Source: Phycisphaerales bacterium (GTDB lineage Bacteria > Planctomycetota > Phycisphaerae > Phycisphaerales > SM1A02). Taken from it: a DNA stretch of 64,000 bases. Location: contig JAQWNP010000016.1 of NCBI GenBank assembly GCA_029268515.1, positions 186,001-250,000 on the forward strand, given 5' to 3'. This document shows positions 1 through 64,000 of the stretch, in pieces. The translations under genes were made by a program, and so were the position numbers. The notes under the pieces are model-generated. The model did not search any database and was not told the origin of the DNA. It saw nothing but the letters and a program-made list of their open reading frames with translations. The number at the start of each line of letters is the position of its first letter. Position 1 is the stretch's first letter.

Positions 1-608
1 AGTAGCGCGGCGACCCAAACACCGAAAGTTCGCTGCCAGCTCATAGAAATTTCTGGATAGCGATCCAAACCGCTCACGAGTACCTGCAAACCATCTTCCT
101 GGCTTTGAGTGATCAAACCTTCAGCTTTGGCTTGAACGATTTTTTGCTTTGCAGTCGTGGGATCAAGGGCCAATGCTGGGGGCAGCCCTACCTCTTTGAG
201 TGCTGCCTGGACGGGCATGATCTCCATACTGATATCACGCCACGTCGTCCATGGCGTCAGCTTGCTAATGATCTTGTCTTTACCAGATTCAACACCGGGA
301 TCTGTCTCGTCAGCCAAATTGACCCATACCGTCTCAGGTACATCTGATTCCGGAAGCAGCTGTGCCTCACCCGCATCCTTCGCTTTTTCCTCAGCATCCT
401 TCGCTTTGTCCTCACAAGACAAAGCCGCTGCTGATGCAGTCAACTGAAGAGCCGCACCCGCATCCTTCGCTTTGACCTCAACCTCGACAAACTCATAGTT
501 TGTGCCCGCGACATAAGTCAATGACATACCTGTGGTGAAAAATCGCCATCCCAAAGCGCCAATGCCAATCACGAATATCAGGGTCCAAATGAGCTTCTCT
601 TTTGTCAT
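1..608 (-). CDS. Membrane-anchored protein of the MutL/DUF6754 cluster, C-terminus outside window
   Basis: Partial gene: 202 codons are readable and the frame is still open at base 1. It starts with ATG at 608, overlapping the TGA of the preceding gene by 4 bp (ATGA), which suggests translational coupling. Residues about 6-23 form one hydrophobic segment (LIWTLIFVIGIGALGW), so a single-pass anchor or uncleaved signal is likely. Residues about 45-85 are an Ala/Lys/Glu/Asp-rich stretch with three near-identical heptads of the type (E)xKAKDA. The rest visible looks globular. I do not recognise the family. Position and overlap make it the last visible gene of the operon that starts near 7552. Confidence 0.75.
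   Translation of the reverse strand, partial: MTKEKLIWTLIFVIGIGALGWRFFTTGMSLTYVAGTNYEFVEVEVKAKDAGAALQLTASAAALSCEDKAKDAEEKAKDAGEAQLLPESDVPETVWVNLADETDPGVESGKDKIISKLTPWTTWRDISMEIMPVQAALKEVGLPPALALDPTTAKQKIVQAKAEGLITQSQEDGLQVLVSGLDRYPEISMSWQRTFGVWVAAL
373..480. repeat. Three 21-bp direct repeats inside a coding region
   Basis: Copies lie at 373-393, 394-414 and 460-480. All begin GCATCCTTCGCTTT on the plus strand and end CCTCA. Copies 1 and 2 are directly adjacent; copy 3 lies 45 bp further on. They are in frame with the minus-strand gene and encode EEKAKDA, EDKAKDA and EVKAKDA. The pattern fits in-frame tandem duplication of a heptad rather than a regulatory element. Confidence 0.85.
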
Positions 609-1462
609 CGCTCTTCACCTCGCCTTCGCCCGACGAAGTAGATGATGTTGCCCATGATGATCAATGCCACCATAAGCGCATGACCGACAAGCTGTGGCCC
701 CATCCGTTTCTTTGCTTCCTGAGCATCAGGATTGGCGGCAATCAATGGAAAATTTTCATCAAGTATCTGCTCGTATTCTGCCGCGCCCTTAATGGCGCCC
801 AGCAGACCAATCAGTTGATCAGGAATATAAGCCACAAGCTGTGTTGCCTGGACACCAGTGACGCCAGCAACAATCGGAATGTCATGTGGTGTCCCCGCAT
901 ACTGCACCCATTGCTTGGTACCCGGGTCACCCGCCGAAATACTGACAATCAAATCCATCTGCTGGATATTCTTGATTCCCTGGCACATCGGAATCTCGTC
1001 AAAGCTGGTGCCCTGCTGATCGGTGATGAAAAGCTTTTGCATGTCCGTAACGATGACCGTTATAACCGCTTCAGCACCTGGCTTAAAGCCAAGGTTGACG
1101 TAATCTTCGCCGTATTTGTAGTGCGGATATTCCTCCATCAGAATCCGCACACCGGCAACATCGATCATCGGCTCACCGAGCGGCCAAAGCGCCATGTAGT
1201 AGAGCTTGTGGTTTTTCTCAGCGCATTGCCGAGTGAATGCTTTCGCCATTGGCTGCAATTCACCCATCGAACCAGGGTCGTAGTCATACGCCATCAAGAT
1301 GCGGGATCCATCCGGAAGGTCCTCGATTGCATCATAAATATCCTGAACCATAGGCGACGTTTCTTCAGGAAACGTCAAGTTTGTAAGAATCGGTATAGCC
1401 ACAGCCAATCCCATTAGTAGGAAGACCCAGCGGCGATCGAGATTCTTAAGAAGCTTGTACAT
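605..1462 (-). CDS. Two-TM membrane protein of the MutL/DUF6754 cluster, unknown function
   Basis: 285 aa. It has a hydrophobic segment at residues about 12-27 and a second at about 258-277, followed by a basic tail (GRRRGEER). The ~230-residue middle is probably one soluble domain on the outer face if the N-terminal segment is an anchor. This region contains segments such as IVSISAGDPGTKQW and IPIVAGVTGVQATQL. I do not recognise a named family. It lies 30 bp after the preceding gene and overlaps the next by 4 bp. The two-anchor, large-loop design resembles a scaffold or sensor, but that is inference only. Confidence 0.8.
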   Translation of the reverse strand: MYKLLKNLDRRWVFLLMGLAVAIPILTNLTFPEETSPMVQDIYDAIEDLPDGSRILMAYDYDPGSMGELQPMAKAFTRQCAEKNHKLYYMALWPLGEPMIDVAGVRILMEEYPHYKYGEDYVNLGFKPGAEAVITVIVTDMQKLFITDQQGTSFDEIPMCQGIKNIQQMDLIVSISAGDPGTKQWVQYAGTPHDIPIVAGVTGVQATQLVAYIPDQLIGLLGAIKGAAEYEQILDENFPLIAANPDAQEAKKRMGPQLVGHALMVALIIMGNIIYFVGRRRGEER

Positions 1463-1492
1463 AAGTAGTTGGTCAGTGTGTTCCCAAGCTGA

Positions 1493-2236
1493 TTAGTCCT
1501 GTCCCAGATAAGAACGATCGACACCTAAGAGAATCTTGAGCGAGACAGACACCACGCCCAGCGCGATGCCAATGATGATCGCCCGGCCAGCACCCTTTGT
1601 CGGTCCGTCCAATGCAAGCCACTCGGTCAAACGGTCAAGTCGCATGGTCTTCCAGTCATCAACCGTCGAGGCGATGTTGAACCAATTACAGATATCAACC
1701 ATCGTTCCTGGCACCCAACCTGTGAGCCAAACACCTGCATAGGTACGCCCGAGGAGCACGATAAAAGCAGTCAAAAGCAGCAGTGTGGCCTCAAAGTTCT
1801 TGGCTCTAAAGGCTCGGAATGCCGCTGATGCAACATAGAACGCCAGCATGGCAAACATCGTCGACGTCAGCGGATAAATCACATATTGGTAAATCCACCA
1901 GAAGCTTGCACCCTCTTCAAGATAGTTGCCGCCCCAAGCAAAGTCAGGGTACTTCGGATTCGGGTGCACACCGACTTGAAGTAAGCCAATAACCAACGTC
2001 ACCACAAAGCTAACGATGATAATGACCGAGTACATCCAACCAGCACGTTGGCCAGAGATCTTCTCTAAATGCAGTTTGAGTAAGTTCCCGCCACCGAGAA
2101 CAAATGCTCCGACAGCTAAAATGTCGAACCAAATCATTCCCTTCTCACCCCACTCCTCCGTATAAGGAATGAAGGTCGATAGGATAACAACGAACCCAGC
2201 AACAATAGCAATCATAAGTGGGACGGTGCGCTTCAT
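1493..2236 (-). CDS. Polytopic inner-membrane protein of the MutL/DUF6754 cluster
   Basis: 247 aa with about six hydrophobic segments, near residues 5-23, 36-52, 68-90, 118-140, 150-170 and 215-237. A Trp-rich loop follows the third segment, and a conserved-looking stretch with NWFN precedes the last. No transporter or enzyme motif is visible. It overlaps the DUF6754 gene by 4 bp (ATGA at 2233-2236), so the two are likely translated together and may form one membrane complex. I do not recognise a named family. Confidence 0.8.
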   Translation of the reverse strand: MKRTVPLMIAIVAGFVVILSTFIPYTEEWGEKGMIWFDILAVGAFVLGGGNLLKLHLEKISGQRAGWMYSVIIIVSFVVTLVIGLLQVGVHPNPKYPDFAWGGNYLEEGASFWWIYQYVIYPLTSTMFAMLAFYVASAAFRAFRAKNFEATLLLLTAFIVLLGRTYAGVWLTGWVPGTMVDICNWFNIASTVDDWKTMRLDRLTEWLALDGPTKGAGRAIIIGIALGVVSVSLKILLGVDRSYLGQD

Positions 2237-3612
2237 GCGTCAATGCCTCCACTCTCAAGTGCATTGGTTTTCAACTCATAATCTTGTTGATCCTGCAAGA
2301 TCTGTTCAAACCACTCAGCAGTTCCTGCCTCCATTGATGTCATGGTCAAACCACTACTACCCAGAATATTGTCACTGATGTATTCACGAACATCCGTGAT
2401 ATCAGTGGAATCAGTCCAGATGAGCTCAAGTGTGGCAAAGACCACACCAATGATAATGAGTCCGCCACCCAACAATTTTCCAAGATCCTGGCCCTTAAGT
2501 GAACCAAGCTGCTGAGGATCGCCAGAAAGATATGCACTGGCTGCAAAAAACTCTTCACCAATGAGCGTGTAATCACAGGCCGCCACGAAGAAGGGCAGCT
2601 GTGATGGCATGGCTGTACCAGCCACTTGGATAGCGCCAATATGATTGCCCGTCTCTGCCAGAATCAGAGACTCGGCATAAAACGCACCCATGTAAATACA
2701 GGCCGCAGGCTTTTCTCGCACCATGAAGCCAGTCACACCTGCCACATAACCGAATTGCTCATCGGTCAGATAGTAAATGCGATCTTCTTGATAGGCATCT
2801 GGCCGCCCCGCCGACAAATAAGCTTCTTGGACAGTTTCGCGTGCCGTCGTCATAACCAGTGCACGAGCTGTCGGCACTTCAAGTGTAGCGCCGTACTCAG
2901 CTGCCGTTTTAGCAACACGCGAAAGTACCGTGAGGCCCGCCAACGTCTGAATATCGTTGATATCGAGAATGCCGTTAATAAACAGGATTGGCCGGCCCAT
3001 CTCGGTGGCTCGCCCAACCGCTTCATCGACTGCACTCAGGCCCGCGATCTCGCGAACTTTCAACTTCCGTCCCGAACGGGCAATCCTGATATACGTAATG
3101 ATGCAGCCACTAATGATAAGTAGCATGATGCCCATCCAAGCCTTCTCATAGTCAAACCACTGCATGACTGCAGCGACCGGATAGTCCATCGTCGTCATCG
3201 CCGAGACATTGCCGCCAGGGCTCATCGCGGCAACACCGTACCGGTATGACACACCTTCCTTCACATTACTATCGGTGTATGAGTTGACCCCATACGTTTG
3301 GCTACCAACCTTTACAAAGTCGTCATCGCAATCTGCCAAGCGACGGTAGATGAGGTAATCCTTGACTTGTGATGGTGAATCCGTATTGAGATCAGGCATT
3401 GCACTGGCTGAAGGATCATTCGGTGAAAGCGACCAGTAAACCTCAATGGCCTCGCCTTTGTCACCTTCCTTATCAACCGCGTTAATTTTTTCAGGCGGCG
3501 CCGGAATTCCACCTGCTGGACTCTGAGCCTGCGCTATATCACGCGGCATCAAAAGCATGACCAGCATCAAAGCGGCCAGTGCAGGCAGAGGCAAGATAAA
3601 CCGAGTCTTCAT
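2233..3612 (-). CDS. Secreted FN3-like plus DUF6754 membrane protein
   Basis: 459 aa. A signal peptide covers residues 1-29 (cleavage near AQA-QS). Residues ~38-145 look like a fibronectin type III domain, with YWSLSPND early and DYLIYRR and YRYGVAAMSPGG in the later strands. A TM helix lies at about 158-176. The next ~200 residues match my memory of DUF6754: GRPILFINGILDINDIQTLA, a Gly/Ala-rich middle, and GNHIGAIQVAGTAMPSQLP. A second TM is near residues 378-398 (GGGLIIIGVVFATLELIW), followed by an acidic tail. This architecture suggests an outward domain tethered to a cytoplasmic or membrane-apposed module. The function is unknown. It lies 74 bp downstream of the barrel-sandwich gene. Confidence 0.8.
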   Translation of the reverse strand: MKTRFILPLPALAALMLVMLLMPRDIAQAQSPAGGIPAPPEKINAVDKEGDKGEAIEVYWSLSPNDPSASAMPDLNTDSPSQVKDYLIYRRLADCDDDFVKVGSQTYGVNSYTDSNVKEGVSYRYGVAAMSPGGNVSAMTTMDYPVAAVMQWFDYEKAWMGIMLLIISGCIITYIRIARSGRKLKVREIAGLSAVDEAVGRATEMGRPILFINGILDINDIQTLAGLTVLSRVAKTAAEYGATLEVPTARALVMTTARETVQEAYLSAGRPDAYQEDRIYYLTDEQFGYVAGVTGFMVREKPAACIYMGAFYAESLILAETGNHIGAIQVAGTAMPSQLPFFVAACDYTLIGEEFFAASAYLSGDPQQLGSLKGQDLGKLLGGGLIIIGVVFATLELIWTDSTDITDVREYISDNILGSSGLTMTSMEAGTAEWFEQILQDQQDYELKTNALESGGIDA

Positions 3613-3686
3613 CCGTGGGGGGCTCTATAAGCGAGGGGAAAATTCAATCGGTCAATGCACAGTCTAGTCAATCGGTTCAAGGCGTC

Positions 3687-4814
3687 TTAGCCCTCGATCA
3701 ATTCCACATTCGCTCGTGGAATAACAACACTCTCCCCGGAATCGAGTTTGACTTCAAGTACCCGCGCCTTTGACCCGGAGCCAAGCACTGCTGGCTGGGG
3801 TGGCAAACCAGCCACTTGACCGATCTCACCAAAGTAGGGATCGCGAATAATTCGGACCGGACGTCCCATGGCCAGAAGCCCCTCAACGCCCTCTTCTACC
3901 CCACCTTGAGGGCTCTCATCGGGCTTTAAAGGCACAATAATCTCCGGCCGCATCACGCCAGCCCGGATCTGAGTGGCCCCATTGACTGAAGCCTGGCGTC
4001 CTTCTCGAGCCTGGAGTAACTCAAAACTCCTCTTGGCCATGGCAATATCACCAAAGCCCTCAGTGATGACAATGGTGATGCCCTTTCGCTCTGAGCCTGT
4101 GATCGCGACACCCAGGTCGTAGCCGAGAAAGTCCTTCAGATCTTGGTCATCGATTCCCCCAGAAACAATGGCAGCGGCCCCGATGGCGACAGCCCGTTCA
4201 ATCGCGGCATCCGTCACTTGACCTCCGCCAACCACAATGCAGTCTTTCATATCGGCTTTGATCAGATCTTCTGTCAGGACTTCATCATGCCGCTCACATG
4301 CCATCCTGATGTTCCCGCTGGTCTCACCACCGATGCCAAAGATGCCTTGCATATAGGTGCCCTGCGTTTCAATGACACAGCCTTCTTTCGGCAGCACCTC
4401 AAGAATACGGCCTGAAACATAGGCCCGAACCTGAATCGGAATCGCTGGACCGCGAAGAATCAGCTGACCGGTGATCTCAGAAACAGTCTCAATGGTTCCA
4501 GAATATGGAGAAACCTGTGATTTCTTCATCATCCCGAAGATGCCCTTGGTCTGAGCAAGAAGCTCCCCCTTCTCAATGGCATCACCCTCTTTTTTAACCA
4601 GGCATTCTGGAACATCTGCTGGTGGCAGTGAAAGCAGATTGGCCATATTAATTGGGTACACATCACCTGGCATTGCTGTTTGCGCCACGATGTCATTGGC
4701 ATCAACAGTTTGGCCAACTTCCACAAGCACGTCGCCCTGAATTGGAAGCATTCGCTTGCATTGATGTGTCAGCCAACGACTGACTTTAAGTCCTGGTGTA
4801 TAGGCATGTGCCAT
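3687..4814 (-). CDS. Barrel-sandwich/KOW-like protein partnered with MutL-like ATPase
   Basis: 375 aa, no signal or TM. The first ~140 residues contain two segments typical of barrel-sandwich hybrid folds (GDVLVEVGQTVDANDIVA and VKKEGDAIEKGELLAQ). These look like lipoyl or HlyD-type half-motifs but have no biotinylated or lipoylated lysine motif. The middle (about 180-300) looks alpha/beta with Gly-rich turns (DCIVVGGGQVTDAAIERA, AAIVSGGIDD). The last ~60 residues (GRPVRIIRDPYFGEIGQVAG ... VIPRANVELIEG) look like a KOW/NusG-type beta barrel. It lies 35 bp after the MutL-like gene. The function is unknown; I infer an adaptor that works with the ATPase. Confidence 0.75.
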   Translation of the reverse strand: MAHAYTPGLKVSRWLTHQCKRMLPIQGDVLVEVGQTVDANDIVAQTAMPGDVYPINMANLLSLPPADVPECLVKKEGDAIEKGELLAQTKGIFGMMKKSQVSPYSGTIETVSEITGQLILRGPAIPIQVRAYVSGRILEVLPKEGCVIETQGTYMQGIFGIGGETSGNIRMACERHDEVLTEDLIKADMKDCIVVGGGQVTDAAIERAVAIGAAAIVSGGIDDQDLKDFLGYDLGVAITGSERKGITIVITEGFGDIAMAKRSFELLQAREGRQASVNGATQIRAGVMRPEIIVPLKPDESPQGGVEEGVEGLLAMGRPVRIIRDPYFGEIGQVAGLPPQPAVLGSGSKARVLEVKLDSGESVVIPRANVELIEG

Positions 4815-4849
4815 GTCAAACTAACTCCTGGCGTCAAACAATTTGTAAC

Positions 4850-6709
4850 TCAAACCGTTGCTGCAATAGTCTCATCTACCTTTGGATAGAGCTCAAGCTC
4901 CTTCACCCAAGCCCCAATTGCGGCCTTACAGGCTTCGCGTTCCTCTGGCAGCGCGAGCGGCCGGCCACGCCCATCGAGTATCAAGCCGACGGAGCCGCCA
5001 CGAACTTCAGCGGTCATTTTCTTCCCTGGCCCGGCGCCAAGATCAAATCCACGAGCAGGATCACAAGTAATTGTGGCCGTTTGATCCTGGCCCATACGAA
5101 TCAATTCAAGATCGCCAAAGTTCATCTCACCAGAAGCCTGTATACCATCGCCCTGTAGCTCCCAGCTGAAACACTTCTTGCCGGGCTTGCCGATGCCCTT
5201 AGCTGACACATTGGTACCGAGATAGACCAGGCAATCTCGATCAAACACCTCCATGGCTGCCTTGGGATGCACTGCGGCGAGAACACCGAGGTGAGGCATC
5301 ATGAAAATCGAATCTTTGGCCAGTTTGGTGACGCCCTCAGGTTCAAATGCATCAACCAACATCATCGCCGTCTGTTCCATGCATGGGGCATGACTTAGTA
5401 CGCCGCCAGAAGCCACTAATAAATTCAGCGCCATGTTGTCGACAATTGTTTGGCCGCCAACCTGCTGACTGAACGTATCACCAACCGTACGCTGCTGCTG
5501 GACACCTTTGAGTGTGGTCGCAAACTCTTTGTGCTGTTGATAGGCCAAACGCAGTGCTTCGCGAGCCACTGCTTGCTCAAAGACCAATGCCTCATGAGAT
5601 TGAGGAATCGTCGTTGGCCGAATCATCTTGTTCTTGACCCGATTGCGTAGTTCACGTTCATTCATATCGAAATGAACCCAACGCAGCACACTTGCCATCG
5701 TGGCCTCAGCGCAGACATTCGAGATTGAATAACTCATGCCGAGATTGGCACTCACAGTACGGTTAAACGTCTTATCAAAGACACTAAAGACGTCTGTGGT
5801 CGCCCCACCGATATCCACGCCCACAACATTAATGTCCTGATCTTTCGCAATCTGCTGCAAAATATCACCCACGGCACCAGGCGTTGGCATGATGGGCGCG
5901 TCTGTCCACTCCATTAGCCTGTCATAACCAGGCGCATGGGCCATGACATGTTCCAGGAAGACGTCATGAATCTTATCTCGTGCTGGGCCTAGATTCTCGC
6001 GTTCGAGCACTGGTCGCAAATTATCAACCATCTCTAAGTCGATCCATCCCTCATCCAGGACATCGCCAACCTGATCGCGAGCAGCTGAGTTCCCCGCATA
6101 GATAATTGGCATTTCATACTCACTACCAAAACGAGGCTGGGGACGAGCTGGCGCAATCAACTCCGCAAGCTCAACAACCTTCTCAGTAGTGCCTCCATCA
6201 GTACCCCCAGAAAGCAGGATCATGTCTGGACGAAGTTCGCGAATGCGCTGAATCTGCTCGTGGGGACGACGTTTATCATTTGACGAAATGACATCCATCA
6301 CAATGGCGCCTGCGCCTAACGCGGCGCGCTTCGCACTGGCAGCAGTCATCTCAGCAATCACACCGGCAACCATCATCTGGAGCCCGCCGCCAGCACTTGA
6401 TGTTGAGATATAGATATCACAACCTTCCGTATCTGTTGCTGGCTGAATAATGCGACCGTTGTCATCGACTAATTTGCGATCCGCCAACTCGCCAACCTCA
6501 GTAATTGCATTGACGGCACCAATGGTGACATCCGCAAAAGGTTGCTCAACAGTTGTTGGGGCTTCACCTCGTTGGGTCTGACGATAGACACCATCGATGA
6601 GCTCGATAAAAACTGCCTTCGTCGTAGTACTACCACAGTCGGTGGCAAGAATAATCTTGACCTTGTCTGTATCAATCTTGATTGTTTCGTGGGACGTTGC
6701 CTGCGACAT
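4850..6709 (-). CDS. MutL-like ASKHA-fold ATPase (glutamate mutase L family)
   Basis: 619 aa. Two phosphate-binding motifs of the actin/Hsp70/hexokinase superfamily are visible: phosphate 1 at residues ~20-37 (LATDCGSTTTKAVF) and phosphate 2 at ~295-310 (GVDIGGATTDVF). Further Gly motifs are STSSAGGGLQ (about 102-111) and LLSGGTDGG (about 165-173). This matches the family annotated as glutamate mutase L, which accompanies B12-dependent glutamate mutase in clostridia. No mutase subunit (GlmS/GlmE) is in this window, so the mutase label probably does not describe its role. The start overlaps the preceding 140-aa gene by 38 bp. The neighbours are all membrane or adaptor proteins, which suggests an ATPase acting on a membrane assembly. 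Confidence 0.85.
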   Translation of the reverse strand: MSQATSHETIKIDTDKVKIILATDCGSTTTKAVFIELIDGVYRQTQRGEAPTTVEQPFADVTIGAVNAITEVGELADRKLVDDNGRIIQPATDTEGCDIYISTSSAGGGLQMMVAGVIAEMTAASAKRAALGAGAIVMDVISSNDKRRPHEQIQRIRELRPDMILLSGGTDGGTTEKVVELAELIAPARPQPRFGSEYEMPIIYAGNSAARDQVGDVLDEGWIDLEMVDNLRPVLERENLGPARDKIHDVFLEHVMAHAPGYDRLMEWTDAPIMPTPGAVGDILQQIAKDQDINVVGVDIGGATTDVFSVFDKTFNRTVSANLGMSYSISNVCAEATMASVLRWVHFDMNERELRNRVKNKMIRPTTIPQSHEALVFEQAVAREALRLAYQQHKEFATTLKGVQQQRTVGDTFSQQVGGQTIVDNMALNLLVASGGVLSHAPCMEQTAMMLVDAFEPEGVTKLAKDSIFMMPHLGVLAAVHPKAAMEVFDRDCLVYLGTNVSAKGIGKPGKKCFSWELQGDGIQASGEMNFGDLELIRMGQDQTATITCDPARGFDLGAGPGKKMTAEVRGGSVGLILDGRGRPLALPEEREACKAAIGAWVKELELYPKVDETIAATV

Positions 6710-7094
6710 CGTCGTCCTTTCCTTGGGAATGCTGAACTACTGAAACCTGGTCCTGATGAACACTTGAACCGGCTTCCTCTGACTCTACTATTGCCTCGAT
6801 CTCCTCAAGCCGCATAAGAATGTACTCAAACGCCCCGCGATGTTCGACAAATTCGGCAAAATGGCGGAGCCCCTCTGTATCTGTGACGGTAGCCAGGATC
6901 GGCCGAAAAAAGTGCATCGCCTGCGAACTAAGATAGTTCAGAGGACGACTCATCTGCAGTGCCACGATAGCGGGTGTTGTCATCCGACGACTCACCACCG
7001 CTCGGCAAACTTTGTCAATCACCTTGCGCTGTGGCTCTGTTGGCTCCTGGGGGCCGGGCGGATCCACCGCAAAGGCATTCTTGATCCAGCTCAT
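6672..7094 (-). CDS. 140-aa cytoplasmic protein of the MutL/DUF6754 cluster
   Basis: 140 aa, soluble, predicted mostly helical. The N-terminal Pro-rich stretch (DPPGPQEPTEPQR) is followed by a hydrophobic-patterned helical core (residues ~22-100, with PLNYLSSQAMHFFRPILAT and EYILMRLEEIEAIVE). The C-terminus is acidic/polar and probably disordered. It overlaps the upstream PH-like gene by 4 bp (ATGA) and the downstream MutL-like gene by 38 bp, so it is almost certainly co-expressed with them. No recognisable family. A small adaptor is one possibility. Confidence 0.7.
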   Translation of the reverse strand: MSWIKNAFAVDPPGPQEPTEPQRKVIDKVCRAVVSRRMTTPAIVALQMSRPLNYLSSQAMHFFRPILATVTDTEGLRHFAEFVEHRGAFEYILMRLEEIEAIVESEEAGSSVHQDQVSVVQHSQGKDDDVAGNVPRNNQD

Positions 7095-7552
7095 GCCGGC
7101 TGCTCCTGCATGTAGCTTTTGATCATGGACACAATGGGTTCCCTCTTGTTTGGAAAAACCAAGTGCAATCCAGAAAATGCATCAAATCGACTCCGACGCG
7201 ATCGCGTTGATAAGAATCCACCAGCATCATCATGCACAAAACGCCGCAGCTGTCGCCATTGATAGCGCTTTCGTGTCATCGGAAAGACAGCAGTGATACC
7301 GCGCTGATCAATGGTGAAAGTGCTTGGAAAGAAGAATCTATTCAGGCTCAAGATCAGGATTACAACAGCGCCCAGTCCAACCCATGGGGCCCAGGATGGT
7401 GAATCAACCCATGTTGCAATCAACCAACCAGCGCAAACAATCACCACGAGCGCGACCATGGCTGCCACCCAACGCTGCCGCGCGGGATGAACCTTCCAGG
7501 TATACGCATTTTTCTCAATTACATCCATAAGCACATTTCGATCCAGGACCAC
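7091..7552 (-). CDS. Two-TM protein with PH-like C-terminal domain
   Basis: 153 aa. There are two hydrophobic helices at about 29-48 and 54-71. A short beta-rich domain follows (STFTIDQRGITAVFPMTRKR, YQWRQLRRFVHDDAGGFLS), similar in layout to bacterial PH/YcxB-like domains found after a TM hairpin. A second ATG eight codons in could be the true start. It is the first gene of the cluster running to base 1 and is separated from birA by 84 bp. The PH-like call is tentative. Confidence 0.65.
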   Translation of the reverse strand: MVLDRNVLMDVIEKNAYTWKVHPARQRWVAAMVALVVIVCAGWLIATWVDSPSWAPWVGLGAVVILILSLNRFFFPSTFTIDQRGITAVFPMTRKRYQWRQLRRFVHDDAGGFLSTRSRRSRFDAFSGLHLVFPNKREPIVSMIKSYMQEQPA

Positions 7553-7636
7553 CGGGCTGCTCGGGCGCTTGACGTGGCCGCGTAGTTTAGCAACTTACGT
7601 TTCATGTCGGGCCAGAAATGGGTTTGGAGCACAGGT

Positions 7637-8407
7637 TTATATGGATGCGATGGTGGCGGTCGCCGACTCCAACTCCAGCACCCTGCCATCACTGATCAAT
7701 CGCAGTGTCCCAGTGGGATCTGTGGCTTCTACGATGCCCTGATGCTGTTGCTTACCGGAAGTGACGGTGACCTGCTGGCCCCGCAGCGCATCACGGTTCC
7801 CCCATTGCTCACGAAGCGATCCCAATGATGCATCCAGTTGTTGATCCAGCTCGATGAGCAGACGCTGGCAAACGCTGATGCGGTCGACTTCATAGCCCAT
7901 CTGTCTCAAACTGACCGCTCGTTGAGCGACTGGCTCAGGCCAAGTTGATTGACCGACATTGATACCAATGCCAACAATCGCCACTTCACTCGTTCGTTCG
8001 ATCAGAATGCCCGCCAGCTTACGACCAACTGATGACGTCTCAGAAGCTGCGGCGACTAATACATCGTTGGGCCACTTCAGTGAGATTGGCATGTCTATGA
8101 ATGACTCCAATGCCATCGCTGTCGCAATTGGCGCGGCAAGTGGTAGAACACCGCGCGGATCATCTAAAACAACACTCAGTGCAACACCATGCTCTTCTGT
8201 GTCCAACCAGGTACGCCCTAACCGACCTCGCCCAGACTTCTGACGACCAGTTGCAACAACCAGACCAGGTTCCAACCCCAGACGTCGACAGGCATCCTGA
8301 GTTGAATCTGTTTCAGCAAGAACAACCACACGATTCAAATGCACGCTGTTGGCAGTAACCGCTTCGAGCATGTCCGCCCATTGATCGAGTGGCGTGAGCG
8401 CTGGCAT
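7637..8407 (-). CDS. birA: Biotin--[acetyl-CoA-carboxylase] ligase
   Basis: 256 aa, without the N-terminal HTH of regulatory BirA (a group I ligase). It activates biotin as biotinyl-AMP and transfers it to the carrier-protein lysine. Visible motifs are the early TDSTQ (residues ~33-37), the adenylate-binding loop GRGRLGRTW (about 59-67), KWPNDVLV (about 111-118) with the conserved Lys, and KLAGIL followed by GIGINVGQ. The short C-terminal SH3-like domain is present (GTLRLISDGRVLELESATAT). Its ATG overlaps the stop of nadC by one base (TAATG), suggesting coupling. Without the HTH it is probably not a biotin-operon repressor. Confidence 0.93.
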   Translation of the reverse strand: MPALTPLDQWADMLEAVTANSVHLNRVVVLAETDSTQDACRRLGLEPGLVVATGRQKSGRGRLGRTWLDTEEHGVALSVVLDDPRGVLPLAAPIATAMALESFIDMPISLKWPNDVLVAAASETSSVGRKLAGILIERTSEVAIVGIGINVGQSTWPEPVAQRAVSLRQMGYEVDRISVCQRLLIELDQQLDASLGSLREQWGNRDALRGQQVTVTSGKQQHQGIVEATDPTGTLRLISDGRVLELESATATIASI

Positions 8408-9438
8408 TAAGAAATAGCCTCACGAGAATCAGATTCAAATGTAATGTCTAGTCCGATGTCGAGCCAGGAAGCGCTATGTGTAATTGATCCAGTCGAAATT
8501 CGATCGACACCACTCTCTGCAAGTGCTGCGACATTAGCCAATGTGACATTACCCGTTGCCTCTAAGAGCAAACGACTCTTTGCTTTATCTCGCAAGGCAA
8601 CACACCGAGCCAAGAGATCAGCTGGCATATTGTCCATCAACGCGATATCCACTAGCGCGTCATCAACATTGAGCAGCGACTGAAACTGATCAATTGTGTC
8701 AACTTCAACCGCAACAAATTTCAACGGCCTGAGCGCGCGAGCTCGACGAGATGCCTCTGCTACACGATGCGCCAAATCGACATTCTTAACCCCTGCAAGA
8801 TGGTTGTCCTTAAACATGGCTGCATCAGCGAGGCTCATGCGATGCGGCTCACCACCGCCACAAATCACCGCGTATTTCTGCCATGCGCGCAAACCTGGAA
8901 TCGTCTTACGCGTGCCACAAATCACCGCCTTGGTATGCGATACTGCTGCAACAAATTGGGCGGTGAGCGTCGCAACACCACAGCTAAGACAGAGTAAGTT
9001 CAACAAGCTTCTCTCAAGCTCAAGAGCAATTTGACTCGAGCCCGTAACCGATGCAATCGCTTGCCCAGCGGCAACGCGATCTCCATCAGCGACGATTGGC
9101 GTCATTGAAAGTTCCTTGGCCCAGGGCGTCTCTCTTAGACCGCTGGCCAATGGCCCCAATCCTGCGATGACCCCTGGTTTTCGCGTCATCATTTGAGCTG
9201 ACAACACCTCTGAAGCACCAACCATGCTACGAGTGGTCACGTCACCTAAGTGAATTTCATCTTCCGCCAAGGTACGAATCAGTAGCTCGCTTGCGACAAG
9301 AGGCGGCATCAACGTCGTGGCAGCATTCTCGATAGAAGCACAAAGGCCCCTATCTACAGCACTTGTTGAAGTGGAATCATGATGTCTGCTTGCATCTGAC
9401 ATTGATTGCAGCCTATCGTCTCGTATCCAGCCCGTCAT
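8407..9438 (-). CDS. nadC: Nicotinate-nucleotide pyrophosphorylase (carboxylating)
   Basis: 343 aa. It converts quinolinate and PRPP to nicotinate mononucleotide in de novo NAD synthesis. The family signature GTRKTIPGLRAWQKYAV, then GGGEPHRMSL and FKDNHL, is intact, as is the later VAVEVDTIDQ strand. The C-terminal GVDRISTGSITHS phosphate loop is present. At 343 aa it is about 50-60 residues longer than usual. The first ~40 residues look unstructured, so the start may be the internal Met at 9402 or one near MPPLVASELL. nadA and nadB are not in this window. The divergent HIT gene starts only tens of bases away, so the promoters must overlap the coding ends. Confidence 0.93.
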   Translation of the reverse strand: MTGWIRDDRLQSMSDASRHHDSTSTSAVDRGLCASIENAATTLMPPLVASELLIRTLAEDEIHLGDVTTRSMVGASEVLSAQMMTRKPGVIAGLGPLASGLRETPWAKELSMTPIVADGDRVAAGQAIASVTGSSQIALELERSLLNLLCLSCGVATLTAQFVAAVSHTKAVICGTRKTIPGLRAWQKYAVICGGGEPHRMSLADAAMFKDNHLAGVKNVDLAHRVAEASRRARALRPLKFVAVEVDTIDQFQSLLNVDDALVDIALMDNMPADLLARCVALRDKAKSRLLLEATGNVTLANVAALAESGVDRISTGSITHSASWLDIGLDITFESDSREAIS

Positions 9439-9472
9439 TAAGAAGCCCGAGATGATCTACCTGAGTACACAA

Positions 9473-9892
9473 ATGACTCATCATGAACCAACCATTTTCG
9501 ACAAGATAATCAGCGGTGAAATACCCTGCCACCGCGTTTATGAGGATGACCTTGTACTCGCATTTCTGGATATCAACCCCCTGTCTCCAGGACATTTGTT
9601 GGTTATTCCAAAAGAACGCGCGGCACAACTCCATTTACTGAGCGATGAAGCAGCCGCAGCACTCGGCCGCGTGCTTCCTCGCCTGTGCCGAGCCGTAAGA
9701 GAAGCAACCGATATTGAAGCCTACAACGTCTTACAAAACAATGGCGATAGCGCAAACCAAGCCGTGTTCCATGTTCACTTTCATATTATTCCCAAGATAC
9801 CCGACGGCCAAGGTCTCAATATGAATTGGTCAACTCATCCATTCGACAACGGCCAAACGCTCGCCAAGGCCATTGCCGAAAAGATTCGCTAA
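9473..9892 (+). CDS. HIT-family nucleotide hydrolase/transferase
   Basis: About 139 aa from the ATG at 9473; an in-frame ATG at 9452 would add seven residues. The N-terminus TIFDKIISGEIPCHRVY is the usual HinT-like opening. The histidine triad HVHFHIIP is complete near the C-terminus, with the conserved NNGDSANQAVFHVH before it. HIT enzymes cleave AMP-linked substrates such as phosphoramidates or dinucleoside polyphosphates in the cytoplasm. The gene is divergent from nadC and convergent with ppdK, so it is probably monocistronic. The exact substrate cannot be read from sequence. Confidence 0.92.
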   Translation: MTHHEPTIFDKIISGEIPCHRVYEDDLVLAFLDINPLSPGHLLVIPKERAAQLHLLSDEAAAALGRVLPRLCRAVREATDIEAYNVLQNNGDSANQAVFHVHFHIIPKIPDGQGLNMNWSTHPFDNGQTLAKAIAEKIR

Positions 9893-9922
9893 CAAAGGTC
9901 GTACCTCAGGGCACTCCGCGAT

Positions 9923-12634
9923 CTACGACTGCTCCAAAGTTGACTGAGCTGCCACTAACCGAGCAATCGGCACACGGAATGGTGAACAACTCACATAATC
10001 AAGACCGACCTCGTCAAAGAAGCGAATAGAAGCGGGATCACCGCCGTGCTCACCACAAACACCGAGCTTCATGTTTGGGTGCACTGCTCTACCACGCAAG
10101 ACAGCTTCACTGACCAACTGACCCACACCAGGAACATCAATTGACTGGAAAGGATCTCTCTCAAGCAGTCCACGCTCAATATAGTCTGGCAAGAAGGTGC
10201 CTACATCATCACGACTAAAACCATAGGTCAACTGCGTGAGATCATTGGTCCCAAAACTAAAGAAATCTGCATGCTGAGCAACATCTCCAGCGGTCAAGGC
10301 CGCACGCGGAATCTCAATCATGGTCCCGATAGGAATGTCTAGTTTGCCTGTGAACTTCTTGGCTTTCTTAACCCGAACAATGACTTCCTCAACCTGGCTA
10401 CGCAAGACGGCTAATTCTTGCTCCATACCAACCAGTGGAATCATAATTTCAGGAAGGGCTGCAATGCGTTTCTTCTTACATGCAATCATGGCCTCCACGA
10501 TCGCAGTCACTTGCATCTCCAAAATTTCTGGATACGTGACCACCAGACGGCAACCCCGATGTCCCAACATTGGATTGAATTCATGGAGCTCAGTGATGCG
10601 CTCTCTTAAGCGAGCAAGCGATATTCCCATTGTTTTGGCGAGTGCTTTTTGCGTGGCCTCTTCACGAGGCAAGAACTCATGCAATGGAGGATCGAGCAAG
10701 CGGATCGTCACCGGCAACCCCTTCATCGCTGTAAAGATGCCCACGAAGTCGCGTCGCTGAAAAGGCAACAACTTCTTAAGCGCGCGGCGCCGAGCTGGCT
10801 CTTCTTCAACCATAATCATTTCGCGCATCGCTTTAATACGGTCGCCCTCGAAGAACATGTGCTCCGTACGACATAGCCCGATCCCCTGTGCCCCAAAATC
10901 GCGAGCGCGTTTTGCGTCGGCAGGCGTATCAGCGTTGGTTCTCACCTTCAAGCGGCGGACATCATCAGACCAACGCATGATGGTAGAAAAATCACCGGAA
11001 AGCTGTGGCAAGCGTGTTGCTACCTCACCATCCATTACCTCACCCGTTGATCCATCGATAGAGAGAACCGATTTATGATTGTAGTTTTTTCCATCAATTT
11101 TTAAGATCCGGGCTTTCTCATTAATTCGAAGTGAACCAGCACCCGCCACACAACATTTTCCCCAGCCACGTGCAACGACGGCTGCATGAGAAGTCATACC
11201 ACCAGTTGAGGTGAGAATACCTGCTGCATGGTGCATGCCATCGACATCTTCAGGTGATGTTTCATTGCGCACAAGCAATACGGATTCACCAGCCTGTGTG
11301 CGAGCCACCGCTTCTTCAGCGGTAAACGCAAGCATGCCAGTTGAGGCACCCGGCGATGCTGGCAAACCAGTCGCAAGGACCTTGGCTTTTTTCTTTGCCT
11401 CCGGCGCAAAGCTCGGGAGTAGCAATTGAGTGATGTCATCTGGAGCGATACGGCCCAGTGCTTCAGCTCGTGTAATTCGTTTCTCTCGAACCATATCAAC
11501 AGCGATTTTCAGTGACGCGGCACCCGTTCGCTTGCCATTTCGCGTTTGCAGCATGAACAGTCGTTCACGCTCAATCGTGAATTCAATGTCCTGCATATCG
11601 TGGTAATGATCTTCGAGGATCTTTTTGATCTCCATCAGCTGATTGAAGGCCTTTCGGTTCCAGTCCTTCATCTCTTTCAGGGGCTTTGGAGTACGAATAC
11701 CCGCGACAACATCTTCCCCCTGAGCATTGATGAGAAACTCACCAAAGAACTTATTCTCACCTGTAGAGGGATCTCGTGTAAATCCAACCCCCGTACCAGA
11801 GTCATCACCCATATTGCCAAAGACCATGACCTGCACGTTGACAGCCGTACCAACTAAACCCGTAATCTCATTGATCTGCCGGTAACGAATGGCTCGCTTA
11901 GAGTTCCAAGACTTAAAGACCGCTTCGATTGACAAAGCCAGTTGTTTGTATGGATCTTGAGGAAAAGATTTTCCAACTTGGGATCGATAAACCTTTTTAT
12001 AAGACTCACATAAAGACTGCATGCCCTTTATAGGCACGTCAGCATCAACTTGGGTCTTGTAACGTTTTTTGATCTTCGCAAATTCAGCTTCAAAGCGGTG
12101 ATGGTCTACATCCATCACAACATCACCAAACATATTGATGAGTCGACGGAAAGCATCTAATGCAAACCGCTCATTTTCGGTTACTTTGGCGAGACCTTTG
12201 ACAGCCTTATCATTTAAGCCAAGATTGAGCACCGTATCCATCATGCCAGGCATTGAAACTGCAGCACCACTCCGCACTGAAACCAACAACGGATTAGACG
12301 AATCTCCGAAACGTTTGCCGGTCTCTTTCTCCAAGCGACCAATTTGACTGCGCACCTCATCCATAAGTCCGGGCGGCAACTTACCTCCAGCTTTGTCAAA
12401 AGCGGCGCAGGTCTCAGTGGTAATTGTGAAACCAGGCGGCACTGGTAAACCAATAGTGGTCATCTCAGCCAGATTCGCACCTTTTCCACCAAGCAGTTGT
12501 TTATCACTGCCACGGCCATCAGTGCGCCGGGGGCCAAAGGCATAGGTCATGCTGCCAGATCGACGCGATGAACGTTTCTGAACTGTCTTTTTCTTTCGGA
12601 CTGTTGACTTCCGTCTTTTCACCGTGGTGGGCAT
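9923..12634 (-). CDS. ppdK: Pyruvate, phosphate dikinase
   Basis: 903 aa from the ATG at 12634, which has AGGAG 11 bases upstream; an in-frame ATG at 12697 has no visible ribosome-binding site. The enzyme interconverts pyruvate + ATP + Pi and PEP + AMP + PPi. The N-terminal ATP-grasp domain has GGKGANLAEM and VSVRSGA. The central swivelling domain carries the phosphorylated histidine in GGMTSHAAVVAR. The C-terminal PEP/pyruvate barrel ends with CGEHGGDPASI. The first ~30 residues are unusually Lys/Arg rich (VKRRKSTVRKKKTVQKRSSR) and are absent from typical PPDKs. Convergent with the HIT gene, 30 bp apart. Confidence 0.96.
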   Translation of the reverse strand: MPTTVKRRKSTVRKKKTVQKRSSRRSGSMTYAFGPRRTDGRGSDKQLLGGKGANLAEMTTIGLPVPPGFTITTETCAAFDKAGGKLPPGLMDEVRSQIGRLEKETGKRFGDSSNPLLVSVRSGAAVSMPGMMDTVLNLGLNDKAVKGLAKVTENERFALDAFRRLINMFGDVVMDVDHHRFEAEFAKIKKRYKTQVDADVPIKGMQSLCESYKKVYRSQVGKSFPQDPYKQLALSIEAVFKSWNSKRAIRYRQINEITGLVGTAVNVQVMVFGNMGDDSGTGVGFTRDPSTGENKFFGEFLINAQGEDVVAGIRTPKPLKEMKDWNRKAFNQLMEIKKILEDHYHDMQDIEFTIERERLFMLQTRNGKRTGAASLKIAVDMVREKRITRAEALGRIAPDDITQLLLPSFAPEAKKKAKVLATGLPASPGASTGMLAFTAEEAVARTQAGESVLLVRNETSPEDVDGMHHAAGILTSTGGMTSHAAVVARGWGKCCVAGAGSLRINEKARILKIDGKNYNHKSVLSIDGSTGEVMDGEVATRLPQLSGDFSTIMRWSDDVRRLKVRTNADTPADAKRARDFGAQGIGLCRTEHMFFEGDRIKAMREMIMVEEEPARRRALKKLLPFQRRDFVGIFTAMKGLPVTIRLLDPPLHEFLPREEATQKALAKTMGISLARLRERITELHEFNPMLGHRGCRLVVTYPEILEMQVTAIVEAMIACKKKRIAALPEIMIPLVGMEQELAVLRSQVEEVIVRVKKAKKFTGKLDIPIGTMIEIPRAALTAGDVAQHADFFSFGTNDLTQLTYGFSRDDVGTFLPDYIERGLLERDPFQSIDVPGVGQLVSEAVLRGRAVHPNMKLGVCGEHGGDPASIRFFDEVGLDYVSCSPFRVPIARLVAAQSTLEQS

Positions 12635-12856
12635 CTCGATTGAGGCTCCTGTAAAGGGGCTAAAAGTGTGAGTCCTGGGCGGACTCGGTCCATTCATAAA
12701 GGGTCAAATTTCACGCCCCCTCCATCACCCTGCCTAGCTACCTAAACAATTTGAGTGGACGGGGCTGGCAGTGTAGCAGGGTGGCAACACCTCCAAACAA
12801 AGACGCATCCCAGCTCTCGATTCGGGATTCCATGATTGGGGGCGTATGATAGAACG

Positions 12857-14356
12857 ATGCGCCTCTCGGCAAACAAGCTCTCCTGGCAATGTGATCCCAA
12901 GACACTCATTGCCGCATGGCCAGAATACTGGCCACTGGCCTTGGCAAATTTTGCTCACAGAGATTGTGTGGACGCTCATGCAGACGCACACCGTCAGCAT
13001 TCATCATCCAAAGTAACAGTGATCGCCCGACCCCAAGGCCGCTATTGCTGCATGCCAGATCACAAGACCACATCCTGCCCACTTTGGAGCAGCTATGACG
13101 ATAGTCAACCTCCATTTCAGCCCAATGATCTCACTGGCCAGCCTCTCGACGACCTTGATCTTCTCCTGAGCTGGACTGCGGTACCTCCCATAAATGATCC
13201 TCAGACCTCACCGTTCCTTGGTGGCTGGATCGCATCAATCGGCTACGAACTGTGCAGCCAACTTGAGCCAACGGTGACACCAAGGCCCATAAGTCCAGAC
13301 AGGGCTCATTGGCCATTGTTGGAAATGCTCTGGTGCCCAACAGCATTCGTCCATGATGCCGACCGTGACCAATGGTGGGCCGTTGGCCACTGGACTGAAT
13401 CAGAATTAGAAACACTGATGAACGCAATGGCGCTCGGTGAAAATGTCGGCGAACAGTCAATCCAGTGTGTTTCAACCAACGCCCTGATTTCAGAGAACGC
13501 CTATGTTGAGAAAATCGACGACGTACTCGACTACATCGCTGCAGGCGATGTCTTTCAAGTCAATCTGACCCAGCAGTTCGAAACAACTGTGACAGGTAGC
13601 CCCCGCCAACTTGCCACGCGCGTTGCCTGCGAGCCTCAAGCACATTTTGGTGCCTATCTTGAGCTGGGAGCACAAGATGGCGACACGAATGCAAGACGAT
13701 GGCTGGCATCTCTTAGCCCAGAGCTTTTCTTGTCATTCAATCCTCAGACAAGAGAAGTAAAAACGCGTCCCATCAAAGGCACATTAGCTGCCAACCAACC
13801 TGCTCAGACACTACTTGATTCTGAAAAAGACAAAGCTGAACTCCATATGATCATTGATCTGATGCGCAACGATCTAGGTCGTGTTTGTACCTTTGGCTCC
13901 ATCACTGTCTCCCGTGATCGATGGATTGAGACGTATCCGACAGTCCATCATGCCATTGGTGAAGTCACCGGAGTCCTGAAACAAGGGGTTCAACCTGGCT
14001 CACTGCTCAAAGCAACCTTTCCTCCAGGCTCAGTCACCGGCGCGCCCAAGGTTCGAGCGATGCAGATTATTCGAGATCTTGAGCCACAACCGCGCGGTCC
14101 GTATTGTGGCGCTATCGGCCTTTTCGGAAACGATGGCTCCATCGAATTGAACGTCTCGATCAGAACGCTTTGGGCGTACGATGAGTCGAATACACTGGGC
14201 AATCCAATTCAGGCGAAGATGTACTATGGCGCTGGCGGTGGCATCGTGGCAGATTCCAATCCACAAGCTGAATACAAAGAGAGCTTGCAGAAGATGGCTG
14301 TGGTCGAAGATCTACTGACCCTTCCTACACCTCAAACCAACCCCGTTACCGTTTAG
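12857..14356 (+). CDS. pabB: Aminodeoxychorismate synthase component I (anthranilate synthase I family)
   Basis: 499 aa from the ATG at 12857; a TTG at 12836 is an alternative. The chorismate-binding domain is intact: KTRPIKGTLAANQ, the catalytic glutamate region DKAELHMIIDLMRNDLGR, VTGAPKVRAM, GPYCGAIG and GGGIVADSNPQAEYKES. The motif PIKGT (Lys where TrpE normally has Thr in PIAGT) and GAPK favour PabB over TrpE. It aminates chorismate to 4-amino-4-deoxychorismate for folate, using ammonia from a PabA partner that is not in this window. It is divergent from ppdK across ~220 bp. Confidence 0.9.
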   Translation: MRLSANKLSWQCDPKTLIAAWPEYWPLALANFAHRDCVDAHADAHRQHSSSKVTVIARPQGRYCCMPDHKTTSCPLWSSYDDSQPPFQPNDLTGQPLDDLDLLLSWTAVPPINDPQTSPFLGGWIASIGYELCSQLEPTVTPRPISPDRAHWPLLEMLWCPTAFVHDADRDQWWAVGHWTESELETLMNAMALGENVGEQSIQCVSTNALISENAYVEKIDDVLDYIAAGDVFQVNLTQQFETTVTGSPRQLATRVACEPQAHFGAYLELGAQDGDTNARRWLASLSPELFLSFNPQTREVKTRPIKGTLAANQPAQTLLDSEKDKAELHMIIDLMRNDLGRVCTFGSITVSRDRWIETYPTVHHAIGEVTGVLKQGVQPGSLLKATFPPGSVTGAPKVRAMQIIRDLEPQPRGPYCGAIGLFGNDGSIELNVSIRTLWAYDESNTLGNPIQAKMYYGAGGGIVADSNPQAEYKESLQKMAVVEDLLTLPTPQTNPVTV

Positions 14357-14374
14357 ATTTTCAACGCCCGATCA

Positions 14375-15392
14375 TCATGCAATCAAACGTTCACGATGAC
14401 GTTGAAGTTGAGCTCGTTGCTGCACCGCGATGTAGCGGCATATTTGATCGACTACAAATGAACGGTGCGAGGGATTGAACGTGAATTCAAACGTGAATCC
14501 TGCATAGGTGTGGCGATCTGCCTCCATATGCGTATGCACGAGCTTACTAGTCGCACAAATCGGCGTACTCAATTCTGGTGGCAATGAAAAACGTAGCCAG
14601 AATAATTTGCGGGTGTGCAGATGGCTTGAATCATCACTTGAGATATGCATTCCCAAACCGCCACCACCAATATTGACCAATCGACCAGCAAAGCGGGGCC
14701 CAACATCGGGCATGACTTCATCTGGACCAAACGGCAATTCAATGCGAGGACGCGGCACGACTGACGATCGCCGCTGCTCTGCCTCAAATTCAATCTCATT
14801 TGCACGCTCGGCCAACATGACCGATTTGGGATCCAAAAGCGGCCATATCTCTACCTCTGGAAGAACCAATGCTGCTGTTTCCACACGATAGAAGTTACGT
14901 CGCTGGCAGCGCTCAACTGCAGCAGGAAGCTTGAGCTTTAGTGCTGGAATAGTGCGGCTACTGTTAATTGCATGTTTTACATTTCCAATGTTCACTGTCG
15001 AGAACATCCAACGATTTTGTCCAATGGCCATAATTCCAATTAACTCGACGCCTTCATCAATTTGAAGCTCCTGCCCCAGTGCCATGGGCCGCTCTACAAT
15101 CATCGCGTCACCATCAAGGTGCATCAGGCGTGAACGCCAAATAAGATCCCCACCCTTTTCCGTTCCATCGCGATCGCTTGCAATAGCAAGTTCGATCGAG
15201 CCATTGCGGTCATTGATCTGTTGTAGGCTTCGACGCCATCCGGTGGTTCTGGATCGATTCGCAGGCACGATTGGGCTCCCGTTTTTGAATGTCCTCTGGG
15301 ACAAGACTTTGGATCGTTGGTGGTGTTGACACATAGGCCAGCGCGAGTGGAACACCCGCCACCTGACCTATTGGGACCATCGACGGGTCCAT
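14375..15392 (-). pseudogene. PilZ/YcgR-like c-di-GMP-binding protein, frameshifted N-terminus
   Basis: An open frame of 326 codons runs from a GTG at 15355 to 14375. Its C-terminal half is PilZ-like: QRRNFYRVE supplies the RxxxR signature and VNIGGGGLGM stands in for [D/N]xSxxG. The N-terminal half resembles the YcgR-N flagellar brake domain. The better start is an ATG at 15392 with AAGG six bases upstream, in another frame that reads MDPSMVPIGQVAGVPLALAY and stops near 15210. Removing one T from the T5 run at 15282-15286 joins the frames into ~338 aa. It could be a sequencing error, a real lesion or slippage. The role would be coupling c-di-GMP to motility. Confidence 0.65.
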
Positions 15393-15445
15393 AGGGGGCC
15401 TTAAGTCGAATCCTGTAAGTTTGTTGCAGCTATTTTGAGAGGCGA

Positions 15446-16147
15446 TCAGATGGCCTTAAAGACCAATAATCCCGCATTTGAGAGCCATTGAGGCCGTTCA
15501 AATCCCGCCTGACTGGCCACTAATTCCAGTGCACCCATGGTCCATAAGCGAAAGCAGGGTTCGCCGGGCAGAACGCCAGGTTCTTCCTCGTTGACTGCCT
15601 CCCCAGTGCGGATGGCAAAAACAAGATCTCCGTGAGCCCAAGCCAGCTGAAGGTGGCCATCCTCGCTGACTCCATCCTGCCATCGTCCCTCGGTCAGTTC
15701 ACTGAGTAGGTCCTGAGGAATATCATCAATAATGATGGCCCCACCAGGCTTCAATTGGGCTCGCCATTGCCCCAATAAGTTAGCCGCTTCTAATGGATCC
15801 ACCAAAAGCATAAAAGTGTTACCTAAACAAATGATGGCATCGGCGCGACCAGTCTCATTTGGCAGCGGTTGATGAAAATCAGCACAGATGACCTTGGCCT
15901 TGATTCCCTTAGATTGAAGCAACGAGCAACAAGAATCCACGCTCTGCTGGTCATGGTCGACACCAAGAACTTCATGTCCTTCTGATGCGAGAGGCACAAG
16001 CACCCGCCCCGTTCCACAGCCCTGGTCAATCACTTGCTTTGGCGCTTCACCAAGCCAATCCAACAAACCGTAGATTTGCGCATCAGATCGATCTTGGTCA
16101 TAAACCTCGTCACCGCTCAGAAACCACTGCTCATGCGATTCACTCAC
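15446..16147 (-). CDS. Class I SAM-dependent methyltransferase
   Basis: 233 aa. Motif I of the Rossmann methyltransferase fold is clear (VIDQGCGTGRVLVPLA, with GxGxG), followed by the acidic end of beta-2 (GVDHDQQSV), a beta-3 CADFHQP, and motif IV (DAIICLGNTFMLL). The substrate-binding C-terminal half has no diagnostic features, so the substrate is unknown. Its ATG overlaps the stop of the upstream transglutaminase gene by 4 bp, so the two are probably coupled. The visible pattern would also fit a small-molecule or protein methylase. Confidence 0.88.
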   Translation of the reverse strand: MSESHEQWFLSGDEVYDQDRSDAQIYGLLDWLGEAPKQVIDQGCGTGRVLVPLASEGHEVLGVDHDQQSVDSCCSLLQSKGIKAKVICADFHQPLPNETGRADAIICLGNTFMLLVDPLEAANLLGQWRAQLKPGGAIIIDDIPQDLLSELTEGRWQDGVSEDGHLQLAWAHGDLVFAIRTGEAVNEEEPGVLPGEPCFRLWTMGALELVASQAGFERPQWLSNAGLLVFKAI

Positions 16148-18396
16148 TTGGCTTGCTCCAGTAACGAACGCAACTCTTCAAACTTGGCCTTCGAGTCTTC
16201 TTTTTCTGCTAAAGATAACTGCCCACTCCCAAAGCGAATATCGTAATAACGCAGCGTCAATATTCTTATCAACCCGCCTACCTGTTCTCTATCAACAGCA
16301 ATTTCTTGAGCAAAAAACAGCGGGGATTTCCAAGCGGGTTTCCGAATTCCATTCTTTGCCAGTAACCCAAGCATATCTACATAAAAATGCGCCTCTCGCC
16401 TTAGTTCGCGCCGACGTTGGTAACCATAATTGGCGAGATGCATTGCTTGATCGGCTCGGGAAAAGCGCACCCGAACTTGAATGAAAACGCAAAGTAAAAG
16501 CAACACACTTACAGTAACAATACCGAGCCACACATAACCACCCACGCCATAATGAAATGAACGATTAAAGTACTGCCCCCATTTTGCAATCTGTTCCCAT
16601 GCCCCAGTGATAAAACCCCAAACATCCAAACCAAGATTCCGTGAAATCTGCTCTCGAGCGTTTGAATCAAATTCTAAGACCGAAGTATTCCATGTATTTT
16701 CAAGATCCTCATATAACCATCTCAGACTGTTCGCGATAGAAAGATCGCGAATGTAAAATTCGCTCAATGCGCCTGGAGGAGTGGCGTCCATTGGTGTCCA
16801 TGCCCGTAAACCGGTTCGCACTTCGGTCCAAGCATGCGCATTTTGCGCCAAGACGACGTATTCATTGGCATCATCGTCATAAAGCACACTCAAAAATCCA
16901 GTGACCAACCGAGCCTCAACACCAACTGACTGACAAAGTACTGCCAGGGCTGTTGCAAAGTACTGACAATGGCCCTGTTTTGCGTCAAGAAGAAACCAGC
17001 TAATCGGATCGCCCAGACGACTAATTTCATTCAATGAGAATTGACTACCAATATCTAGCAAATAGCGGTAACGGCCCGAACTCAATTCGCGTAAGAAGAC
17101 GTTGGCAGCTTGCCTTGACCAATTCCAGCGTTCATCGAGTGACGACGGCGACTGACGTGGAATACCTGCAGCATCCATCAGTGAATAAGCCATTGCCTGC
17201 ACACGAGGATCAGGCGTGGAAAGCTCAACCATAGGGAGCGGATCTACGTCGTCAGTAAGTTCTGTCAACAATAAATCGGAAGGCTGCAGCTTCGACAAGA
17301 CCTCGTACTCAACAACCCGCTGCCTTGGTGGAGACAGTGCAATTGTCTGAACTTCAGGCTTATAGTTGACTTCAATTTCATCATCTGCACGGAGCGCGAA
17401 CGGCGCATAGAGAGAAGGCAAGGCCTGCATGCGCAAGCTCAGTAGAAATTTCTGGCGCACATATTCTTCTGGCGCTACGATGGGTGCGAAATATTGAAAT
17501 TTACTGGAATCTACAGCTATTAAATCAGACTGATCCGCTTGTCTAGAAAACCACAATCCATCCTCGTAAACTTCGAATACAGATGCTCTCAATCGAAGCG
17601 GCAATGACATTCGAATCGGTTGATCATGTTCATCACGAAGCTGCAAGCGAAACACACGAGATGCCGAAGGCGTCACACTCAGGTTTCCAAAGAGATCAAT
17701 ATTGTCATTAAACGACGTAACACGACGAGTCGAGGTCATGACACCACTGAGCATTCCGCTTTGAATAACCCTCGGATAAAAGAGGAACACAAAACAACTA
17801 ATAATGAAGCCCAGCACCCCAAGCATGAGAGTCAAGACGAAGAATTGTCTTAGGAGACCGCGAGAATAGACTGGCCTCAGTGGCGGCATGATGACACCAG
17901 CAGGAACTGGGCGTTCCCGATCATGAGTCGCAATATCACGTGCATCAAAGAGCTGATAAAGCATTAACCCCAGAGTCGAAAGTACCGCATAACTGATTAA
18001 GAGAACTGCAAACAACGGCCCCGCCACTAACAAACAACCAACAATCATCAAGACAAAGCTCAAAAGAAGTATCAGGCCATAATTCTGGCTGGTCTTCTCT
18101 TCGTAGAGTTTGATGAGCAGCAGGAACAGAAGAAAACGTCCCAAAATGGGGCGTAAGTCAGCGCTGCCCTGCAGTGATTCTATTAATGCGTAGGCAACAA
18201 CCGGTATCAGTAGTGCTCGAGCAACCCAAACTGGAAGTGTATGCCCCCCCTTCCACTCAGTGATATACCAGCTCACCACTGCGATGGTTCCGGCAATGAT
18301 CAGGAGCAATGGGTTTTCCTGAGCGACACCCTGAGCCACGACACTGATCAGCGCCAGAACAAACACAATAAAAGGAAGTTGGCGGAGTAGCGTCAT
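16144..18396 (-). CDS. TgpA-like transglutaminase membrane protein
   Basis: 750 aa. About six TM helices lie in the first ~200 residues (DUF3488-like). A large periplasmic region holds a transglutaminase-like domain with Cys in QGHCQYFATAL, His in QNAHAWTEV and Asp in TPMDATPPG, so the triad is complete. One TM follows (YVWLGIVTVSVLLLLCVFIQ) with a short cytoplasmic C-terminus (DUF4129-like). The family often sits with a DUF58 protein and a MoxR AAA+ ATPase. Here the DUF58 gene overlaps it by 4 bp, but MoxR is absent. Protein crosslinking or proteolysis at the envelope is possible; the real substrate is unknown. Confidence 0.9.
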   Translation of the reverse strand: MTLLRQLPFIVFVLALISVVAQGVAQENPLLLIIAGTIAVVSWYITEWKGGHTLPVWVARALLIPVVAYALIESLQGSADLRPILGRFLLFLLLIKLYEEKTSQNYGLILLLSFVLMIVGCLLVAGPLFAVLLISYAVLSTLGLMLYQLFDARDIATHDRERPVPAGVIMPPLRPVYSRGLLRQFFVLTLMLGVLGFIISCFVFLFYPRVIQSGMLSGVMTSTRRVTSFNDNIDLFGNLSVTPSASRVFRLQLRDEHDQPIRMSLPLRLRASVFEVYEDGLWFSRQADQSDLIAVDSSKFQYFAPIVAPEEYVRQKFLLSLRMQALPSLYAPFALRADDEIEVNYKPEVQTIALSPPRQRVVEYEVLSKLQPSDLLLTELTDDVDPLPMVELSTPDPRVQAMAYSLMDAAGIPRQSPSSLDERWNWSRQAANVFLRELSSGRYRYLLDIGSQFSLNEISRLGDPISWFLLDAKQGHCQYFATALAVLCQSVGVEARLVTGFLSVLYDDDANEYVVLAQNAHAWTEVRTGLRAWTPMDATPPGALSEFYIRDLSIANSLRWLYEDLENTWNTSVLEFDSNAREQISRNLGLDVWGFITGAWEQIAKWGQYFNRSFHYGVGGYVWLGIVTVSVLLLLCVFIQVRVRFSRADQAMHLANYGYQRRRELRREAHFYVDMLGLLAKNGIRKPAWKSPLFFAQEIAVDREQVGGLIRILTLRYYDIRFGSGQLSLAEKEDSKAKFEELRSLLEQAK

Positions 18397-19556
18397 GCTG
18401 CCTCCTCGCTGCTATCTGACTGATTTGAGCCATGATCTATCAGCAAAGATAATTGCGATGCGGTGTAGTACCAAGCATCCTGACGACCAGACAAGGGACG
18501 AATAAGGTCGCATTGAACAACAATCAATGCGGCTCGCTCAAAATCTCCTGGTACTGCACTTACTTCTCGGCGAGGCTCATCCAGATCGAGCATCGCCAAT
18601 GCAGCCGTAAGTCGAAGACGATGCCAGGCCCCATGCCCCAGACCAAAGTCGACACCTGGTAATCCCAAGATATGCAACCCTGTATCAATCTGATTTCTTT
18701 GAGCCATCTTCAACAAGGACGCGGCCAGCGTGATTGCCTCTTCCTCACGTTTTCTAGCCAACTTTAGGTCGTGCCCTTCAACTTCGAGTTCATTGGTTGG
18801 CGTTCGTAGATCGAGTACCACATTCAACCGAGGTCGAGTTTGCAATGACTTTTCAATCCCAACAAGATTTTCACGACGAGCAGAAACCTTCCATGCGATC
18901 ATTCGCAGTGGTTGGAAGACACCGACCTCACGCAGCCCGTAGTAGTCATCTCCAGAACCTGACTGCTGACTGAAACCGGTCCCCAGTAGACCCATTGGAG
19001 CCAGCGACTTAAGAACACGATCTTGAAGAGGCTTGACCTCAGGATGAATGAGGCATTGCTGAGACTGCACGTGGCTGCGACGCATGCGAAAAATACCGAA
19101 TGGAAAGCTCGTTGTAATCTCAATCTTTTCAAAGAGCACAGGACCGCGTTTATGAGGCCAATAGACTGCTTCGCCCTGGCAAACACCCCGAGCTTTTGCA
19201 TTGAGAATCCATGCCGAAGTTCCATCCAAGCGTTTTTGCCAACCGTTTTTATCCTGCACCGAACGTTCACTGATCCAGATATTGAAAGCAGGTAACCAAC
19301 GACTTCGGTTACGAACTTCATATCGAACAACAAGTGGTTCGCCGACCTCCCCATGCGCCATCTCTAGTCGACGCACACTGATCAAAACAAGTGACAACCA
19401 GGCAAACAGAAATGAAAGAATGATCTCGGCAACAAGAACACCAAACAGCCAAACCAATAAGTTATTAGAAAATGCGCTACCACCTACTCCGACGAGAAGT
19501 GTTGCCAAGACCAGCACAACACTCCAACCGGTAAAGACATTCCGCGGTATGCGCAT
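18393..19556 (-). CDS. DUF58 domain membrane protein
   Basis: 387 aa. Two N-terminal hydrophobic segments (residues ~10-30 and ~34-60) are followed by a soluble region. The DUF58 signature is clear: GSGDDYYGLREVGVFQPLRM then IAWKVSARRENLVG. After it comes a vWA-like strand (LNVVLDLRTPTNE). It is translationally coupled (4-bp overlap) to the transglutaminase gene, a common pairing in bacteria. The usual third member, a MoxR ATPase, is not next to it: the next gene upstream is scpB, only 27 bp away. The function of the pair is unsettled in the literature I know. Confidence 0.9.
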   Translation of the reverse strand: MRIPRNVFTGWSVVLVLATLLVGVGGSAFSNNLLVWLFGVLVAEIILSFLFAWLSLVLISVRRLEMAHGEVGEPLVVRYEVRNRSRWLPAFNIWISERSVQDKNGWQKRLDGTSAWILNAKARGVCQGEAVYWPHKRGPVLFEKIEITTSFPFGIFRMRRSHVQSQQCLIHPEVKPLQDRVLKSLAPMGLLGTGFSQQSGSGDDYYGLREVGVFQPLRMIAWKVSARRENLVGIEKSLQTRPRLNVVLDLRTPTNELEVEGHDLKLARKREEEAITLAASLLKMAQRNQIDTGLHILGLPGVDFGLGHGAWHRLRLTAALAMLDLDEPRREVSAVPGDFERAALIVVQCDLIRPLSGRQDAWYYTASQLSLLIDHGSNQSDSSEEAA

Positions 19557-19583
19557 TGTTCTTTCCTGATCACCTGTAGACCA

Positions 19584-20306
19584 TCATGTACCGTCAGCAT
19601 CAACTTCGACGGCTTGATCATCGGGCGTCTCGACTTCGGTTTCCTTGTCGGTTTCATCCTCAGTCTGAATGACTGTTTGACCGTAAGCACGCCCCGCTCC
19701 CTCAAGGCCCTCGATCTCTGGAAGATCTTCTAAATCGGCCAGGCCAAAGACAATCAAGAACTCCTTGGTCGTTCCGTAAAGCAATGGACGTCCAAGCTCC
19801 TCTGCTCTGCCCGCAACTCGTATCAATCGCCGCTCCAGCAAGCCACGCAAAACCTCACCACAGGAAACACCACGAATCGCCTCAACCTCTGCTCGCATGA
19901 CCGGTTGCCGATAAGCAATAATTGAGAGTGTCTCAAGCGCTGCTTGGCTCAACCGCTGTCGCTGCCTTTCGGCTCGCAGTCGAGCGAGAAGTGGCCCGAA
20001 CAATGGCTCCGTCATCAAGCGATAACCGCCAGCCACCCGTTGCGCTCTAAAGGCGCGCCCAGTGGATGCGTACTCTTCATTCAAGATCGCAATCGCGTCT
20101 TTGATACGACCGATGACACCACGGCCAGGCAGCCCCAAAATAGCGCCCAGGCGCGCTTCACCAAGTGGTTTGTCAGTCACCGCAAGGACCGCTTCTATCC
20201 GACGAGACAAAGGTTCCTCCTGAAGAGGCTCCTCAACTTGCGAGGACGAAGCCGTTGGGTTGTTTCCATCCGCTGGCGTAGTTGTTGCACTTGCATCGTG
20301 AGACAT
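19584..20306 (-). CDS. scpB: Segregation and condensation protein B
   Basis: 240 aa. It contains the two winged-helix domains of ScpB, with signature segments LSQAALETLSIIAYRQPVMR, then EAIRGVSCGEVLRGLLERRL, then GRPLLYGTTKEFLIVFGL. It works with ScpA and SMC in chromosome condensation and segregation. The N-terminal ~35 residues and C-terminal ~35 residues (acidic, TEDETDKETEVETPDDQ) are probably disordered. scpA, usually adjacent, is not in this window. The gene runs straight into the DUF58 gene with a 27-bp gap, so they may share a transcript. Confidence 0.93.
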   Translation of the reverse strand: MSHDASATTTPADGNNPTASSSQVEEPLQEEPLSRRIEAVLAVTDKPLGEARLGAILGLPGRGVIGRIKDAIAILNEEYASTGRAFRAQRVAGGYRLMTEPLFGPLLARLRAERQRQRLSQAALETLSIIAYRQPVMRAEVEAIRGVSCGEVLRGLLERRLIRVAGRAEELGRPLLYGTTKEFLIVFGLADLEDLPEIEGLEGAGRAYGQTVIQTEDETDKETEVETPDDQAVEVDADGT

Positions 20307-20421
20307 CTTGGAAATCCATATTCCCGAACCTGAGCAAGGCCACTGATCGCAAGATCAAGGCACGTTGCAGTTATTGTCTTAGTGTATGTTGCGGCCGGGC
20401 AGATGTCTTGGCATAAGGCCC

Positions 20422-20856
20422 TTAAACCGTTCCACCACGTTCTTCGAATCCCCGAGCGAGGCTCACCTTCGCAATGGCCAGCCGCTGCTGCTGTTCGATA
20501 TCTGACCGTTCCTCGCCAGAAGTAGCTGTTAATTCTCGGGCTTTCGCAAGCTCAGCCTCAGCTTCCTCAATCACAAGCTGCTCAGCACCAGTGGCGCCCT
20601 CAGTCAGCAGCGTGAGATTGTTGTCTCGCATCTGAGCGAAGCCTCCTTCAAGCAGATACCAACGACGGCCTCCGCCTGCAAAATCCAACCGGAGCGGTCC
20701 AATATCCAGCCGGGCCAGTAATGGCGACTGATTGTGCATAACACCAACCTGGCCATCCCAAGCAGGGACTGAGGCATAGAGAACTTCACCCTCATACACA
20801 GCAGCATCAGGTGTAACGATCGAGCAATTGAATGGCTTAAGTGATTTGTTATCCAC
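20422..20856 (-). CDS. atpC: ATP synthase F1 epsilon subunit
   Basis: About 144 aa from a GTG at 20856 (VDNKSLKPFNCSIVTPD). The frame stays open to 20952, but those extra 32 residues look non-conserved. The N-terminal beta sandwich has the family pattern (TPDAAVYEGEVLYASVPAWD, GQVGVMHNQSPLLARLDIGP). The C-terminal helical hairpin is present (EEAEAELAKARELT ... QQQRLAIAKVSLARG). In the F1 rotor it couples gamma to the ring and can inhibit ATP hydrolysis. It stands alone here: no atpD or atpG precedes it, as it would in a standard atp operon. Confidence 0.9.
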   Translation of the reverse strand: MDNKSLKPFNCSIVTPDAAVYEGEVLYASVPAWDGQVGVMHNQSPLLARLDIGPLRLDFAGGGRRWYLLEGGFAQMRDNNLTLLTEGATGAEQLVIEEAEAELAKARELTATSGEERSDIEQQQRLAIAKVSLARGFEERGGTV

Positions 20857-20988
20857 CGGTCTGTTTCTCAGCCTGGCATTCGTCCGAATGCAGATTATTA
20901 CGTTCGAGCAGTGCCGATGATGAACTACGTATTCCGGCCACCTGCGTCTCAAATCCGAGCGGTCAGTGTAGCGGCGTGATCCCAGGCT

Positions 20989-21549
20989 TCAACCAGCCGA
21001 GGCTTGCTCACGTACTTCACGCCAGCGCCGTAAACGATGCGCAAAGTCAATCGAGCGATATCCAGGCTCATCGGTGACTTCCCTCAGAACCACCGATCCC
21101 AGCCGGCTCGGGACTTCGATCCGAGCAACATCCTGCTCTTCGCTATGTAAGCGGGCCATAAACAGGCCCAATTCAGTAATGCTCTCAACGTACCAAAAAT
21201 GAGTTTCGAGCCTGAGGAGGTAGCGGGTCTTGCGAAATGTCAGTCCTTTTGCAGCCTCCCAAAGCCGAGAAAACATCATTTCATGGATAGGCGAGATCTC
21301 GTTGAGGGTAATCTGATCTGTCCCACGGTGCCGCTTGAGGTCACACTCACAATCACCATTACGACGAAGTAATCTACGAATTCGGCCGCCAGCAGCCCAT
21401 TCCATCTCACCGGTAGACATTGTGAACGGAAGATAGCCCTGATCGATCCAGAGAATCTCTGTGGCCTTGTCCATCTCAGGCAACCCTCGTAACACAAATG
21501 AACGACTGCTCCCCACATTTTTCGAGTCGAACCAAGTTGCTCCAATCAT
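20989..21549 (-). CDS. Divergent CYTH domain protein
   Basis: About 186 aa from the ATG at 21549, which has GGGAG eight bases upstream; TTG 21579 and ATG 21564 are alternatives. The CYTH layout is recognisable: SFVLRGLPE where family members have ERKFLV, then WIDQGYL, RIRRLLRRNG, a segment matching the K-rich strand (CDLKRHRG), FRKTRYLLRLETHFWYVE, and GLFMARLHSEEQDV. Typical members hydrolyse triphosphates with an ExExK metal site. Here the first glutamates are not conserved (SSRSF), so catalysis is uncertain. It stands alone between atpC and the sigma module. Confidence 0.7.
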   Translation of the reverse strand: MIGATWFDSKNVGSSRSFVLRGLPEMDKATEILWIDQGYLPFTMSTGEMEWAAGGRIRRLLRRNGDCECDLKRHRGTDQITLNEISPIHEMMFSRLWEAAKGLTFRKTRYLLRLETHFWYVESITELGLFMARLHSEEQDVARIEVPSRLGSVVLREVTDEPGYRSIDFAHRLRRWREVREQASAG

Positions 21550-21758
21550 GTCCATCACTCCCATTGAGACCAAAACCAATGCCGTTAACGCGGCTGGCAG
21601 TCACCCCCCGTGTAAACACTCTTGGACCCGTTAAATTGAAATAAACTGAGAAACAAAAAGATATGTTGGCCGAAAACACGGCCCCATACTGTTAACTATG
21701 TCTCTATTGACGACTTACACCGATCAAAGCCAAAGAAAACAAAATATCGCCGGTGTTT

Positions 21759-22166
21759 TTATTGAAGGCCAGAGAGCGCCTCACGTGCCAGTCGCCTGAG
21801 TCGCGATGGCATTTTTCTGTCATCAGCCAATGCCGTCAGACTGCGTGTAATCGCGGCATCAGATTGCGTCGATATTTGCTCTTTATGGTGCACAAGGGCA
21901 GAAGCAATCGTCGCCGCATAAAGCCTTGCACCCAGGCGGCGATCCGCTGTTGTCTCACCAACAACTCGCATCGTCTTGAATACACCCTTGGCCTGCTGGA
22001 TATTGCTCAGAGGTGCTTTCGGATCATCCAACAGCGCCTCGACAGAATCGTGACCACTATCAATGTCACTTGCAAGCCAGTTGGCCGATGCCATCGCCGA
22101 GTCAGATGAATCTTGAAGCGCCCAGCGAAGTACTTGTGAATAGCTTGACTGATCTGTGTCATTCAT
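21759..22166 (-). CDS. 135-aa protein coupled to tandem ECF sigma genes
   Basis: 135 aa, soluble, mostly helical, with a Ser/Ala-rich composition and no motif I recognise. Its ATG overlaps the stop of the sigma paralogue upstream by 4 bp, so it is translated with it. A position directly after two sigma genes is where anti-sigma factors are often found, but there is no TM segment and no zinc-binding HxxxCxxC. A regulatory partner is therefore a guess. The C-terminal half (SLTALADDRKMPSRLRRLAR) is basic. Confidence 0.7.
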   Translation of the reverse strand: MNDTDQSSYSQVLRWALQDSSDSAMASANWLASDIDSGHDSVEALLDDPKAPLSNIQQAKGVFKTMRVVGETTADRRLGARLYAATIASALVHHKEQISTQSDAAITRSLTALADDRKMPSRLRRLAREALSGLQ

Positions 22167-23026
22167 GACGAACGTCCTTCTAGTGCCAGTAATAAGCCAT
22201 CCAATTCAAGTGGTGCTGCCATCGGCTCTTCGACTGTGGCTGAAATTTCATCTTGCAAACATCGAGCAAAACGTCTTTTGGCCGTCACCATCATATTTGC
22301 GGCTTGGGATACATCTGGCAGCCCAAATCTATTTATCAAAGTTTCATAACCCAAAGGGAGATCCCCAGTCATCGCAGGTCGCACCACACGAGCCTCAAAT
22401 ATTTCCCAATGACTACTCAGACCATCGTCACGACAAGATTGCTGACACTTATCGAGTACGTGACGAATCAGAGAGCCAGCCCACTCAATTTGGAAGGCCT
22501 GTTCAGGGGATGTAGCAGCACGACTCGGCGCGGTATTTTGCTCTACCAAGTCGAATGAGAGAAGAACCGCTCGACCACCTCGACGGACTCTTGTCTCATA
22601 GCGATGGCGTTCCACAATGTAATTCTTCAGTGCCGTGAGCAGCAAGGACCGGAATCTCCCCCGGTCGCGACTCGCTGCATGAAACAACTGACGCCCCAAG
22701 ACTACATCACAAATAAAACCTTGCGTGAGGTCAGATGCCTGATCATGCGATCGTCCTGTTTTACGAATGTAGGAATACACTGCTGGCCAGTAGCGAGAAA
22801 TCAACTCTTCGTAGATTTTGTGAGTAGAGTCCTCTTGGTCAACACCCAATAAATCTAACCGCGACCAGCTGGTTCGTGGCCAATTCCCTTGGCTATTCTC
22901 GTTCTCATTGAGTGGCTGCTCGGACATCAACAACCTCCCCTCAGTATGCGAAGACACCCTACTCGTTGATGATATCTCTTGTTCATCATCAGAATAAATC
23001 ATGAAGTGTCCAATAGCTGCTTTCAT
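22163..23026 (-). CDS. ECF-like RNA polymerase sigma factor, planctomycete type (copy 2)
   Basis: 287 aa from an ATG that overlaps the preceding stop (ATGA); a Met at 22927 would skip an apparently unstructured leader of 33 residues. Region 2 is visible around residues ~80-115 (YWPAVYSYIRKTGRSHDQAS, DLTQGFICDVV), then GRFRSLLLTALKNYIVERHR. The C-terminal part (GYETLINRFGLPDVSQAANM, TAKRRFARCL) is arranged like region 4. It is clearly paralogous to the gene upstream, sharing RFRSLLLTA, SQAANMMV and the same exon-like order. Such divergent sigma-like proteins are common in Planctomycetes. Confidence 0.82.
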   Translation of the reverse strand: MKAAIGHFMIYSDDEQEISSTSRVSSHTEGRLLMSEQPLNENENSQGNWPRTSWSRLDLLGVDQEDSTHKIYEELISRYWPAVYSYIRKTGRSHDQASDLTQGFICDVVLGRQLFHAASRDRGRFRSLLLTALKNYIVERHRYETRVRRGGRAVLLSFDLVEQNTAPSRAATSPEQAFQIEWAGSLIRHVLDKCQQSCRDDGLSSHWEIFEARVVRPAMTGDLPLGYETLINRFGLPDVSQAANMMVTAKRRFARCLQDEISATVEEPMAAPLELDGLLLALEGRSS

Positions 23027-23787
23027 GATCCATCACCCAGCATAGTCAAAAGATCTTCGAGCTCTAGTTTTGCCATCATTGGATCACTCACCGTCTCGCC
23101 AATCGCCTCCCAAAGCAACCTTGCAAAGTGCCGTTTTACGATCACCATCATGTTAGCGGCCTGTCCTGGGCCATTGAGATCATATTTTTTGACCAGTTTT
23201 GTGTAACTCGGAATAGGCTCACCTTCGAAGGATGGATCAACAATACGAGCCTTAAAAATAAGCCAGTGAAGATCAAGACCTTCGCTTTGACAAAGCGTTT
23301 TTGTGCGATGCAAGACATCATCAATCTGTGACATCGCCCAAGCTTGAGTAAACGCCGCTTCGGGCGTCTTTGCAGTCTGACTCTTCTGTATAGCTGCTTC
23401 AGATTCGCTGAGACTTAGAGGCGATGCGCCACTCCATCGCTTTGCTCGGCGGCTGTACCGAAAACGCTCACGCACATAATTTTGAGCTGCTGTCAGCAAT
23501 AGTGAGCGGAATCGACCTCGCTTTGGTGAGGCACTGCTTAGAAGATTACGGCCAAAAACCACGTCACAGAAAAAGCCCTGAGACAAATCACTCGCATCAT
23601 TACATGACTGACCTGATTTTCGGAAGTAGGCATAGACCGCCGGCCAGTAGCGGCGAACGAACCTTGCCTTGGCGTCATCCGCTGCCTCCCCTTCGCCACT
23701 GACCGCCATATCGATCATGGTCCAGTTGGTTTGGGTAAGCCCACTGTTTGGCTCGGGATCTGGTGTTTTCATAATTGTCTTATGCAT
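23023..23787 (-). CDS. ECF-like RNA polymerase sigma factor, planctomycete type (copy 1)
   Basis: About 254 aa from the ATG at 23787; ATG 23772 and GTG 23907 are alternatives, none with a strong ribosome-binding site. Region 2 reads RRYWPAVYAYFRKSGQSCND, then ASDLSQGFFCDVVFGRNLL. GRFRSLLLTAAQNYVRERFR and the C-terminal GQAANMMVIVKRHFARLLW match the paralogue. It is the first gene of a three-gene coupled set. A 187-bp divergent intergenic region separates it from ahcY and holds a 24-bp imperfect dyad. Target promoters cannot be inferred. Confidence 0.8.
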   Translation of the reverse strand: MHKTIMKTPDPEPNSGLTQTNWTMIDMAVSGEGEAADDAKARFVRRYWPAVYAYFRKSGQSCNDASDLSQGFFCDVVFGRNLLSSASPKRGRFRSLLLTAAQNYVRERFRYSRRAKRWSGASPLSLSESEAAIQKSQTAKTPEAAFTQAWAMSQIDDVLHRTKTLCQSEGLDLHWLIFKARIVDPSFEGEPIPSYTKLVKKYDLNGPGQAANMMVIVKRHFARLLWEAIGETVSDPMMAKLELEDLLTMLGDGS

Positions 23788-23985
23788 AAAAGTGATCGCT
23801 CTGTCTATTAGAGCAATACGCCATATCGAGGCCCTTGACGACATCAACATCACCGAGAATCTCGAAATGTCTAAAACACCCCTCAAGAGAGGCCCTCGCT
23901 GGTCCACATGAGATCAAGATCAAGAACACCAGAATCATGGCTTAGGCATTGACCAATGGAGATCTGACCCCTAGCATCCCCATAT

Positions 23986-24009
23986 ATCCATTTATCCTGA
24001 TAAACGGAT
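23986..24009. promoter_or_regulatory. Imperfect dyad between sigma module and ahcY
   Basis: ATCCATTTATC, two bases, then GATAAACGGAT: an 11-bp inverted repeat with one A/C mismatch. It lies in the divergent intergenic region about 86 bp before the ahcY start and about 200 bp before the sigma start. No T-run follows on either strand, so an operator or palindromic binding site is more likely than a terminator. No bound protein is known. Confidence 0.4.
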
Positions 24010-24094
24010 GAATGTAAATCTGTGGAGCAAATCTGTCCTGGAAATTTCAATGATCAGGACGAGTAATTGAAGACCCCCCGAACTGGAGAATCTT

Positions 24095-25609
24095 GTGAGC
24101 ACTGCACCTCAAGCACCTACGGATACGACCAATATCAACTTTCTTGACACAGAACTTCCACTGATGTCCGACGCGCCCTTCAAGGTGGCAGACCTGAGCC
24201 AGGAAGTGGTGGACTTTGGGCGTAAAGAAATCAAGCTTGCTGAACATGAGATGCCAGGCCTGATGGCCCTGAGAGAACAGTACGCTGACAGTGCGCCACT
24301 CAAAGGTGCTCGCATTACTGGCTCGCTTCACATGACCATTCAAACGGCGGTGCTGATCGAGACACTCACAGCATTGGGCGCAGATGTTCGTTGGGCAAGC
24401 TGCAACATCTTTTCAACGCAAGACCATGCCGCTGCAGCCGTGGCTGTGGGCCCAAATGGAACACCCGAGAATCCGAGCGGCATACCAGTGTTTGCATGGA
24501 AAGGCGAGACACTGCCAGAGTACTGGTGGTGCTGTCTCCGAGCATTGGATTGGGGTAATAACAAAGGCCCAACAATGCTGCTAGATGATGGTGGTGACGC
24601 AACATTACTGGTCCACCAGGGTCTAGAGCTACATAAAACGAAAAAAATTGCAGATCCCTCTACAGCAGAGAGCGAAGAGTTTTCTACTGTGCTCCACTTA
24701 CTACGGGATATGAATCAATTATCGCCTGATTTCTGGATGCATAACGCTTCGGAAATTATTGGCGTTTCTGAAGAGACCACGACAGGCGTCCACAGGCTTT
24801 ACCAGATGGCCAATGACAAAACGCTGCTCTTCCCAGCAATAAACGTCAACGACTCTGTCACGAAGAGTAAATTCGACAACCTCTACGGCTGCCGACACTC
24901 CTGCGTAGATGGAATTATGCGAGCGACGGATATCATGCTTTCCGGTAAGGTCGCTGTGGTCTGCGGATATGGCGACGTTGGGAAGGGCTGTGCACAGTCA
25001 CTTCGCAGCCAAGGCTGCCGTGTCAAGATCACTGAAATAGATCCTATCTGCGCATTGCAGGCTGCAATGGAAGGCTATGAAGTCGTCAAACTTGATGACG
25101 TCGTTGGGGACACCGATCTCTTTGTAACGGCCACTGGAAATAAAGACGTGATTCGCGCCGATCACATGGTCCGCATGAAACACAATGCAATTGTTGGCAA
25201 CATTGGTCACTTCGACAATGAAATCGACATTGCTGGCCTAAGCACAGAGGTTGGCGGCAAGAAGACCAATATCAAGCCACAAGTAGATGAATGGAAATTC
25301 CCTGATGGCCATTCCATCATCGTGCTCGCCGAAGGGCGTCTCTTAAATCTTGGCTGCGCGACAGGCCATCCAAGCTTTGTGATGAGCAATTCATTCACGA
25401 ATCAGGTATTGGCTCAGTTAGAACTACACGCCAACCACACGAACTACGAAAACCAAGTCTTTACACTGCCCAAGAAACTCGATGAACGAGTGGCGCGTCT
25501 GCATTTGGAAAAACTCGGTGTTAACCTGACTGAGCTCACACCTGAGCAGGCCTCATACATCGGCGTCGAGGTGCAAGGCCCCTATAAACCTGAGTACTAC
25601 CGCTACTAA
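24095..25609 (+). CDS. ahcY: Adenosylhomocysteinase
   Basis: 504 aa from a GTG preceded by GGAG at good spacing. It hydrolyses S-adenosylhomocysteine to adenosine and homocysteine, removing the product of methyltransferases. Substrate-domain motifs [16 protein letters not shown] and [11 protein letters not shown] are present. The NAD-binding motif [17 protein letters not shown] and [21 protein letters not shown] are intact, as is the C-terminal YKPEYYRY needed for cofactor closure. The length is a little above bacterial average, with an extra ~20 N-terminal residues. The next gene starts 48 bp on in the same direction. No SAH riboswitch consensus was found upstream. Confidence 0.97.
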
Positions 25610-25657
25610 GCATCTTGCAGCACAAACAGATACGCATCTTGCCGATCGTGCCCTACA

Positions 25658-27109
25658 ATGGCGGCCATGCTTATTGAGAGATTTGAGGTACCTGGCCTCG
25701 CACACTATTCGTATGCCATCGGTTGCACCAAAGCAGGTGCAATCATGGTTGTTGACCCTGAACGTAATATTAAAGGCTACCTCAAGTTTGCTGCTGAACA
25801 GAAAGTTCAGATCACACACATACTTGAAACGCATATTCATGCTGACTTTGCATCTGGCGCAAAAGCACTCAGTGAAGCCACAGGCGCTGAACTGCTTCTG
25901 TCTGCCTATGACCAAGACGAGCAATTCGAAGTCAGCTTTGAGCACACTCCAATTGAAGATGGATTTGAGCTCACGATTGGTCCCGTCCGTTTGGTAGCGA
26001 TGCACACACCGGGGCACACACCCGAACACATGAGCTATTTGCTCTACGATCGGGACCGCTCAGATCAGGTGCCAATGATTATTCTCTCGGGAGACTTCCT
26101 CTTCGTTGGCTCGCTAGGCCGACCAGATCTCTTGGGACAAGAAGCCACCAAAGGCCTGGCCAAGGCACTCTATCGTTCTGTCCAACGAGCCAGAACGGAG
26201 CTGCCTGATGGACTCGAAATTAATCCAGGACATGGAGCGGGCTCCTCATGTGGTGCTGGCCTTGGCGGCCGCCCCGTCTCGACACTTGGCTTTGAGAGAA
26301 TCGCCAACCCGTATCTCGATCCAAATCTGACAGAAGAACTCTTTGTCGAAAAACTCCTTGCAGCGCTGCCACCAGCGCCACCCTATTACCCCCGGATGAA
26401 GGCCCTCAATGCTGCTGGGCCCGCGATTCTCAAGGAACTCCCAGGAACAGCGCTGCTCAGTGTTGATCAAGTGAGCTCCCTTGCAGACCAGGGTGCCACC
26501 ATTCTGGATATTCGTGACCAGCATGCATTTGCGCAGGGACATATCCCAGGGGCACTTTCAGTTGGGCAAGGGGGCGGGTTTGTGACGTGGGCCCCATGGG
26601 TCGTTCCCTACGACAAACCCATTGTCTTGGTCACAGATGGGCGTTTGGATACCACTTCGCTACGAGAGAATCTTGTGCGCGTCGGCTTAGATGACGTGCG
26701 AGGCTCCCTCGACGGAGGAATGAGCGCCTGGCAAGCAGCTGATCGCCCTGTTGATTGCAATCAGATCATTGATGCTCAGGCACTTTATGACCAGATTGAA
26801 TCAGCCAAAGCACCACAAGTGCTCGATGTCCGTACTGATGCGGAATATGAGCAGGGCCACATTCAAGACGCCCAGAGCATCTCACTACAGACTCTTGCTC
26901 AACGCCTCGATGAAATGCCATCAACTGACACGCCATTAGTCGTTACCTGTGGCGGCGGTTACAGAAGCGCCATCGCCATAAGCCTGTTGATGCAATGCGG
27001 TCACAGTCAAATCTGCGACCTGGCTGGGGGCATGAATGCCTGGAGGATTGCAGATCTTCCTGTGCAAGCCGGGCCTCCAAAAATGCCGACGGGCATGCCC
27101 GCGGGCTAG
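25658..27109 (+). CDS. CstB-like persulfide dioxygenase with two rhodanese domains
   Basis: 483 aa. The N-terminal metallo-beta-lactamase domain (residues ~1-250) has the ETHE1/CstB-type site ETHIHADFASG, then MHTPGHTPEHMSY and SGDFLFVGSLGRPDLLG, for an Fe-dependent persulfide dioxygenase. The first rhodanese (about 265-370) lacks the active cysteine (VTDGRLDTTS in its place). The second (about 375-475) has an intact loop VVTCGGGYRSA. This dead-plus-active pair matches CstB, which oxidises persulfides and makes thiosulfate. It follows ahcY by 48 bp and precedes purF by 44 bp. Sulfide or persulfide detoxification is the likely role. Confidence 0.87.
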   Translation: MAAMLIERFEVPGLAHYSYAIGCTKAGAIMVVDPERNIKGYLKFAAEQKVQITHILETHIHADFASGAKALSEATGAELLLSAYDQDEQFEVSFEHTPIEDGFELTIGPVRLVAMHTPGHTPEHMSYLLYDRDRSDQVPMIILSGDFLFVGSLGRPDLLGQEATKGLAKALYRSVQRARTELPDGLEINPGHGAGSSCGAGLGGRPVSTLGFERIANPYLDPNLTEELFVEKLLAALPPAPPYYPRMKALNAAGPAILKELPGTALLSVDQVSSLADQGATILDIRDQHAFAQGHIPGALSVGQGGGFVTWAPWVVPYDKPIVLVTDGRLDTTSLRENLVRVGLDDVRGSLDGGMSAWQAADRPVDCNQIIDAQALYDQIESAKAPQVLDVRTDAEYEQGHIQDAQSISLQTLAQRLDEMPSTDTPLVVTCGGGYRSAIAISLLMQCGHSQICDLAGGMNAWRIADLPVQAGPPKMPTGMPAG

Positions 27110-27153
27110 CTGCCATTGCCGAGCATGCTCAAGGTCTCTACTCTTGCTTGTCC

Positions 27154-29070
27154 ATGAGCGACTCAATCGGACACTACTGTGGTATTACCCTTGTCAGGCA
27201 ACGCCATGGTTTTGATTACTACCGGCAAGAATTAGGCGATGCGGCCTGGTGTACCCGCCGCCTTTGCTTGCTCATGCAAAAGCAATACAACCGCGGCCAG
27301 GATGGCGCCGGACTCACAACCGTTAAGTTTGACATGCCTCCTGGTGCTGCTTTTTTGAATCGCACCCGTTCAGACAAAAACAACGCCATTGAGCACGTCA
27401 TTGATGAAGTCACATCTGATCTCAATGTGCTTGATGCTGATCATATGACCACCGCCAGTGACGAAGATTGCAAGCTGGCCTGCTCGTTTCTGGGCGAGGC
27501 ATCCATCGGTCATCTCCGTTATGGCACGCACTCGTCAAATGCACTGGCAAATTGCCACCCACTGATACGCCGAAACATTACGGCCAGTCGCAATCTCGCT
27601 ATTGCCGGCAATTTCAATATGACCAATTCCGGCGCCTTGTTCGATCAGCTCGTTGAACTTGGGTTAAGCCCTGTTGGAGATTCAGACACTCAAGTCGTCC
27701 TTGAACGCATGGGCTACTTCCTTGATCAAGAGCATCGACATCTCAATGCAACGATGGGTCCAGGCTCACTATTAAACCTTGAAGGACGTGAATTGGCCGC
27801 GGCTGTCGCCCAGGAACTTGATCCCACCCGTATCGTTCGCAAAGTGGCTGATGGATGGGACGGTGGCTACGCATTTGCCGTACTCCTTGGCAATGGCGAT
27901 GCATTTGCCTTCCGAGATCCCGCAGGTATTCGTCCTTGTTATTGGCTGATGAATGATCGTGTGGTGGCTGTCGCTTCTGAGCGAGGTGCGTTGCTGAATG
28001 TGTTTAACGCATCTGTAGACGAGGTACAGGCCGTTCAACCTGGTCATGTCTTGGTCATCAAACGCAACGGCGAAGTTCGTGAAGAGAGATTTGCTGACCC
28101 ACTACCAATTCGTCAGTGCACCTTTGAACGGATCTACTTCAGTCGCGTCAATGATCCAGATATCTACCATCAGCGAAAGCAACTTGGTCGTGCATTAGCG
28201 CCTCGGGTACTTGATGCCGTTAAAGGCGATATTGAGAACACTGTCTTTAGCTACATCCCCAATACTGCTGAGACGGCCCACAGTGGCTTGATCGAGCAGA
28301 TCGAAAGACTCTCTCAGCACGATCGAGCTGACCAAATTATTGAAGCAGTTGAAGATGGTTCCTTCTCGCGAGAGAGTTTGCTAAAGAGTCTCGATATTGT
28401 TGTACGCAACGAACGGATCGCCTACAAGGATCAGAGGCTACGCACATTTATTACCCATGATCGGGGACGCCGGCGTCTGGTCATGCATATCTACGATATT
28501 CTCAGAGGGGTTGTCAGCAAAGATGACACACTTGTCGTACTCGATGACTCCATCGTGCGCGGAACGACTCTTCGCGAGTCCATTATCAAAAATCTGAGCC
28601 GGCTGGAGCCAAAGCGAATCATCATTGTGTCATCGGCGCCACCAATCATGTACCCCGATTGTTACGGGATTGACATGAGTGAGCTCGGTCGTTTTATTGC
28701 CTTTGAGGCAGCGATCACACTGATTCGCGAAAACAGCATGGAAGATCTTCTGAAGGATGTCGAGAAAGCTTGTGCCACACAGGCAAGGCGGTCTGCGAGC
28801 CGAATGAAGAATCATGTTAAGCGTTTGTACGACGAGTTCTCATTGGAGCAACTCAGCGAGACAATTAGTAAACTTGTTCGGCCAAAAGACATTAGCTGGG
28901 GTGGAAAACTAGAAGTTGTTTACCAGCGGGTAGAGGATTTGAGATCAGCGATGCCTGAGTTCACTGGCGACTGGTACTTCACTGGAGACTACCCCACTCC
29001 AGGGGGCCTAGAAGTCGTTAATACCTCATTCCTCAACTGGTACCACCAGATTGATGGTCGGGCCTATTGA
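27154..29070 (+). CDS. purF: Amidophosphoribosyltransferase, long PurF type
   Basis: 638 aa from the ATG at 27154; the frame is open further upstream to 26995 but overlaps the previous gene there. An eight-residue leader MSDSIGHY precedes the Ntn nucleophile CGITLV. The glutaminase domain has QYNRGQDGAG, GHLRYGTHSSNA and IAGNFNMTN. The phosphoribosyltransferase PRPP loop is VVLDDSIVRGTTL. At ~640 aa it is longer than the ~470-500 aa enzymes of E. coli or Bacillus and matches the form I know from Bacteroidetes, with an inserted region near SYIPNTAETAHSGL. It catalyses the first committed step of purine synthesis. Confidence 0.9.
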   Translation: MSDSIGHYCGITLVRQRHGFDYYRQELGDAAWCTRRLCLLMQKQYNRGQDGAGLTTVKFDMPPGAAFLNRTRSDKNNAIEHVIDEVTSDLNVLDADHMTTASDEDCKLACSFLGEASIGHLRYGTHSSNALANCHPLIRRNITASRNLAIAGNFNMTNSGALFDQLVELGLSPVGDSDTQVVLERMGYFLDQEHRHLNATMGPGSLLNLEGRELAAAVAQELDPTRIVRKVADGWDGGYAFAVLLGNGDAFAFRDPAGIRPCYWLMNDRVVAVASERGALLNVFNASVDEVQAVQPGHVLVIKRNGEVREERFADPLPIRQCTFERIYFSRVNDPDIYHQRKQLGRALAPRVLDAVKGDIENTVFSYIPNTAETAHSGLIEQIERLSQHDRADQIIEAVEDGSFSRESLLKSLDIVVRNERIAYKDQRLRTFITHDRGRRRLVMHIYDILRGVVSKDDTLVVLDDSIVRGTTLRESIIKNLSRLEPKRIIIVSSAPPIMYPDCYGIDMSELGRFIAFEAAITLIRENSMEDLLKDVEKACATQARRSASRMKNHVKRLYDEFSLEQLSETISKLVRPKDISWGGKLEVVYQRVEDLRSAMPEFTGDWYFTGDYPTPGGLEVVNTSFLNWYHQIDGRAY

Positions 29071-29279
29071 GCACCCCAAGCTGATTCTATTGATGTCTCT
29101 TGTCACTCAAGACGCAGGCAAAGGCCCTTCAGAACACGAAACAGCCCCTCAATGCCCCTTCTCAACCGGCGAGCCCTTGACGACTGCACCGAAGTATGGT
29201 CCACTCCGCGACTTCGGAATTCTAATTTGTTGCTCGATTGAACCACTGGCAATGCGCTGGTGAAGGGCATCAATCTTTT

Positions 29280-29297
29280 AGGAGGCTCTTACCTCCT
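29280..29297 (+). promoter_or_regulatory. AGGAGG/CCTCCT hairpin in the rpsD leader
   Basis: AGGAGG (29280-29285), loop CTCTTA, CCTCCT (29292-29297): a perfect 6-bp stem holding a full Shine-Dalgarno sequence and its complement. The rpsD start is 16 bases beyond the stem. The arrangement could mask a ribosome entry site, as in autoregulated ribosomal-protein leaders. S4 autoregulation is known in other bacteria, but this structure is only a candidate. Confidence 0.4.
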
Positions 29298-29312
29298 TGG
29301 TGGATGGACTCA

Positions 29313-29912
29313 ATGGCAAGGTATCTCGGCCCCAAAGTCAAACTCTCGCGTCGCGTTGGTGTTCCCATCGCAGATATCCCTAAGCACACGACAAAGCGTC
29401 AGCTTACCGGCAATGGTATGCATGGCTTTCGTGGTCGTCGGCCAAAGGACTACGGCATCCGTTTGATTGAGAAACAGAAGCTTCGCTTCCACTATCACTT
29501 GCTTGAGAAACAATTCCGTCGATATGTCGACAAGGCTGGCAGACAAAAGGGCAACACTGGCCAGAACCTCCTGCAACTTCTTGAGGCTCGCCTCGATAAC
29601 ATCGTTCGCAGGTCAGGTTTTGCTCGGACCATCTGGTCAGCTCGTCAAGTCGTGACCCATGGCCATGTCCTCGTGAATGGTCACAAGGTTGATCGTCCCG
29701 GTTATGAGCTAAAGCCTGGCGACATTGTCTCTATTCGTGAAAAATCGGGCAAAATGGTTCGAGACAACATGGAATCTTTGGCAGGGCATATTGTGCCTGA
29801 TTGGCTGGCAGTCAATCCCAAGGAGCTATCGACAGTGGTGCAGTCCACCCCGATTGCTGACCAACTTCCATTTGATATTAATACCAACCTGATCGTCGAA
29901 TTCTATCGATAA
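29313..29912 (+). CDS. rpsD: 30S ribosomal protein S4
   Basis: 200 aa from the ATG at 29313 (MARYLGPKVKLSRRVG), the usual S4 opening; an ATG three codons earlier is also possible. The RNA-binding S4 domain is complete (LLQLLEARLDNIVRRSGFAR, then VVTHGHVLVNGHKVDRPGYE), as is the C-terminal strand region ending NTNLIVEFYR. There is no zinc-binding Cys set, so it is the C-minus form. It is a primary 16S rRNA assembly protein. Elsewhere rpsD often sits with rpsM, rpsK and rpoA; here it stands alone between purF and a PpiD-like gene. Confidence 0.97.
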   Translation: MARYLGPKVKLSRRVGVPIADIPKHTTKRQLTGNGMHGFRGRRPKDYGIRLIEKQKLRFHYHLLEKQFRRYVDKAGRQKGNTGQNLLQLLEARLDNIVRRSGFARTIWSARQVVTHGHVLVNGHKVDRPGYELKPGDIVSIREKSGKMVRDNMESLAGHIVPDWLAVNPKELSTVVQSTPIADQLPFDINTNLIVEFYR

Positions 29913-30219
29913 ACGCACCCTGTCCCGGCATCACTACTTTGCCGCAGCGTGATCTGTTGAATGCCGAGGTTCTTGAGCCAGCCCGGGCGGTCTCTCTCAT
30001 CGCATATTTTGAGCTCATCGGACTCCTTCCTGCACTGCGGACTGCGAAGAGCGGGGATAACCGCCAAATGAGCGGTTTCCTGTACCCAAAACGCGTTACC
30101 ATGCCGAGTCTGAAAAGCAACCGCACAATCAGGCCGCACCATTCGTATAAAATGACCGACAACCCGACCACTAGAACCACCGCTGCCCTTCGGGCAGCCA
30201 TATAAGTCACTGACCAACT
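29913..30219. other. 307-bp gap with no recognisable gene
   Basis: Open frames on both strands here overlap one another and have no family resemblance or good ribosome-binding sites. No terminator-like hairpin with a T-run was seen after rpsD. The stretch presumably carries the promoter of the next gene. Confidence 0.5.
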
Positions 30220-32097
30220 ATGTTCAAACTGCTCCGTAAATACGACAAGTGGATTCTCGCTGTTGGTGGCACACTGCTACTGATTGCGTTCCTTATGCCT
30301 CAAGCAATTCAAGGGCTCTCTCGATGGGCTGGATCACAAACCGGCAGTATCGCGACTGTTGGGACAAATCAGGATGCGGTAAGCCAAAGTGAGTTCGAAA
30401 TGATTCGTCGCCAACTTGAGTGGCTCCAAGCCACAGGCAACACGAATGGTTTCCCCGCGGAAGTTCAGACACCAGAACACTGGTATCTACTCGTTCGCGA
30501 AGCGGATCAGGCAGGGATGATTGGTGATCTTCCAACGCTGCAGATGACTGAACGGGATGAAGCAGAGCGACGCCGTATTGGGCTCTCAAAACAGGAAGTC
30601 TATGCAGCCTTGGCAAATCTGGCTGGCACGCGGCGAGTCATGGCTCTTTATGCATCTGGCAATGCCATCTCTAGCAACCGACTGATGTCCCGTGGTCGTG
30701 AGTTGTTTACAACCATTGACGCAGACATCGCAGTCATTGAAGCGAACGCTGAACTTTCAACGCATGAGCCAACGGACGAGGAACTGGAAACACAACTGGC
30801 CGCTTATGCAGATGATAAACCTGGCGATGGCGAACGCGGCTTCGGCTACAAGCTTCCTAACCGCGTAAAAGTAGAGTGGCTCTCTATCCCTGAGCAGGAC
30901 ATCCGTGAAAAACTCGCTGCGTCACCTACTAAGTTCAATGAGGTCGAGCTCTATAAGCACTGGCGACGCAATAGCGACAACCCATCATTTGGACCGGTCG
31001 ACGCTGATATTGAGATTCCTGAAGCTGTTCGCAACGACCTATTAGACTCTCTGACCACTGAGCAGATGAATTTGATTTCACGCTATGCAAGTTCTGAGCT
31101 TGCGGCACCAACCCGCCGCGTGCCCCGAAAAGGTGATTTCTTTGAGCTTCCAGAGGATTGGTCAGACCAGCGACTTTCGCTTCAAGAATTAGCTGAGGCG
31201 ATCAAAGGCCAATTTGGTGTTTCACTACCCACCTACAGTGCCGCCGATGAACAGTGGACCCCAGTTGCAAAGACCGGGCAATTCGACGGCCTTGGCGACA
31301 CAACCAATGATCAGTTTGGTCAAGGTGCAACTTCCATCCAGCGCTTATTGCAGGAAACAAAGGAATTCAACGGGTCAGGTAAATATCAGATTCAAACTGG
31401 CATGTACGGACCGCCCATGAGAGCGGAAAACGGCGACCTCTACTTATTCCGAATTACAGACTCAGACCCCGCGCGGGCGCCCGCTTCAATCGATGAGGTC
31501 CGCGATGATGTGACCAATGACATCAGACGTGTCGACAGTTACAAGCATTTGACGGAAAGATCAGACGCCCTGACGAACCTTGCTATTGATCAAGGCCTAC
31601 TGAATTTCACGGTGACTGAAGATGCAGAAGTTGCACCTAAAGAAATGATCACCCTGTACAACCCGATCGTGCTCAATTATCAACTCCAACAAGGCGGTCT
31701 CCTTAGACCAATTGCACGACCACTACCGAAGATTGGTGCGCACACTGAAGCTGTCTCATCAATAGTGAATCGAGCGATTTTGTTGAGTGACAGTGGCCCT
31801 CTAAAAGACCAACCTCTGACTGATCGCACCTTTGTCCTACCAGTTGATGACAAGATGGCATTGCTCGTCGTACAGCTCAATGATATTCAACCGCTCGATA
31901 CTCAAATGTATGGCAATCTCACTCATAGCGGAGCATTGCAAAACATGATGGCAATCGATGAGTTGGACCCAGATGAAATGAGCGGCGTCTTTAGTTATGA
32001 GGGCATGGCGAATCGCCACAACTTTGAGTTACTGGGTAATACCGATGAAGAAACAGATGATTCGGAAACGACCAGCGACGCAACAGACAACAGCTAA
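30220..32097 (+). CDS. PpiD/SurA-like membrane-anchored chaperone without evident PPIase domain
   Basis: 625 aa. A single N-terminal TM (residues ~12-31, WILAVGGTLLLIAFLMPQAI) is followed by a periplasmic region. The segment after the TM (IATVGTNQDAVSQSEFEMIR) reads like the SurA-N domain of PpiD: a short strand pair, then helices. Parvulin signatures are not obvious in the middle, although YLFRITDSDPARAPASIDEV is like the end of a parvulin domain followed by the second SurA helix. The last ~25 residues are acidic and Thr/Ser rich. Likely an envelope folding or assembly factor; peptidyl-prolyl isomerase activity is doubtful. Confidence 0.65.
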   Translation: MFKLLRKYDKWILAVGGTLLLIAFLMPQAIQGLSRWAGSQTGSIATVGTNQDAVSQSEFEMIRRQLEWLQATGNTNGFPAEVQTPEHWYLLVREADQAGMIGDLPTLQMTERDEAERRRIGLSKQEVYAALANLAGTRRVMALYASGNAISSNRLMSRGRELFTTIDADIAVIEANAELSTHEPTDEELETQLAAYADDKPGDGERGFGYKLPNRVKVEWLSIPEQDIREKLAASPTKFNEVELYKHWRRNSDNPSFGPVDADIEIPEAVRNDLLDSLTTEQMNLISRYASSELAAPTRRVPRKGDFFELPEDWSDQRLSLQELAEAIKGQFGVSLPTYSAADEQWTPVAKTGQFDGLGDTTNDQFGQGATSIQRLLQETKEFNGSGKYQIQTGMYGPPMRAENGDLYLFRITDSDPARAPASIDEVRDDVTNDIRRVDSYKHLTERSDALTNLAIDQGLLNFTVTEDAEVAPKEMITLYNPIVLNYQLQQGGLLRPIARPLPKIGAHTEAVSSIVNRAILLSDSGPLKDQPLTDRTFVLPVDDKMALLVVQLNDIQPLDTQMYGNLTHSGALQNMMAIDELDPDEMSGVFSYEGMANRHNFELLGNTDEETDDSETTSDATDNS

Positions 32098-32134
32098 ATA
32101 GAACCGTATTTTCATTCGTCCAAGGGAGCAGCAC

Positions 32135-32488
32135 TTAGCTCACACGAGTGCCGCCTGGCACTGGCGCATCTGGCTGTATTGCAATAACGCGTTGTCCATC
32201 ACCCTCACCGTCGACGGCTGCCAAAACCATACCCTGCGAGATCTCCCCTCTAATCGTGCGGGGCTCTAAGTTGGCCACAAAGACCACCTGTCGGCCTTCG
32301 AGCGACTCTGGTGGCTCGTAATGGCCCCGCAGTCCAGCACAGATTTGTCGGCCCTCAGCGGTGCCGTCATCGATCTGTAACCGAATGAGCCTATCAGCAT
32401 TGGGGTGAGCCACCGCCTCACGAACAATCCCAACCCGCAGTTCTACTCGAACAAATTCATCAAATGCAATCGTTGCCTGCTCGGCCAT
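32135..32488 (-). CDS. CsaA-like tRNA-binding (EMAP/OB-fold) protein
   Basis: About 117 aa from the ATG at 32488, which has GAGG six bases upstream. One OB-fold tRNA-binding domain covers the whole protein: FDEFVRVELRVGIVREAVAH, HPNADRLIRLQIDDG, QICAGLRGHYEPPESLEGRQ, VVFVANLEPRTIRGEISQGM. This is the fold of CsaA and of the C-terminal dimerisation domain of methionyl-tRNA synthetase. As a free-standing protein it could be a CsaA-type chaperone or a trans-acting MetRS domain; metG is not in the window. Convergent with the PpiD-like gene. Confidence 0.85.
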   Translation of the reverse strand: MAEQATIAFDEFVRVELRVGIVREAVAHPNADRLIRLQIDDGTAEGRQICAGLRGHYEPPESLEGRQVVFVANLEPRTIRGEISQGMVLAAVDGEGDGQRVIAIQPDAPVPGGTRVS

Positions 32489-32585
32489 GGCCATCCTCAC
32501 TTTCAAGAGTGCATGGTAACAAGCCTGGCTCAATAAGAATGAGACTGAACTGACTCAATGGGATCGAGTTGCCTTTCATGGGGCT

Positions 32586-33488
32586 ATGATTGCTTCTATG
32601 ACGATCATGACAACCCTGACTCAGTTTGCATTACTCATTCCGCTTAGCCTTGCCTCCTCACTCGGTCCAACTGGTGACTGGAGCCGTGATCCCGCATGGT
32701 TTCAGGGCAAGGCAGAGTGGGCCCTCTATGACGCTCAGCGAACCATCTATGGTCAACCACGAGCATACGAGGCGACCCTCTTTACAAATACACAACTGAT
32801 GGACCCAAAGACCTCGACCAAATGCAACCAGAATGTGCCTGGGGCTATCGAAGTCTTCAAACTCAATCTCAGTGAGCAGATACCCACTGAGAACTATGTC
32901 TATCGATTTCTGACAACAAGCTTCGTACACCGCACTGACTTGAGCCTTTACAAACTCACCACTTCAACACAAGAAGACTGCGGCAGCACATTCGGCCAGT
33001 TTCTTGACGAGGGCAACGGCGTTACCTTTCAGCAATACAACTATTTCCCCGGCCCCGGCCAGGCCAATGGCAACCTTGGCAAATCAACAGAGCTCACATT
33101 CTTTAATGCACTTCCGCTGACGCTCAGAAACTTCCCCTTCCCCACTAACCAAACAACACCGACCACCATAAAAGTCGATCTCATCGCCGACCAAACAACG
33201 ACAAAACGACCAAACAACAAACCTCGCAAGGCCACAATTACTTATGAGGGACGAGAAGAACTGACGGTACCGATTGGGACCATCTGGACACACCATCTTT
33301 CATTAACGATGGAGGGTGATGATGCCCGACAGGCAACTCATTTCTGGATGGCAGACGAAGCGCGACATGTCATGGTGAAATACACGAATCCAAATGGCAC
33401 CAGCTATCGGCTTAAGCGTCTTGCATGGTGGGCATATTGGAGCCAGCCACAACCACCAAAAAGCGATGACCTACTTGGCCGTCGTTGA
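32586..33488 (+). CDS. Secreted protein of unknown function
   Basis: 300 aa. An N-terminal hydrophobic stretch (residues ~5-24) fits a signal peptide, with a possible cleavage after the SLASS region. The mature part is rich in aromatic residues and Thr. It contains a beta-type pattern (ATITYEGREELTVPIGTIWT, HHLSLTMEGDD) reminiscent of secreted sheet proteins that bear on lipids, and two Cys in DPKTSTKCNQN and QEDCGSTFG. No family recognised. Its 3' end overlaps the 3' end of ileS by 18 bp (convergent). Confidence 0.75.
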   Translation: MIASMTIMTTLTQFALLIPLSLASSLGPTGDWSRDPAWFQGKAEWALYDAQRTIYGQPRAYEATLFTNTQLMDPKTSTKCNQNVPGAIEVFKLNLSEQIPTENYVYRFLTTSFVHRTDLSLYKLTTSTQEDCGSTFGQFLDEGNGVTFQQYNYFPGPGQANGNLGKSTELTFFNALPLTLRNFPFPTNQTTPTTIKVDLIADQTTTKRPNNKPRKATITYEGREELTVPIGTIWTHHLSLTMEGDDARQATHFWMADEARHVMVKYTNPNGTSYRLKRLAWWAYWSQPQPPKSDDLLGRR

Positions 33489-36332
33489 CTCGTCTGTATC
33501 GTCCAAGAGCTGAGCCTCAATCGCCTCAGCATCCCGAGTTGAGAGAAACGATCCATCCTCACGCTGTGATACGGTCTCATCACGCTTCCAAGATCGCTCA
33601 CATCGAGGTTCCTCTCGCAGGTCAATCACCTCAACCACAGGCCCGGATGTGACTAGCTCCACACGCGAAACACCACACAAATCAGCAAGATCTGGACGAA
33701 AGCGAAGTAAAACGCCGCCTTCATCAAGCAGTCGCAATCCCGCATCAAGAGCATTGTCGATGCCATTGGCCTTTGCAGCCTCGAGCGCCTTCAGCGCCTC
33801 ATCACGTCGTTGCATCACCAAATCCCACTCTTCCAAACAATCAAAACTCAATCGATAGATCGTCTTATCCAGGACAGTGCGATCAGCATCATCTGTCACC
33901 ATCGCTCGATAGGCTTCATCTGCAGTATGGGGCAGAATTGGCGATAGTAAACGGCAAAGAACTTCAAGAATTTCCCACATCGTGGCCTGCGTTGCGCGGC
34001 GTCGCGGGCTACTTGGCTGATCACAGTAGAGACGATCCTTCACTGCTGCGCAGTAAATCGAGGAGAGTGTCTCATTGCAGAAGTCATACAGTTGCTGATG
34101 AACCCGACGGAATTCAAGATCACGGTATGCATCTAAGACGTCCGCCTCAAGGCGATCGGTGCGATCGAGCACCCATCCATCAATACTTGCTGGGTCAATC
34201 GACTTAGTATCAATCACATTTTCTGATGAGGGATCGTAGTCAAAAAGATTGCTTAGTAAAAAACGAATCGTATTCCGAATCTTCCGATATCCATCCGAAG
34301 CCAAGTCAAAGAACGAAATATCAACTTTAATATCGTTGTCATAAGCAAGAGAACTCACCCACCAGCGGCAAACCTCGGCACCATACTTCTCAATCAGCAG
34401 ATTGAAATCCAATGCATTACCACCGGACTTACTCATCTTACGACCGTCTTTATCAACCATAAAGCCATGTGTCAGGACTGTCTTGAATGGTGGTCGCCCA
34501 GTTGAAGCAATTGCCGGGAGCATCGACAACTGAAACCATCCGCGATGCTGATCAGAACCTTCCAGATAAAGATCTATTGGGTAACCGCGGTTCTGTGATT
34601 CCATCACAGCATGCCATGATGATCCTGATTCAAACCAGACATCAAAGATGTCGTACATCTTTTCTAAACTGTGAATGTCGAGGTCATCCGGCGCATCCGT
34701 ATCATTCATTTGGTCATAGGTGGCCAGAAGCTGCTCTGGAGGATCCGTGAACCAGGCATTACTGCCCCGCTCACCAAAGGCATCAGAAATAGCCATGATC
34801 GAAGCTGGTGTCATAAAGACAGATCCATTGGGTCGGCGGAAGACTGGAATTGGTAGTCCCCAAGCACGCTGACGTGAAATACACCAGTCGGGGCGTGAAT
34901 CAAGCATGCCTCGCATGCGATTGCGCCCCCATTCCGGAACAAACTTCACACTTGATTCAATATCTCGAAGCGCACTCTGGCGGAGTGACTCACCGGGCGA
35001 CTTCATAATCGTATCAACACCAACAAACCACTGTTCTGTACATCTGAAGATGACCGGTGTTTTCGAACGCCAATCATGCGGATAACTATGCGTAAATCGA
35101 TGGTCATAAAACAAGAATTTCTGGCCGCGTAAATGTTCTGTGACTAAATCATTGCCTTCCCAAACACTCTTGCCTACAAGCCAATCGGGCACGGAGTCGT
35201 CATAACTCCCATCGTCAAGTACAGGACAATAAACCTCGATACCCTCGTGTAGACAAGTCTGATGATCTTCAACGCCATGCCCAGGTGCGGTATGAACCAA
35301 ACCAGTGCCGTCTTCGAGCGTGACGTATTCAGCGTGGACGATTGGACTGACCCGCTGGCAGAAGGGATGACGGTAGCTCAGTCCTAACAGGGCACTCCCT
35401 GGCGCCACCGCTAAGACCTCTGCTTTAACACCCTTTGCCTTTTCAATTCTCGGAATCATCTCTTCGGCCACGACTGCGATCACCTCACCGAAACGAGCGA
35501 GCGCATATTGATATTTTTTATGCACCGCAATGGCCATATTTGCTGGCAGCGTCCAAGGCGTGGTTGTCCAGATCATAAACGCCGGGATCTCAGCAATCTC
35601 AACACCGAAGGCGCCCACGATTGCATCATGATCAACTGCGGGAAAGAGTACATAGACAGAAAGATCTTCCCGATCTTCATACTCAAGTTCAGCCTCGGCG
35701 AGCGCCGTTTGGTTCGCAATTGACCAGTGCACCGGCTTAAGTGCTCGATAGACAATGCCCTGACTAAAGAGATCAGCGAAGACATGCAGTACTTCACGCT
35801 CGTAATTCGGATCCATCGTCAAGTACGGATTATCGTAATCTGCAAACGTCATCAGTCGCTGCAGTTGCGACCGCTGCAGCTTGATGAACTTCTCAGCAGA
35901 TTGCTGACACTGCCGGCGAATAGCCATCCGTCGCGTGTCTTCATCGAGTGCGTTTATTTTTTCGACTTTGCCTGACTCAACCATATCCCCAAGAACTTTG
36001 TGCTCAATGGGCAGCCCGTGACAATCCCAGCCAGGAACAAAGGGGCAAGCATACTCCAACAAAATCCGACTACGAACCGTGATGTCCTTGAGACATTTAT
36101 TCAGTAAATGCCCAACATGTAACGATCCATTGGCGTAGGGCGGCCCATCATGAAAGGCAAAGAGACCTTTCGGGGCATCATCTGAACTCTCTTGAATTCG
36201 ATCGTATAGCTTCCACTGCTCCCAGCGTTTGATACTGGCAGGCTCGTTCTGAGCCAGGTTCGCCCGCATCGGAAACGGCGTCTTAGGCAAGTTCAGCGTC
36301 TTCTTGAAATTAGTTCCAGTTGCATCGCTCAT
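33471..36332 (-). CDS. ileS: Isoleucyl-tRNA synthetase
   Basis: 953 aa. It charges tRNA-Ile with isoleucine and edits valine. The class I signatures are present: GPPYANGSLHVGHLLNK (HIGH variant) near residue ~66 and DGRKMSKSGGNALDF (KMSKS) near ~620. The editing domain is present between them (FMIWTTTPWTLPANMAI). The N-terminal NLPKTPFPMRANLAQNEP matches the bacterial IleRS type. The C-terminus is Glu/Asp rich and has no visible zinc-finger cysteines. The start ATG is at 36332. The stop overlaps the convergent secreted-protein gene. Confidence 0.97.
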   Translation of the reverse strand: MSDATGTNFKKTLNLPKTPFPMRANLAQNEPASIKRWEQWKLYDRIQESSDDAPKGLFAFHDGPPYANGSLHVGHLLNKCLKDITVRSRILLEYACPFVPGWDCHGLPIEHKVLGDMVESGKVEKINALDEDTRRMAIRRQCQQSAEKFIKLQRSQLQRLMTFADYDNPYLTMDPNYEREVLHVFADLFSQGIVYRALKPVHWSIANQTALAEAELEYEDREDLSVYVLFPAVDHDAIVGAFGVEIAEIPAFMIWTTTPWTLPANMAIAVHKKYQYALARFGEVIAVVAEEMIPRIEKAKGVKAEVLAVAPGSALLGLSYRHPFCQRVSPIVHAEYVTLEDGTGLVHTAPGHGVEDHQTCLHEGIEVYCPVLDDGSYDDSVPDWLVGKSVWEGNDLVTEHLRGQKFLFYDHRFTHSYPHDWRSKTPVIFRCTEQWFVGVDTIMKSPGESLRQSALRDIESSVKFVPEWGRNRMRGMLDSRPDWCISRQRAWGLPIPVFRRPNGSVFMTPASIMAISDAFGERGSNAWFTDPPEQLLATYDQMNDTDAPDDLDIHSLEKMYDIFDVWFESGSSWHAVMESQNRGYPIDLYLEGSDQHRGWFQLSMLPAIASTGRPPFKTVLTHGFMVDKDGRKMSKSGGNALDFNLLIEKYGAEVCRWWVSSLAYDNDIKVDISFFDLASDGYRKIRNTIRFLLSNLFDYDPSSENVIDTKSIDPASIDGWVLDRTDRLEADVLDAYRDLEFRRVHQQLYDFCNETLSSIYCAAVKDRLYCDQPSSPRRRATQATMWEILEVLCRLLSPILPHTADEAYRAMVTDDADRTVLDKTIYRLSFDCLEEWDLVMQRRDEALKALEAAKANGIDNALDAGLRLLDEGGVLLRFRPDLADLCGVSRVELVTSGPVVEVIDLREEPRCERSWKRDETVSQREDGSFLSTRDAEAIEAQLLDDTDESTTAK

Positions 36333-36508
36333 AGGGCATTTAGGTGTCCTTCGTTACGCCTCTCAAAAGGACAGGGACGCTCCTTCATCCTCATAATCCA
36401 GCCGACCACATCCTGAAGCCAGCCAACGGAAACCCGTCAATTGATACCGCTGAATACGACGGCGAAACAAAAGAGGCCGGGGTGAGCATACCCACCATGC
36501 TGGACTGG

Positions 36509-37474
36509 TCAAGACGCGCCCCAATGGCTTTTTGCAGACTGGACAAGATTAGGCTCAAAGTCCACCTGAGCATGCTTATGGCCGTGCTCATGGCTTTTGC
36601 CATCTATTGATTCTCCCAGAACTTCTAATCGAGTAATTCCCCACGCCAACCCAAGACCAAGAAAAAGAGCCATTGAGAGTTTGTATCGATCGTGAGAGTG
36701 AAATTGTAGCTCTGGGAGCAAATCACTGAGTGCAATACATAAGAATGCCCCAGCAGAAATACTCAGACCCACCGTACTGGCCATAAGCCGACTTTCTTCA
36801 TCACCAAGTAGGCCGAGCCAGAAGAAAAACGCGCCAACCGGTACCGCGAAACTAAAGAATAAATTGACAAGATGTTGTCGTGCTCGCTGAGCTTTCTCCA
36901 CTGCCATTATGGTTCCCAGTGTGAAACTATCAAAAGGTTTGTGCAGCACAATCACGAGAAAGGTACCAAAGCCAGCAAGCCCCTGAACTTTCCCATCAGG
37001 CAAAAGTCCTGCAGAAACACTAGCCGCAAGAGCGAGGCCTGCAATCATACTGTGCACCGTCAGTCCAATCATGGCACCAAACCAACCCACATCGTGACTA
37101 TGTCCAGGTTCAGAGCAGCGATCATCTTTATTTTTATTATCTGATATGAGCTCAACATCACCATGGTGGTGATAACAAAAGAAACGTTCCAGGAAGAACA
37201 TCAGTAAAAAACCTGCAATGACCCAGAGCATCACCGGAACTAGAGCATCATGCACTGCTCCACCCTCATCCGCGACCAATTCTAGACGAGCGTCTATCGC
37301 ATCTGGCATCAGATGAAGAAGGGCCACACCCAACATTGCCCCGCCAACAAAACTTGAAGCCAATGCCAGACGTGTGTGAGTCATCTTCATATAGATAGGA
37401 AGAAACCCTCCCAGTAGGGAGGCAAGAATGATGAGGACACAGTAAATAACAAGTAACCAGATTGGTGAAATCAC
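36509..37474 (-). CDS. ZIP-family metal transporter
   Basis: 321 aa with about eight TM helices. The ZIP signature is visible in TM IV (LTVHSMIAGLALAASVSAGL) and TM V (FLVIVLHKPFDSFTLGT, where many members have HE). A His-rich loop between TM III and IV (CYHHHGD, then GHSHDVGW) is the usual cytoplasmic metal-binding loop, and the C-terminal KSHEHGHKHAQ repeats the feature. It imports divalent metal such as zinc into the cytoplasm. It lies downstream of the DUF6268-like gene's divergent neighbour and is probably monocistronic. Metal specificity cannot be read from sequence. Confidence 0.9.
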   Translation of the reverse strand: MISPIWLLVIYCVLIILASLLGGFLPIYMKMTHTRLALASSFVGGAMLGVALLHLMPDAIDARLELVADEGGAVHDALVPVMLWVIAGFLLMFFLERFFCYHHHGDVELISDNKNKDDRCSEPGHSHDVGWFGAMIGLTVHSMIAGLALAASVSAGLLPDGKVQGLAGFGTFLVIVLHKPFDSFTLGTIMAVEKAQRARQHLVNLFFSFAVPVGAFFFWLGLLGDEESRLMASTVGLSISAGAFLCIALSDLLPELQFHSHDRYKLSMALFLGLGLAWGITRLEVLGESIDGKSHEHGHKHAQVDFEPNLVQSAKSHWGAS

Positions 37475-37516
37475 GACCAGAGACTCTCTTCGTTTGAATA
37501 AATTATAAGTACGACC

Positions 37517-38545
37517 CTAAAAGGTAATTTGACCTTGAATCCCCAGCAAGAAACCCGGCCTAAATTTCTGATCTGCAACTGTATTGCCATTCGCATCTAA
37601 AGCTTCCAGCTGCCCCCACGCATTTAATCCAGAATAGATAGAGATCGAAGATCGTGTCGTCGCATTCCACCGCAAGAAGCCATAGACCGGCAAGGAACGT
37701 ATGACACCAACACCTCTGGATGCTGGGCCCTCATCGTCCAATCGAAAACGAGTCCATTCATAGGCAGCACCCAAACCAACATCCCAACCCTCGGCAAGGG
37801 TATATACCAACTCAATACCAGTTTCATCACCCCAACCAGTGGACATGCGTGTCGTGAATAGAAGATTGTCATAAATGCGCCAGTCAGCAATCACAATTGG
37901 ATAAAAGTAGAGCGAATCTTCTAATCGCGTGGTCACGCCAAAGCCCCCACCAATCGTCAGATTTGGACTGAACGAATAGCTTACGCCCACCGCACCACCA
38001 GCTTCAATGCCATCAGCCCAGTCTGCTTCAGATTCCGCTCCAAAACGCACTTGACCACCGCCGAAGACGCGCCATTGTCTGTCAATCGTCAACACCCCGC
38101 CCATATTTAACTGCAATGAATCCACACTGCTCCATGGGGAATTACCGAAGAATGAATTGCTCCCCTGGTCAGAAAAATCAAACGAATCTAATTGGTACCG
38201 AGCGCCATAACTGAGATCAAGCGTATCAGTCAGCGCTGTTACACCTCGCCCACGAATGCGAAAGCGTCCCAGACTAAATGAGCCACCACCTTCAATCGAT
38301 GAGTTGAACAGATAGGCATAACTTATTGAAGTGGTCAATCTGGTCCCAGGAATAAATGATGTTTCCTGCCCCAACCCTGGGACAGCTGCCTGATCTACAG
38401 AATCGGCTTGGGAAGAAACCGCCGCTGAATCCTGAATTGCACTGCCAATTGCAAGCGTCAAGCGACTGCCACTGCTCGGTCCTGTGGGCGATGACGTACT
38501 GGCAATTGCAAGAGTCATTACTGCGAGGCCTGTTGATATAAACAT
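37517..38545 (-). CDS. DUF6268-like outer-membrane beta-barrel protein
   Basis: 342 aa. A signal peptide (MFISTGLAVMTLAIASTSS) is followed by a low-complexity Ser/Gln/Val segment and then alternating polar/hydrophobic strands ending in aromatic residues (SVDSLQLNMGGVLTIDRQW, WRIYDNLLFTTRMSTGW). The C-terminus (FRPGFLLGIQGQITF) ends in Phe, as outer-membrane barrels do. The repeated -GxGAAYEW-type strands fit a porin-like fold of 10 to 16 strands. It matches my memory of DUF6268 proteins of Planctomycetes and Bacteroidetes, with moderate confidence. Confidence 0.75.
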   Translation of the reverse strand: MFISTGLAVMTLAIASTSSPTGPSSGSRLTLAIGSAIQDSAAVSSQADSVDQAAVPGLGQETSFIPGTRLTTSISYAYLFNSSIEGGGSFSLGRFRIRGRGVTALTDTLDLSYGARYQLDSFDFSDQGSNSFFGNSPWSSVDSLQLNMGGVLTIDRQWRVFGGGQVRFGAESEADWADGIEAGGAVGVSYSFSPNLTIGGGFGVTTRLEDSLYFYPIVIADWRIYDNLLFTTRMSTGWGDETGIELVYTLAEGWDVGLGAAYEWTRFRLDDEGPASRGVGVIRSLPVYGFLRWNATTRSSISIYSGLNAWGQLEALDANGNTVADQKFRPGFLLGIQGQITF

Positions 38546-38614
38546 TGTCTAGGTCCTTCCGCAAATCAAGCGGTCTATGAAGGTTCGTAAGATTCTCTAT
38601 TGAGATTGAGGCAA

Positions 38615-38687
38615 TGGAGCAGATGAGACTCGAACTCACAACCTCCTCGATGCGACCGAGGCGCTCTCCCAATTGAGCTACTGCCCC
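38615..38687 (-). tRNA. tRNA-Ala (anticodon CGC)
   Basis: A full cloverleaf reads on the minus strand. The acceptor stem is GGGGCAG / CTGCTCC with the alanine identity pair G3:U70. The D arm is GCTC...GAGC. The anticodon stem CCTCG/CGAGG holds loop GTCGCAT, giving anticodon CGC (codon GCG). The T arm has loop TTCGAGT. The discriminator is A, and no CCA is encoded. Confidence 0.95.
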
Positions 38688-38801
38688 GATATGGGAAGCC
38701 GTAGTATAACTTCCCGCGCATGCCAAAGTAGAAACCAACAGTATGAGCCTGAAAGGCCAATCGTATTTATTTTTGGTTCAAGCCAATGGATTAGGCATAC
38801 A

Positions 38802-39350
38802 TCATCCAATAACCCGCGGCATATCAAGAACTCGCCTGAGATCAAGAAGTTGCCCGCTGTGAGCTCCATTATGAAAACAAACTCTAGCAATAAGATTAAC
38901 GACTGAGATTGAGCCATCATGCCATTGCAATTCAGCCTCTAGCTCATCATCTTTAAGATGACTCACTGTATGTGCCAGACGCTGGCAAGCGAAGGCAAAG
39001 ATTGATTGACTCCGCATCAGGCAAGGATACATGTGGGAATCACTTGTTGGCAGCGACCCTCGACAAATTGACGGTATTTCAAAACGAACTCTTTCTCCTT
39101 GATCGCTATCAGATTCAGTGAAGTCATCAGCTGGCAAATCCGTTCCATCTAAGCTAGCTGCCACCCGAGTCATGGTGAAGGCGCAGTGGCCCAACGTCCA
39201 AATCGGATGATTTGGAAGCCCAGGCCTTTGTTCCAGTGCTGATTGTTCATCAAATCCGACCATGAGCCGAAGCATGAATTGCTCACTGCATCGAACCACC
39301 TGTCCCAAAATGGCTGCTTGACCCATTGCTGGCTTCTCCAAATCTGCCAT
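38802..39350 (-). CDS. DinB-like metal-binding four-helix protein
   Basis: About 182 aa from the ATG at 39350; ATG 39392 is an alternative. The DinB/YfiT fold is suggested by three spaced histidines: HPIWTLGHCAF in helix 2, and FHNGAHSGQLLDLRR near the C-terminus, where members have HxxHxGQ. Helices 1 and 3 fit the pattern (SEQFMLRLMVGFDEQ, RSQSIFAFACQRLAHTV). Such proteins include thiol transferases and damage-induced proteins. The substrate here is unknown. Divergent from mutS. Confidence 0.75.
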   Translation of the reverse strand: MADLEKPAMGQAAILGQVVRCSEQFMLRLMVGFDEQSALEQRPGLPNHPIWTLGHCAFTMTRVAASLDGTDLPADDFTESDSDQGERVRFEIPSICRGSLPTSDSHMYPCLMRSQSIFAFACQRLAHTVSHLKDDELEAELQWHDGSISVVNLIARVCFHNGAHSGQLLDLRRVLDMPRVIG

Positions 39351-39463
39351 ATTCCCAAAACCTGTGGGGCAATGCTCGCCCCCAGAGACCAATCACGTCA
39401 AGTTGTCCAGAGCATCAACCCAACTGCTAAATCCTTGCTCCTGACCAGTACAATACTGACTTC

Positions 39464-42157
39464 ATGGTGAAGCATCCTCCAGGTCCATCATCCGCCAAGA
39501 AGGCACCCCGCAAGCAGCCCAAGAAGAAGGCTCGCGATCCCCAAGCGACCCCTGCGATGCAACAGTGGTCGCGTTTTAAGAAGCAGCATCCCGATTGTGT
39601 ACTTCTCTTCCGAATGGGTGATTTCTATGAGCTCTTCAATGAGGATGCAGTCCATGTCAGCAAGCTTCTGGGATTGACCCTAACGCAGCGCAGTGAAGGT
39701 GTACCCATGGCTGGGGTCCCCGCCCATGCGCTTGAGGCATACTTGCGTCGACTGGTCGAACATGGCCAACGTGTGGCAATCTGTGATCAAATCCAGGACC
39801 CGCGCGATGCAAAGGGTGTTGTTGATCGAGCTGTAACACGACTGGTCACACCTGGAACGCTTGTTGATGAAACACTCTTAGATGAAGCTGCCTGCAATCA
39901 TGTGGCCGCATTCATTCTAGATCCTGAACCAGCAGTCGCTATCGCAGAGTTATCAACGGGACGTTTCCAGGTTGCTGCTCAACCCGAATTAGCACTTCTG
40001 GACGTCTTGGTAGCGATGGGACCATCTGAGCTGCTTTATGAAGACACGCTCGAAGAGCCACCAGAAATTGCTCGCCGCTGCGCCGAGCTTACCGGTTGCG
40101 CGTTAACCAGCCGACCAGCCTGGTCTTTTGCACAATCCGATGCGCGCGAACGTCTCGAATCTCATTTTGGCGTCAACACACTCGAGGGGTTTGGGCTCAG
40201 CAAGGGTGATATTGAGTTATCCCCTGCCGGCGGCTTGCTTCGCTATCTCCAAGAAACACAAGCTTGTGATGATCAAAACTCGCCTTCTCGACTTTCCCAC
40301 CTGCAACCTCCCCAGCGAATCAATGATGGCACCGGACTTCATATTGATGCCATCTCCATTCGAAGCCTCGAAATCGAGCGAACACTTCGTAGCGGGCAAG
40401 TTGATGGGTCACTACTAGCAGCACTTCAAAGCTGTACCACACCGATGGGCAAGCGTCTCTTCCGTCAATGGCTCTGTTTCCCGCTTGGAGATGTCGAAAC
40501 GATCGAATCCAGGCAAGATATCGTGCAGGTCTTCTTCGATGATCGCGCCCTAGCCAACTCCCTCTCCAAGCAAATTGCTCCGATTCAGGATGTCGCAAGG
40601 ATTGTGGGTCGCATTGCTACACGGCGGGCAACGCCTCGCGATCTCGTTGCACTTGGCCAGTCGATCAGTCGACTTGACGGGCTTATTGGACCGCTTGATG
40701 CTGCTCCAGCCCTTGCTCCATTCCAAGAGAGGCTTGAGAAACTTTCAGATCAACTCCGGCCACTCTCAAGAGATATTGTTGAAGCTTGTGTCGATTCACC
40801 GCCCCCCCATCTCAGAGATGGAGGCCTCTTCCGTACAGGCATTGATGCAGCGCTCGACGAAGCACGCACTTTGCAAACTGATGCATCAGGTTGGCTCGCA
40901 AACTACCAAGCGTCTTTGATCGAAGAAACTTCTATTCCATCACTCAAAGTTGGATACAACAAAGTATTCGGTTATTACATTGAAGTCACACATCTTCATA
41001 CTTCAAATGTTCCCGATCATTTTTCACGCAAGCAGACACTCAAAAATGCTGAACGCTACATTACCCCCGAACTCAAAGAGTTTGAGGAAAAGATTCTTCA
41101 TGCAAAGACACTGAGCGTGGAAAGAGAACAAACGCTTTTTGAAGATTTCTGCCATCGCGCACAAGATGCTGCCGCGAGCATCTCAGATTTTGCAGTGCTT
41201 GTTTCCGAAATCGATGTGCTCTTATGCTTTGCGGAAAACGCTGTCGCATACAAACATGTTCGACCAAAGATTTCTAAAGAACCAGTACTTTCAATTGAAG
41301 GTGGCCGACACCCAGTACTTGACCGCATGTTGAGAGATGGCTTTGTGCCCAATGATACTGAGCTCGGTGGCGCAGCCGACCTCAACTCTCCACCACTTGG
41401 GCTCATCACCGGCCCCAACATGGCTGGCAAGAGCACCTATATTCGTCAGGTGGCACTCTTGGTACTACTCGCTCATACCGGCAGCTTCATTCCTGCTGAA
41501 AAGGCGACAATCGGACTCACCGACCGCATCTTCACCCGCATCGGTGCTTCAGATGAACTACATGCGGGCGCCTCAACATTCATGGTTGAAATGACTGAGA
41601 CCGCAAACATCCTCCATCATGCAACTGATCGAAGTCTGGTCATTCTTGATGAGATTGGCCGTGGCACCAGCACCCTTGACGGCCTGAGCCTTGCATGGGC
41701 AATCACCGAATCACTGGCCAGCATCGGGTGCCGAACACTTTTTGCCACCCACTATCACGAGCTCACCACACTCGCCGATACCCATGCCAATATTAAGAAT
41801 TTGCATGTGACGGTGCGAGAATGGGGTGATCAGATCGTGTTTCTTCACCGCGTCGAGCCAGGCCGCACTGATCGAAGCTATGGCATCCACGTCGCACGAA
41901 TTGCTGGTGTCCCTAAAGAGACGCTCCAACGTGCCAGTGAACTACTCGATTCTCTTGCCGTAGAACACTCTTCAGCACTCCCTGACAGACCAAATAATGA
42001 CAATGAACAACTCTCTTTGTTTGCCTCATCGACCGAACATCCTGCAATGCAGGAACTACGCGATCTCCAACTCGATACCATGACACCCATGGCTGCATTT
42101 GACCTCCTTCGTAAAATAAACTCTGACATCAACAACACGCCCCCCCCTTCTGTTTGA
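39464..42157 (+). CDS. mutS: DNA mismatch repair protein MutS
   Basis: 897 aa. The mismatch-wedge FYE motif is in LLFRMGDFYELFNEDA (residues ~48-63). The core and lever domains follow (SLKVGYNKVFGYYIEVTHLH). The ABC-type ATPase has Walker A GPNMAGKSTYIRQV and Walker B LVILDEIGRGTSTLDG, then ATHYHEL. It recognises mispaired bases and recruits MutL. The first ~30 residues are a basic tail (KKAPRKQPKKKARD) not usual in MutS. mutL is not in the window. The twin thioredoxin genes follow after 4 bp, suggesting a shared transcript. Confidence 0.97.
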   Translation: MVKHPPGPSSAKKAPRKQPKKKARDPQATPAMQQWSRFKKQHPDCVLLFRMGDFYELFNEDAVHVSKLLGLTLTQRSEGVPMAGVPAHALEAYLRRLVEHGQRVAICDQIQDPRDAKGVVDRAVTRLVTPGTLVDETLLDEAACNHVAAFILDPEPAVAIAELSTGRFQVAAQPELALLDVLVAMGPSELLYEDTLEEPPEIARRCAELTGCALTSRPAWSFAQSDARERLESHFGVNTLEGFGLSKGDIELSPAGGLLRYLQETQACDDQNSPSRLSHLQPPQRINDGTGLHIDAISIRSLEIERTLRSGQVDGSLLAALQSCTTPMGKRLFRQWLCFPLGDVETIESRQDIVQVFFDDRALANSLSKQIAPIQDVARIVGRIATRRATPRDLVALGQSISRLDGLIGPLDAAPALAPFQERLEKLSDQLRPLSRDIVEACVDSPPPHLRDGGLFRTGIDAALDEARTLQTDASGWLANYQASLIEETSIPSLKVGYNKVFGYYIEVTHLHTSNVPDHFSRKQTLKNAERYITPELKEFEEKILHAKTLSVEREQTLFEDFCHRAQDAAASISDFAVLVSEIDVLLCFAENAVAYKHVRPKISKEPVLSIEGGRHPVLDRMLRDGFVPNDTELGGAADLNSPPLGLITGPNMAGKSTYIRQVALLVLLAHTGSFIPAEKATIGLTDRIFTRIGASDELHAGASTFMVEMTETANILHHATDRSLVILDEIGRGTSTLDGLSLAWAITESLASIGCRTLFATHYHELTTLADTHANIKNLHVTVREWGDQIVFLHRVEPGRTDRSYGIHVARIAGVPKETLQRASELLDSLAVEHSSALPDRPNNDNEQLSLFASSTEHPAMQELRDLQLDTMTPMAAFDLLRKINSDINNTPPPSV

Positions 42158-42161
42158 TCGC

Positions 42162-42725
42162 ATGAATAAAACCCAACTCAACAGTATTTTCAATCAAGCA
42201 CTTGATTTCTCCGCCTATCTCGCCACAGATCCAGAAAAGGCCAAGCGATGGCAGGAGTTCTACGACCAAATACAACTCAACACTGACCAAGAACGCCTGA
42301 TTCATGGATTCACCCGCACCATGCGAGTACTTTGCATTAGTGGCATTTGGTGTGGCGATTGTGTGCAACAAGGACCGCTCCTTGAGCGAATCGCTCAAGC
42401 GAACAAATGCGTGGACCTCCGTTGGATTGATCGTGATCAGCACGCTGATTTCACGAAACATTTCATGATCAATGCAGGGCAGCGTGTCCCCGTTGTGATC
42501 TTCATGGCTGAAGATTTCGAGCCAGTGTCGATCATGGGCGATCGAACCCTAAGCCGCTATCGTGCAATGGCACAACGACATGGCGTCGCAGTCTGCCCAC
42601 TACCAAGCCAAATATTACCTGAAGATGAAATTCACGAGACGTTACAACAGTGGCTCGACGAGTTTGAACGCGTACATCTTCTACTTCGGCTCAGTGGTCG
42701 CCTACGAGCCATTCACGGAGATTAG
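42162..42725 (+). CDS. Thioredoxin-like protein, twin copy 1
   Basis: 187 aa. The CxxC site is WCGDC (LCISGIWCGDCVQQG) about 60 residues in, at the start of a thioredoxin-like fold. The cis-Pro region (GQRVPVVIFMAEDFEP) and a family-specific tail (GDRTLSRYRAMAQRHG) follow. No signal peptide, so cytoplasmic. It is ~45% similar by eye to the next gene, sharing the WCGDC site, FMAEDFEP and GDRTLSRYR. It starts 4 bp after mutS. Confidence 0.82.
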   Translation: MNKTQLNSIFNQALDFSAYLATDPEKAKRWQEFYDQIQLNTDQERLIHGFTRTMRVLCISGIWCGDCVQQGPLLERIAQANKCVDLRWIDRDQHADFTKHFMINAGQRVPVVIFMAEDFEPVSIMGDRTLSRYRAMAQRHGVAVCPLPSQILPEDEIHETLQQWLDEFERVHLLLRLSGRLRAIHGD

Positions 42726-42739
42726 AAAGTAACTTACTA

Positions 42740-43315
42740 ATGTTAATGAACGCTTCCATTCTGAAAGCCCATTACGACCAAGGTGTTGATTTTGCCGGCC
42801 TCATCGACATGGCTGAACCTGACCGACGGCCACAGTGGCGTGATCGGTATGACCTCCTTGAACTTGATCCCGATCAAACAAAACGCGCTCAACAATGGGA
42901 ACGCACTATTCACATTTTGTGCATGACTGGGCCATGGTGTGGCGATTGCGCCCTACAGGGCGCTTCTTTACAACGCATCACCGAAGCAAACCCAACGCAT
43001 CTTCGAATTCGTTTTATCCCACGTCTTGAGAATTTTGCTGAACTCATTACTGCAAATCCCATCAACGCAGGTTTTCGAGTACCCATCACGTGGTTTATGG
43101 CTGAAGACTTCGAGCCCATTTCACGAATAGGCGATCGCACCTTAAGCCGATACCGATCCATCGCCCGAAAAACGCTGGGACCTGATTCAAATGTACTGGC
43201 GCCCCCACCAGAAAATCCTGTTCGAGCAGTACTAGATGAAGTACTCGATGAGTGTGAACGTGTATCACTTCTTCTCTCGCTCAGCCCCCGACTACGCCAA
43301 AAGCACGGCGACTGA
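42740..43315 (+). CDS. Thioredoxin-like protein, twin copy 2
   Basis: 191 aa. Same layout as copy 1: LCMTGPWCGDCALQG for the CxxC, GFRVPITWFMAEDFEP for the cis-Pro strand, and GDRTLSRYRSIARK. The leader (SILKAHYDQGVDFAGLIDM) differs more than the core. No signal peptide. It follows copy 1 after 14 bp. The duplicates could act as a redox pair or on different targets. Confidence 0.82.
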   Translation: MLMNASILKAHYDQGVDFAGLIDMAEPDRRPQWRDRYDLLELDPDQTKRAQQWERTIHILCMTGPWCGDCALQGASLQRITEANPTHLRIRFIPRLENFAELITANPINAGFRVPITWFMAEDFEPISRIGDRTLSRYRSIARKTLGPDSNVLAPPPENPVRAVLDEVLDECERVSLLLSLSPRLRQKHGD

Positions 43316-43337
43316 ATCAAGTTCAGCCACCGTGCTT
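43301..43337. terminator. Nested dyad between convergent genes, possible bidirectional terminator
   Basis: Outer arms AAGCACGG (43301-43308) and CCGTGCTT (43330-43337) enclose an inner CTGAA-TCAAG-TTCAG hairpin. It covers the stop region of the second thioredoxin gene and faces the convergent gene ending at 43357. No T-run follows, so Rho-independent termination is not certain. Confidence 0.35.
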
Positions 43338-43356
43338 CGGACGATTGAATAGTTGC

Positions 43357-44562
43357 TTACTTCGTTTCAGGCATACGTTCGATCATTCTGCCAACCATCA
43401 CAACCTGAGCAGGGGTGCCAGCAGCCATTAACAATCCTGTCTTGTTGTCATAGGATAATTCTGCAGCAGGCCCATCACTGGAGACCATCGCCAAGCCTTC
43501 TTGCATCGTCGCCAGGATATCGTCACTGGTCAACTCGCCAGATAAAATGGAACGAATTGACCAAACATTCCAGTCTTTTGCTCGCCCGAGACCAAGCTCA
43601 TTCGTTCGACGATAAGGAGAACTAGAGGAACCTCGTCCACGTGCACTTGCTTCATGCAGCGTGAGTTGAAAGACCGGTTCACCTCCAACCGATGGATACG
43701 GTGTTGTTTCCATAACATGAATGGCCTTGAGGACATCACCCGCTGGCGATAATCCATCCAGTACCATCAATGCTGAACGAGCAGAAACCTGATGTAGTTC
43801 AATCGCAGGCAATTGAATACTGCCTGCATCAGCCCCGACTAACACACTGAGTTTCGGCTGCACGGCTTGGAGACTCTTGACGTAGTCCGAGACCAGGCCA
43901 CCAGAAAATGACAGAGACACCAAGCTGGCGGCATGAGATGCTCTTGAACCACTTGATAGTATCGATTTCGCAAGCATTTTTTCTATTTGCGAGCACTGCA
44001 CTACTGGCCCCAACACGGCGAGCTGCGCACGTTGAACATCGAGTGACAAAGCGGCACCATCAAGAATGTCATAGAGATAGTCAGAAGCCGCAGATGCCGC
44101 CTCAGTATCTGCAAAAGAAAAGATTTTGACAATCAGTGCAGACGGATTACTTCGATCAAATTCGACGCCCGGACCGACCACTTCGAAGCCAGCATAATTC
44201 TTAACGAGCGAAGAAGTTGCACCAACAACGATATCATCACCTGACTCAACGGTGCTGATACTGTTGGCAACAAAGGCTGTGTAAATAGCCTCTAACGGAA
44301 GATCTTTCACGTCACCGCCCCCAGTGATCACAATAGGTTGAATCAAACCAGTGCCATCAAACGTGATAATGCGTTTTCCTGTCAGGTCAGCAAGACGTGG
44401 CAACAAGTCACTCACGGTCACTCGATGGCCTGCTCTACCAATCGACTCTTTAGTTGCTTGATCAACCATCGCTTCTTGATGCATTGGTTGAGCAAAGGTG
44501 ATTGCTGGATAAGCAAAGGCGCACGACAGCGCAGCCACCTTAAGGTGTTGTGTAAACTTCAT
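43357..44562 (-). CDS. Secreted secretin-N-like protein
   Basis: 401 aa. A clear signal peptide (MKFTQHLKVAALSCAFAYPA, cleavage near TFA-QP). The next ~90 residues (VSDLLPRLADLTGKRIITFD, DVKDLPLEAIYTAF, SGDDIVVGATSSLVKN) fit an STN/secretin-N0 fold. Later segments (SARSALMVLDGL, KTGLLMAAGTPAQVVMVGRM) resemble the N1/N3 modules of secretins, with the usual final Gly-rich strand. No secretin pore domain follows. It might be a periplasmic scaffold in a secretion or piliation system, but no other such gene is nearby. Confidence 0.6.
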   Translation of the reverse strand: MKFTQHLKVAALSCAFAYPAITFAQPMHQEAMVDQATKESIGRAGHRVTVSDLLPRLADLTGKRIITFDGTGLIQPIVITGGGDVKDLPLEAIYTAFVANSISTVESGDDIVVGATSSLVKNYAGFEVVGPGVEFDRSNPSALIVKIFSFADTEAASAASDYLYDILDGAALSLDVQRAQLAVLGPVVQCSQIEKMLAKSILSSGSRASHAASLVSLSFSGGLVSDYVKSLQAVQPKLSVLVGADAGSIQLPAIELHQVSARSALMVLDGLSPAGDVLKAIHVMETTPYPSVGGEPVFQLTLHEASARGRGSSSSPYRRTNELGLGRAKDWNVWSIRSILSGELTSDDILATMQEGLAMVSSDGPAAELSYDNKTGLLMAAGTPAQVVMVGRMIERMPETK

Positions 44563-44695
44563 TAAATTCTCCTTTGATCAGTTAGTGGACCACTTAATGT
44601 AGTCCGGCATGAAACCTGCCCGGTGCCTGAAGAGGTAACGCCCGATCTGAGTTATGATTTCGATGTTTCTGAAAATATTTAAATGGAAGCTGGGC

Positions 44696-45727
44696 TCATG
44701 AAGGCCTCCAACCCGAATCATCGGGCGTCAAGGACTTCCAACAAGTCTCCAACAATGCCTCTAAGCCTAAATGCGTAGCACCACTAATAACCAAAGGTGT
44801 ACTGGCCAGTTTTGCTTCCGTCATTAAGCGATGTGATACTTCCTCAATGTCCTGAGGCATGACCAAGTCGACTTTGTTGATCGCCACAATCTCGGGTTTA
44901 CTTGCGAGTGTTTCTGAGTGTTCCTCAAGCTCAGCCCGAATCGTGAAGTAATTCTGTACCGCATCACTACCATCCATTGATGCCACATCAATCACATGTA
45001 CCAAGGTACTTGTGCGTTCCACATGCCTCAAAAAATCGTATCCAAGTCCGGCCCCGCGAGCAGCGCCCTTGATAAGCCCTGGAATGTCGGCAAGTACAAA
45101 ACGGCGATCTCCACGAAGTTCTGCCATGCCGAGGTGTGGGCGAAGAGTTGTAAACGGGTAATCAGCAACTTTGGGATGAGCTTCCGTAAGCGCCGAGAGC
45201 AATGTTGACTTGCCTGCATTAGGCAATCCAATCAGGCCGACATCGGCGAGCAGCTTCAGTTCTAAACGCAACGTTCTGTCGACAGCTGGCTCACCATCTG
45301 TCGATTCGCGCGGAGTCTGATTAGTTGATGACTTAAAGTATTCATTGCCAAGCCCACCTCGACCACCCTGAGCCACCAGAAAACGCTGGCCTTCATCAAT
45401 CAAGTCAGCAATCTCCAGACCACTGTCATCATCAAAGACCAATGTTCCCAGGGGTACTTCTACCTCACAACTCGCTCCATCTGCACCAGTACAGCTCTTA
45501 CCCGTACCATGATCACCTCGCTTGGCACGATAGTGAGGCCGCGCACCAACACCAAGAAGTGTTGCCACCGAACGTCTTGCAATGAGTATCACATCACCGC
45601 CGCGACCACCGTTGCCACCATTGGGACCGCCTTTAGGAATAAACTTCTCGCGACGAAAGCTAATGCAGCCATTGCCGCCAGCTCCGCTTCGCACAAATAT
45701 CTTGGCTCTATCAACAAGCATGGCCAA
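44696..45727 (-). CDS. obgE: GTPase ObgE/CgtA
   Basis: 343 aa. The Gly-rich Obg domain fills the first ~155 residues (GGAGGNGCISFRREKFIPKG, GGRGGLGNEYFK). The G domain carries GLPNAGKST (G1), the YPFTTLRP switch, DIPGLIKGA (G3) and NKVD (G4). It binds the large ribosomal subunit and links ribosome assembly to growth and (p)ppGpp. The C-terminal OCT domain is absent. The gene is downstream of rpmA by ~67 bp, the usual rpmA-obg order. Confidence 0.96.
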   Translation of the reverse strand: MAMLVDRAKIFVRSGAGGNGCISFRREKFIPKGGPNGGNGGRGGDVILIARRSVATLLGVGARPHYRAKRGDHGTGKSCTGADGASCEVEVPLGTLVFDDDSGLEIADLIDEGQRFLVAQGGRGGLGNEYFKSSTNQTPRESTDGEPAVDRTLRLELKLLADVGLIGLPNAGKSTLLSALTEAHPKVADYPFTTLRPHLGMAELRGDRRFVLADIPGLIKGAARGAGLGYDFLRHVERTSTLVHVIDVASMDGSDAVQNYFTIRAELEEHSETLASKPEIVAINKVDLVMPQDIEEVSHRLMTEAKLASTPLVISGATHLGLEALLETCWKSLTPDDSGWRPS

Positions 45728-45794
45728 ACAACCAACTGGGGCTGATTTATAACCTTAAGATCTCAAAGCAATCGCGATACGCAAAGCAATGCCT

Positions 45795-46097
45795 TTATGC
45801 TGCAGGCTGCTTACTCGCAACAGGATTTTGGATCACAGTCATCCGCGGTGTGTCTGGATCAGCGGGATCAATATCAATGAAACGACCTCGGAACGACACA
45901 TTTCCTGCTTCTAGCGCAAACAATGTGTCATCTCGACCCTTTCGGACTAAATAACCCGCTTTGAAATGCGTGCCACACTGGCGCACGATGATTGCTCCGG
46001 CTTTCGCAAATTCGCCACCATACAGCTTGACCCCCCTGAACTGAGGGTTGGAGTCTCGTCCGTTCTTTGATGAACCTTGACCCTTTTTATGTGCCAT
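45795..46097 (-). CDS. rpmA: 50S ribosomal protein L27
   Basis: 100 aa. The N-terminus [17 protein letters not shown] and the following [20 protein letters not shown] are diagnostic; no cleavable leader is seen, unlike Firmicute L27. L27 lies near the peptidyl-transferase centre. The C-terminal ~15 residues ([15 protein letters not shown]) extend past the typical end. rplU usually precedes rpmA; here the next gene upstream is unrelated, so the L21-L27 pair is split. Confidence 0.96.
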
Positions 46098-46180
46098 TGA
46101 ATTGAACTCCCGGTCGGTATCACCCTATTTTAAAAACTTAGGGCCATTGTCATTCTGTAAGAGGTTTCTGTATTTGCGAT

Positions 46181-46822
46181 TTAGCGGAACACCCAATGCT
46201 CCGGATCATCTGGGTCCAATTCAATTGGCCGATCAGATCGGGGCACAAGATTGCCTGGAACAATGTAATTTCGTTGCATCGTCTTCTGAAGTGAGATGCG
46301 TTCACCAGTAACTGGATTGATGACTGTTGCTCGCTCGCCACTGATACCACCTACGAACAATGAGAGCTCGGTAATATCTAGCTTCCCGGCAGGCCATATG
46401 ACCATACCCTCACGTGCCTGACCACGTCCTTGTCGAAGTGTGCCAATCACATCAGAGTGAATCTGCATAAAGTCATTACCAACATAATCTCGAACTTTCC
46501 GAGTGACTTGGTATGGCACATTTTCGCCAGATTTAAGTATCTCACCACCATCGGTATAGAGCGTAAAGGTTGGGAACCACAACTGATCATCACCGGTGTT
46601 ATTAATCACTTTGTAAGTGAAATACCAATAGCTCTGACCACTTGCTGTATCTGTATAAAGACGCAGAACGCCAGGCGTAAACTCAAGCTCCCATCGCGTT
46701 GGCACCGCTCGTGGCTTTGGATAGGCCCACGAAACGCTTGTCACGACAAGAATGGCCAATGTCACACAAAGAATGCGACCCATGCAGCCACTGATTGATT
46801 GATGTGCACGCCAAGTGCCCAT
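46181..46822 (-). CDS. Secreted protein of unknown function
   Basis: 213 aa from the ATG at 46822, which has AGGAG eight bases upstream; ATG 46846 and 46783 are alternatives. Residues ~16-33 form a hydrophobic signal segment (ILCVTLAILVVTSVSWAYP). The mature part is beta rich (FTPGVLRLYTDTASGQSYWY, NNTGDDQLWFPTFTLYTDGG, WPAGKLDITELSLFVGGISG), resembling a single all-beta domain. No family recognised. It lies 83 bp upstream of rpmA. Confidence 0.75.
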   Translation of the reverse strand: MGTWRAHQSISGCMGRILCVTLAILVVTSVSWAYPKPRAVPTRWELEFTPGVLRLYTDTASGQSYWYFTYKVINNTGDDQLWFPTFTLYTDGGEILKSGENVPYQVTRKVRDYVGNDFMQIHSDVIGTLRQGRGQAREGMVIWPAGKLDITELSLFVGGISGERATVINPVTGERISLQKTMQRNYIVPGNLVPRSDRPIELDPDDPEHWVFR

Positions 46823-46943
46823 GTGAAAAGCTCCTATGATCCTCAAGTGGGGTATTGTAGTCCTGCATCAGGGTCCGTCAAAGGCAGACCATCCTTTCAT
46901 GGCCAATAATGCCTAGTTTCCAACAGTCTTTTTTGAGATCTGC

Positions 46944-47933
46944 ATGGAGAATCAAGTAGCAGTGCCATCATCCTCTCCAATCCAACCTGCCCAGCCGGGG
47001 AGTCGTGAACCAGGCCTCTGGATCTCTAAAAATCATCCAGAGCGGCTTCAAGAGGCCATCATCTGCCTCTTAGGCCGCCATCAAGCCTCGGCCGTCGAGG
47101 CTCAGAACTTCCTGACCTATGCTCGAGAGAATCACCTCGACCTGGACAACCTTATCGCCTGTCCCGCCGCTGGAGCCGGTCAGAACGATCCGCTGGCCTT
47201 TGCAGCACTCTGCGCCATTAACCGCGGGCGGACGGCCATGCTGCTGACATCCCCACCCATTTCCAAGGCAGAAACCACACCAATTGCCGCCCTCGCTTCG
47301 TTCGCCATGAGCCAGCTCGACCGAAAAAAGGTCCATCTGGTACAGAGCCTCATTGCTCCAGAAGAGCATCTCGCTCAGCAAACACTTTTAGAAGCTGGAC
47401 TTAAGGAACTCGCGGTACTGCATTACATGGAAAGGCCAGCTCAAACCGCGCTGCCTGATTGTCCGCCACTACCCGAAGACCTCCAGCTACATGCCTACTC
47501 AAAAGATGATGATTCTGACGTTCTATCAGCTCTGGATGCAAGTTATGAAGGCACATTAGATTGCCCTGGCCTACATGGACTACGCCAGACCGCCGATATC
47601 CTGGCCGGACACAAGGCAACAGGTAATGCGGAACTCAACCTCTGGTGGGTCCTTAGACAGGATAAAAAGCCCCTTGGCGCAATCATGTTGGCATCCCACA
47701 TGAACGCTAACTCGTTGGAACTAACATATCTGGGTGTTGCTAAGGCAGCGCGCAACCGTGGCGCTGGTGCCGCAATGTTGAAACATGCGTTACAAACTGC
47801 TGAACAGATCCATCCAAGAAAATGCCACTTAGCAGTTGATGTCAATAATGTGCCCGCAATTGCTCTCTACGGGCGTTTTGGTTTTAGATCGATTCTAAAA
47901 CGCCAAGCACTGATCTATGCGCTGCACGATTAG
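46944..47933 (+). CDS. GNAT-family N-acetyltransferase
   Basis: 329 aa. The C-terminal ~110 residues are a GNAT domain: LTYLGVAKAARNRGAGAAML carries the acetyl-CoA-binding R/QxxGxG/A loop, and DVNNVPAIALYGRFGF is the usual motif B end. The first ~150 residues are different and look like a second, degenerate acetyltransferase-type or substrate-binding domain, a layout like mycothiol-synthase relatives. The N-terminal ~30 residues are Pro/Ser rich. Substrate unknown. Followed by a hairpin with a T-run at 47977. Confidence 0.82.
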   Translation: MENQVAVPSSSPIQPAQPGSREPGLWISKNHPERLQEAIICLLGRHQASAVEAQNFLTYARENHLDLDNLIACPAAGAGQNDPLAFAALCAINRGRTAMLLTSPPISKAETTPIAALASFAMSQLDRKKVHLVQSLIAPEEHLAQQTLLEAGLKELAVLHYMERPAQTALPDCPPLPEDLQLHAYSKDDDSDVLSALDASYEGTLDCPGLHGLRQTADILAGHKATGNAELNLWWVLRQDKKPLGAIMLASHMNANSLELTYLGVAKAARNRGAGAAMLKHALQTAEQIHPRKCHLAVDVNNVPAIALYGRFGFRSILKRQALIYALHD

Positions 47934-47976
47934 ACGAACGCCGTCAAGTAGGCTGCAATTCATGATGCAAATCAGT

Positions 47977-48030
47977 AGTTGTCCACTGTTGATTGACATC
48001 TTGTCAGTATTGAGTGGACAACTCTTTTTG
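47977..48030 (+). terminator. Nested dyad with T-run after the GNAT gene
   Basis: AGTTGTCCACT (47977-47987) pairs with AGTGGACAACT (48013-48023), enclosing an inner TGACA-TCT-TGTCA hairpin. CTTTTT follows at once. This fits an intrinsic terminator for the GNAT gene that ends 44 bp upstream. The same arms resemble DnaA boxes, so it may instead belong to an origin. Confidence 0.45.
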
Positions 48031-48174
48031 AATTCACTTTTAGCCTATAAAAATAGAGGTGAAAGCACGTTTTGTCACTTACGTTCTGGTATTGCCCCTT
48101 GTATATACGCCCGATGAATCGTAGCCTTCGATCGTCTGTCAGGATGATAGATTCCCGCGCATGATGCCATCGAG

Positions 48175-48203
48175 CAAAGTGGTAGACGCTTGTTACCACT
48201 TTG
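48175..48203. repeat. Perfect 10-bp inverted repeat in the dnaA upstream region
   Basis: CAAAGTGGTA (48175-48184), 9-base loop, TACCACTTTG (48194-48203). No T-run follows. It could be a protein-binding dyad. Confidence 0.55.
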
Positions 48204-48676
48204 TGTAGCCAGGATGCCACGACGTGATGTCGATGGGATCCGCCTAGCGATTCACTTGGTCATGAACTATGAACATGACGAAGTGACGGTGGGTGACAGA
48301 GTTTTCAGTGCTCGCTCGCGAGATCGAATGATGTTTCTTTTGTGGTGCCTTGATTCTTCAATCGCATCAAGAAACAACCCTCGATCATGAGCATGAGAGC
48401 TGTAGATGGATGAGTGGGAAACAATGCCCAGATATGAGATTGTTTTTTATCTGGTGCTGAATGGATGGACTCACAAATTATTATTGGTAACTGTTTGCCT
48501 TCGATAGGTGGGCTCGTATTGAACATCAGATGAACATATGTGCTAAGCCTTGTTCAGATAAGTGATGTTGAACGATGAATGCTGCTGAACCAACGGCAAC
48601 GAATTTCGGTTTCATGATTTCTCTCCGATATTGAGAACCCTCATGAATCCGGCACAGACGTTGAGGAGATCGATCT

Positions 48677-50380
48677 GTGAAACCTCGGTCCAGTCATGCT
48701 GCTGAGCAACCCCAGCAACGGGATACAACTTGCTCTAGCAAAGGTCCATCGGACGGCGCAAGCGGTAGAACAGTATCTGCCGACGAACACGCCCAACCCC
48801 TTTCCAAACGGGCCGCTCGTCAGTCTTCCTCCAAGGGGGCTTCCAAAAAGATCGCCAGGACCCTTGAAGATCGACTTGGGACTCAGAAATACGACATGTG
48901 GTTTGCTCATGCACGCCTAGACATTGAAGGTAATTGCCTCAATGTGATTACCAATAGCCAGTTCACTGCGAATTGGATTGACAAGAATTTTGCCGCAGAT
49001 CTTAAACAGGTTGCCCAGGAAACAATTGGTGAGACCGCTGAGATACTCGTCTCCTTCGCACCCCACCTCTTTGAGGATTCCTCCCCTGGCAGCACCTCAA
49101 GCCCATCTACATCCGCTGAGGATCGAGCTGAGGCACCACAGCAAACCGAACAAAAGAAGAGTTCCCGTGGCGACCGAGGATGGCACCAGTGGCAAGATCG
49201 AGACGACTCGCCCTCCGCGCCACCTCCTGCTCGATGGGGCACCTCACGAGATGGGCACCTTACCGCTGCTGGAAGTCCGCTGCCTCGGCACTCATCACTT
49301 CGCCCGCTTGAGCACTTTATTGTTGGCAAAAGCAATCAGCTTGCCTATGCCGCTGCTATTCGACTCTCGTCGGATCCGAATGCTGCTTCGCACAGCCCCC
49401 TATTCATACACGGAGAGTGTGGTGTTGGAAAAACACACCTACTCCAAGGTGTTTGCCGCAAGTTTCTTCAGTCATGCGATCGCCCAGATGCGGTCCGATA
49501 CGTCACCGGCGAGCAATTCACCAATGAATACATCGCTGCAGTGCGAACCCAAACATTAGACGCGTTCCGACAACGACATCGGCGACTTGATTTACTTGCT
49601 ATTGATGACGTGCACTTTCTCTCTAACAAAGTTCGAACTCAGAGCGAGTTCCTTCACACACTAGATGCGATTGACCTTACAGGTTCAAGAATTGTGCTTG
49701 CTTCAGATGAGCATCCCAGACACATCAAGCGATTTAGCAACGCACTGATTAGTCGTTTTCTGTCCGGCATGGTGGTCTGTGTTGATCGGCCAGACAGGGA
49801 GACCAGACGCCGCCTCATCGTTCAGCTAGCAAATCAGAGGGGCCTGCGAATTAACGATGCTGCCATCGATATGATCACAGGCAACTGCGTCGGATCTGTC
49901 CGAGAGCTTGAAGGCGCCATCACAAAACTTGGCGCCCTGCAGTCGATTGGTAAACAAGATAGCGGTGGAGAACAGGGCACGATCGGCCGCTTACTTGCGG
50001 AACAGCTCTTTAAGGGTGACACTTGGCAACCCTCCACCCCTGTTCGAATTGGGACAATCATGCAGGCTGTTTGCGATCGATTGACGATTTCCCAGGCCGA
50101 TCTGATTGGATCGAGTCGCCAGCGCACTGTCACACTCGCTCGTGGCGTAGTGGCCTATATGGGCCGAAAAATGACTGCTCTTAGTTATCCAGAGATTGCC
50201 CAGGCACTCGGACGTTCATATCACTCCACGATCCACACTGCAGCCAAGCGAATTGCGCATCGGATTGAGGCAGAGGATCGTGTTGATATCCCTGGTGAAG
50301 CAGAACCAATCGACCTCAGAGAGCTCACTGATCAGCTCCGTCACGAGGTTCGACGGCAAACATCTTCACTATCAAGCTAA
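48677..50380 (+). CDS. dnaA: Chromosomal replication initiator DnaA
   Basis: 567 aa from a GTG with GAGGAG ~9 bases upstream. Domain I (LEDRLGTQKYDMWFAHARL) follows an extra ~55-residue Ser/Gln-rich leader. A long, polar domain II linker runs from about residue 140 to 210. Domain III has Walker A GECGVGKTHLLQG and Walker B LLAIDDVHFL, then the sensor segment SRFLSGMVVCVDRPDRETR. Domain IV has the DnaA-box helix-turn-helix LSYPEIAQALGRSYHSTIHT. It melts origin DNA and loads the helicase. No dnaN follows. Confidence 0.96.
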   Translation: MKPRSSHAAEQPQQRDTTCSSKGPSDGASGRTVSADEHAQPLSKRAARQSSSKGASKKIARTLEDRLGTQKYDMWFAHARLDIEGNCLNVITNSQFTANWIDKNFAADLKQVAQETIGETAEILVSFAPHLFEDSSPGSTSSPSTSAEDRAEAPQQTEQKKSSRGDRGWHQWQDRDDSPSAPPPARWGTSRDGHLTAAGSPLPRHSSLRPLEHFIVGKSNQLAYAAAIRLSSDPNAASHSPLFIHGECGVGKTHLLQGVCRKFLQSCDRPDAVRYVTGEQFTNEYIAAVRTQTLDAFRQRHRRLDLLAIDDVHFLSNKVRTQSEFLHTLDAIDLTGSRIVLASDEHPRHIKRFSNALISRFLSGMVVCVDRPDRETRRRLIVQLANQRGLRINDAAIDMITGNCVGSVRELEGAITKLGALQSIGKQDSGGEQGTIGRLLAEQLFKGDTWQPSTPVRIGTIMQAVCDRLTISQADLIGSSRQRTVTLARGVVAYMGRKMTALSYPEIAQALGRSYHSTIHTAAKRIAHRIEAEDRVDIPGEAEPIDLRELTDQLRHEVRRQTSSLSS

Positions 50381-50432
50381 AACTAATTGCCTCAAAATGC
50401 CCCGACCGATCCAAGGGCGTTACAATCCCAAC

Positions 50433-51914
50433 ATGTGCTTTCACCGTTATTTGTATGGCCAATTGGCCATCTTGCTCCTGGTCATGACGACGGTCCCTCT
50501 CGCGAGTGGCCAAACATTTGATCCCAATGTCAACTTACTGCGCCGAGCCACCACCCCGCAGCGTGATGGGAATCACCTCAATCTCCTAGCCAGCCTGAGG
50601 CAACTTCGAGATCCAGAACTTCGACGCGTCTTTTACCAGTTGGTGCCGTCTGCTGAATGGCAGATTCAAGTCCATGCTTTATTGGGACTTGCAGAATTGG
50701 ACGCCGAAAACGGCCTTGACCCCTGGCTCATCACCCAACTGCAACCACAGGCAAGACAAGCCGTGATCGCGAACGCATTGGATTCAGATCTTCTCACGAC
50801 TGAACAAATACACGAGATCCTCAAGTGGGATGATCTTGAGCAGGTTCCAAAACTACTTTTGTACGGTGTATTGACCCAGCAGGGTGAATCGATACCTACT
50901 GAAAAACTAATCAATCTTTCCGATGATCCAAATCTCCGCGTATCTGGTTTCGCGAGCAGCTTGCTGTGTCAGCAAGGTGATTCTGGCGCACTCAATAATT
51001 TCAGCGAGCGATTGTCAACAAGATCCAAAAAAGAGACGTCCAGTCAGTTGGTATACGTCTTTGACTTTATACGTCAACACGAACTGACCAAAGCCATCCC
51101 ATGGGTCTACCGCCAACTAGAAGATCCTAATCTTGATCCAGATGCTGTCTATTGGGGCCTCTATACAATTCTGTCACTCAATCCTGAGCAAGGCACTGAA
51201 CTCTGGGCTCGAATGTTGGGACCCGATCCCAGTCACCGACAAAAAGTGCGTTTTTCTTTGCTTATGCTCGAAAGCGGCGCGCCTATTACTGCCAATGTTC
51301 GAGAAATACTGGGCAGTGATGACGTGCTTATCAATAAGATGCTTGATGCAGGTGAACCCATTAATGCGGGACAAACTGCAACTGAACAGCTTACTGCGTT
51401 ACTAGAACTGCAGCACCTCAAGACTACTGATTGGATCATTCGACAAATTGACGAGATGCCTACAGATCAATCCACACCACTTTTAGTTTGGATCATTGAA
51501 CGCGTTGGTGATGCCAACGAGACATCTGAGGACTCTTTCATGCTGGCCATCATCGCTGCCAGCAAGCTCGCAGAGATTAATCCTGGTGTTCTTCGATCCC
51601 TGCTTCGTGAAGCCAAGGATGATTCCGCGCGACAGCAGGCCATACTCATGGGACTCCTTGCTTCACCAATTCCTGAACTAGGCAACGAGGCTAAATCTCT
51701 TCGCCGTATTGGACTTGGCCGCGCTGATTCTCTTGCCACAATTCTGATGGCTCGACACCTTGAAGAATTAACACCTACAGATCTTCAGCAACTCAAGGTC
51801 ATTGCAGCTGGCGGAGGACGAGTCGCTGACGTTATTCAGATTCAAGCTGCATGGCTTTACCTACGCCACACAGATAGTGTTGAACGTGCTCTTGCTGAAG
51901 TTTTTGAAGAGTAG
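50433..51914 (+). CDS. Secreted repeat protein of unknown function
   Basis: 493 aa from the ATG at 50433; ATG 50397 would extend the signal region, and the open frame reaches further back into dnaA. A signal peptide is clear (LAILLLVMTTVPLASGQ). The rest is alpha-helical with recurring ~35-residue units (e.g. DPELRRVFYQLVPSAEWQIQ, LNPEQGTELWARMLGPDPSH, NPGVLRSLLREAKDDSARQQ), suggestive of HEAT-like or TPR-like superhelical repeats. No catalytic motif. It follows dnaA by ~52 bp. A periplasmic protein-protein scaffold is the most I can infer. Confidence 0.75.
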   Translation: MCFHRYLYGQLAILLLVMTTVPLASGQTFDPNVNLLRRATTPQRDGNHLNLLASLRQLRDPELRRVFYQLVPSAEWQIQVHALLGLAELDAENGLDPWLITQLQPQARQAVIANALDSDLLTTEQIHEILKWDDLEQVPKLLLYGVLTQQGESIPTEKLINLSDDPNLRVSGFASSLLCQQGDSGALNNFSERLSTRSKKETSSQLVYVFDFIRQHELTKAIPWVYRQLEDPNLDPDAVYWGLYTILSLNPEQGTELWARMLGPDPSHRQKVRFSLLMLESGAPITANVREILGSDDVLINKMLDAGEPINAGQTATEQLTALLELQHLKTTDWIIRQIDEMPTDQSTPLLVWIIERVGDANETSEDSFMLAIIAASKLAEINPGVLRSLLREAKDDSARQQAILMGLLASPIPELGNEAKSLRRIGLGRADSLATILMARHLEELTPTDLQQLKVIAAGGGRVADVIQIQAAWLYLRHTDSVERALAEVFEE

Positions 51915-51982
51915 TAACTTGCTCACAACACCGGTCATGGAACGATGTGGATTAATATAAACTTCCATGGAGTACACTTCCC

Positions 51983-53149
51983 TTGGACAATGTAATCCCG
52001 CTTTCTCATCCTGATATTACTCAAGCTGATATTCACGCCGTCACATCTGTGCTAAAGAGTGGGCGCCTCAGTATGGGACCCCATCTGGAGTCTTTCGAGC
52101 AAGCAGTTTCCACGCGAATTGGCAGATCACACGGTATTGGCGTCTCTTCTGGAACCGCTGGATTGCACTTGGCACTGCTTGCTTTAGGCGTGGGACCAGG
52201 TGATGAGGTGATCACACCCGCATTTAGCTTTGTTGCAAGTGCCAATTGCATTCTTCATGTTGGCGCCACGCCTGTCTTTGTTGATTGCGATCCAAGAACC
52301 CTGAATATGACCGCTAATCAGGTCGAGAAACATATCACACCAAAGACCAAGGCCATCATTGGCGTTGAAGTTTTTGGCAATCCTGCCGGAATGGAACGGC
52401 TCGCTGCACTTTCCACAAAACATGAGATTCCACTCATTGAAGATGCTTGTGAGGGCCTCGGTGGCCACTCTGGTGATACACCAATCGGACGCTTTGGACG
52501 CGTCGCTGTCTTTGGGTTTTACCCAAATAAGCAGATAACCACCGGCGAAGGTGGAATGCTCGTGACCGATGATGATCGCCTCGCCGCTACATGTCGCTCA
52601 CTCAGAAATCATGGCCGCGCCGAACCGAACACAATAGATCTACCGGTAGATTTAGGTGCCCCCATGCTTCCAACCCAGATGGGCTACAACTTCCGTCTCA
52701 GTGAGATGCATGCCGCACTCGGGCATTCACAGATTCACCGGCTCGACCAGCTTATTGAAACTAGACAGCGGGTTGCCGAGTCCTATACACGTCGTTTAAT
52801 GGGCAATCCACACTTCATTTTGCCCACAATTGAACCTGAAACATTTATGAGCTGGTTCGTTTATGTCATTCGACTCACTGATCACTTCAACAAAGATGAT
52901 CGTGATTTCATTATGGGTGGCCTACATCGCCACGATGTTGGTGTGGCGGCTTACTTCCCTACTATTCCGCATCTGGCGCACTTCCGTGAATTGTGCGGCC
53001 ATAATCTCGGCGACTTTCCAGTCGCTGAGTCTGTAAGCCAGCGGACATTAGCGTTGCCATTCTTCCCTGGAATCACAGAGGATGAAATAGATCTGGCATG
53101 CCAGACTCTTGAGGTGATGCTCAGTCGTATTAGCTTCACACGTGACTAA
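51983..53149 (+). CDS. DegT/DnrJ/EryC1 aminotransferase
   Basis: 388 aa from a TTG with GGAG ten bases upstream; no in-frame ATG fits. The PLP fold-type I pattern is clear: SGTAGLHLALLALGVGPGDE, PAFSFVASANCILHVGATPV, DACEGLGG and the PLP lysine in FGFYPNKQITTGEGGML. The C-terminal half fits sugar-nucleotide aminotransferases (LRNHGRAEP, MGYNFRLSEMHAALG). It probably transfers an amino group to a keto-sugar nucleotide for a surface polysaccharide or glycosylation, possibly of flagellin, as the flagellar genes follow. No other sugar genes are adjacent. Confidence 0.9.
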   Translation: MDNVIPLSHPDITQADIHAVTSVLKSGRLSMGPHLESFEQAVSTRIGRSHGIGVSSGTAGLHLALLALGVGPGDEVITPAFSFVASANCILHVGATPVFVDCDPRTLNMTANQVEKHITPKTKAIIGVEVFGNPAGMERLAALSTKHEIPLIEDACEGLGGHSGDTPIGRFGRVAVFGFYPNKQITTGEGGMLVTDDDRLAATCRSLRNHGRAEPNTIDLPVDLGAPMLPTQMGYNFRLSEMHAALGHSQIHRLDQLIETRQRVAESYTRRLMGNPHFILPTIEPETFMSWFVYVIRLTDHFNKDDRDFIMGGLHRHDVGVAAYFPTIPHLAHFRELCGHNLGDFPVAESVSQRTLALPFFPGITEDEIDLACQTLEVMLSRISFTRD

Positions 53150-53168
53150 TGACTCGTGTGCTTTCACA

Positions 53169-53366
53169 CTACGATGGAACGACCAATTTTCTGAGCGATC
53201 GTCCATACTCAACAACCCGGCTCACAATCTCAGTCATGTTCTCTTGAACAATGATTCGATCGCCATTCATCAGAGCAATGGTACTATCTGGGTTTTCTTC
53301 GATGCTACGGATCTGGTCAGCATTGACAATAATCGGCTTTCCATTGAGCCGGGTGACAGTGATCAC
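53169..53366 (-). CDS. flbD: Flagellar protein FlbD
   Basis: 65 aa. The whole protein matches the FlbD/SwrD pattern: MITVTRLNGKPIIVNADQIR then SIEENPDSTIALMNGDRIIV. FlbD-like proteins sit beside flgE and motAB in many flagellated bacteria and affect motor or rod function. It lies 44 bp after flgE, as expected. No motA or motB follows; the next gene is a convergent aminotransferase. Confidence 0.9.
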   Translation of the reverse strand: MITVTRLNGKPIIVNADQIRSIEENPDSTIALMNGDRIIVQENMTEIVSRVVEYGRSLRKLVVPS

Positions 53367-53410
53367 GTTCGCCTCCTGTCATTATGCACTAGTAAATCTC
53401 TATTGATGTT

Positions 53411-55183
53411 TTAGCGACCCAGGGCCAGAAGGCGATCCATCAGTTCATCAGTGGTCGTGATCACTCGACTTGCCGCAGAGTATCCTGTTGAAGCCAATAT
53501 CATACTGATGAATTCTTGTGAGAGATCAACGTTCGACATCTCCAAAGCGCCGCCAATCAATCGGCCAGTGCCAAACTCTAGTGGGCTTGCAACAATTGCC
53601 TCTCCAGAATTAGCGCCAACACGAAAGAGATTATCTCCTGCATCCTCAAGTCCAGCTGAATTAGCGAACTTGGCCAATGATATTTGCCCGATAGGTCGCA
53701 ATAATCCGTTTGTAAACGCTCCGGATATTGTTCCATCTTCACCAATCGAGAAAGAAGCCAGTGTGCCAAGCGAAGAACCATCTTGGAATGTAGCTGCTAA
53801 CTGACTCACATTTCCGGTCAGCGCGCTGACCGGCCCTCCCTCACTCGCAAAATCCATTCGGACGGTGAGCGGCGACACAGCGCCATTGTCTCGAGTAATA
53901 CTAAACGACTCATTGGTCGTAGAAATAAACTGGCCACTGTCATCAAATTTAACCACACCATTTCCAACCAGGCGATCTACATCTGCGTTATCACTTGATT
54001 CGGCCACAAACTCCCAAGTCGTACCTTCTCCATCGAGCGCCTCTTGAAGCACGAAGGTCAAATCAACTGTAATAGGCGTACCTAAAGAATCGTAAACCAC
54101 AAAACTCGTGCGTACTGATTCACCGTCAGCACTTGCAGTCTTTGTCATGACAAATGGAGCATTAATACCTGTTGCAGAGTCACTGTTGACAATCATGTCA
54201 GCGGTATCAATATTCAAATCTTGAGCAGTGCCTTCATTGCCATTGACGGTGATGACACCATCAGCAAAAGAAACACCGCCGCCTAAGGATTGACCAGAAA
54301 CCGTGGAGCTATCAAGCCCCATGACATCTCCCATAAAGTCAAGAAAGTCCTGAAGCGTTGTGCCGAATGCGTCAGCGCCAGCAACTTCTGTAGAAGAAAA
54401 GGCAAAGGTGTATTCGCCGATATCTTGGCCACCCTTTTCAATTCCACTAATCGTAATGGACGCGTTAGAGCCCCCTTCTAATGCAACCGATGAGCCGCCA
54501 CTTCCATCATCGATATAAAGCACATTCGCTGGATCGGTTAAATCAATGCTGGTATCGAGTAGGAGATTTCCAGGATCTAAGCTTGGGTCATTTAGATAAA
54601 AGGCCCGACTCTCATGTATGGATCCAGTCGTTGCTGGTGTACCTGCTGCATTGAAGTTGCCACTAAAGCTCATGTTTCGTGTTGCTTCTGCAATTGTAAG
54701 GACGCCAAGAGGGACATTGATTCCCTCTAACTGCCCTTCCACGAGGCCGAAATTATCATCAACTCCATACCCCATGACACGCCCACCCGAAACGGTGACC
54801 AGATCATTATTCTCGTTCAGTTGAAAAGAGCCTGCGCGCGTATAGAACTGCTCACCTGCCTGCTGCACAACAAAGAACCCATCACCTTCAATAGCGACAT
54901 CAGTAGAGATACCAGTAGCACTGATTGCGCCATTCTGGAAGTCTCGTTGCGTGGCCGAGATCATAATGCCCTGGCCAATCTGTCGCGGATTTGTTCCGCC
55001 AGTGAGCCCCGTCGGTGAGGTGCCCATCGAAAGCGTTCGACTAAACGTCGGGGCGAAGTGGATTCGGTTGGACTTAAATGCGGTTGAATTGACGTTGGCA
55101 ATGTTGTTACCAATGACATCCAGACGCCTTGCATTTGTTGCCAACCCTGAAAGTCCGGTGAATAGTGCTGTGGTTGATGGCAT
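53411..55183 (-). CDS. flgE: Flagellar hook protein FlgE
   Basis: 590 aa from the ATG at 55183, with AGGAG ten bases upstream; TTG 55189 is less likely. The N-terminal rod/hook signature is intact (STTALFTGLSGLATNARRLD, VIGNNIANVNSTAFKSNRIH). The C-terminal helix (MSNVDLSQEFISMILASTGY) is also present. The central ~450 residues are a larger beta-rich surface domain with Gly/Ser repeats, longer than the E. coli hook protein (402 aa). Secreted by the flagellar type III apparatus. Confidence 0.95.
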   Translation of the reverse strand: MPSTTALFTGLSGLATNARRLDVIGNNIANVNSTAFKSNRIHFAPTFSRTLSMGTSPTGLTGGTNPRQIGQGIMISATQRDFQNGAISATGISTDVAIEGDGFFVVQQAGEQFYTRAGSFQLNENNDLVTVSGGRVMGYGVDDNFGLVEGQLEGINVPLGVLTIAEATRNMSFSGNFNAAGTPATTGSIHESRAFYLNDPSLDPGNLLLDTSIDLTDPANVLYIDDGSGGSSVALEGGSNASITISGIEKGGQDIGEYTFAFSSTEVAGADAFGTTLQDFLDFMGDVMGLDSSTVSGQSLGGGVSFADGVITVNGNEGTAQDLNIDTADMIVNSDSATGINAPFVMTKTASADGESVRTSFVVYDSLGTPITVDLTFVLQEALDGEGTTWEFVAESSDNADVDRLVGNGVVKFDDSGQFISTTNESFSITRDNGAVSPLTVRMDFASEGGPVSALTGNVSQLAATFQDGSSLGTLASFSIGEDGTISGAFTNGLLRPIGQISLAKFANSAGLEDAGDNLFRVGANSGEAIVASPLEFGTGRLIGGALEMSNVDLSQEFISMILASTGYSAASRVITTTDELMDRLLALGR

Positions 55184-55443
55184 CGTCAAAATTCTCCTGC
55201 TTTACACTCAGTCGCCAATTCCTAGAGGTTCCAAAGTGCCTCTAAGGAAACGACCAGAGTGGTGGTCGCGTAGTCAACCTATGACAAGTGCAATTGCCAT
55301 ACCTCCGATTCAGAAGAACCCAAAAATCGACGAAATACCCTTTGAGGCCTCTCTGGCAAGGACTCGACGAATAAAGCGCTGATCACGCTCGGCATTTTCT
55401 GCCGATCGACCGGCGAAATATGCGTCGCTCATCAGCAAAAGAC

Positions 55444-55473
55444 AAAGCAGCCCTCTTTGAAAAGGGCTGCTTT
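55444..55473 (-). terminator. Intrinsic terminator after flgD
   Basis: AAAGCAGCCCT (55444-55454), 8-base loop, AGGGCTGCTTT (55463-55473). On the minus strand it is followed by GTCTTTTGC. It is ~45 bp past the flgD stop, so flgE, ~260 bp further, may have its own promoter. The 325-bp gap 55190-55515 otherwise shows no gene. Confidence 0.7.
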
Positions 55474-55515
55474 ACCAATGATCTTGTTGAACCGAGGACC
55501 AAGACGCCCACGTGA

Positions 55516-56124
55516 TCAACCAGGCTCCTCACCGCCTTCACCGCTCGTACCGGCATCACCGCCGGTACCCGAATCTGTACCAGTTCCATCAGATGTACCA
55601 CCGTCATCCGTACCCGTCTCATCTGCTGAATCATCGGTCCCCGCAGCACCACTTTCGTCACCAGTGCCCTCTGTTGATGTCTCATCAGTAGAGTCGCCTA
55701 GATTTTCAAAGATAGATGGGTCGACAATCGTTTCTACCGATTCAAACGGCACAACGAATCCAGTATCCAATTCCATATTGACACTGTCACCTTCTTTGAT
55801 AACTGAGACGACATAACCAGCAACCCGGCCGAAGTCTCCAGCCATACCACCTATAAACTTGCCAACCATTGAGCTTGCTGCTGCCAACTGATTCTGAGAG
55901 ACCAATGCCTTAAGGTCCTCGTTGAGACGTAGATCAGCTTCTATGGATCGGATTGAATCGAGCTGCTGCAACATTGCCGTCGAGTCAGTCGGCGACAGTG
56001 GGTCCTGATAAGCCAACTCCGTGAAGATAATCTTCATGAAGTCCTCACTGGTCATTGACGCGAATCCGTTACTCGGATTTCGATCAACACTCGCTGTTCC
56101 CGCAAGAGCTGAGATATCTGTCAT
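55516..56124 (-). CDS. flgD: Flagellar hook capping protein FlgD, short form with acidic tail
   Basis: 202 aa. The N-terminal ~90 residues are FlgD-like (FASMTSEDFMKIIFTELAYQ, DPLSPTDSTAMLQQLDSIRS). A short beta segment follows (GRVAGYVVSVIKEGDSVNME, DTGFVVPFESVETIVDP). The tudor/FN3-like C-terminal domains of E. coli FlgD are replaced by a ~55-residue Gly/Thr/Asp/Ser tail. FlgD caps the growing hook. It starts one base after the stop of fliK. Confidence 0.88.
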   Translation of the reverse strand: MTDISALAGTASVDRNPSNGFASMTSEDFMKIIFTELAYQDPLSPTDSTAMLQQLDSIRSIEADLRLNEDLKALVSQNQLAAASSMVGKFIGGMAGDFGRVAGYVVSVIKEGDSVNMELDTGFVVPFESVETIVDPSIFENLGDSTDETSTEGTGDESGAAGTDDSADETGTDDGGTSDGTGTDSGTGGDAGTSGEGGEEPG

Positions 56125-56125
56125 T

Positions 56126-57793
56126 TCACATCGCCTCCGTGCTTAGATGCTCTTTTTCTTCAACTGCTATTGATTCTAAATTCAGCAAATCAAGGAGCGG
56201 GGCGAAGCGATCTTCACCAGCTCTTTTCTCAGAATTGTGATCGCCGCGATCTTGGCCGTGCTCTTCTCTCTCTCCTGCCTCGTCCCCATACTGGCCCTGC
56301 TGCGATTCACTGGATTGACCTGCGGTAGACTGCCCACCCTTCACAGTCAGTTGCTCGACTGTCATTCCTTGGGCTTTAAGGGCTGCTTCCAATGTCTGAA
56401 GGTGCTGCTGTATCAAGCCGCGGGCTTCTGCTGAGGATGCCTCAAAAGACACTGATACGCTGCCACGATTCAGATTCATTTGAATACGTACTTCACCGAG
56501 TGCATCCGGCTCAAGACGCATCCGCATCATGCCGCCATTTTGATTCAGCATGGCACTCATACCACGTACAAGTCGAGTACCCATTTGATTCAACTCACTA
56601 CGATCTTGGATCAAGCCATTTGAAGCATCAGTGGCTACAGATGTTGTAGTACTTCCACCATTGAGTAAGACTGATCCACGTGCCACCAATGGGCTATCTA
56701 AAGCTTCACCTAAGAAAATGGGTGAAGACAAAGGCGCGTGAGCGCTTCCCTGAACAGCATCTCCAACGGCCGAAACGTTTGCTGCTCTCAGCGGCTCACT
56801 TAAGGGAGCATTTGATACCTTCATCATTCGCTGATGCTGCAACTGCATATCAACTTGCTCAGCTCGTGCTTGAGCTGGCGAAAAAGAGTGATCTTCGCCA
56901 AACTGGCGTAGGCCAGCATTTTGCTGAATCACCTTTGTAGATATCTGCTTCGGATCTAACTGATTTTTACCATGATTTAGTGATGACGTATTCTCATTTG
57001 CTGATAACAGAAGCGACTGAATCGGCTTCTGATTGAGTTGGCCACGCAACTTATCTACGAGCGAAGTAGATGCTAATTCTGGTGATCTAGAAAGCTGAAG
57101 ACTTTCCTTCGACTGGCTTTCTGCTCCAGGCACTTGCTTGCTCATTGATGATATTTGTTCAAGTAATGTTTGCTTCACAGCAATTGATTCAGCAGACATA
57201 CCAAGACGATGAGATTCATGCCCTGCTTCGAGCTGTTGCAAATTCATCGAACGAGCCGCGACTGCTCCAGTACTACTGACCAAGTCGCCCTGAGCACCGA
57301 TCGCCAAATTTGCGAAGAACGATGCTGATTCAGACATACCAGATACATCTTGCGGAATATGAGCACTGCTCGGCGGGGCATCTGGCATGGCGACCAATGA
57401 TGGCATCGATTCAAGGCCCACTTGGATGTTTGAAATGGCTGCTTCCACGACATCTTGGACCACGATCACACCACTGGTTGCATCACCGACGACTGGAGCC
57501 TTCGGTTGATCAACGCTGGCGTTGGCCTCAAATGCGGAGTCTGCTGCGACTTCGACCGCATTTTCCTGGTCTGGAACCACCACTTCTGGCTCCTGCTGCT
57601 GAATCAGTGATTCCCCTGCACCGGCCAACGCACCGCTCTGATGCTCTGCCTTCGCATATTCATGAAATGGTATTTCAGCCGTTTTTGTTTCTCGACTAGC
57701 GCAGTTCCTACAAGGTGTCGGCACCGACACCTTCGGTATTGTGGATTGTTGCGTTAGGAGCATTGGGTTTTGCATTAGTGTTGAACTCATCAA
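56126..57793 (-). CDS. fliK: Flagellar hook-length control protein FliK
   Basis: 555 aa from the ATG at 57793, which overlaps the MotE-like gene by 86 bp; GTG codons near 57730 or later would reduce the overlap. Most of the protein is low-complexity, Gln/Ser/Ala rich, as in FliK rulers. The C-terminal domain is clear (LEPDALGEVRIQMNLNRGSV, FEASSAEARGLIQQHLQTLE, LKAQGMTVEQLTVKGGQ) and would switch export specificity from hook to filament. The final ~60 residues are acidic. It precedes flgD by one base. Confidence 0.9.
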   Translation of the reverse strand: MMSSTLMQNPMLLTQQSTIPKVSVPTPCRNCASRETKTAEIPFHEYAKAEHQSGALAGAGESLIQQQEPEVVVPDQENAVEVAADSAFEANASVDQPKAPVVGDATSGVIVVQDVVEAAISNIQVGLESMPSLVAMPDAPPSSAHIPQDVSGMSESASFFANLAIGAQGDLVSSTGAVAARSMNLQQLEAGHESHRLGMSAESIAVKQTLLEQISSMSKQVPGAESQSKESLQLSRSPELASTSLVDKLRGQLNQKPIQSLLLSANENTSSLNHGKNQLDPKQISTKVIQQNAGLRQFGEDHSFSPAQARAEQVDMQLQHQRMMKVSNAPLSEPLRAANVSAVGDAVQGSAHAPLSSPIFLGEALDSPLVARGSVLLNGGSTTTSVATDASNGLIQDRSELNQMGTRLVRGMSAMLNQNGGMMRMRLEPDALGEVRIQMNLNRGSVSVSFEASSAEARGLIQQHLQTLEAALKAQGMTVEQLTVKGGQSTAGQSSESQQGQYGDEAGEREEHGQDRGDHNSEKRAGEDRFAPLLDLLNLESIAVEEKEHLSTEAM

Positions 57794-58472
57794 CTCCAGA
57801 TAATCCGAAGCGTCTTAGATGTTCAAGCAAATCCGTTGCCACTCTTGTCTCTTCTTGGTCTTTCATCTCACGCAGAATGCGAGAAGTGGCATCAATTGAC
57901 ATCGAATTTAGATAAGAAGTGGCCTCCTGCATGCCTTCCTGGGGGCCTTTTTGAATTATCATCTCAAGCAAAATATTTTTTGCCTGTTTCGCTGGAAGAG
58001 CTTCTAACACTTTAACCGTGTGCTGAAACTGCGCGTCTTTTTTGCGCACCACTTGCGCTTCGATGGCCATTTTCCATGCTTCCCTTTGCTCTTCAAATGC
58101 TATTTGTCGTCGCTCTAGCTCAGCACTCACTGATTCAAGCTGACGAATGAGCATATCTCTCTCATCACCCAAGCGTCGTCTTGCTTGTGCATGGACGGTA
58201 TGAACATGTGCAATTCGCTGGACTTCCTGTTGGCTCGCCAGGGGAAGATAGTCTGGGAGATTCGCCTCATTTTCTGAAACAACAACCGCTTCTATGCTGT
58301 TGTCACTGGCCTGATCGGCAACCTCTGCTTCTGAATGAGTCAGAGATAACCATGCATTTTCGATACGATTATGATCAAGAGAGCCTTTTTGCCAGAGCAC
58401 CACAAGAATACATAAGAGTGCCAGCAAGTTAATAACAGCAATGACGCTCACGACGTTCCACAAGGTTTTCAT
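57708..58472 (-). CDS. MotE-like flagellar protein
   Basis: 254 aa. One TM at residues ~9-28 (VIAVINLLALLCILVVLWQK), a coiled-coil-prone helix (residues ~85-160), then a MgtE-N-like segment (ALPAKQAKNILLEMIIQ, NSMSIDATSRILREMKDQEE). The layout matches MotE, the periplasmic chaperone of the stator, and the gene's place between fliJ and fliK is as in many species. It overlaps fliJ by 4 bp and fliK by 86 bp. Topology and partner are not proven. Confidence 0.78.
   Translation of the reverse strand: MKTLWNVVSVIAVINLLALLCILVVLWQKGSLDHNRIENAWLSLTHSEAEVADQASDNSIEAVVVSENEANLPDYLPLASQQEVQRIAHVHTVHAQARRRLGDERDMLIRQLESVSAELERRQIAFEEQREAWKMAIEAQVVRKKDAQFQHTVKVLEALPAKQAKNILLEMIIQKGPQEGMQEATSYLNSMSIDATSRILREMKDQEETRVATDLLEHLRRFGLSGVDEFNTNAKPNAPNATIHNTEGVGADTL
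57712..57733. repeat. 22-bp inverted repeat in the MotE/fliK overlap
   Basis: AAGGTGTCGG (57712-57721), CA, CCGACACCTT (57724-57733): perfect 10-bp arms. It lies at the end of the MotE-like gene and inside the fliK N-terminus, where both frames must accommodate it. Confidence 0.7.
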
Positions 58473-58921
58473 ATGAGCGACTCCTCTCTTCTCTTAATAT
58501 TACTACTGAGATCATCCAGATTGGCCTGCTCTTTGCGGGACTGCTCTTGCTGCCAAACCTCATATCTACGCTGTCGGGTAATCTCTATGGCCAGACATTG
58601 TTTCCTGGCTTCTAAAAGCTCAACCCTGGCAGATTGCAGCTCCTGATGAACAGTCGCCAAATCAATAACCATACTCTGTGCGTGCCGCGTAACAGCTAAT
58701 GCAGACTTTGCATGCAACCGCAGTTGAGCCGTATCAACTACACCAACCATTCTTTCGCGTAATGCTTCTTGGCCTGCTTTGAGACACTCTTGTTGATGGC
58801 GAAGCTTCTGCTCAAGCATAACCCGCTGCCGTTCTAGCCGAGCAACAGATCGCTGCTGCTGCCTCTGAATAGCCTGACGAGCGCGAAGTACCGGATCGAG
58901 TTTAAACACAAAGCGACTCAT
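58469..58921 (-). CDS. fliJ: Flagellar export protein FliJ
   Basis: 150 aa, almost all a coiled coil (FKLDPVLRARQAIQRQQQRS, ARLERQRVMLEQKLRHQQEC, EITRQRRYEVWQQEQSRKEQ). FliJ is the general chaperone and the stalk that activates the FliI hexamer. Its start overlaps fliI by 4 bp and its end overlaps the MotE-like gene by 4 bp, so all three are coupled. The sequence is poorly conserved in the family; the call rests on length, helix and place. Confidence 0.88.
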   Translation of the reverse strand: MSRFVFKLDPVLRARQAIQRQQQRSVARLERQRVMLEQKLRHQQECLKAGQEALRERMVGVVDTAQLRLHAKSALAVTRHAQSMVIDLATVHQELQSARVELLEARKQCLAIEITRQRRYEVWQQEQSRKEQANLDDLSSNIKRREESLI

Positions 58922-60345
58922 AAGCCTGTATTCCTATTTTTGCCCATTCCAGTCGTTGCAACCTGTTGTCCAGGGCTCATTGCAGCAACACGCATCTGCT
59001 GGGCATTTTGAATCTGAGAATGAGCTGCCAACTCCACAATGCGCTTACAAGTCTCTGGGTATGACGCCTTCTCATGTTCGCCTTGGCGAAGAAACTCATC
59101 TAATTGCGGCATCATAGAAATAGCGCAATCACATTCAGGATCAGAGCCCTTGGCATAGGCGCCGATCGTAATAAGTTCCTCAGAACCCCTATATGCTGCC
59201 AGTAAGCTACTCAAACAGCGACGCGCAGCTTGATGTGGCTTTCCACAGATATCATCTGCAACCCGTGAAATTGAATCAGCCAAATCAATGGCTGGATGAT
59301 GCCCTCGAGCTGCTAAAGAACGGCTCAAGACCATGTGTCCGTCAAGCACGCCTCGAGCAGCATCGGCAATGGGCTCAGAGAGATCATCACCTTCAACAAG
59401 AACGGAATATAAGCCGGTAATAGAACCACCGCTTTCCAAAGTACCAGCTCGCTCTAAGAGTCTTGGCAGCGAGGAAAAAACAGAAGGCGTATAACCACGC
59501 GTCGCTGGATGCTCTCCAGCAGTTAAACCAATTTGTCTTTGTGCTTGCGCAAATCTAGTGATTGAGTCCATGATCAAAAGCACATCTTGATTCTGATCTC
59601 TAAAGTGCTCCGCCACACTACAAGCAACAAATGCCGCCCGAGAACGCATCAATGGAGACTCATCACCTGTCGAAACCACAACCACAGAACGAGCTAATCC
59701 CTCAGGCCCGAGTGCTTGCTCCAAGAAGTCTCGGACCTCACGGCCTCGCTCCCCAATCAGACCGATGACATTCACGTCAGCGCTTGCATTTCTTGCAATT
59801 GATGACAACAGAGTCGACTTGCCAACACCAGGCCCAGAGAAGACACCGACTCGCTGCCCTTTTCCAATAGGAATCATGGCATCAATGACGCGAATCCCAG
59901 TCGGAAGTGGATTTTGAATACGACGTCGCCGAAGCGCTGTTGTTGGATCCGGCATCAACAGTCGTGGTCTGGTATGAGGCACCGGTCCCTTTCCATCGAT
60001 CGGACGCCCAAGACCATTAATCACGCGTCCGAGTAGGCCTTCCCCCACCTGAACAGTCTGGGCGGACTGTTCTCCTGTGACACGCGTACCAGGCGAAATA
60101 CCCGTAGACTCACCAAAGAGCATGACAATGCTCGCCCCTTGCGTAAAACCAATGACTTCACCGCGAGGCGCGTTCTGCTCCTGATGCAGCTGCTGACCGC
60201 GTTGCTCAAAGCGCACTAAGCCACCAATAGGGACTGGAAGATCCTCTACTTGCACGCTCAGCCCTTGAACCGAAACAACAGAACCAGACAGTTCCATCGT
60301 TTCCATAGTCGCTACTCGTTCAATATGTTGTTGAAGCCCATTCAA
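58918..60345 (-). CDS. fliI: Flagellum-specific ATPase FliI
   Basis: 475 aa. The F1-like ATPase domain has Walker A GVFSGPGVGKSTLLSSIARN, the Walker B strand VLLIMDSITRFAQAQRQIGL and the type III-specific segment GEHPATRGYTPSVFSSLPRL. The N-terminal beta barrel is present (VVSVQGLSVQVEDLPVPIGG). It powers flagellar export with FliH and FliJ. The last ~25 residues extend past the usual end (AAMSPGQQVATTGMGKNRN). It overlaps fliH by 4 bp. Confidence 0.96.
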   Translation of the reverse strand: MNGLQQHIERVATMETMELSGSVVSVQGLSVQVEDLPVPIGGLVRFEQRGQQLHQEQNAPRGEVIGFTQGASIVMLFGESTGISPGTRVTGEQSAQTVQVGEGLLGRVINGLGRPIDGKGPVPHTRPRLLMPDPTTALRRRRIQNPLPTGIRVIDAMIPIGKGQRVGVFSGPGVGKSTLLSSIARNASADVNVIGLIGERGREVRDFLEQALGPEGLARSVVVVSTGDESPLMRSRAAFVACSVAEHFRDQNQDVLLIMDSITRFAQAQRQIGLTAGEHPATRGYTPSVFSSLPRLLERAGTLESGGSITGLYSVLVEGDDLSEPIADAARGVLDGHMVLSRSLAARGHHPAIDLADSISRVADDICGKPHQAARRCLSSLLAAYRGSEELITIGAYAKGSDPECDCAISMMPQLDEFLRQGEHEKASYPETCKRIVELAAHSQIQNAQQMRVAAMSPGQQVATTGMGKNRNTGL

Positions 60346-61058
60346 AGGCCAGTCCCATCATGTACGGATGGAATCAGTTCGTCGATGATACGATCAATTT
60401 GAGTCTCAATAGTTGCATCAATGGCACCGCCCCGAGTACGCACCAGACATCCCCCAGGTGTAATGGCAGCGTCAAGCGTCAGTGCAACTGAATCGACTTG
60501 TTGTAGTGTCGCACAGATATCTGGCAATACGTCACGAACAAGAGCATCCTGATCTGGATGTATCACCACTTCGACTTCAGACGTTTGAGAAACCATTGCC
60601 AGTGCATCGGAAAGTTGATCTGCTACGACGCCTGGATCTTCATGAACGACGCGGTAAACAACCCGCCTGGCAATTGCCAGCGAAAGCTGAATAGCCTGTG
60701 TCCGACACGATTCAAGTAGCTGAGCACGACTATCAACAAACGAGTTGATTTGTGTCTGCCACTGTGCAACGAGCTGCACAATTGCCTCGCTATGACTTGC
60801 TTGAGCTTCAGCCTCTCCCTTGGCGTGGCCATCTGATAAGCCCGTTTTGAATCCCTCAGTTTGTCCCTGAGCCATCCCCTCTACAGCAGCCTTGGCTTTA
60901 ATTTCTAATGCTTCTTGAGAAGCCTTCGCAATAATCTCCGACGCTTTCGCTCGAGCATCATCAAGAATGCGAGTCGCCTGCCGACCAAGATCTTCGAAAT
61001 CAACAACAACAGCTCCACTTGTCGCTTCTGCTGCCTGGTTGGATTTAATCAGTGGCAT
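60342..61058 (-). CDS. fliH: Flagellar assembly protein FliH
   Basis: 238 aa. The N-terminal half is a long Ala/Lys/Gln-rich helix (FEDLGRQATRILDDARAKAS, AKASQEALEIKAKAAVEGM), with GxxxG-type spacing (GQTEGFKTGLSDGHAKGEAE). The C-terminal half carries the FliH/HrpE-type domain (QLSLAIARRVVYRVVHEDPG, VVIHPDQDALVRDVLPDIC, PGGCLVRTRGGAIDATIETQ). It regulates FliI and tethers it to the C-ring. It sits between fliG and fliI, overlapping fliI by 4 bp. Confidence 0.93.
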   Translation of the reverse strand: MPLIKSNQAAEATSGAVVVDFEDLGRQATRILDDARAKASEIIAKASQEALEIKAKAAVEGMAQGQTEGFKTGLSDGHAKGEAEAQASHSEAIVQLVAQWQTQINSFVDSRAQLLESCRTQAIQLSLAIARRVVYRVVHEDPGVVADQLSDALAMVSQTSEVEVVIHPDQDALVRDVLPDICATLQQVDSVALTLDAAITPGGCLVRTRGGAIDATIETQIDRIIDELIPSVHDGTGL

Positions 61059-61078
61059 TGCCTACCTGCATTTCCATC

Positions 61079-62119
61079 TTAGACCACGAGATCGCTTTCC
61101 CCACCACGCCCTATGATGATGATCTCCCCGGCTTCTTCTAGTCGACGCACAATTTCAACAATACGCTGCTGGGCAGCTTCTACATCAGATACACGCAAGG
61201 GCCCCATGTACTGCATGTCTTCTTTAATAAGATCTGAAGCGCGCGTAGACATATTGCTGAAAATTTTCTCTTTAAGTTCTTCACTCGCGGTCTTAAGACT
61301 TATACAAAGCTCATCATTATCCACTTCCTTGAGAATACCTTGAACACCTTTGTCATTTACATTGAGTATGTCTTCGAACACGAACATTCGTTTACGAATC
61401 TCTGTTGCTAGCGTTGCATCTGATTCTTCTAATGCTTCAAGAATTGTTCGCTCCATTGATCGATCACACTGATTAAGTATTTCAGCTGCTGCATCCACAC
61501 CACCCAACCGTTCCATCGAAGCATTATCAACACCCGCAAATCGTGTCCTCAATCCTGCTTCGACTTCTTCGATCACTTCTGGACTCGTTTGATCCATAAC
61601 TGCAATGCGACGAACAACTTCAATCTGAATCTGCGCAGGCAAACCACTCAGAACCGCAGATCGGTCTTCTGGATCGAGATAACTCATGACAAGAGAAATT
61701 GTTTGAGGATGCTCATCTCGCACAAATGCTCGAATGGTGCCAGGCTCTGCTCCGTGCAAAAATGAGAACGGCCGCTTTTCAGCTTCTTCCTCAATTGACT
61801 GGAGAATACGATCAGCAGACTCCACGCCGAGCGCTTGAGAGAGCATTGTCTTAACTGAATCAATACCGCCAGAACGTGACTGGAAACCCGCCAACTGCAC
61901 ATTGTAGAACTCTTGCACAACCGATTCACTGAGTCCCTTGGGCACATCTCTGACAGTTGCAATCGTCGTTGTCACTTGGGCCACTAAATCATCTGGCAGC
62001 TCACGCAGCAAAGCTGCAGAAGACTCATGGTCTAACGCCAAGAGTAATATTGCTGCCTTTTGCACGCCACTTAGATCATCGCATTGATCAGGAAGTTGTT
62101 GCCTAGGAAGTGGAATCAC
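61079..62119 (-). CDS. fliG: Flagellar motor switch protein FliG
   Basis: 346 aa. The N-terminal domain (GVQKAAILLLALDHESSAAL) binds FliF. The middle domain has the EHPQTISLVMSYLDPEDRSA segment, where typical FliG has EHPQT-IA. The C-terminal torque helix has the charged pattern DDELCISLKTASEELKEKIF with MSTRASDLIKEDMQYMGPLR. All three domains are of normal length. It couples the MS ring to the stator and sets rotation direction. Three bases separate it from fliF. Confidence 0.96.
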   Translation of the reverse strand: MIPLPRQQLPDQCDDLSGVQKAAILLLALDHESSAALLRELPDDLVAQVTTTIATVRDVPKGLSESVVQEFYNVQLAGFQSRSGGIDSVKTMLSQALGVESADRILQSIEEEAEKRPFSFLHGAEPGTIRAFVRDEHPQTISLVMSYLDPEDRSAVLSGLPAQIQIEVVRRIAVMDQTSPEVIEEVEAGLRTRFAGVDNASMERLGGVDAAAEILNQCDRSMERTILEALEESDATLATEIRKRMFVFEDILNVNDKGVQGILKEVDNDELCISLKTASEELKEKIFSNMSTRASDLIKEDMQYMGPLRVSDVEAAQQRIVEIVRRLEEAGEIIIIGRGGESDLVV

Positions 62120-62122
62120 GGC

Positions 62123-63793
62123 TCAGTTATTCTCTCCATCACTGACAACCCATTGCCGCAGCAATCCCGCTGCATCAGTTGGACTCGTTCGAACGACACC
62201 AGAAATTTGATCAATCATCTCTTGGCGGCGAAGAGCTTCATCTTCAACCTCAACACCTAATAGCGCTGGCTTCATAGGATCAACTTCTGCTGCTACATCC
62301 GCATCTCCGGTTGCTAGCATGACTGGTATGCCAAGAAGCTCTTCCTGAGTAATGTCGTGCTCCTTATGACTCGCACGACGAACCATCATAAACATCATTG
62401 CCACGCTAATAAGCGCAAGCCCGCCAAGGCCTCCGTACTTGATACTCGCATCAACCAATGGACTGGCTAACCAAGACCCTTGCACTGTGTTTGGCAACGG
62501 ACCAGCCATTGCTTTGGTTTTCTGATAATCACTAAGAAAACTGACTTCGACTGTTCCTAGCATGCCTCCCTGCATCGCACTTGTATCAACAAGCGGCAAC
62601 ACAGCTGCCTTGATTGCCGCTTGTTGCTCCTGCAGAATGGGATCTAATTCAAGTGATGTTGGTGGATTTTCTGCCTGAGGATACTGTCGCTCAAATATTT
62701 GAATGAGATGAGATCGTGGCACCCCAATACTCGCATTGATTTTGACTGCGTAGCCCCCTGCATCATGAGTTTGCCGATTTCGATTTCCGAAAGCGACCGC
62801 TGAACTTGTCTCGTTACTTTCATCTTCCAGCGATCTATAGTTGTCGTTTCCAACATTAATACTAAGACTCGCATTGGGACGAATGCCGGCCTCCGAATGC
62901 ACACTCCCCGTACCTGAAGTGATTGAACGAGAAGCCTCTCGTACTGTACTCCGCTTGGGGTCTTCATAGGCTTGAGAATGTTCAACGACTTCACGCGTGT
63001 CAACTTGTGCATTGACACTCACCCGAACCCCATCAATGTAGCCCAGAATATTGAGTATTGCCTCCCGAGTATGCTTTTCTCGCTCGATTTTGACCTCAAG
63101 ATTACGACTCACGCTCGACATTTCTTGACCACGAGCACTGCGAGATCGACTCGTCATTGCATCAATCACTTGAACACGTTCGACATCTAACCCGGCATGC
63201 GACCCCGCAACGAGCCTCGCTATGGCATCAACACCATCTTGAGATATCTCATTACCAGAACTCACAACAGTGACCGATGCCGACCGCGGCCGATGCGACG
63301 TACCAAAGCCGATTGCATCTTGATCTTCCGCGATCACTACAGTAGCTGACTGTATGCCCTTCATTTGAGTGATCATTCGGGCCAACACGTTCTGCTTAGC
63401 AATACGCTCACGCGTTTTAAACTGGCCACGCGTCATGAAAATACTTTCATCTGCTGCCAGGGATTCAAAGTCAATTTGATCTGGCTGAATCACTTGCGAC
63501 TCGTTCATACGTGTTAACACCAATGAACGATCTTCAGTAGCAACAAGGATCTGGCCGCGCGACTCCTCGTAATTGATACCAGCGCTATCTAAATAGCTAA
63601 TTGCATTTGCCTTCACTTCTGGGGTGAGTCGCAAAGGCAGAGGTACCATATCGGGATTACCCGCATACAGTGCGACCAAGAACAGCGCCATAACTAATAT
63701 GACAGCCAGTGATGCCACAAAAAGACGTGCGCTTGCTGGAAGTTCGCGCATTCCATCCCAGTAACGTCGTACTGACTTAAATTGAGCCTGCAT
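62123..63793 (-). CDS. fliF: Flagellar MS-ring protein FliF
   Basis: 556 aa from the ATG at 63793, chosen because GGAGG lies eight bases upstream; ATG 63808 would add five residues but has no ribosome-binding site. The N-terminal TM (residues ~25-45, FVASLAVILVMALFLVALYA) is followed by ring-building motifs (GNPDMVPLPLRLTPEV, FMTRGQFKTRERIAKQNVLA). A large periplasmic loop (SVNAQVDTREVVEHSQAYED) and a C-terminal TM (GGLALISVAMMFMMVRRAS) follow. The tail (VRTSPTDAAGLLRQWVVSDG) binds FliG. It forms the rotor base in the membrane. Confidence 0.96.
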   Translation of the reverse strand: MQAQFKSVRRYWDGMRELPASARLFVASLAVILVMALFLVALYAGNPDMVPLPLRLTPEVKANAISYLDSAGINYEESRGQILVATEDRSLVLTRMNESQVIQPDQIDFESLAADESIFMTRGQFKTRERIAKQNVLARMITQMKGIQSATVVIAEDQDAIGFGTSHRPRSASVTVVSSGNEISQDGVDAIARLVAGSHAGLDVERVQVIDAMTSRSRSARGQEMSSVSRNLEVKIEREKHTREAILNILGYIDGVRVSVNAQVDTREVVEHSQAYEDPKRSTVREASRSITSGTGSVHSEAGIRPNASLSINVGNDNYRSLEDESNETSSAVAFGNRNRQTHDAGGYAVKINASIGVPRSHLIQIFERQYPQAENPPTSLELDPILQEQQAAIKAAVLPLVDTSAMQGGMLGTVEVSFLSDYQKTKAMAGPLPNTVQGSWLASPLVDASIKYGGLGGLALISVAMMFMMVRRASHKEHDITQEELLGIPVMLATGDADVAAEVDPMKPALLGVEVEDEALRRQEMIDQISGVVRTSPTDAAGLLRQWVVSDGENN

Positions 63794-63815
63794 CGCTTTG
63801 GCCTCCATGCCACGA

Positions 63816-63852
63816 TCGGCTTTCGCCGAAGCCGACTGCGATCAGTCGGCTT
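63816..63852 (-). promoter_or_regulatory. Mutually exclusive hairpins before fliF
   Basis: TCGGCTT occurs at 63816-63822 and again at 63846-63852, and AAGCCGA at 63829-63835 can pair with either. One structure is a 10-bp stem (AAGCCGACTG, loop CGAT, CAGTCGGCTT; 63829-63852). The other is a 7-bp stem (63816-63835) just before the fliF start region. An attenuator-like switch is possible; no T-run follows. Confidence 0.4.
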
Positions 63853-63860
63853 ACCCTCAC

Positions 63861-63882
63861 CTAGAGCCATCCATGGCTCTAG
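63861..63882 (-). promoter_or_regulatory. 10-bp hairpin between fliE and fliF
   Basis: CTAGAGCCAT (63861-63870), loop CC, ATGGCTCTAG (63873-63882). A perfect stem 14 bp after the fliE stop. With the structure at 63816-63852 it fills the 100-bp gap. It could stabilise or partly terminate the transcript. Confidence 0.45.
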
Positions 63883-63895
63883 AACCTAACGCGAT

Positions 63896-64000
63896 CTAAA
63901 CCCGCGTCTGCTTAATCTCATCATATGCTTCTAACACCTTATTGCGTACCTGAAGAAGCATCTTAAAGGCTGTATCTGCCTTCTGTGTTGCAATCATGAC
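63896..64000 (-). CDS. fliE: Flagellar hook-basal body protein FliE, N-terminus outside window
   Basis: Only the last 34 codons and the TAG stop (63896-63898) are in the window. The segment reads AFKMLLQVRNKVLEAYDEI, the conserved FliE C-terminus that links the MS ring to the rod. It is the first visible gene of the flagellar operon and lies ~100 bp upstream of fliF. Confidence 0.88.
   Translation of the reverse strand, partial: VMIATQKADTAFKMLLQVRNKVLEAYDEIKQTRV

Follow-up and report, generated by a model that had tools for sequence, protein, structure and literature searches.

A MutL-family ASKHA ATPase in a conserved gene module with the soluble partner F7 and DUF6754 membrane proteins: a candidate reactivase-like switch of an inner-membrane complex

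Reactivases of B12-dependent dehydratases (DdrA/GdrA) unite ATPase and swivelling domains in their alpha subunit, as described in PMC7674605. GlmL (NF040745), the methylaspartate mutase accessory protein, belongs to the Pfam MutL family (PF13941); the chaperone role given to it in PMC4682846 comes with the citation of a paper about a reactivase of the B12-dehydratase type. The same Pfam family also contains a GlmL-related ornithine degradation protein (NF040744). In PMC9426571 and PMC6365647, pfam13941 is listed as MutL sharing the HATPase domain or among histidine kinases and is filtered out; such a filter fits the mismatch-repair MutL and not the GlmL-type family, so that the shared name may have caused a mix-up. 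In the literature searched, a scope that leaves out most subscription journals and all bioRxiv preprints, we found no described function of DUF6754 (PF20539) and no description of a module of MutL, F7 and DUF6754.

The window, the whole stretch of 64,000 nucleotides analysed here, comes from a Phycisphaerales genome of 3.2 Mb that is 99.5% complete and has one MutL. A conserved module of eight genes fills its left end in the minus-strand order S9, S8, MutL, F7, DUF6754, M5, M3 and M4 (Table 1). An earlier sequence-only reading, centred on the MutL gene, had given no strand and had overlooked this membrane module. We propose, with a probability of about one half, that MutL and F7 form an ATP-driven, reactivase-like switch of an inner-membrane complex of DUF6754, M5, M3 and M4, and not a helper of glutamate mutase.

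Table 1. Genes of the module at the left end of the window, with the basis of each assignment
Gene	Coordinates	Strand	Description	Basis
S9	7091..7552	minus	small protein upstream of S8, two TM segments	profile, 6/20 loci
S8	6672..7094	minus	small soluble protein, upstream of MutL	profile, 17/20 loci
MutL	4850..6709	minus	MutL-family ASKHA ATPase, 619 aa; ~100-residue C-terminal extension, absent from mutase-linked MutLs	ORF and PF13941 profile
F7	3687..4814	minus	soluble partner, 375 aa	predicted barrel-sandwich, swivelling and KOW/SH3-like domains
DUF6754	2233..3612	minus	DUF6754 protein	PF20539, 404.9 bits, cut-off 27
M5	1493..2236	minus	membrane protein, ~5 TM segments	no Pfam family over cut-off
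M3	605..1462	minus	soluble domain between two terminal TM segments	domain predicted periplasmic by positive-inside rule
M4	1..608	minus	membrane protein, ~6 hydrophobic segments, start 608; no Pfam family over cut-off; cut by the window's left end	

The MutL gene is a single intact, stop-free open reading frame, and the plus strand is interrupted by stops in the same frame. PF13941 matches residues 20-493 over the full profile (1-450) with 434.4 bits (E 6e-130, cut-off 27); this E-value and the conservation across many lineages exclude a chance match to the family. Both phosphate-binding motifs, TDCGSTTTKA and VDIGGATTD, are intact, as the sequence-only reading had stated, and are nearly invariant among relatives; the motif (G/A)SGG is likewise nearly invariant in the MutL alignments. 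We take DCGSTTTK, VDIGGATTD and (G/A)SGG to be the phosphate-1, phosphate-2 and adenosine motifs, and these ASKHA motifs suggest that the protein hydrolyses ATP. The closest relatives in a scan of named genomes are mostly records titled Planctomycetota, Phycisphaerales or Planctomycetaceae. Among solved structures, neither a sequence search nor a profile search with MutL gave a relative, the one row of the profile search having an E-value of 0.39, and a B12-binding match within MutL itself (14.4 bits against a cut-off of 32.1) was taken as noise.

Comparison with GlmL reveals shared PF13941 membership, shared ASKHA motifs and a core identity of 19-35% between module and mutase-linked rows. The module MutL differs in its low score, 237.1 bits or half the NF040745 equivalog cut-off of 475, in having no mutase neighbours, in a cysteine within the phosphate-1 motif, in its C-terminal extension (103-118 residues beyond position 500 in module MutLs, 0-11 in mutase-linked MutLs), in far stronger conservation and in its place in another group of the tree. 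The window MutL also falls below the cut-offs of NF040744 (212.4 bits against 600) and of the broad GlmL family model (174 bits against 204). The cysteine in the phosphate-1 loop (C20 in the numbering of alignment A1), together with C488, is invariant in all 19 module MutLs of A1; in alignment A8, no fewer than 30 of 31 module rows have it, and the second MutLs and mutase-linked rows shown there have another residue. Redox control of the ATPase through these conserved cysteines is conceivable.

Within the module, consecutive genes from S9 to M3 are spaced by -4, -38, 35, 74, -4 and 30 nucleotides (negative values being overlaps), and M4 starts inside the end of M3; given the overlap of 38 with S8, the true start of MutL may lie further in. 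M4 is complete in L051 (9331-10608). Profiles of the eight families were applied to 20 loci of the phylum, chosen by hand, mostly because MutL and DUF6754 are linked there, and in 13 of them the arrangement is MutL-F7-DUF6754-M5-M3-M4. Three of these 20 loci (L067, L068 and L069) place DUF6754-M5-M3-M4 before MutL, and the rest are truncated at contig ends or contain just part of the module. Larger parts recur among 80 loci from named genomes, in Planctomycetota and in records titled Zixibacteria, Neomarinimicrobiota, Nitrospira, Calditrichaeota, Eisenbacteria, Latescibacteria, CSSED10-310, Gemmatimonadaceae and Deltaproteobacteria; four Poribacteria loci show MutL alone, no F7 being seen there. 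Where the sequence extends at least 2.5 kb downstream of MutL (62 loci), F7 follows on the same strand in 50 and is not found directly downstream in 12. Where 9 kb flank MutL on each side (26 loci), DUF6754 is found in 18 and missing in 8, and where 1.5 kb lie upstream (68 loci), S8 is found in 44.

Beyond the module, no flanking gene is widely shared; the largest cluster covers 8 of the 80 loci (blastp E 1e-15, frames of at least 120 aa). A further secreted-looking protein of ~280 aa is encoded between MutL and F7 in 8 of the 80 loci (L108, L109, L116, L118, L121, L122, L126 and L131). TolQ-like genes and, in part, TolR-, TolA- or TolB-like genes, all named by eye, lie near the module in six (L108, L109, L118, L121, L131 and L136), whose titles are limited to Zixibacteria, FCB group, Calditrichaeota and, in one case, 'bacterium'.

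Among 294 genomes of the phylum, which are related and in many cases incomplete, so that Fisher values from these counts do not give probabilities of independent events, MutL was detected over cut-off in 80, DUF6754 in 76, F7 in 71 and glutamate mutase E (GlmE, PF06368) in 5, with weak GlmE matches in 4 more. All five GlmE genomes carry MutL, G069 and G154 among them, and none carries F7 or DUF6754; no GlmE was found over cut-off in any of the 71 F7 genomes or the 76 DUF6754 genomes of this sample. G250 likewise lacks both F7 and DUF6754; its MutLs have other B12-binding proteins nearby, and it is these neighbours, not GlmE, that class it as mutase-linked, giving six mutase-linked MutL genomes in all. 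The other 74 MutL genomes, a set built by removing the GlmE genomes and within which the absence of GlmE is therefore circular, carry F7 in 70, DUF6754 in 70 and both in 67. The exceptions are G131, lacking both, G111, G125 and G208, lacking DUF6754, and G155, G273 and G312, lacking F7; the F7 of G111 is no more than a fragment, located where a contig ends. Six genomes have DUF6754 but no MutL, and one has F7 but no MutL.

MutL and DUF6754 share a contig in 49 genomes; 44 of these have the two genes within 10 kb, in every case on the same strand (44/44), and the other five have them 250 kb to 2.9 Mb apart. Twenty genomes picked for a module-type MutL (15 bearing titles of other phyla or classes, two just 'bacterium', three planctomycete) all contain DUF6754, even where it is unlinked, as in Poribacteria, and none has GlmE over cut-off, the single weak match scoring 18.5 bits. 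In eight of them the DUF6754 matches, of which some are partial, number three to six, and seven of these eight have one MutL over cut-off. Multiplication of the membrane part is also visible within loci: tandem DUF6754-M5-M3-M4 blocks are found in L058, L059, L061, L121, L122, L125 and L142. L122 and L125 each have at least three blocks, some incomplete, with one MutL.

The sequence-only reading had pointed to the lack of a B12-binding protein and of a mutase gene in the window, had warned that the family name may mislead, and had proposed a genome-wide search for GlmS/GlmE and a tree of MutL proteins. Its description of the window holds. PF02310 has four matches in the source genome, none of them on C16, the contig of the window: they are located on C17, C6, C10 and C1 and belong to a methionine synthase, a fusion of a B12-binding domain with a MeaB-type GTPase, and proteins of 248 and 290 aa. 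The fusion lies on a contig away from the window (G000:C6:560719-561057, L152). GlmE is absent from the whole source genome, hence there is no GlmS/GlmE pair, and from its 60 relatives (0/61); the five GlmE genomes of the 294 indicate that the search can find its target. A methylmalonyl-CoA-mutase-type enzyme (PF01642) is encoded on contig C1, so that the B12 mutase of this genome is of another class, has a MeaB-type helper and is unlinked to the MutL locus. An overlooked mutase pair was rejected after searches with PF06368, PF02310 and PF09043; the aminomutase search (PF09043) gave no match in this genome and is weak, as it matched in no control either. The Peptoclostridium proteins GlmS, GlmE and methylaspartate ammonia-lyase (L169), used as queries, gave no match, and hence no GlmS or GlmE relative, in any of 100 module-type MutL loci, that of the window included. 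All 11 mutase-linked loci matched a relative of one or the other, a partly circular result, some having been classed by these neighbours.

The proposed tree separates the two kinds of MutL. Its 48 rows comprise the window, 12 of the 80 named-genome loci, 18 of 20 further loci, six second MutLs of planctomycetes and 11 mutase-linked proteins. The 31 module-type rows, with the window among them, form one group (98/97), and the 11 rows beside B12-binding proteins form another (100/100), whose inner order is unsure, the tree program warning of long branches above all for these rows. The six second MutLs, which are fused to F7, lie beside F7 or have no visible F7, branch with the module rows at the deep split (100/100) and lie outside the module group. 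Module rows share a mean core identity of 69.6% and mutase-linked rows one of 32.4%; across the two groups it is 27.5%. By tree and by the partners F7 and DUF6754, the module-type MutLs are a separate subfamily as judged from sequence. With no GlmE in the genome and a separate tree group, the suspicion that the family name may mislead is supported, and the contrary outcome, a mutase pair elsewhere together with clustering among mutase-linked MutLs, was not obtained.

These results bear most directly on the possibility of a GlmL-type chaperone role, in which the window MutL would reactivate a B12-dependent mutase from another part of the genome and the membrane genes would be bystanders. PF13941 membership and intact ASKHA motifs would agree with such a role, as would the presence of the methylmalonyl-CoA-mutase-type enzyme and the B12-binding/MeaB fusion. 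We nevertheless regard it as highly improbable: GlmE is missing from the genome and is not found over cut-off in the 71 F7, 76 DUF6754 and 20 module-locus genomes, the protein groups with module-type MutLs, its kind sharing 27.5% identity with mutase-linked rows against 69.6% within the module, and the acyl-CoA mutase already has its own MeaB-type G protein.

F7 matches no Pfam family over cut-off, the nearest being a sub-threshold RnfC_N match (17.7 bits against 25.6), and shows a mean column identity of 62% over 57 rows (alignment A5, the window plus 56 of 60 F7 matches; A6 and A7 hold 46 of 47 and 36 of 37 rows). The predicted model (pLDDT 86.8) resolves into three putative domains, from N- to C-terminus a barrel-sandwich, a swivelling and a KOW/SH3-like domain. 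Residues 52-123 resemble the barrel-sandwich protein DUF2118 (Z 7.3, rmsd 2.4, 63 aligned). Residues 130-300 resemble swivelling beta/beta/alpha domains (RraA, UPF0107 and rifampin phosphotransferase; Z 9.0-9.4, rmsd 2.8-5.1), with Z 9.3, rmsd 5.1 and 135 aligned residues for RraA and Z 9.0, rmsd 2.8 and 110 aligned for UPF0107. Residues 312-375 superimpose on KOW domains of Spt5 and NusG with rmsd 1.1-1.5 over ~50 residues. These Z values are middling, slightly above the level that the tool calls common, and no B12-dehydratase reactivase is among the structure matches listed. Sequence search against solved structures gave one KOW match (E 0.046) besides matches to RNA polymerase barrels (E ~0.35).

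One lineage has MutL fused to F7, which we regard as the strongest sign, at the level of sequence, that they act jointly. In G224, two frames that stay open over 839 aa from stop to stop, at L160:7278-9794 and L161:8298-10814, have MutL at residues ~10-490 and F7 at residues ~510-839; a third fused frame (L162) is partial. The G224 fusions lack the C-terminal extension of MutL. The planctomycetes with fused frames (L160, L161 and L162) also have a normal module. The second MutLs (L160-L165), most of them fused to F7 or beside it, have no DUF6754 nearby, and the pair may therefore serve another or a further client.

The DUF6754 protein is laid out as a signal or TM segment, an N-terminal part, a TM segment, a Rossmann-like domain and a final TM segment; by the charge rule of thumb, the N-terminal part is probably periplasmic and the Rossmann-like domain cytoplasmic. 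For M3, the same rule suggests a periplasmic soluble domain. The Rossmann-like alpha/beta domain, located between two predicted TM helices, is modelled with a pLDDT of 95.3. Mean column identity, from alignments of differing rows, is 64% for this domain, 49% for M5, 40% for M3 and 36% for M4; it is 68% for module MutLs (A1, 19 rows), which places MutL among the most conserved parts of the module and suggests a basic role. Neither DUF6754 nor M3 has a convincing solved relative by sequence. A homology between the two, suspected by eye, was left unsupported by hhalign (probability 0.6%).

The best VIA matches of the DUF6754 domain are four Sir2 rows (Z 11.0-11.8; the top one with rmsd 3.4 over 139 aligned residues), and CODH epsilon (Z 9.4, rmsd 3.2, 135 aligned) and transhydrogenase domain III (Z 9.2, rmsd 3.4, 137 aligned) also match. 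This resemblance, together with the sub-threshold RnfC_N match of F7, would be expected of a redox- or nucleotide-linked pump in which DUF6754 binds NAD(P) or FAD, F7 supplies an RnfC/NqrA-like barrel and MutL acts as regulator. Beyond Sir2, however, many unrelated Rossmann-like folds reach Z values of 8-10, and the query-normalised Foldseek TM-scores do not exceed 0.35 among the best 50 matches. Neither the M5 nor the M4 alignment contains an invariant cysteine, and no classical dinucleotide glycine motif was seen by eye in that of DUF6754. We consider such a pump distinctly unlikely.

In the switch that we propose, MutL and F7 would form a single soluble unit, in which the ATP cycle of the ASKHA core of MutL would shift the swivelling domain of F7, comparable to B12-dehydratase reactivases, where both parts lie in a single chain. 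The unit would dock onto a membrane core made up of the cytoplasmic Rossmann-like domain of DUF6754, the transmembrane proteins M5 and M4 and the periplasmic domain of M3, and would reset or drive this core; where genomes carry several cores, a single MutL-F7 pair would serve them all. A shared soluble pair of ATPase and adaptor alongside repeated membrane blocks fits the resetting or driving of several cores. By analogy, the module may keep the old working principle of a reactivase with a new client. Its likeness to DdrA/GdrA is one of domain type only, an ASKHA ATPase plus a swivelling domain; here these are two, sometimes fused, proteins with additional barrel-sandwich and KOW domains, membrane partners and no B12 enzyme.

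ASKHA proteins such as FtsA and PilM are scaffolds for inner-membrane complexes. MutL could similarly be an actin-like or PilM-like scaffold that organises the envelope on membrane proteins, with no transport or reset cycle, and the TolQ-like neighbours in 6 of 80 loci and a weak PHROG match to a partition protein (residues 279-332, E 2e-4) are what one might then see. That match, however, is limited to the stretch around the common phosphate-2 motif, and the Tol link to Zixibacteria, the FCB group, Calditrichaeota and the one 'bacterium' locus. To our knowledge, a swivelling, barrel-sandwich partner is no component of FtsA/PilM-type scaffolds, and we hold a purely scaffolding MutL to be unlikely. 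An anti-phage defence role found no support, the eight module proteins giving no PADLOC match at E 0.01.

A broader and more tentative extension of the proposed switch is that the module represents an undescribed ATP-driven machine, a transporter or an envelope machine, in which the ASKHA ATPase and its swivelling partner power interchangeable DUF6754-M5-M3-M4 cores; we think this possible, with the odds against it. The module spans Planctomycetota (including a Candidatus Brocadia record), Zixibacteria, Nitrospira, Latescibacteria and others, and no precedent for an ASKHA-energised transporter or envelope machine was found in the literature searched. MutL itself is a variant of a known family, and the whole system may be of a new kind.

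For annotation, family membership passes the GlmL/MutL name on to proteins from many lineages where a glutamate mutase is not detected. DUF6754, of which the window protein is a clear member, gains a gene context through the link to MutL and F7 made here. The module points to an envelope system of mostly uncultured bacteria, Brocadia and Nitrospira records included.

Further neighbourhoods deserve mention. Three mutase-type MutLs occur within a single planctomycete genome (L155, L156 and L157 of G250), each with a nearby frame of 595-668 aa whose one Pfam match (E 1e-4) is a B12-binding domain at the C-terminus; these frames are perhaps unknown B12 enzymes. L170 has a MutL beside an ornithine/lysine-aminomutase-type protein, and the fused MutL-F7 gene of L161 adjoins genes that, by eye, resemble a division/cell-wall cluster. 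Just left of the window (L051:5281-9023), the module is followed on the same strand by PlsX-, FabH- and FabD-type genes of fatty-acid synthesis, a type seen in none of the flanking clusters of other loci.
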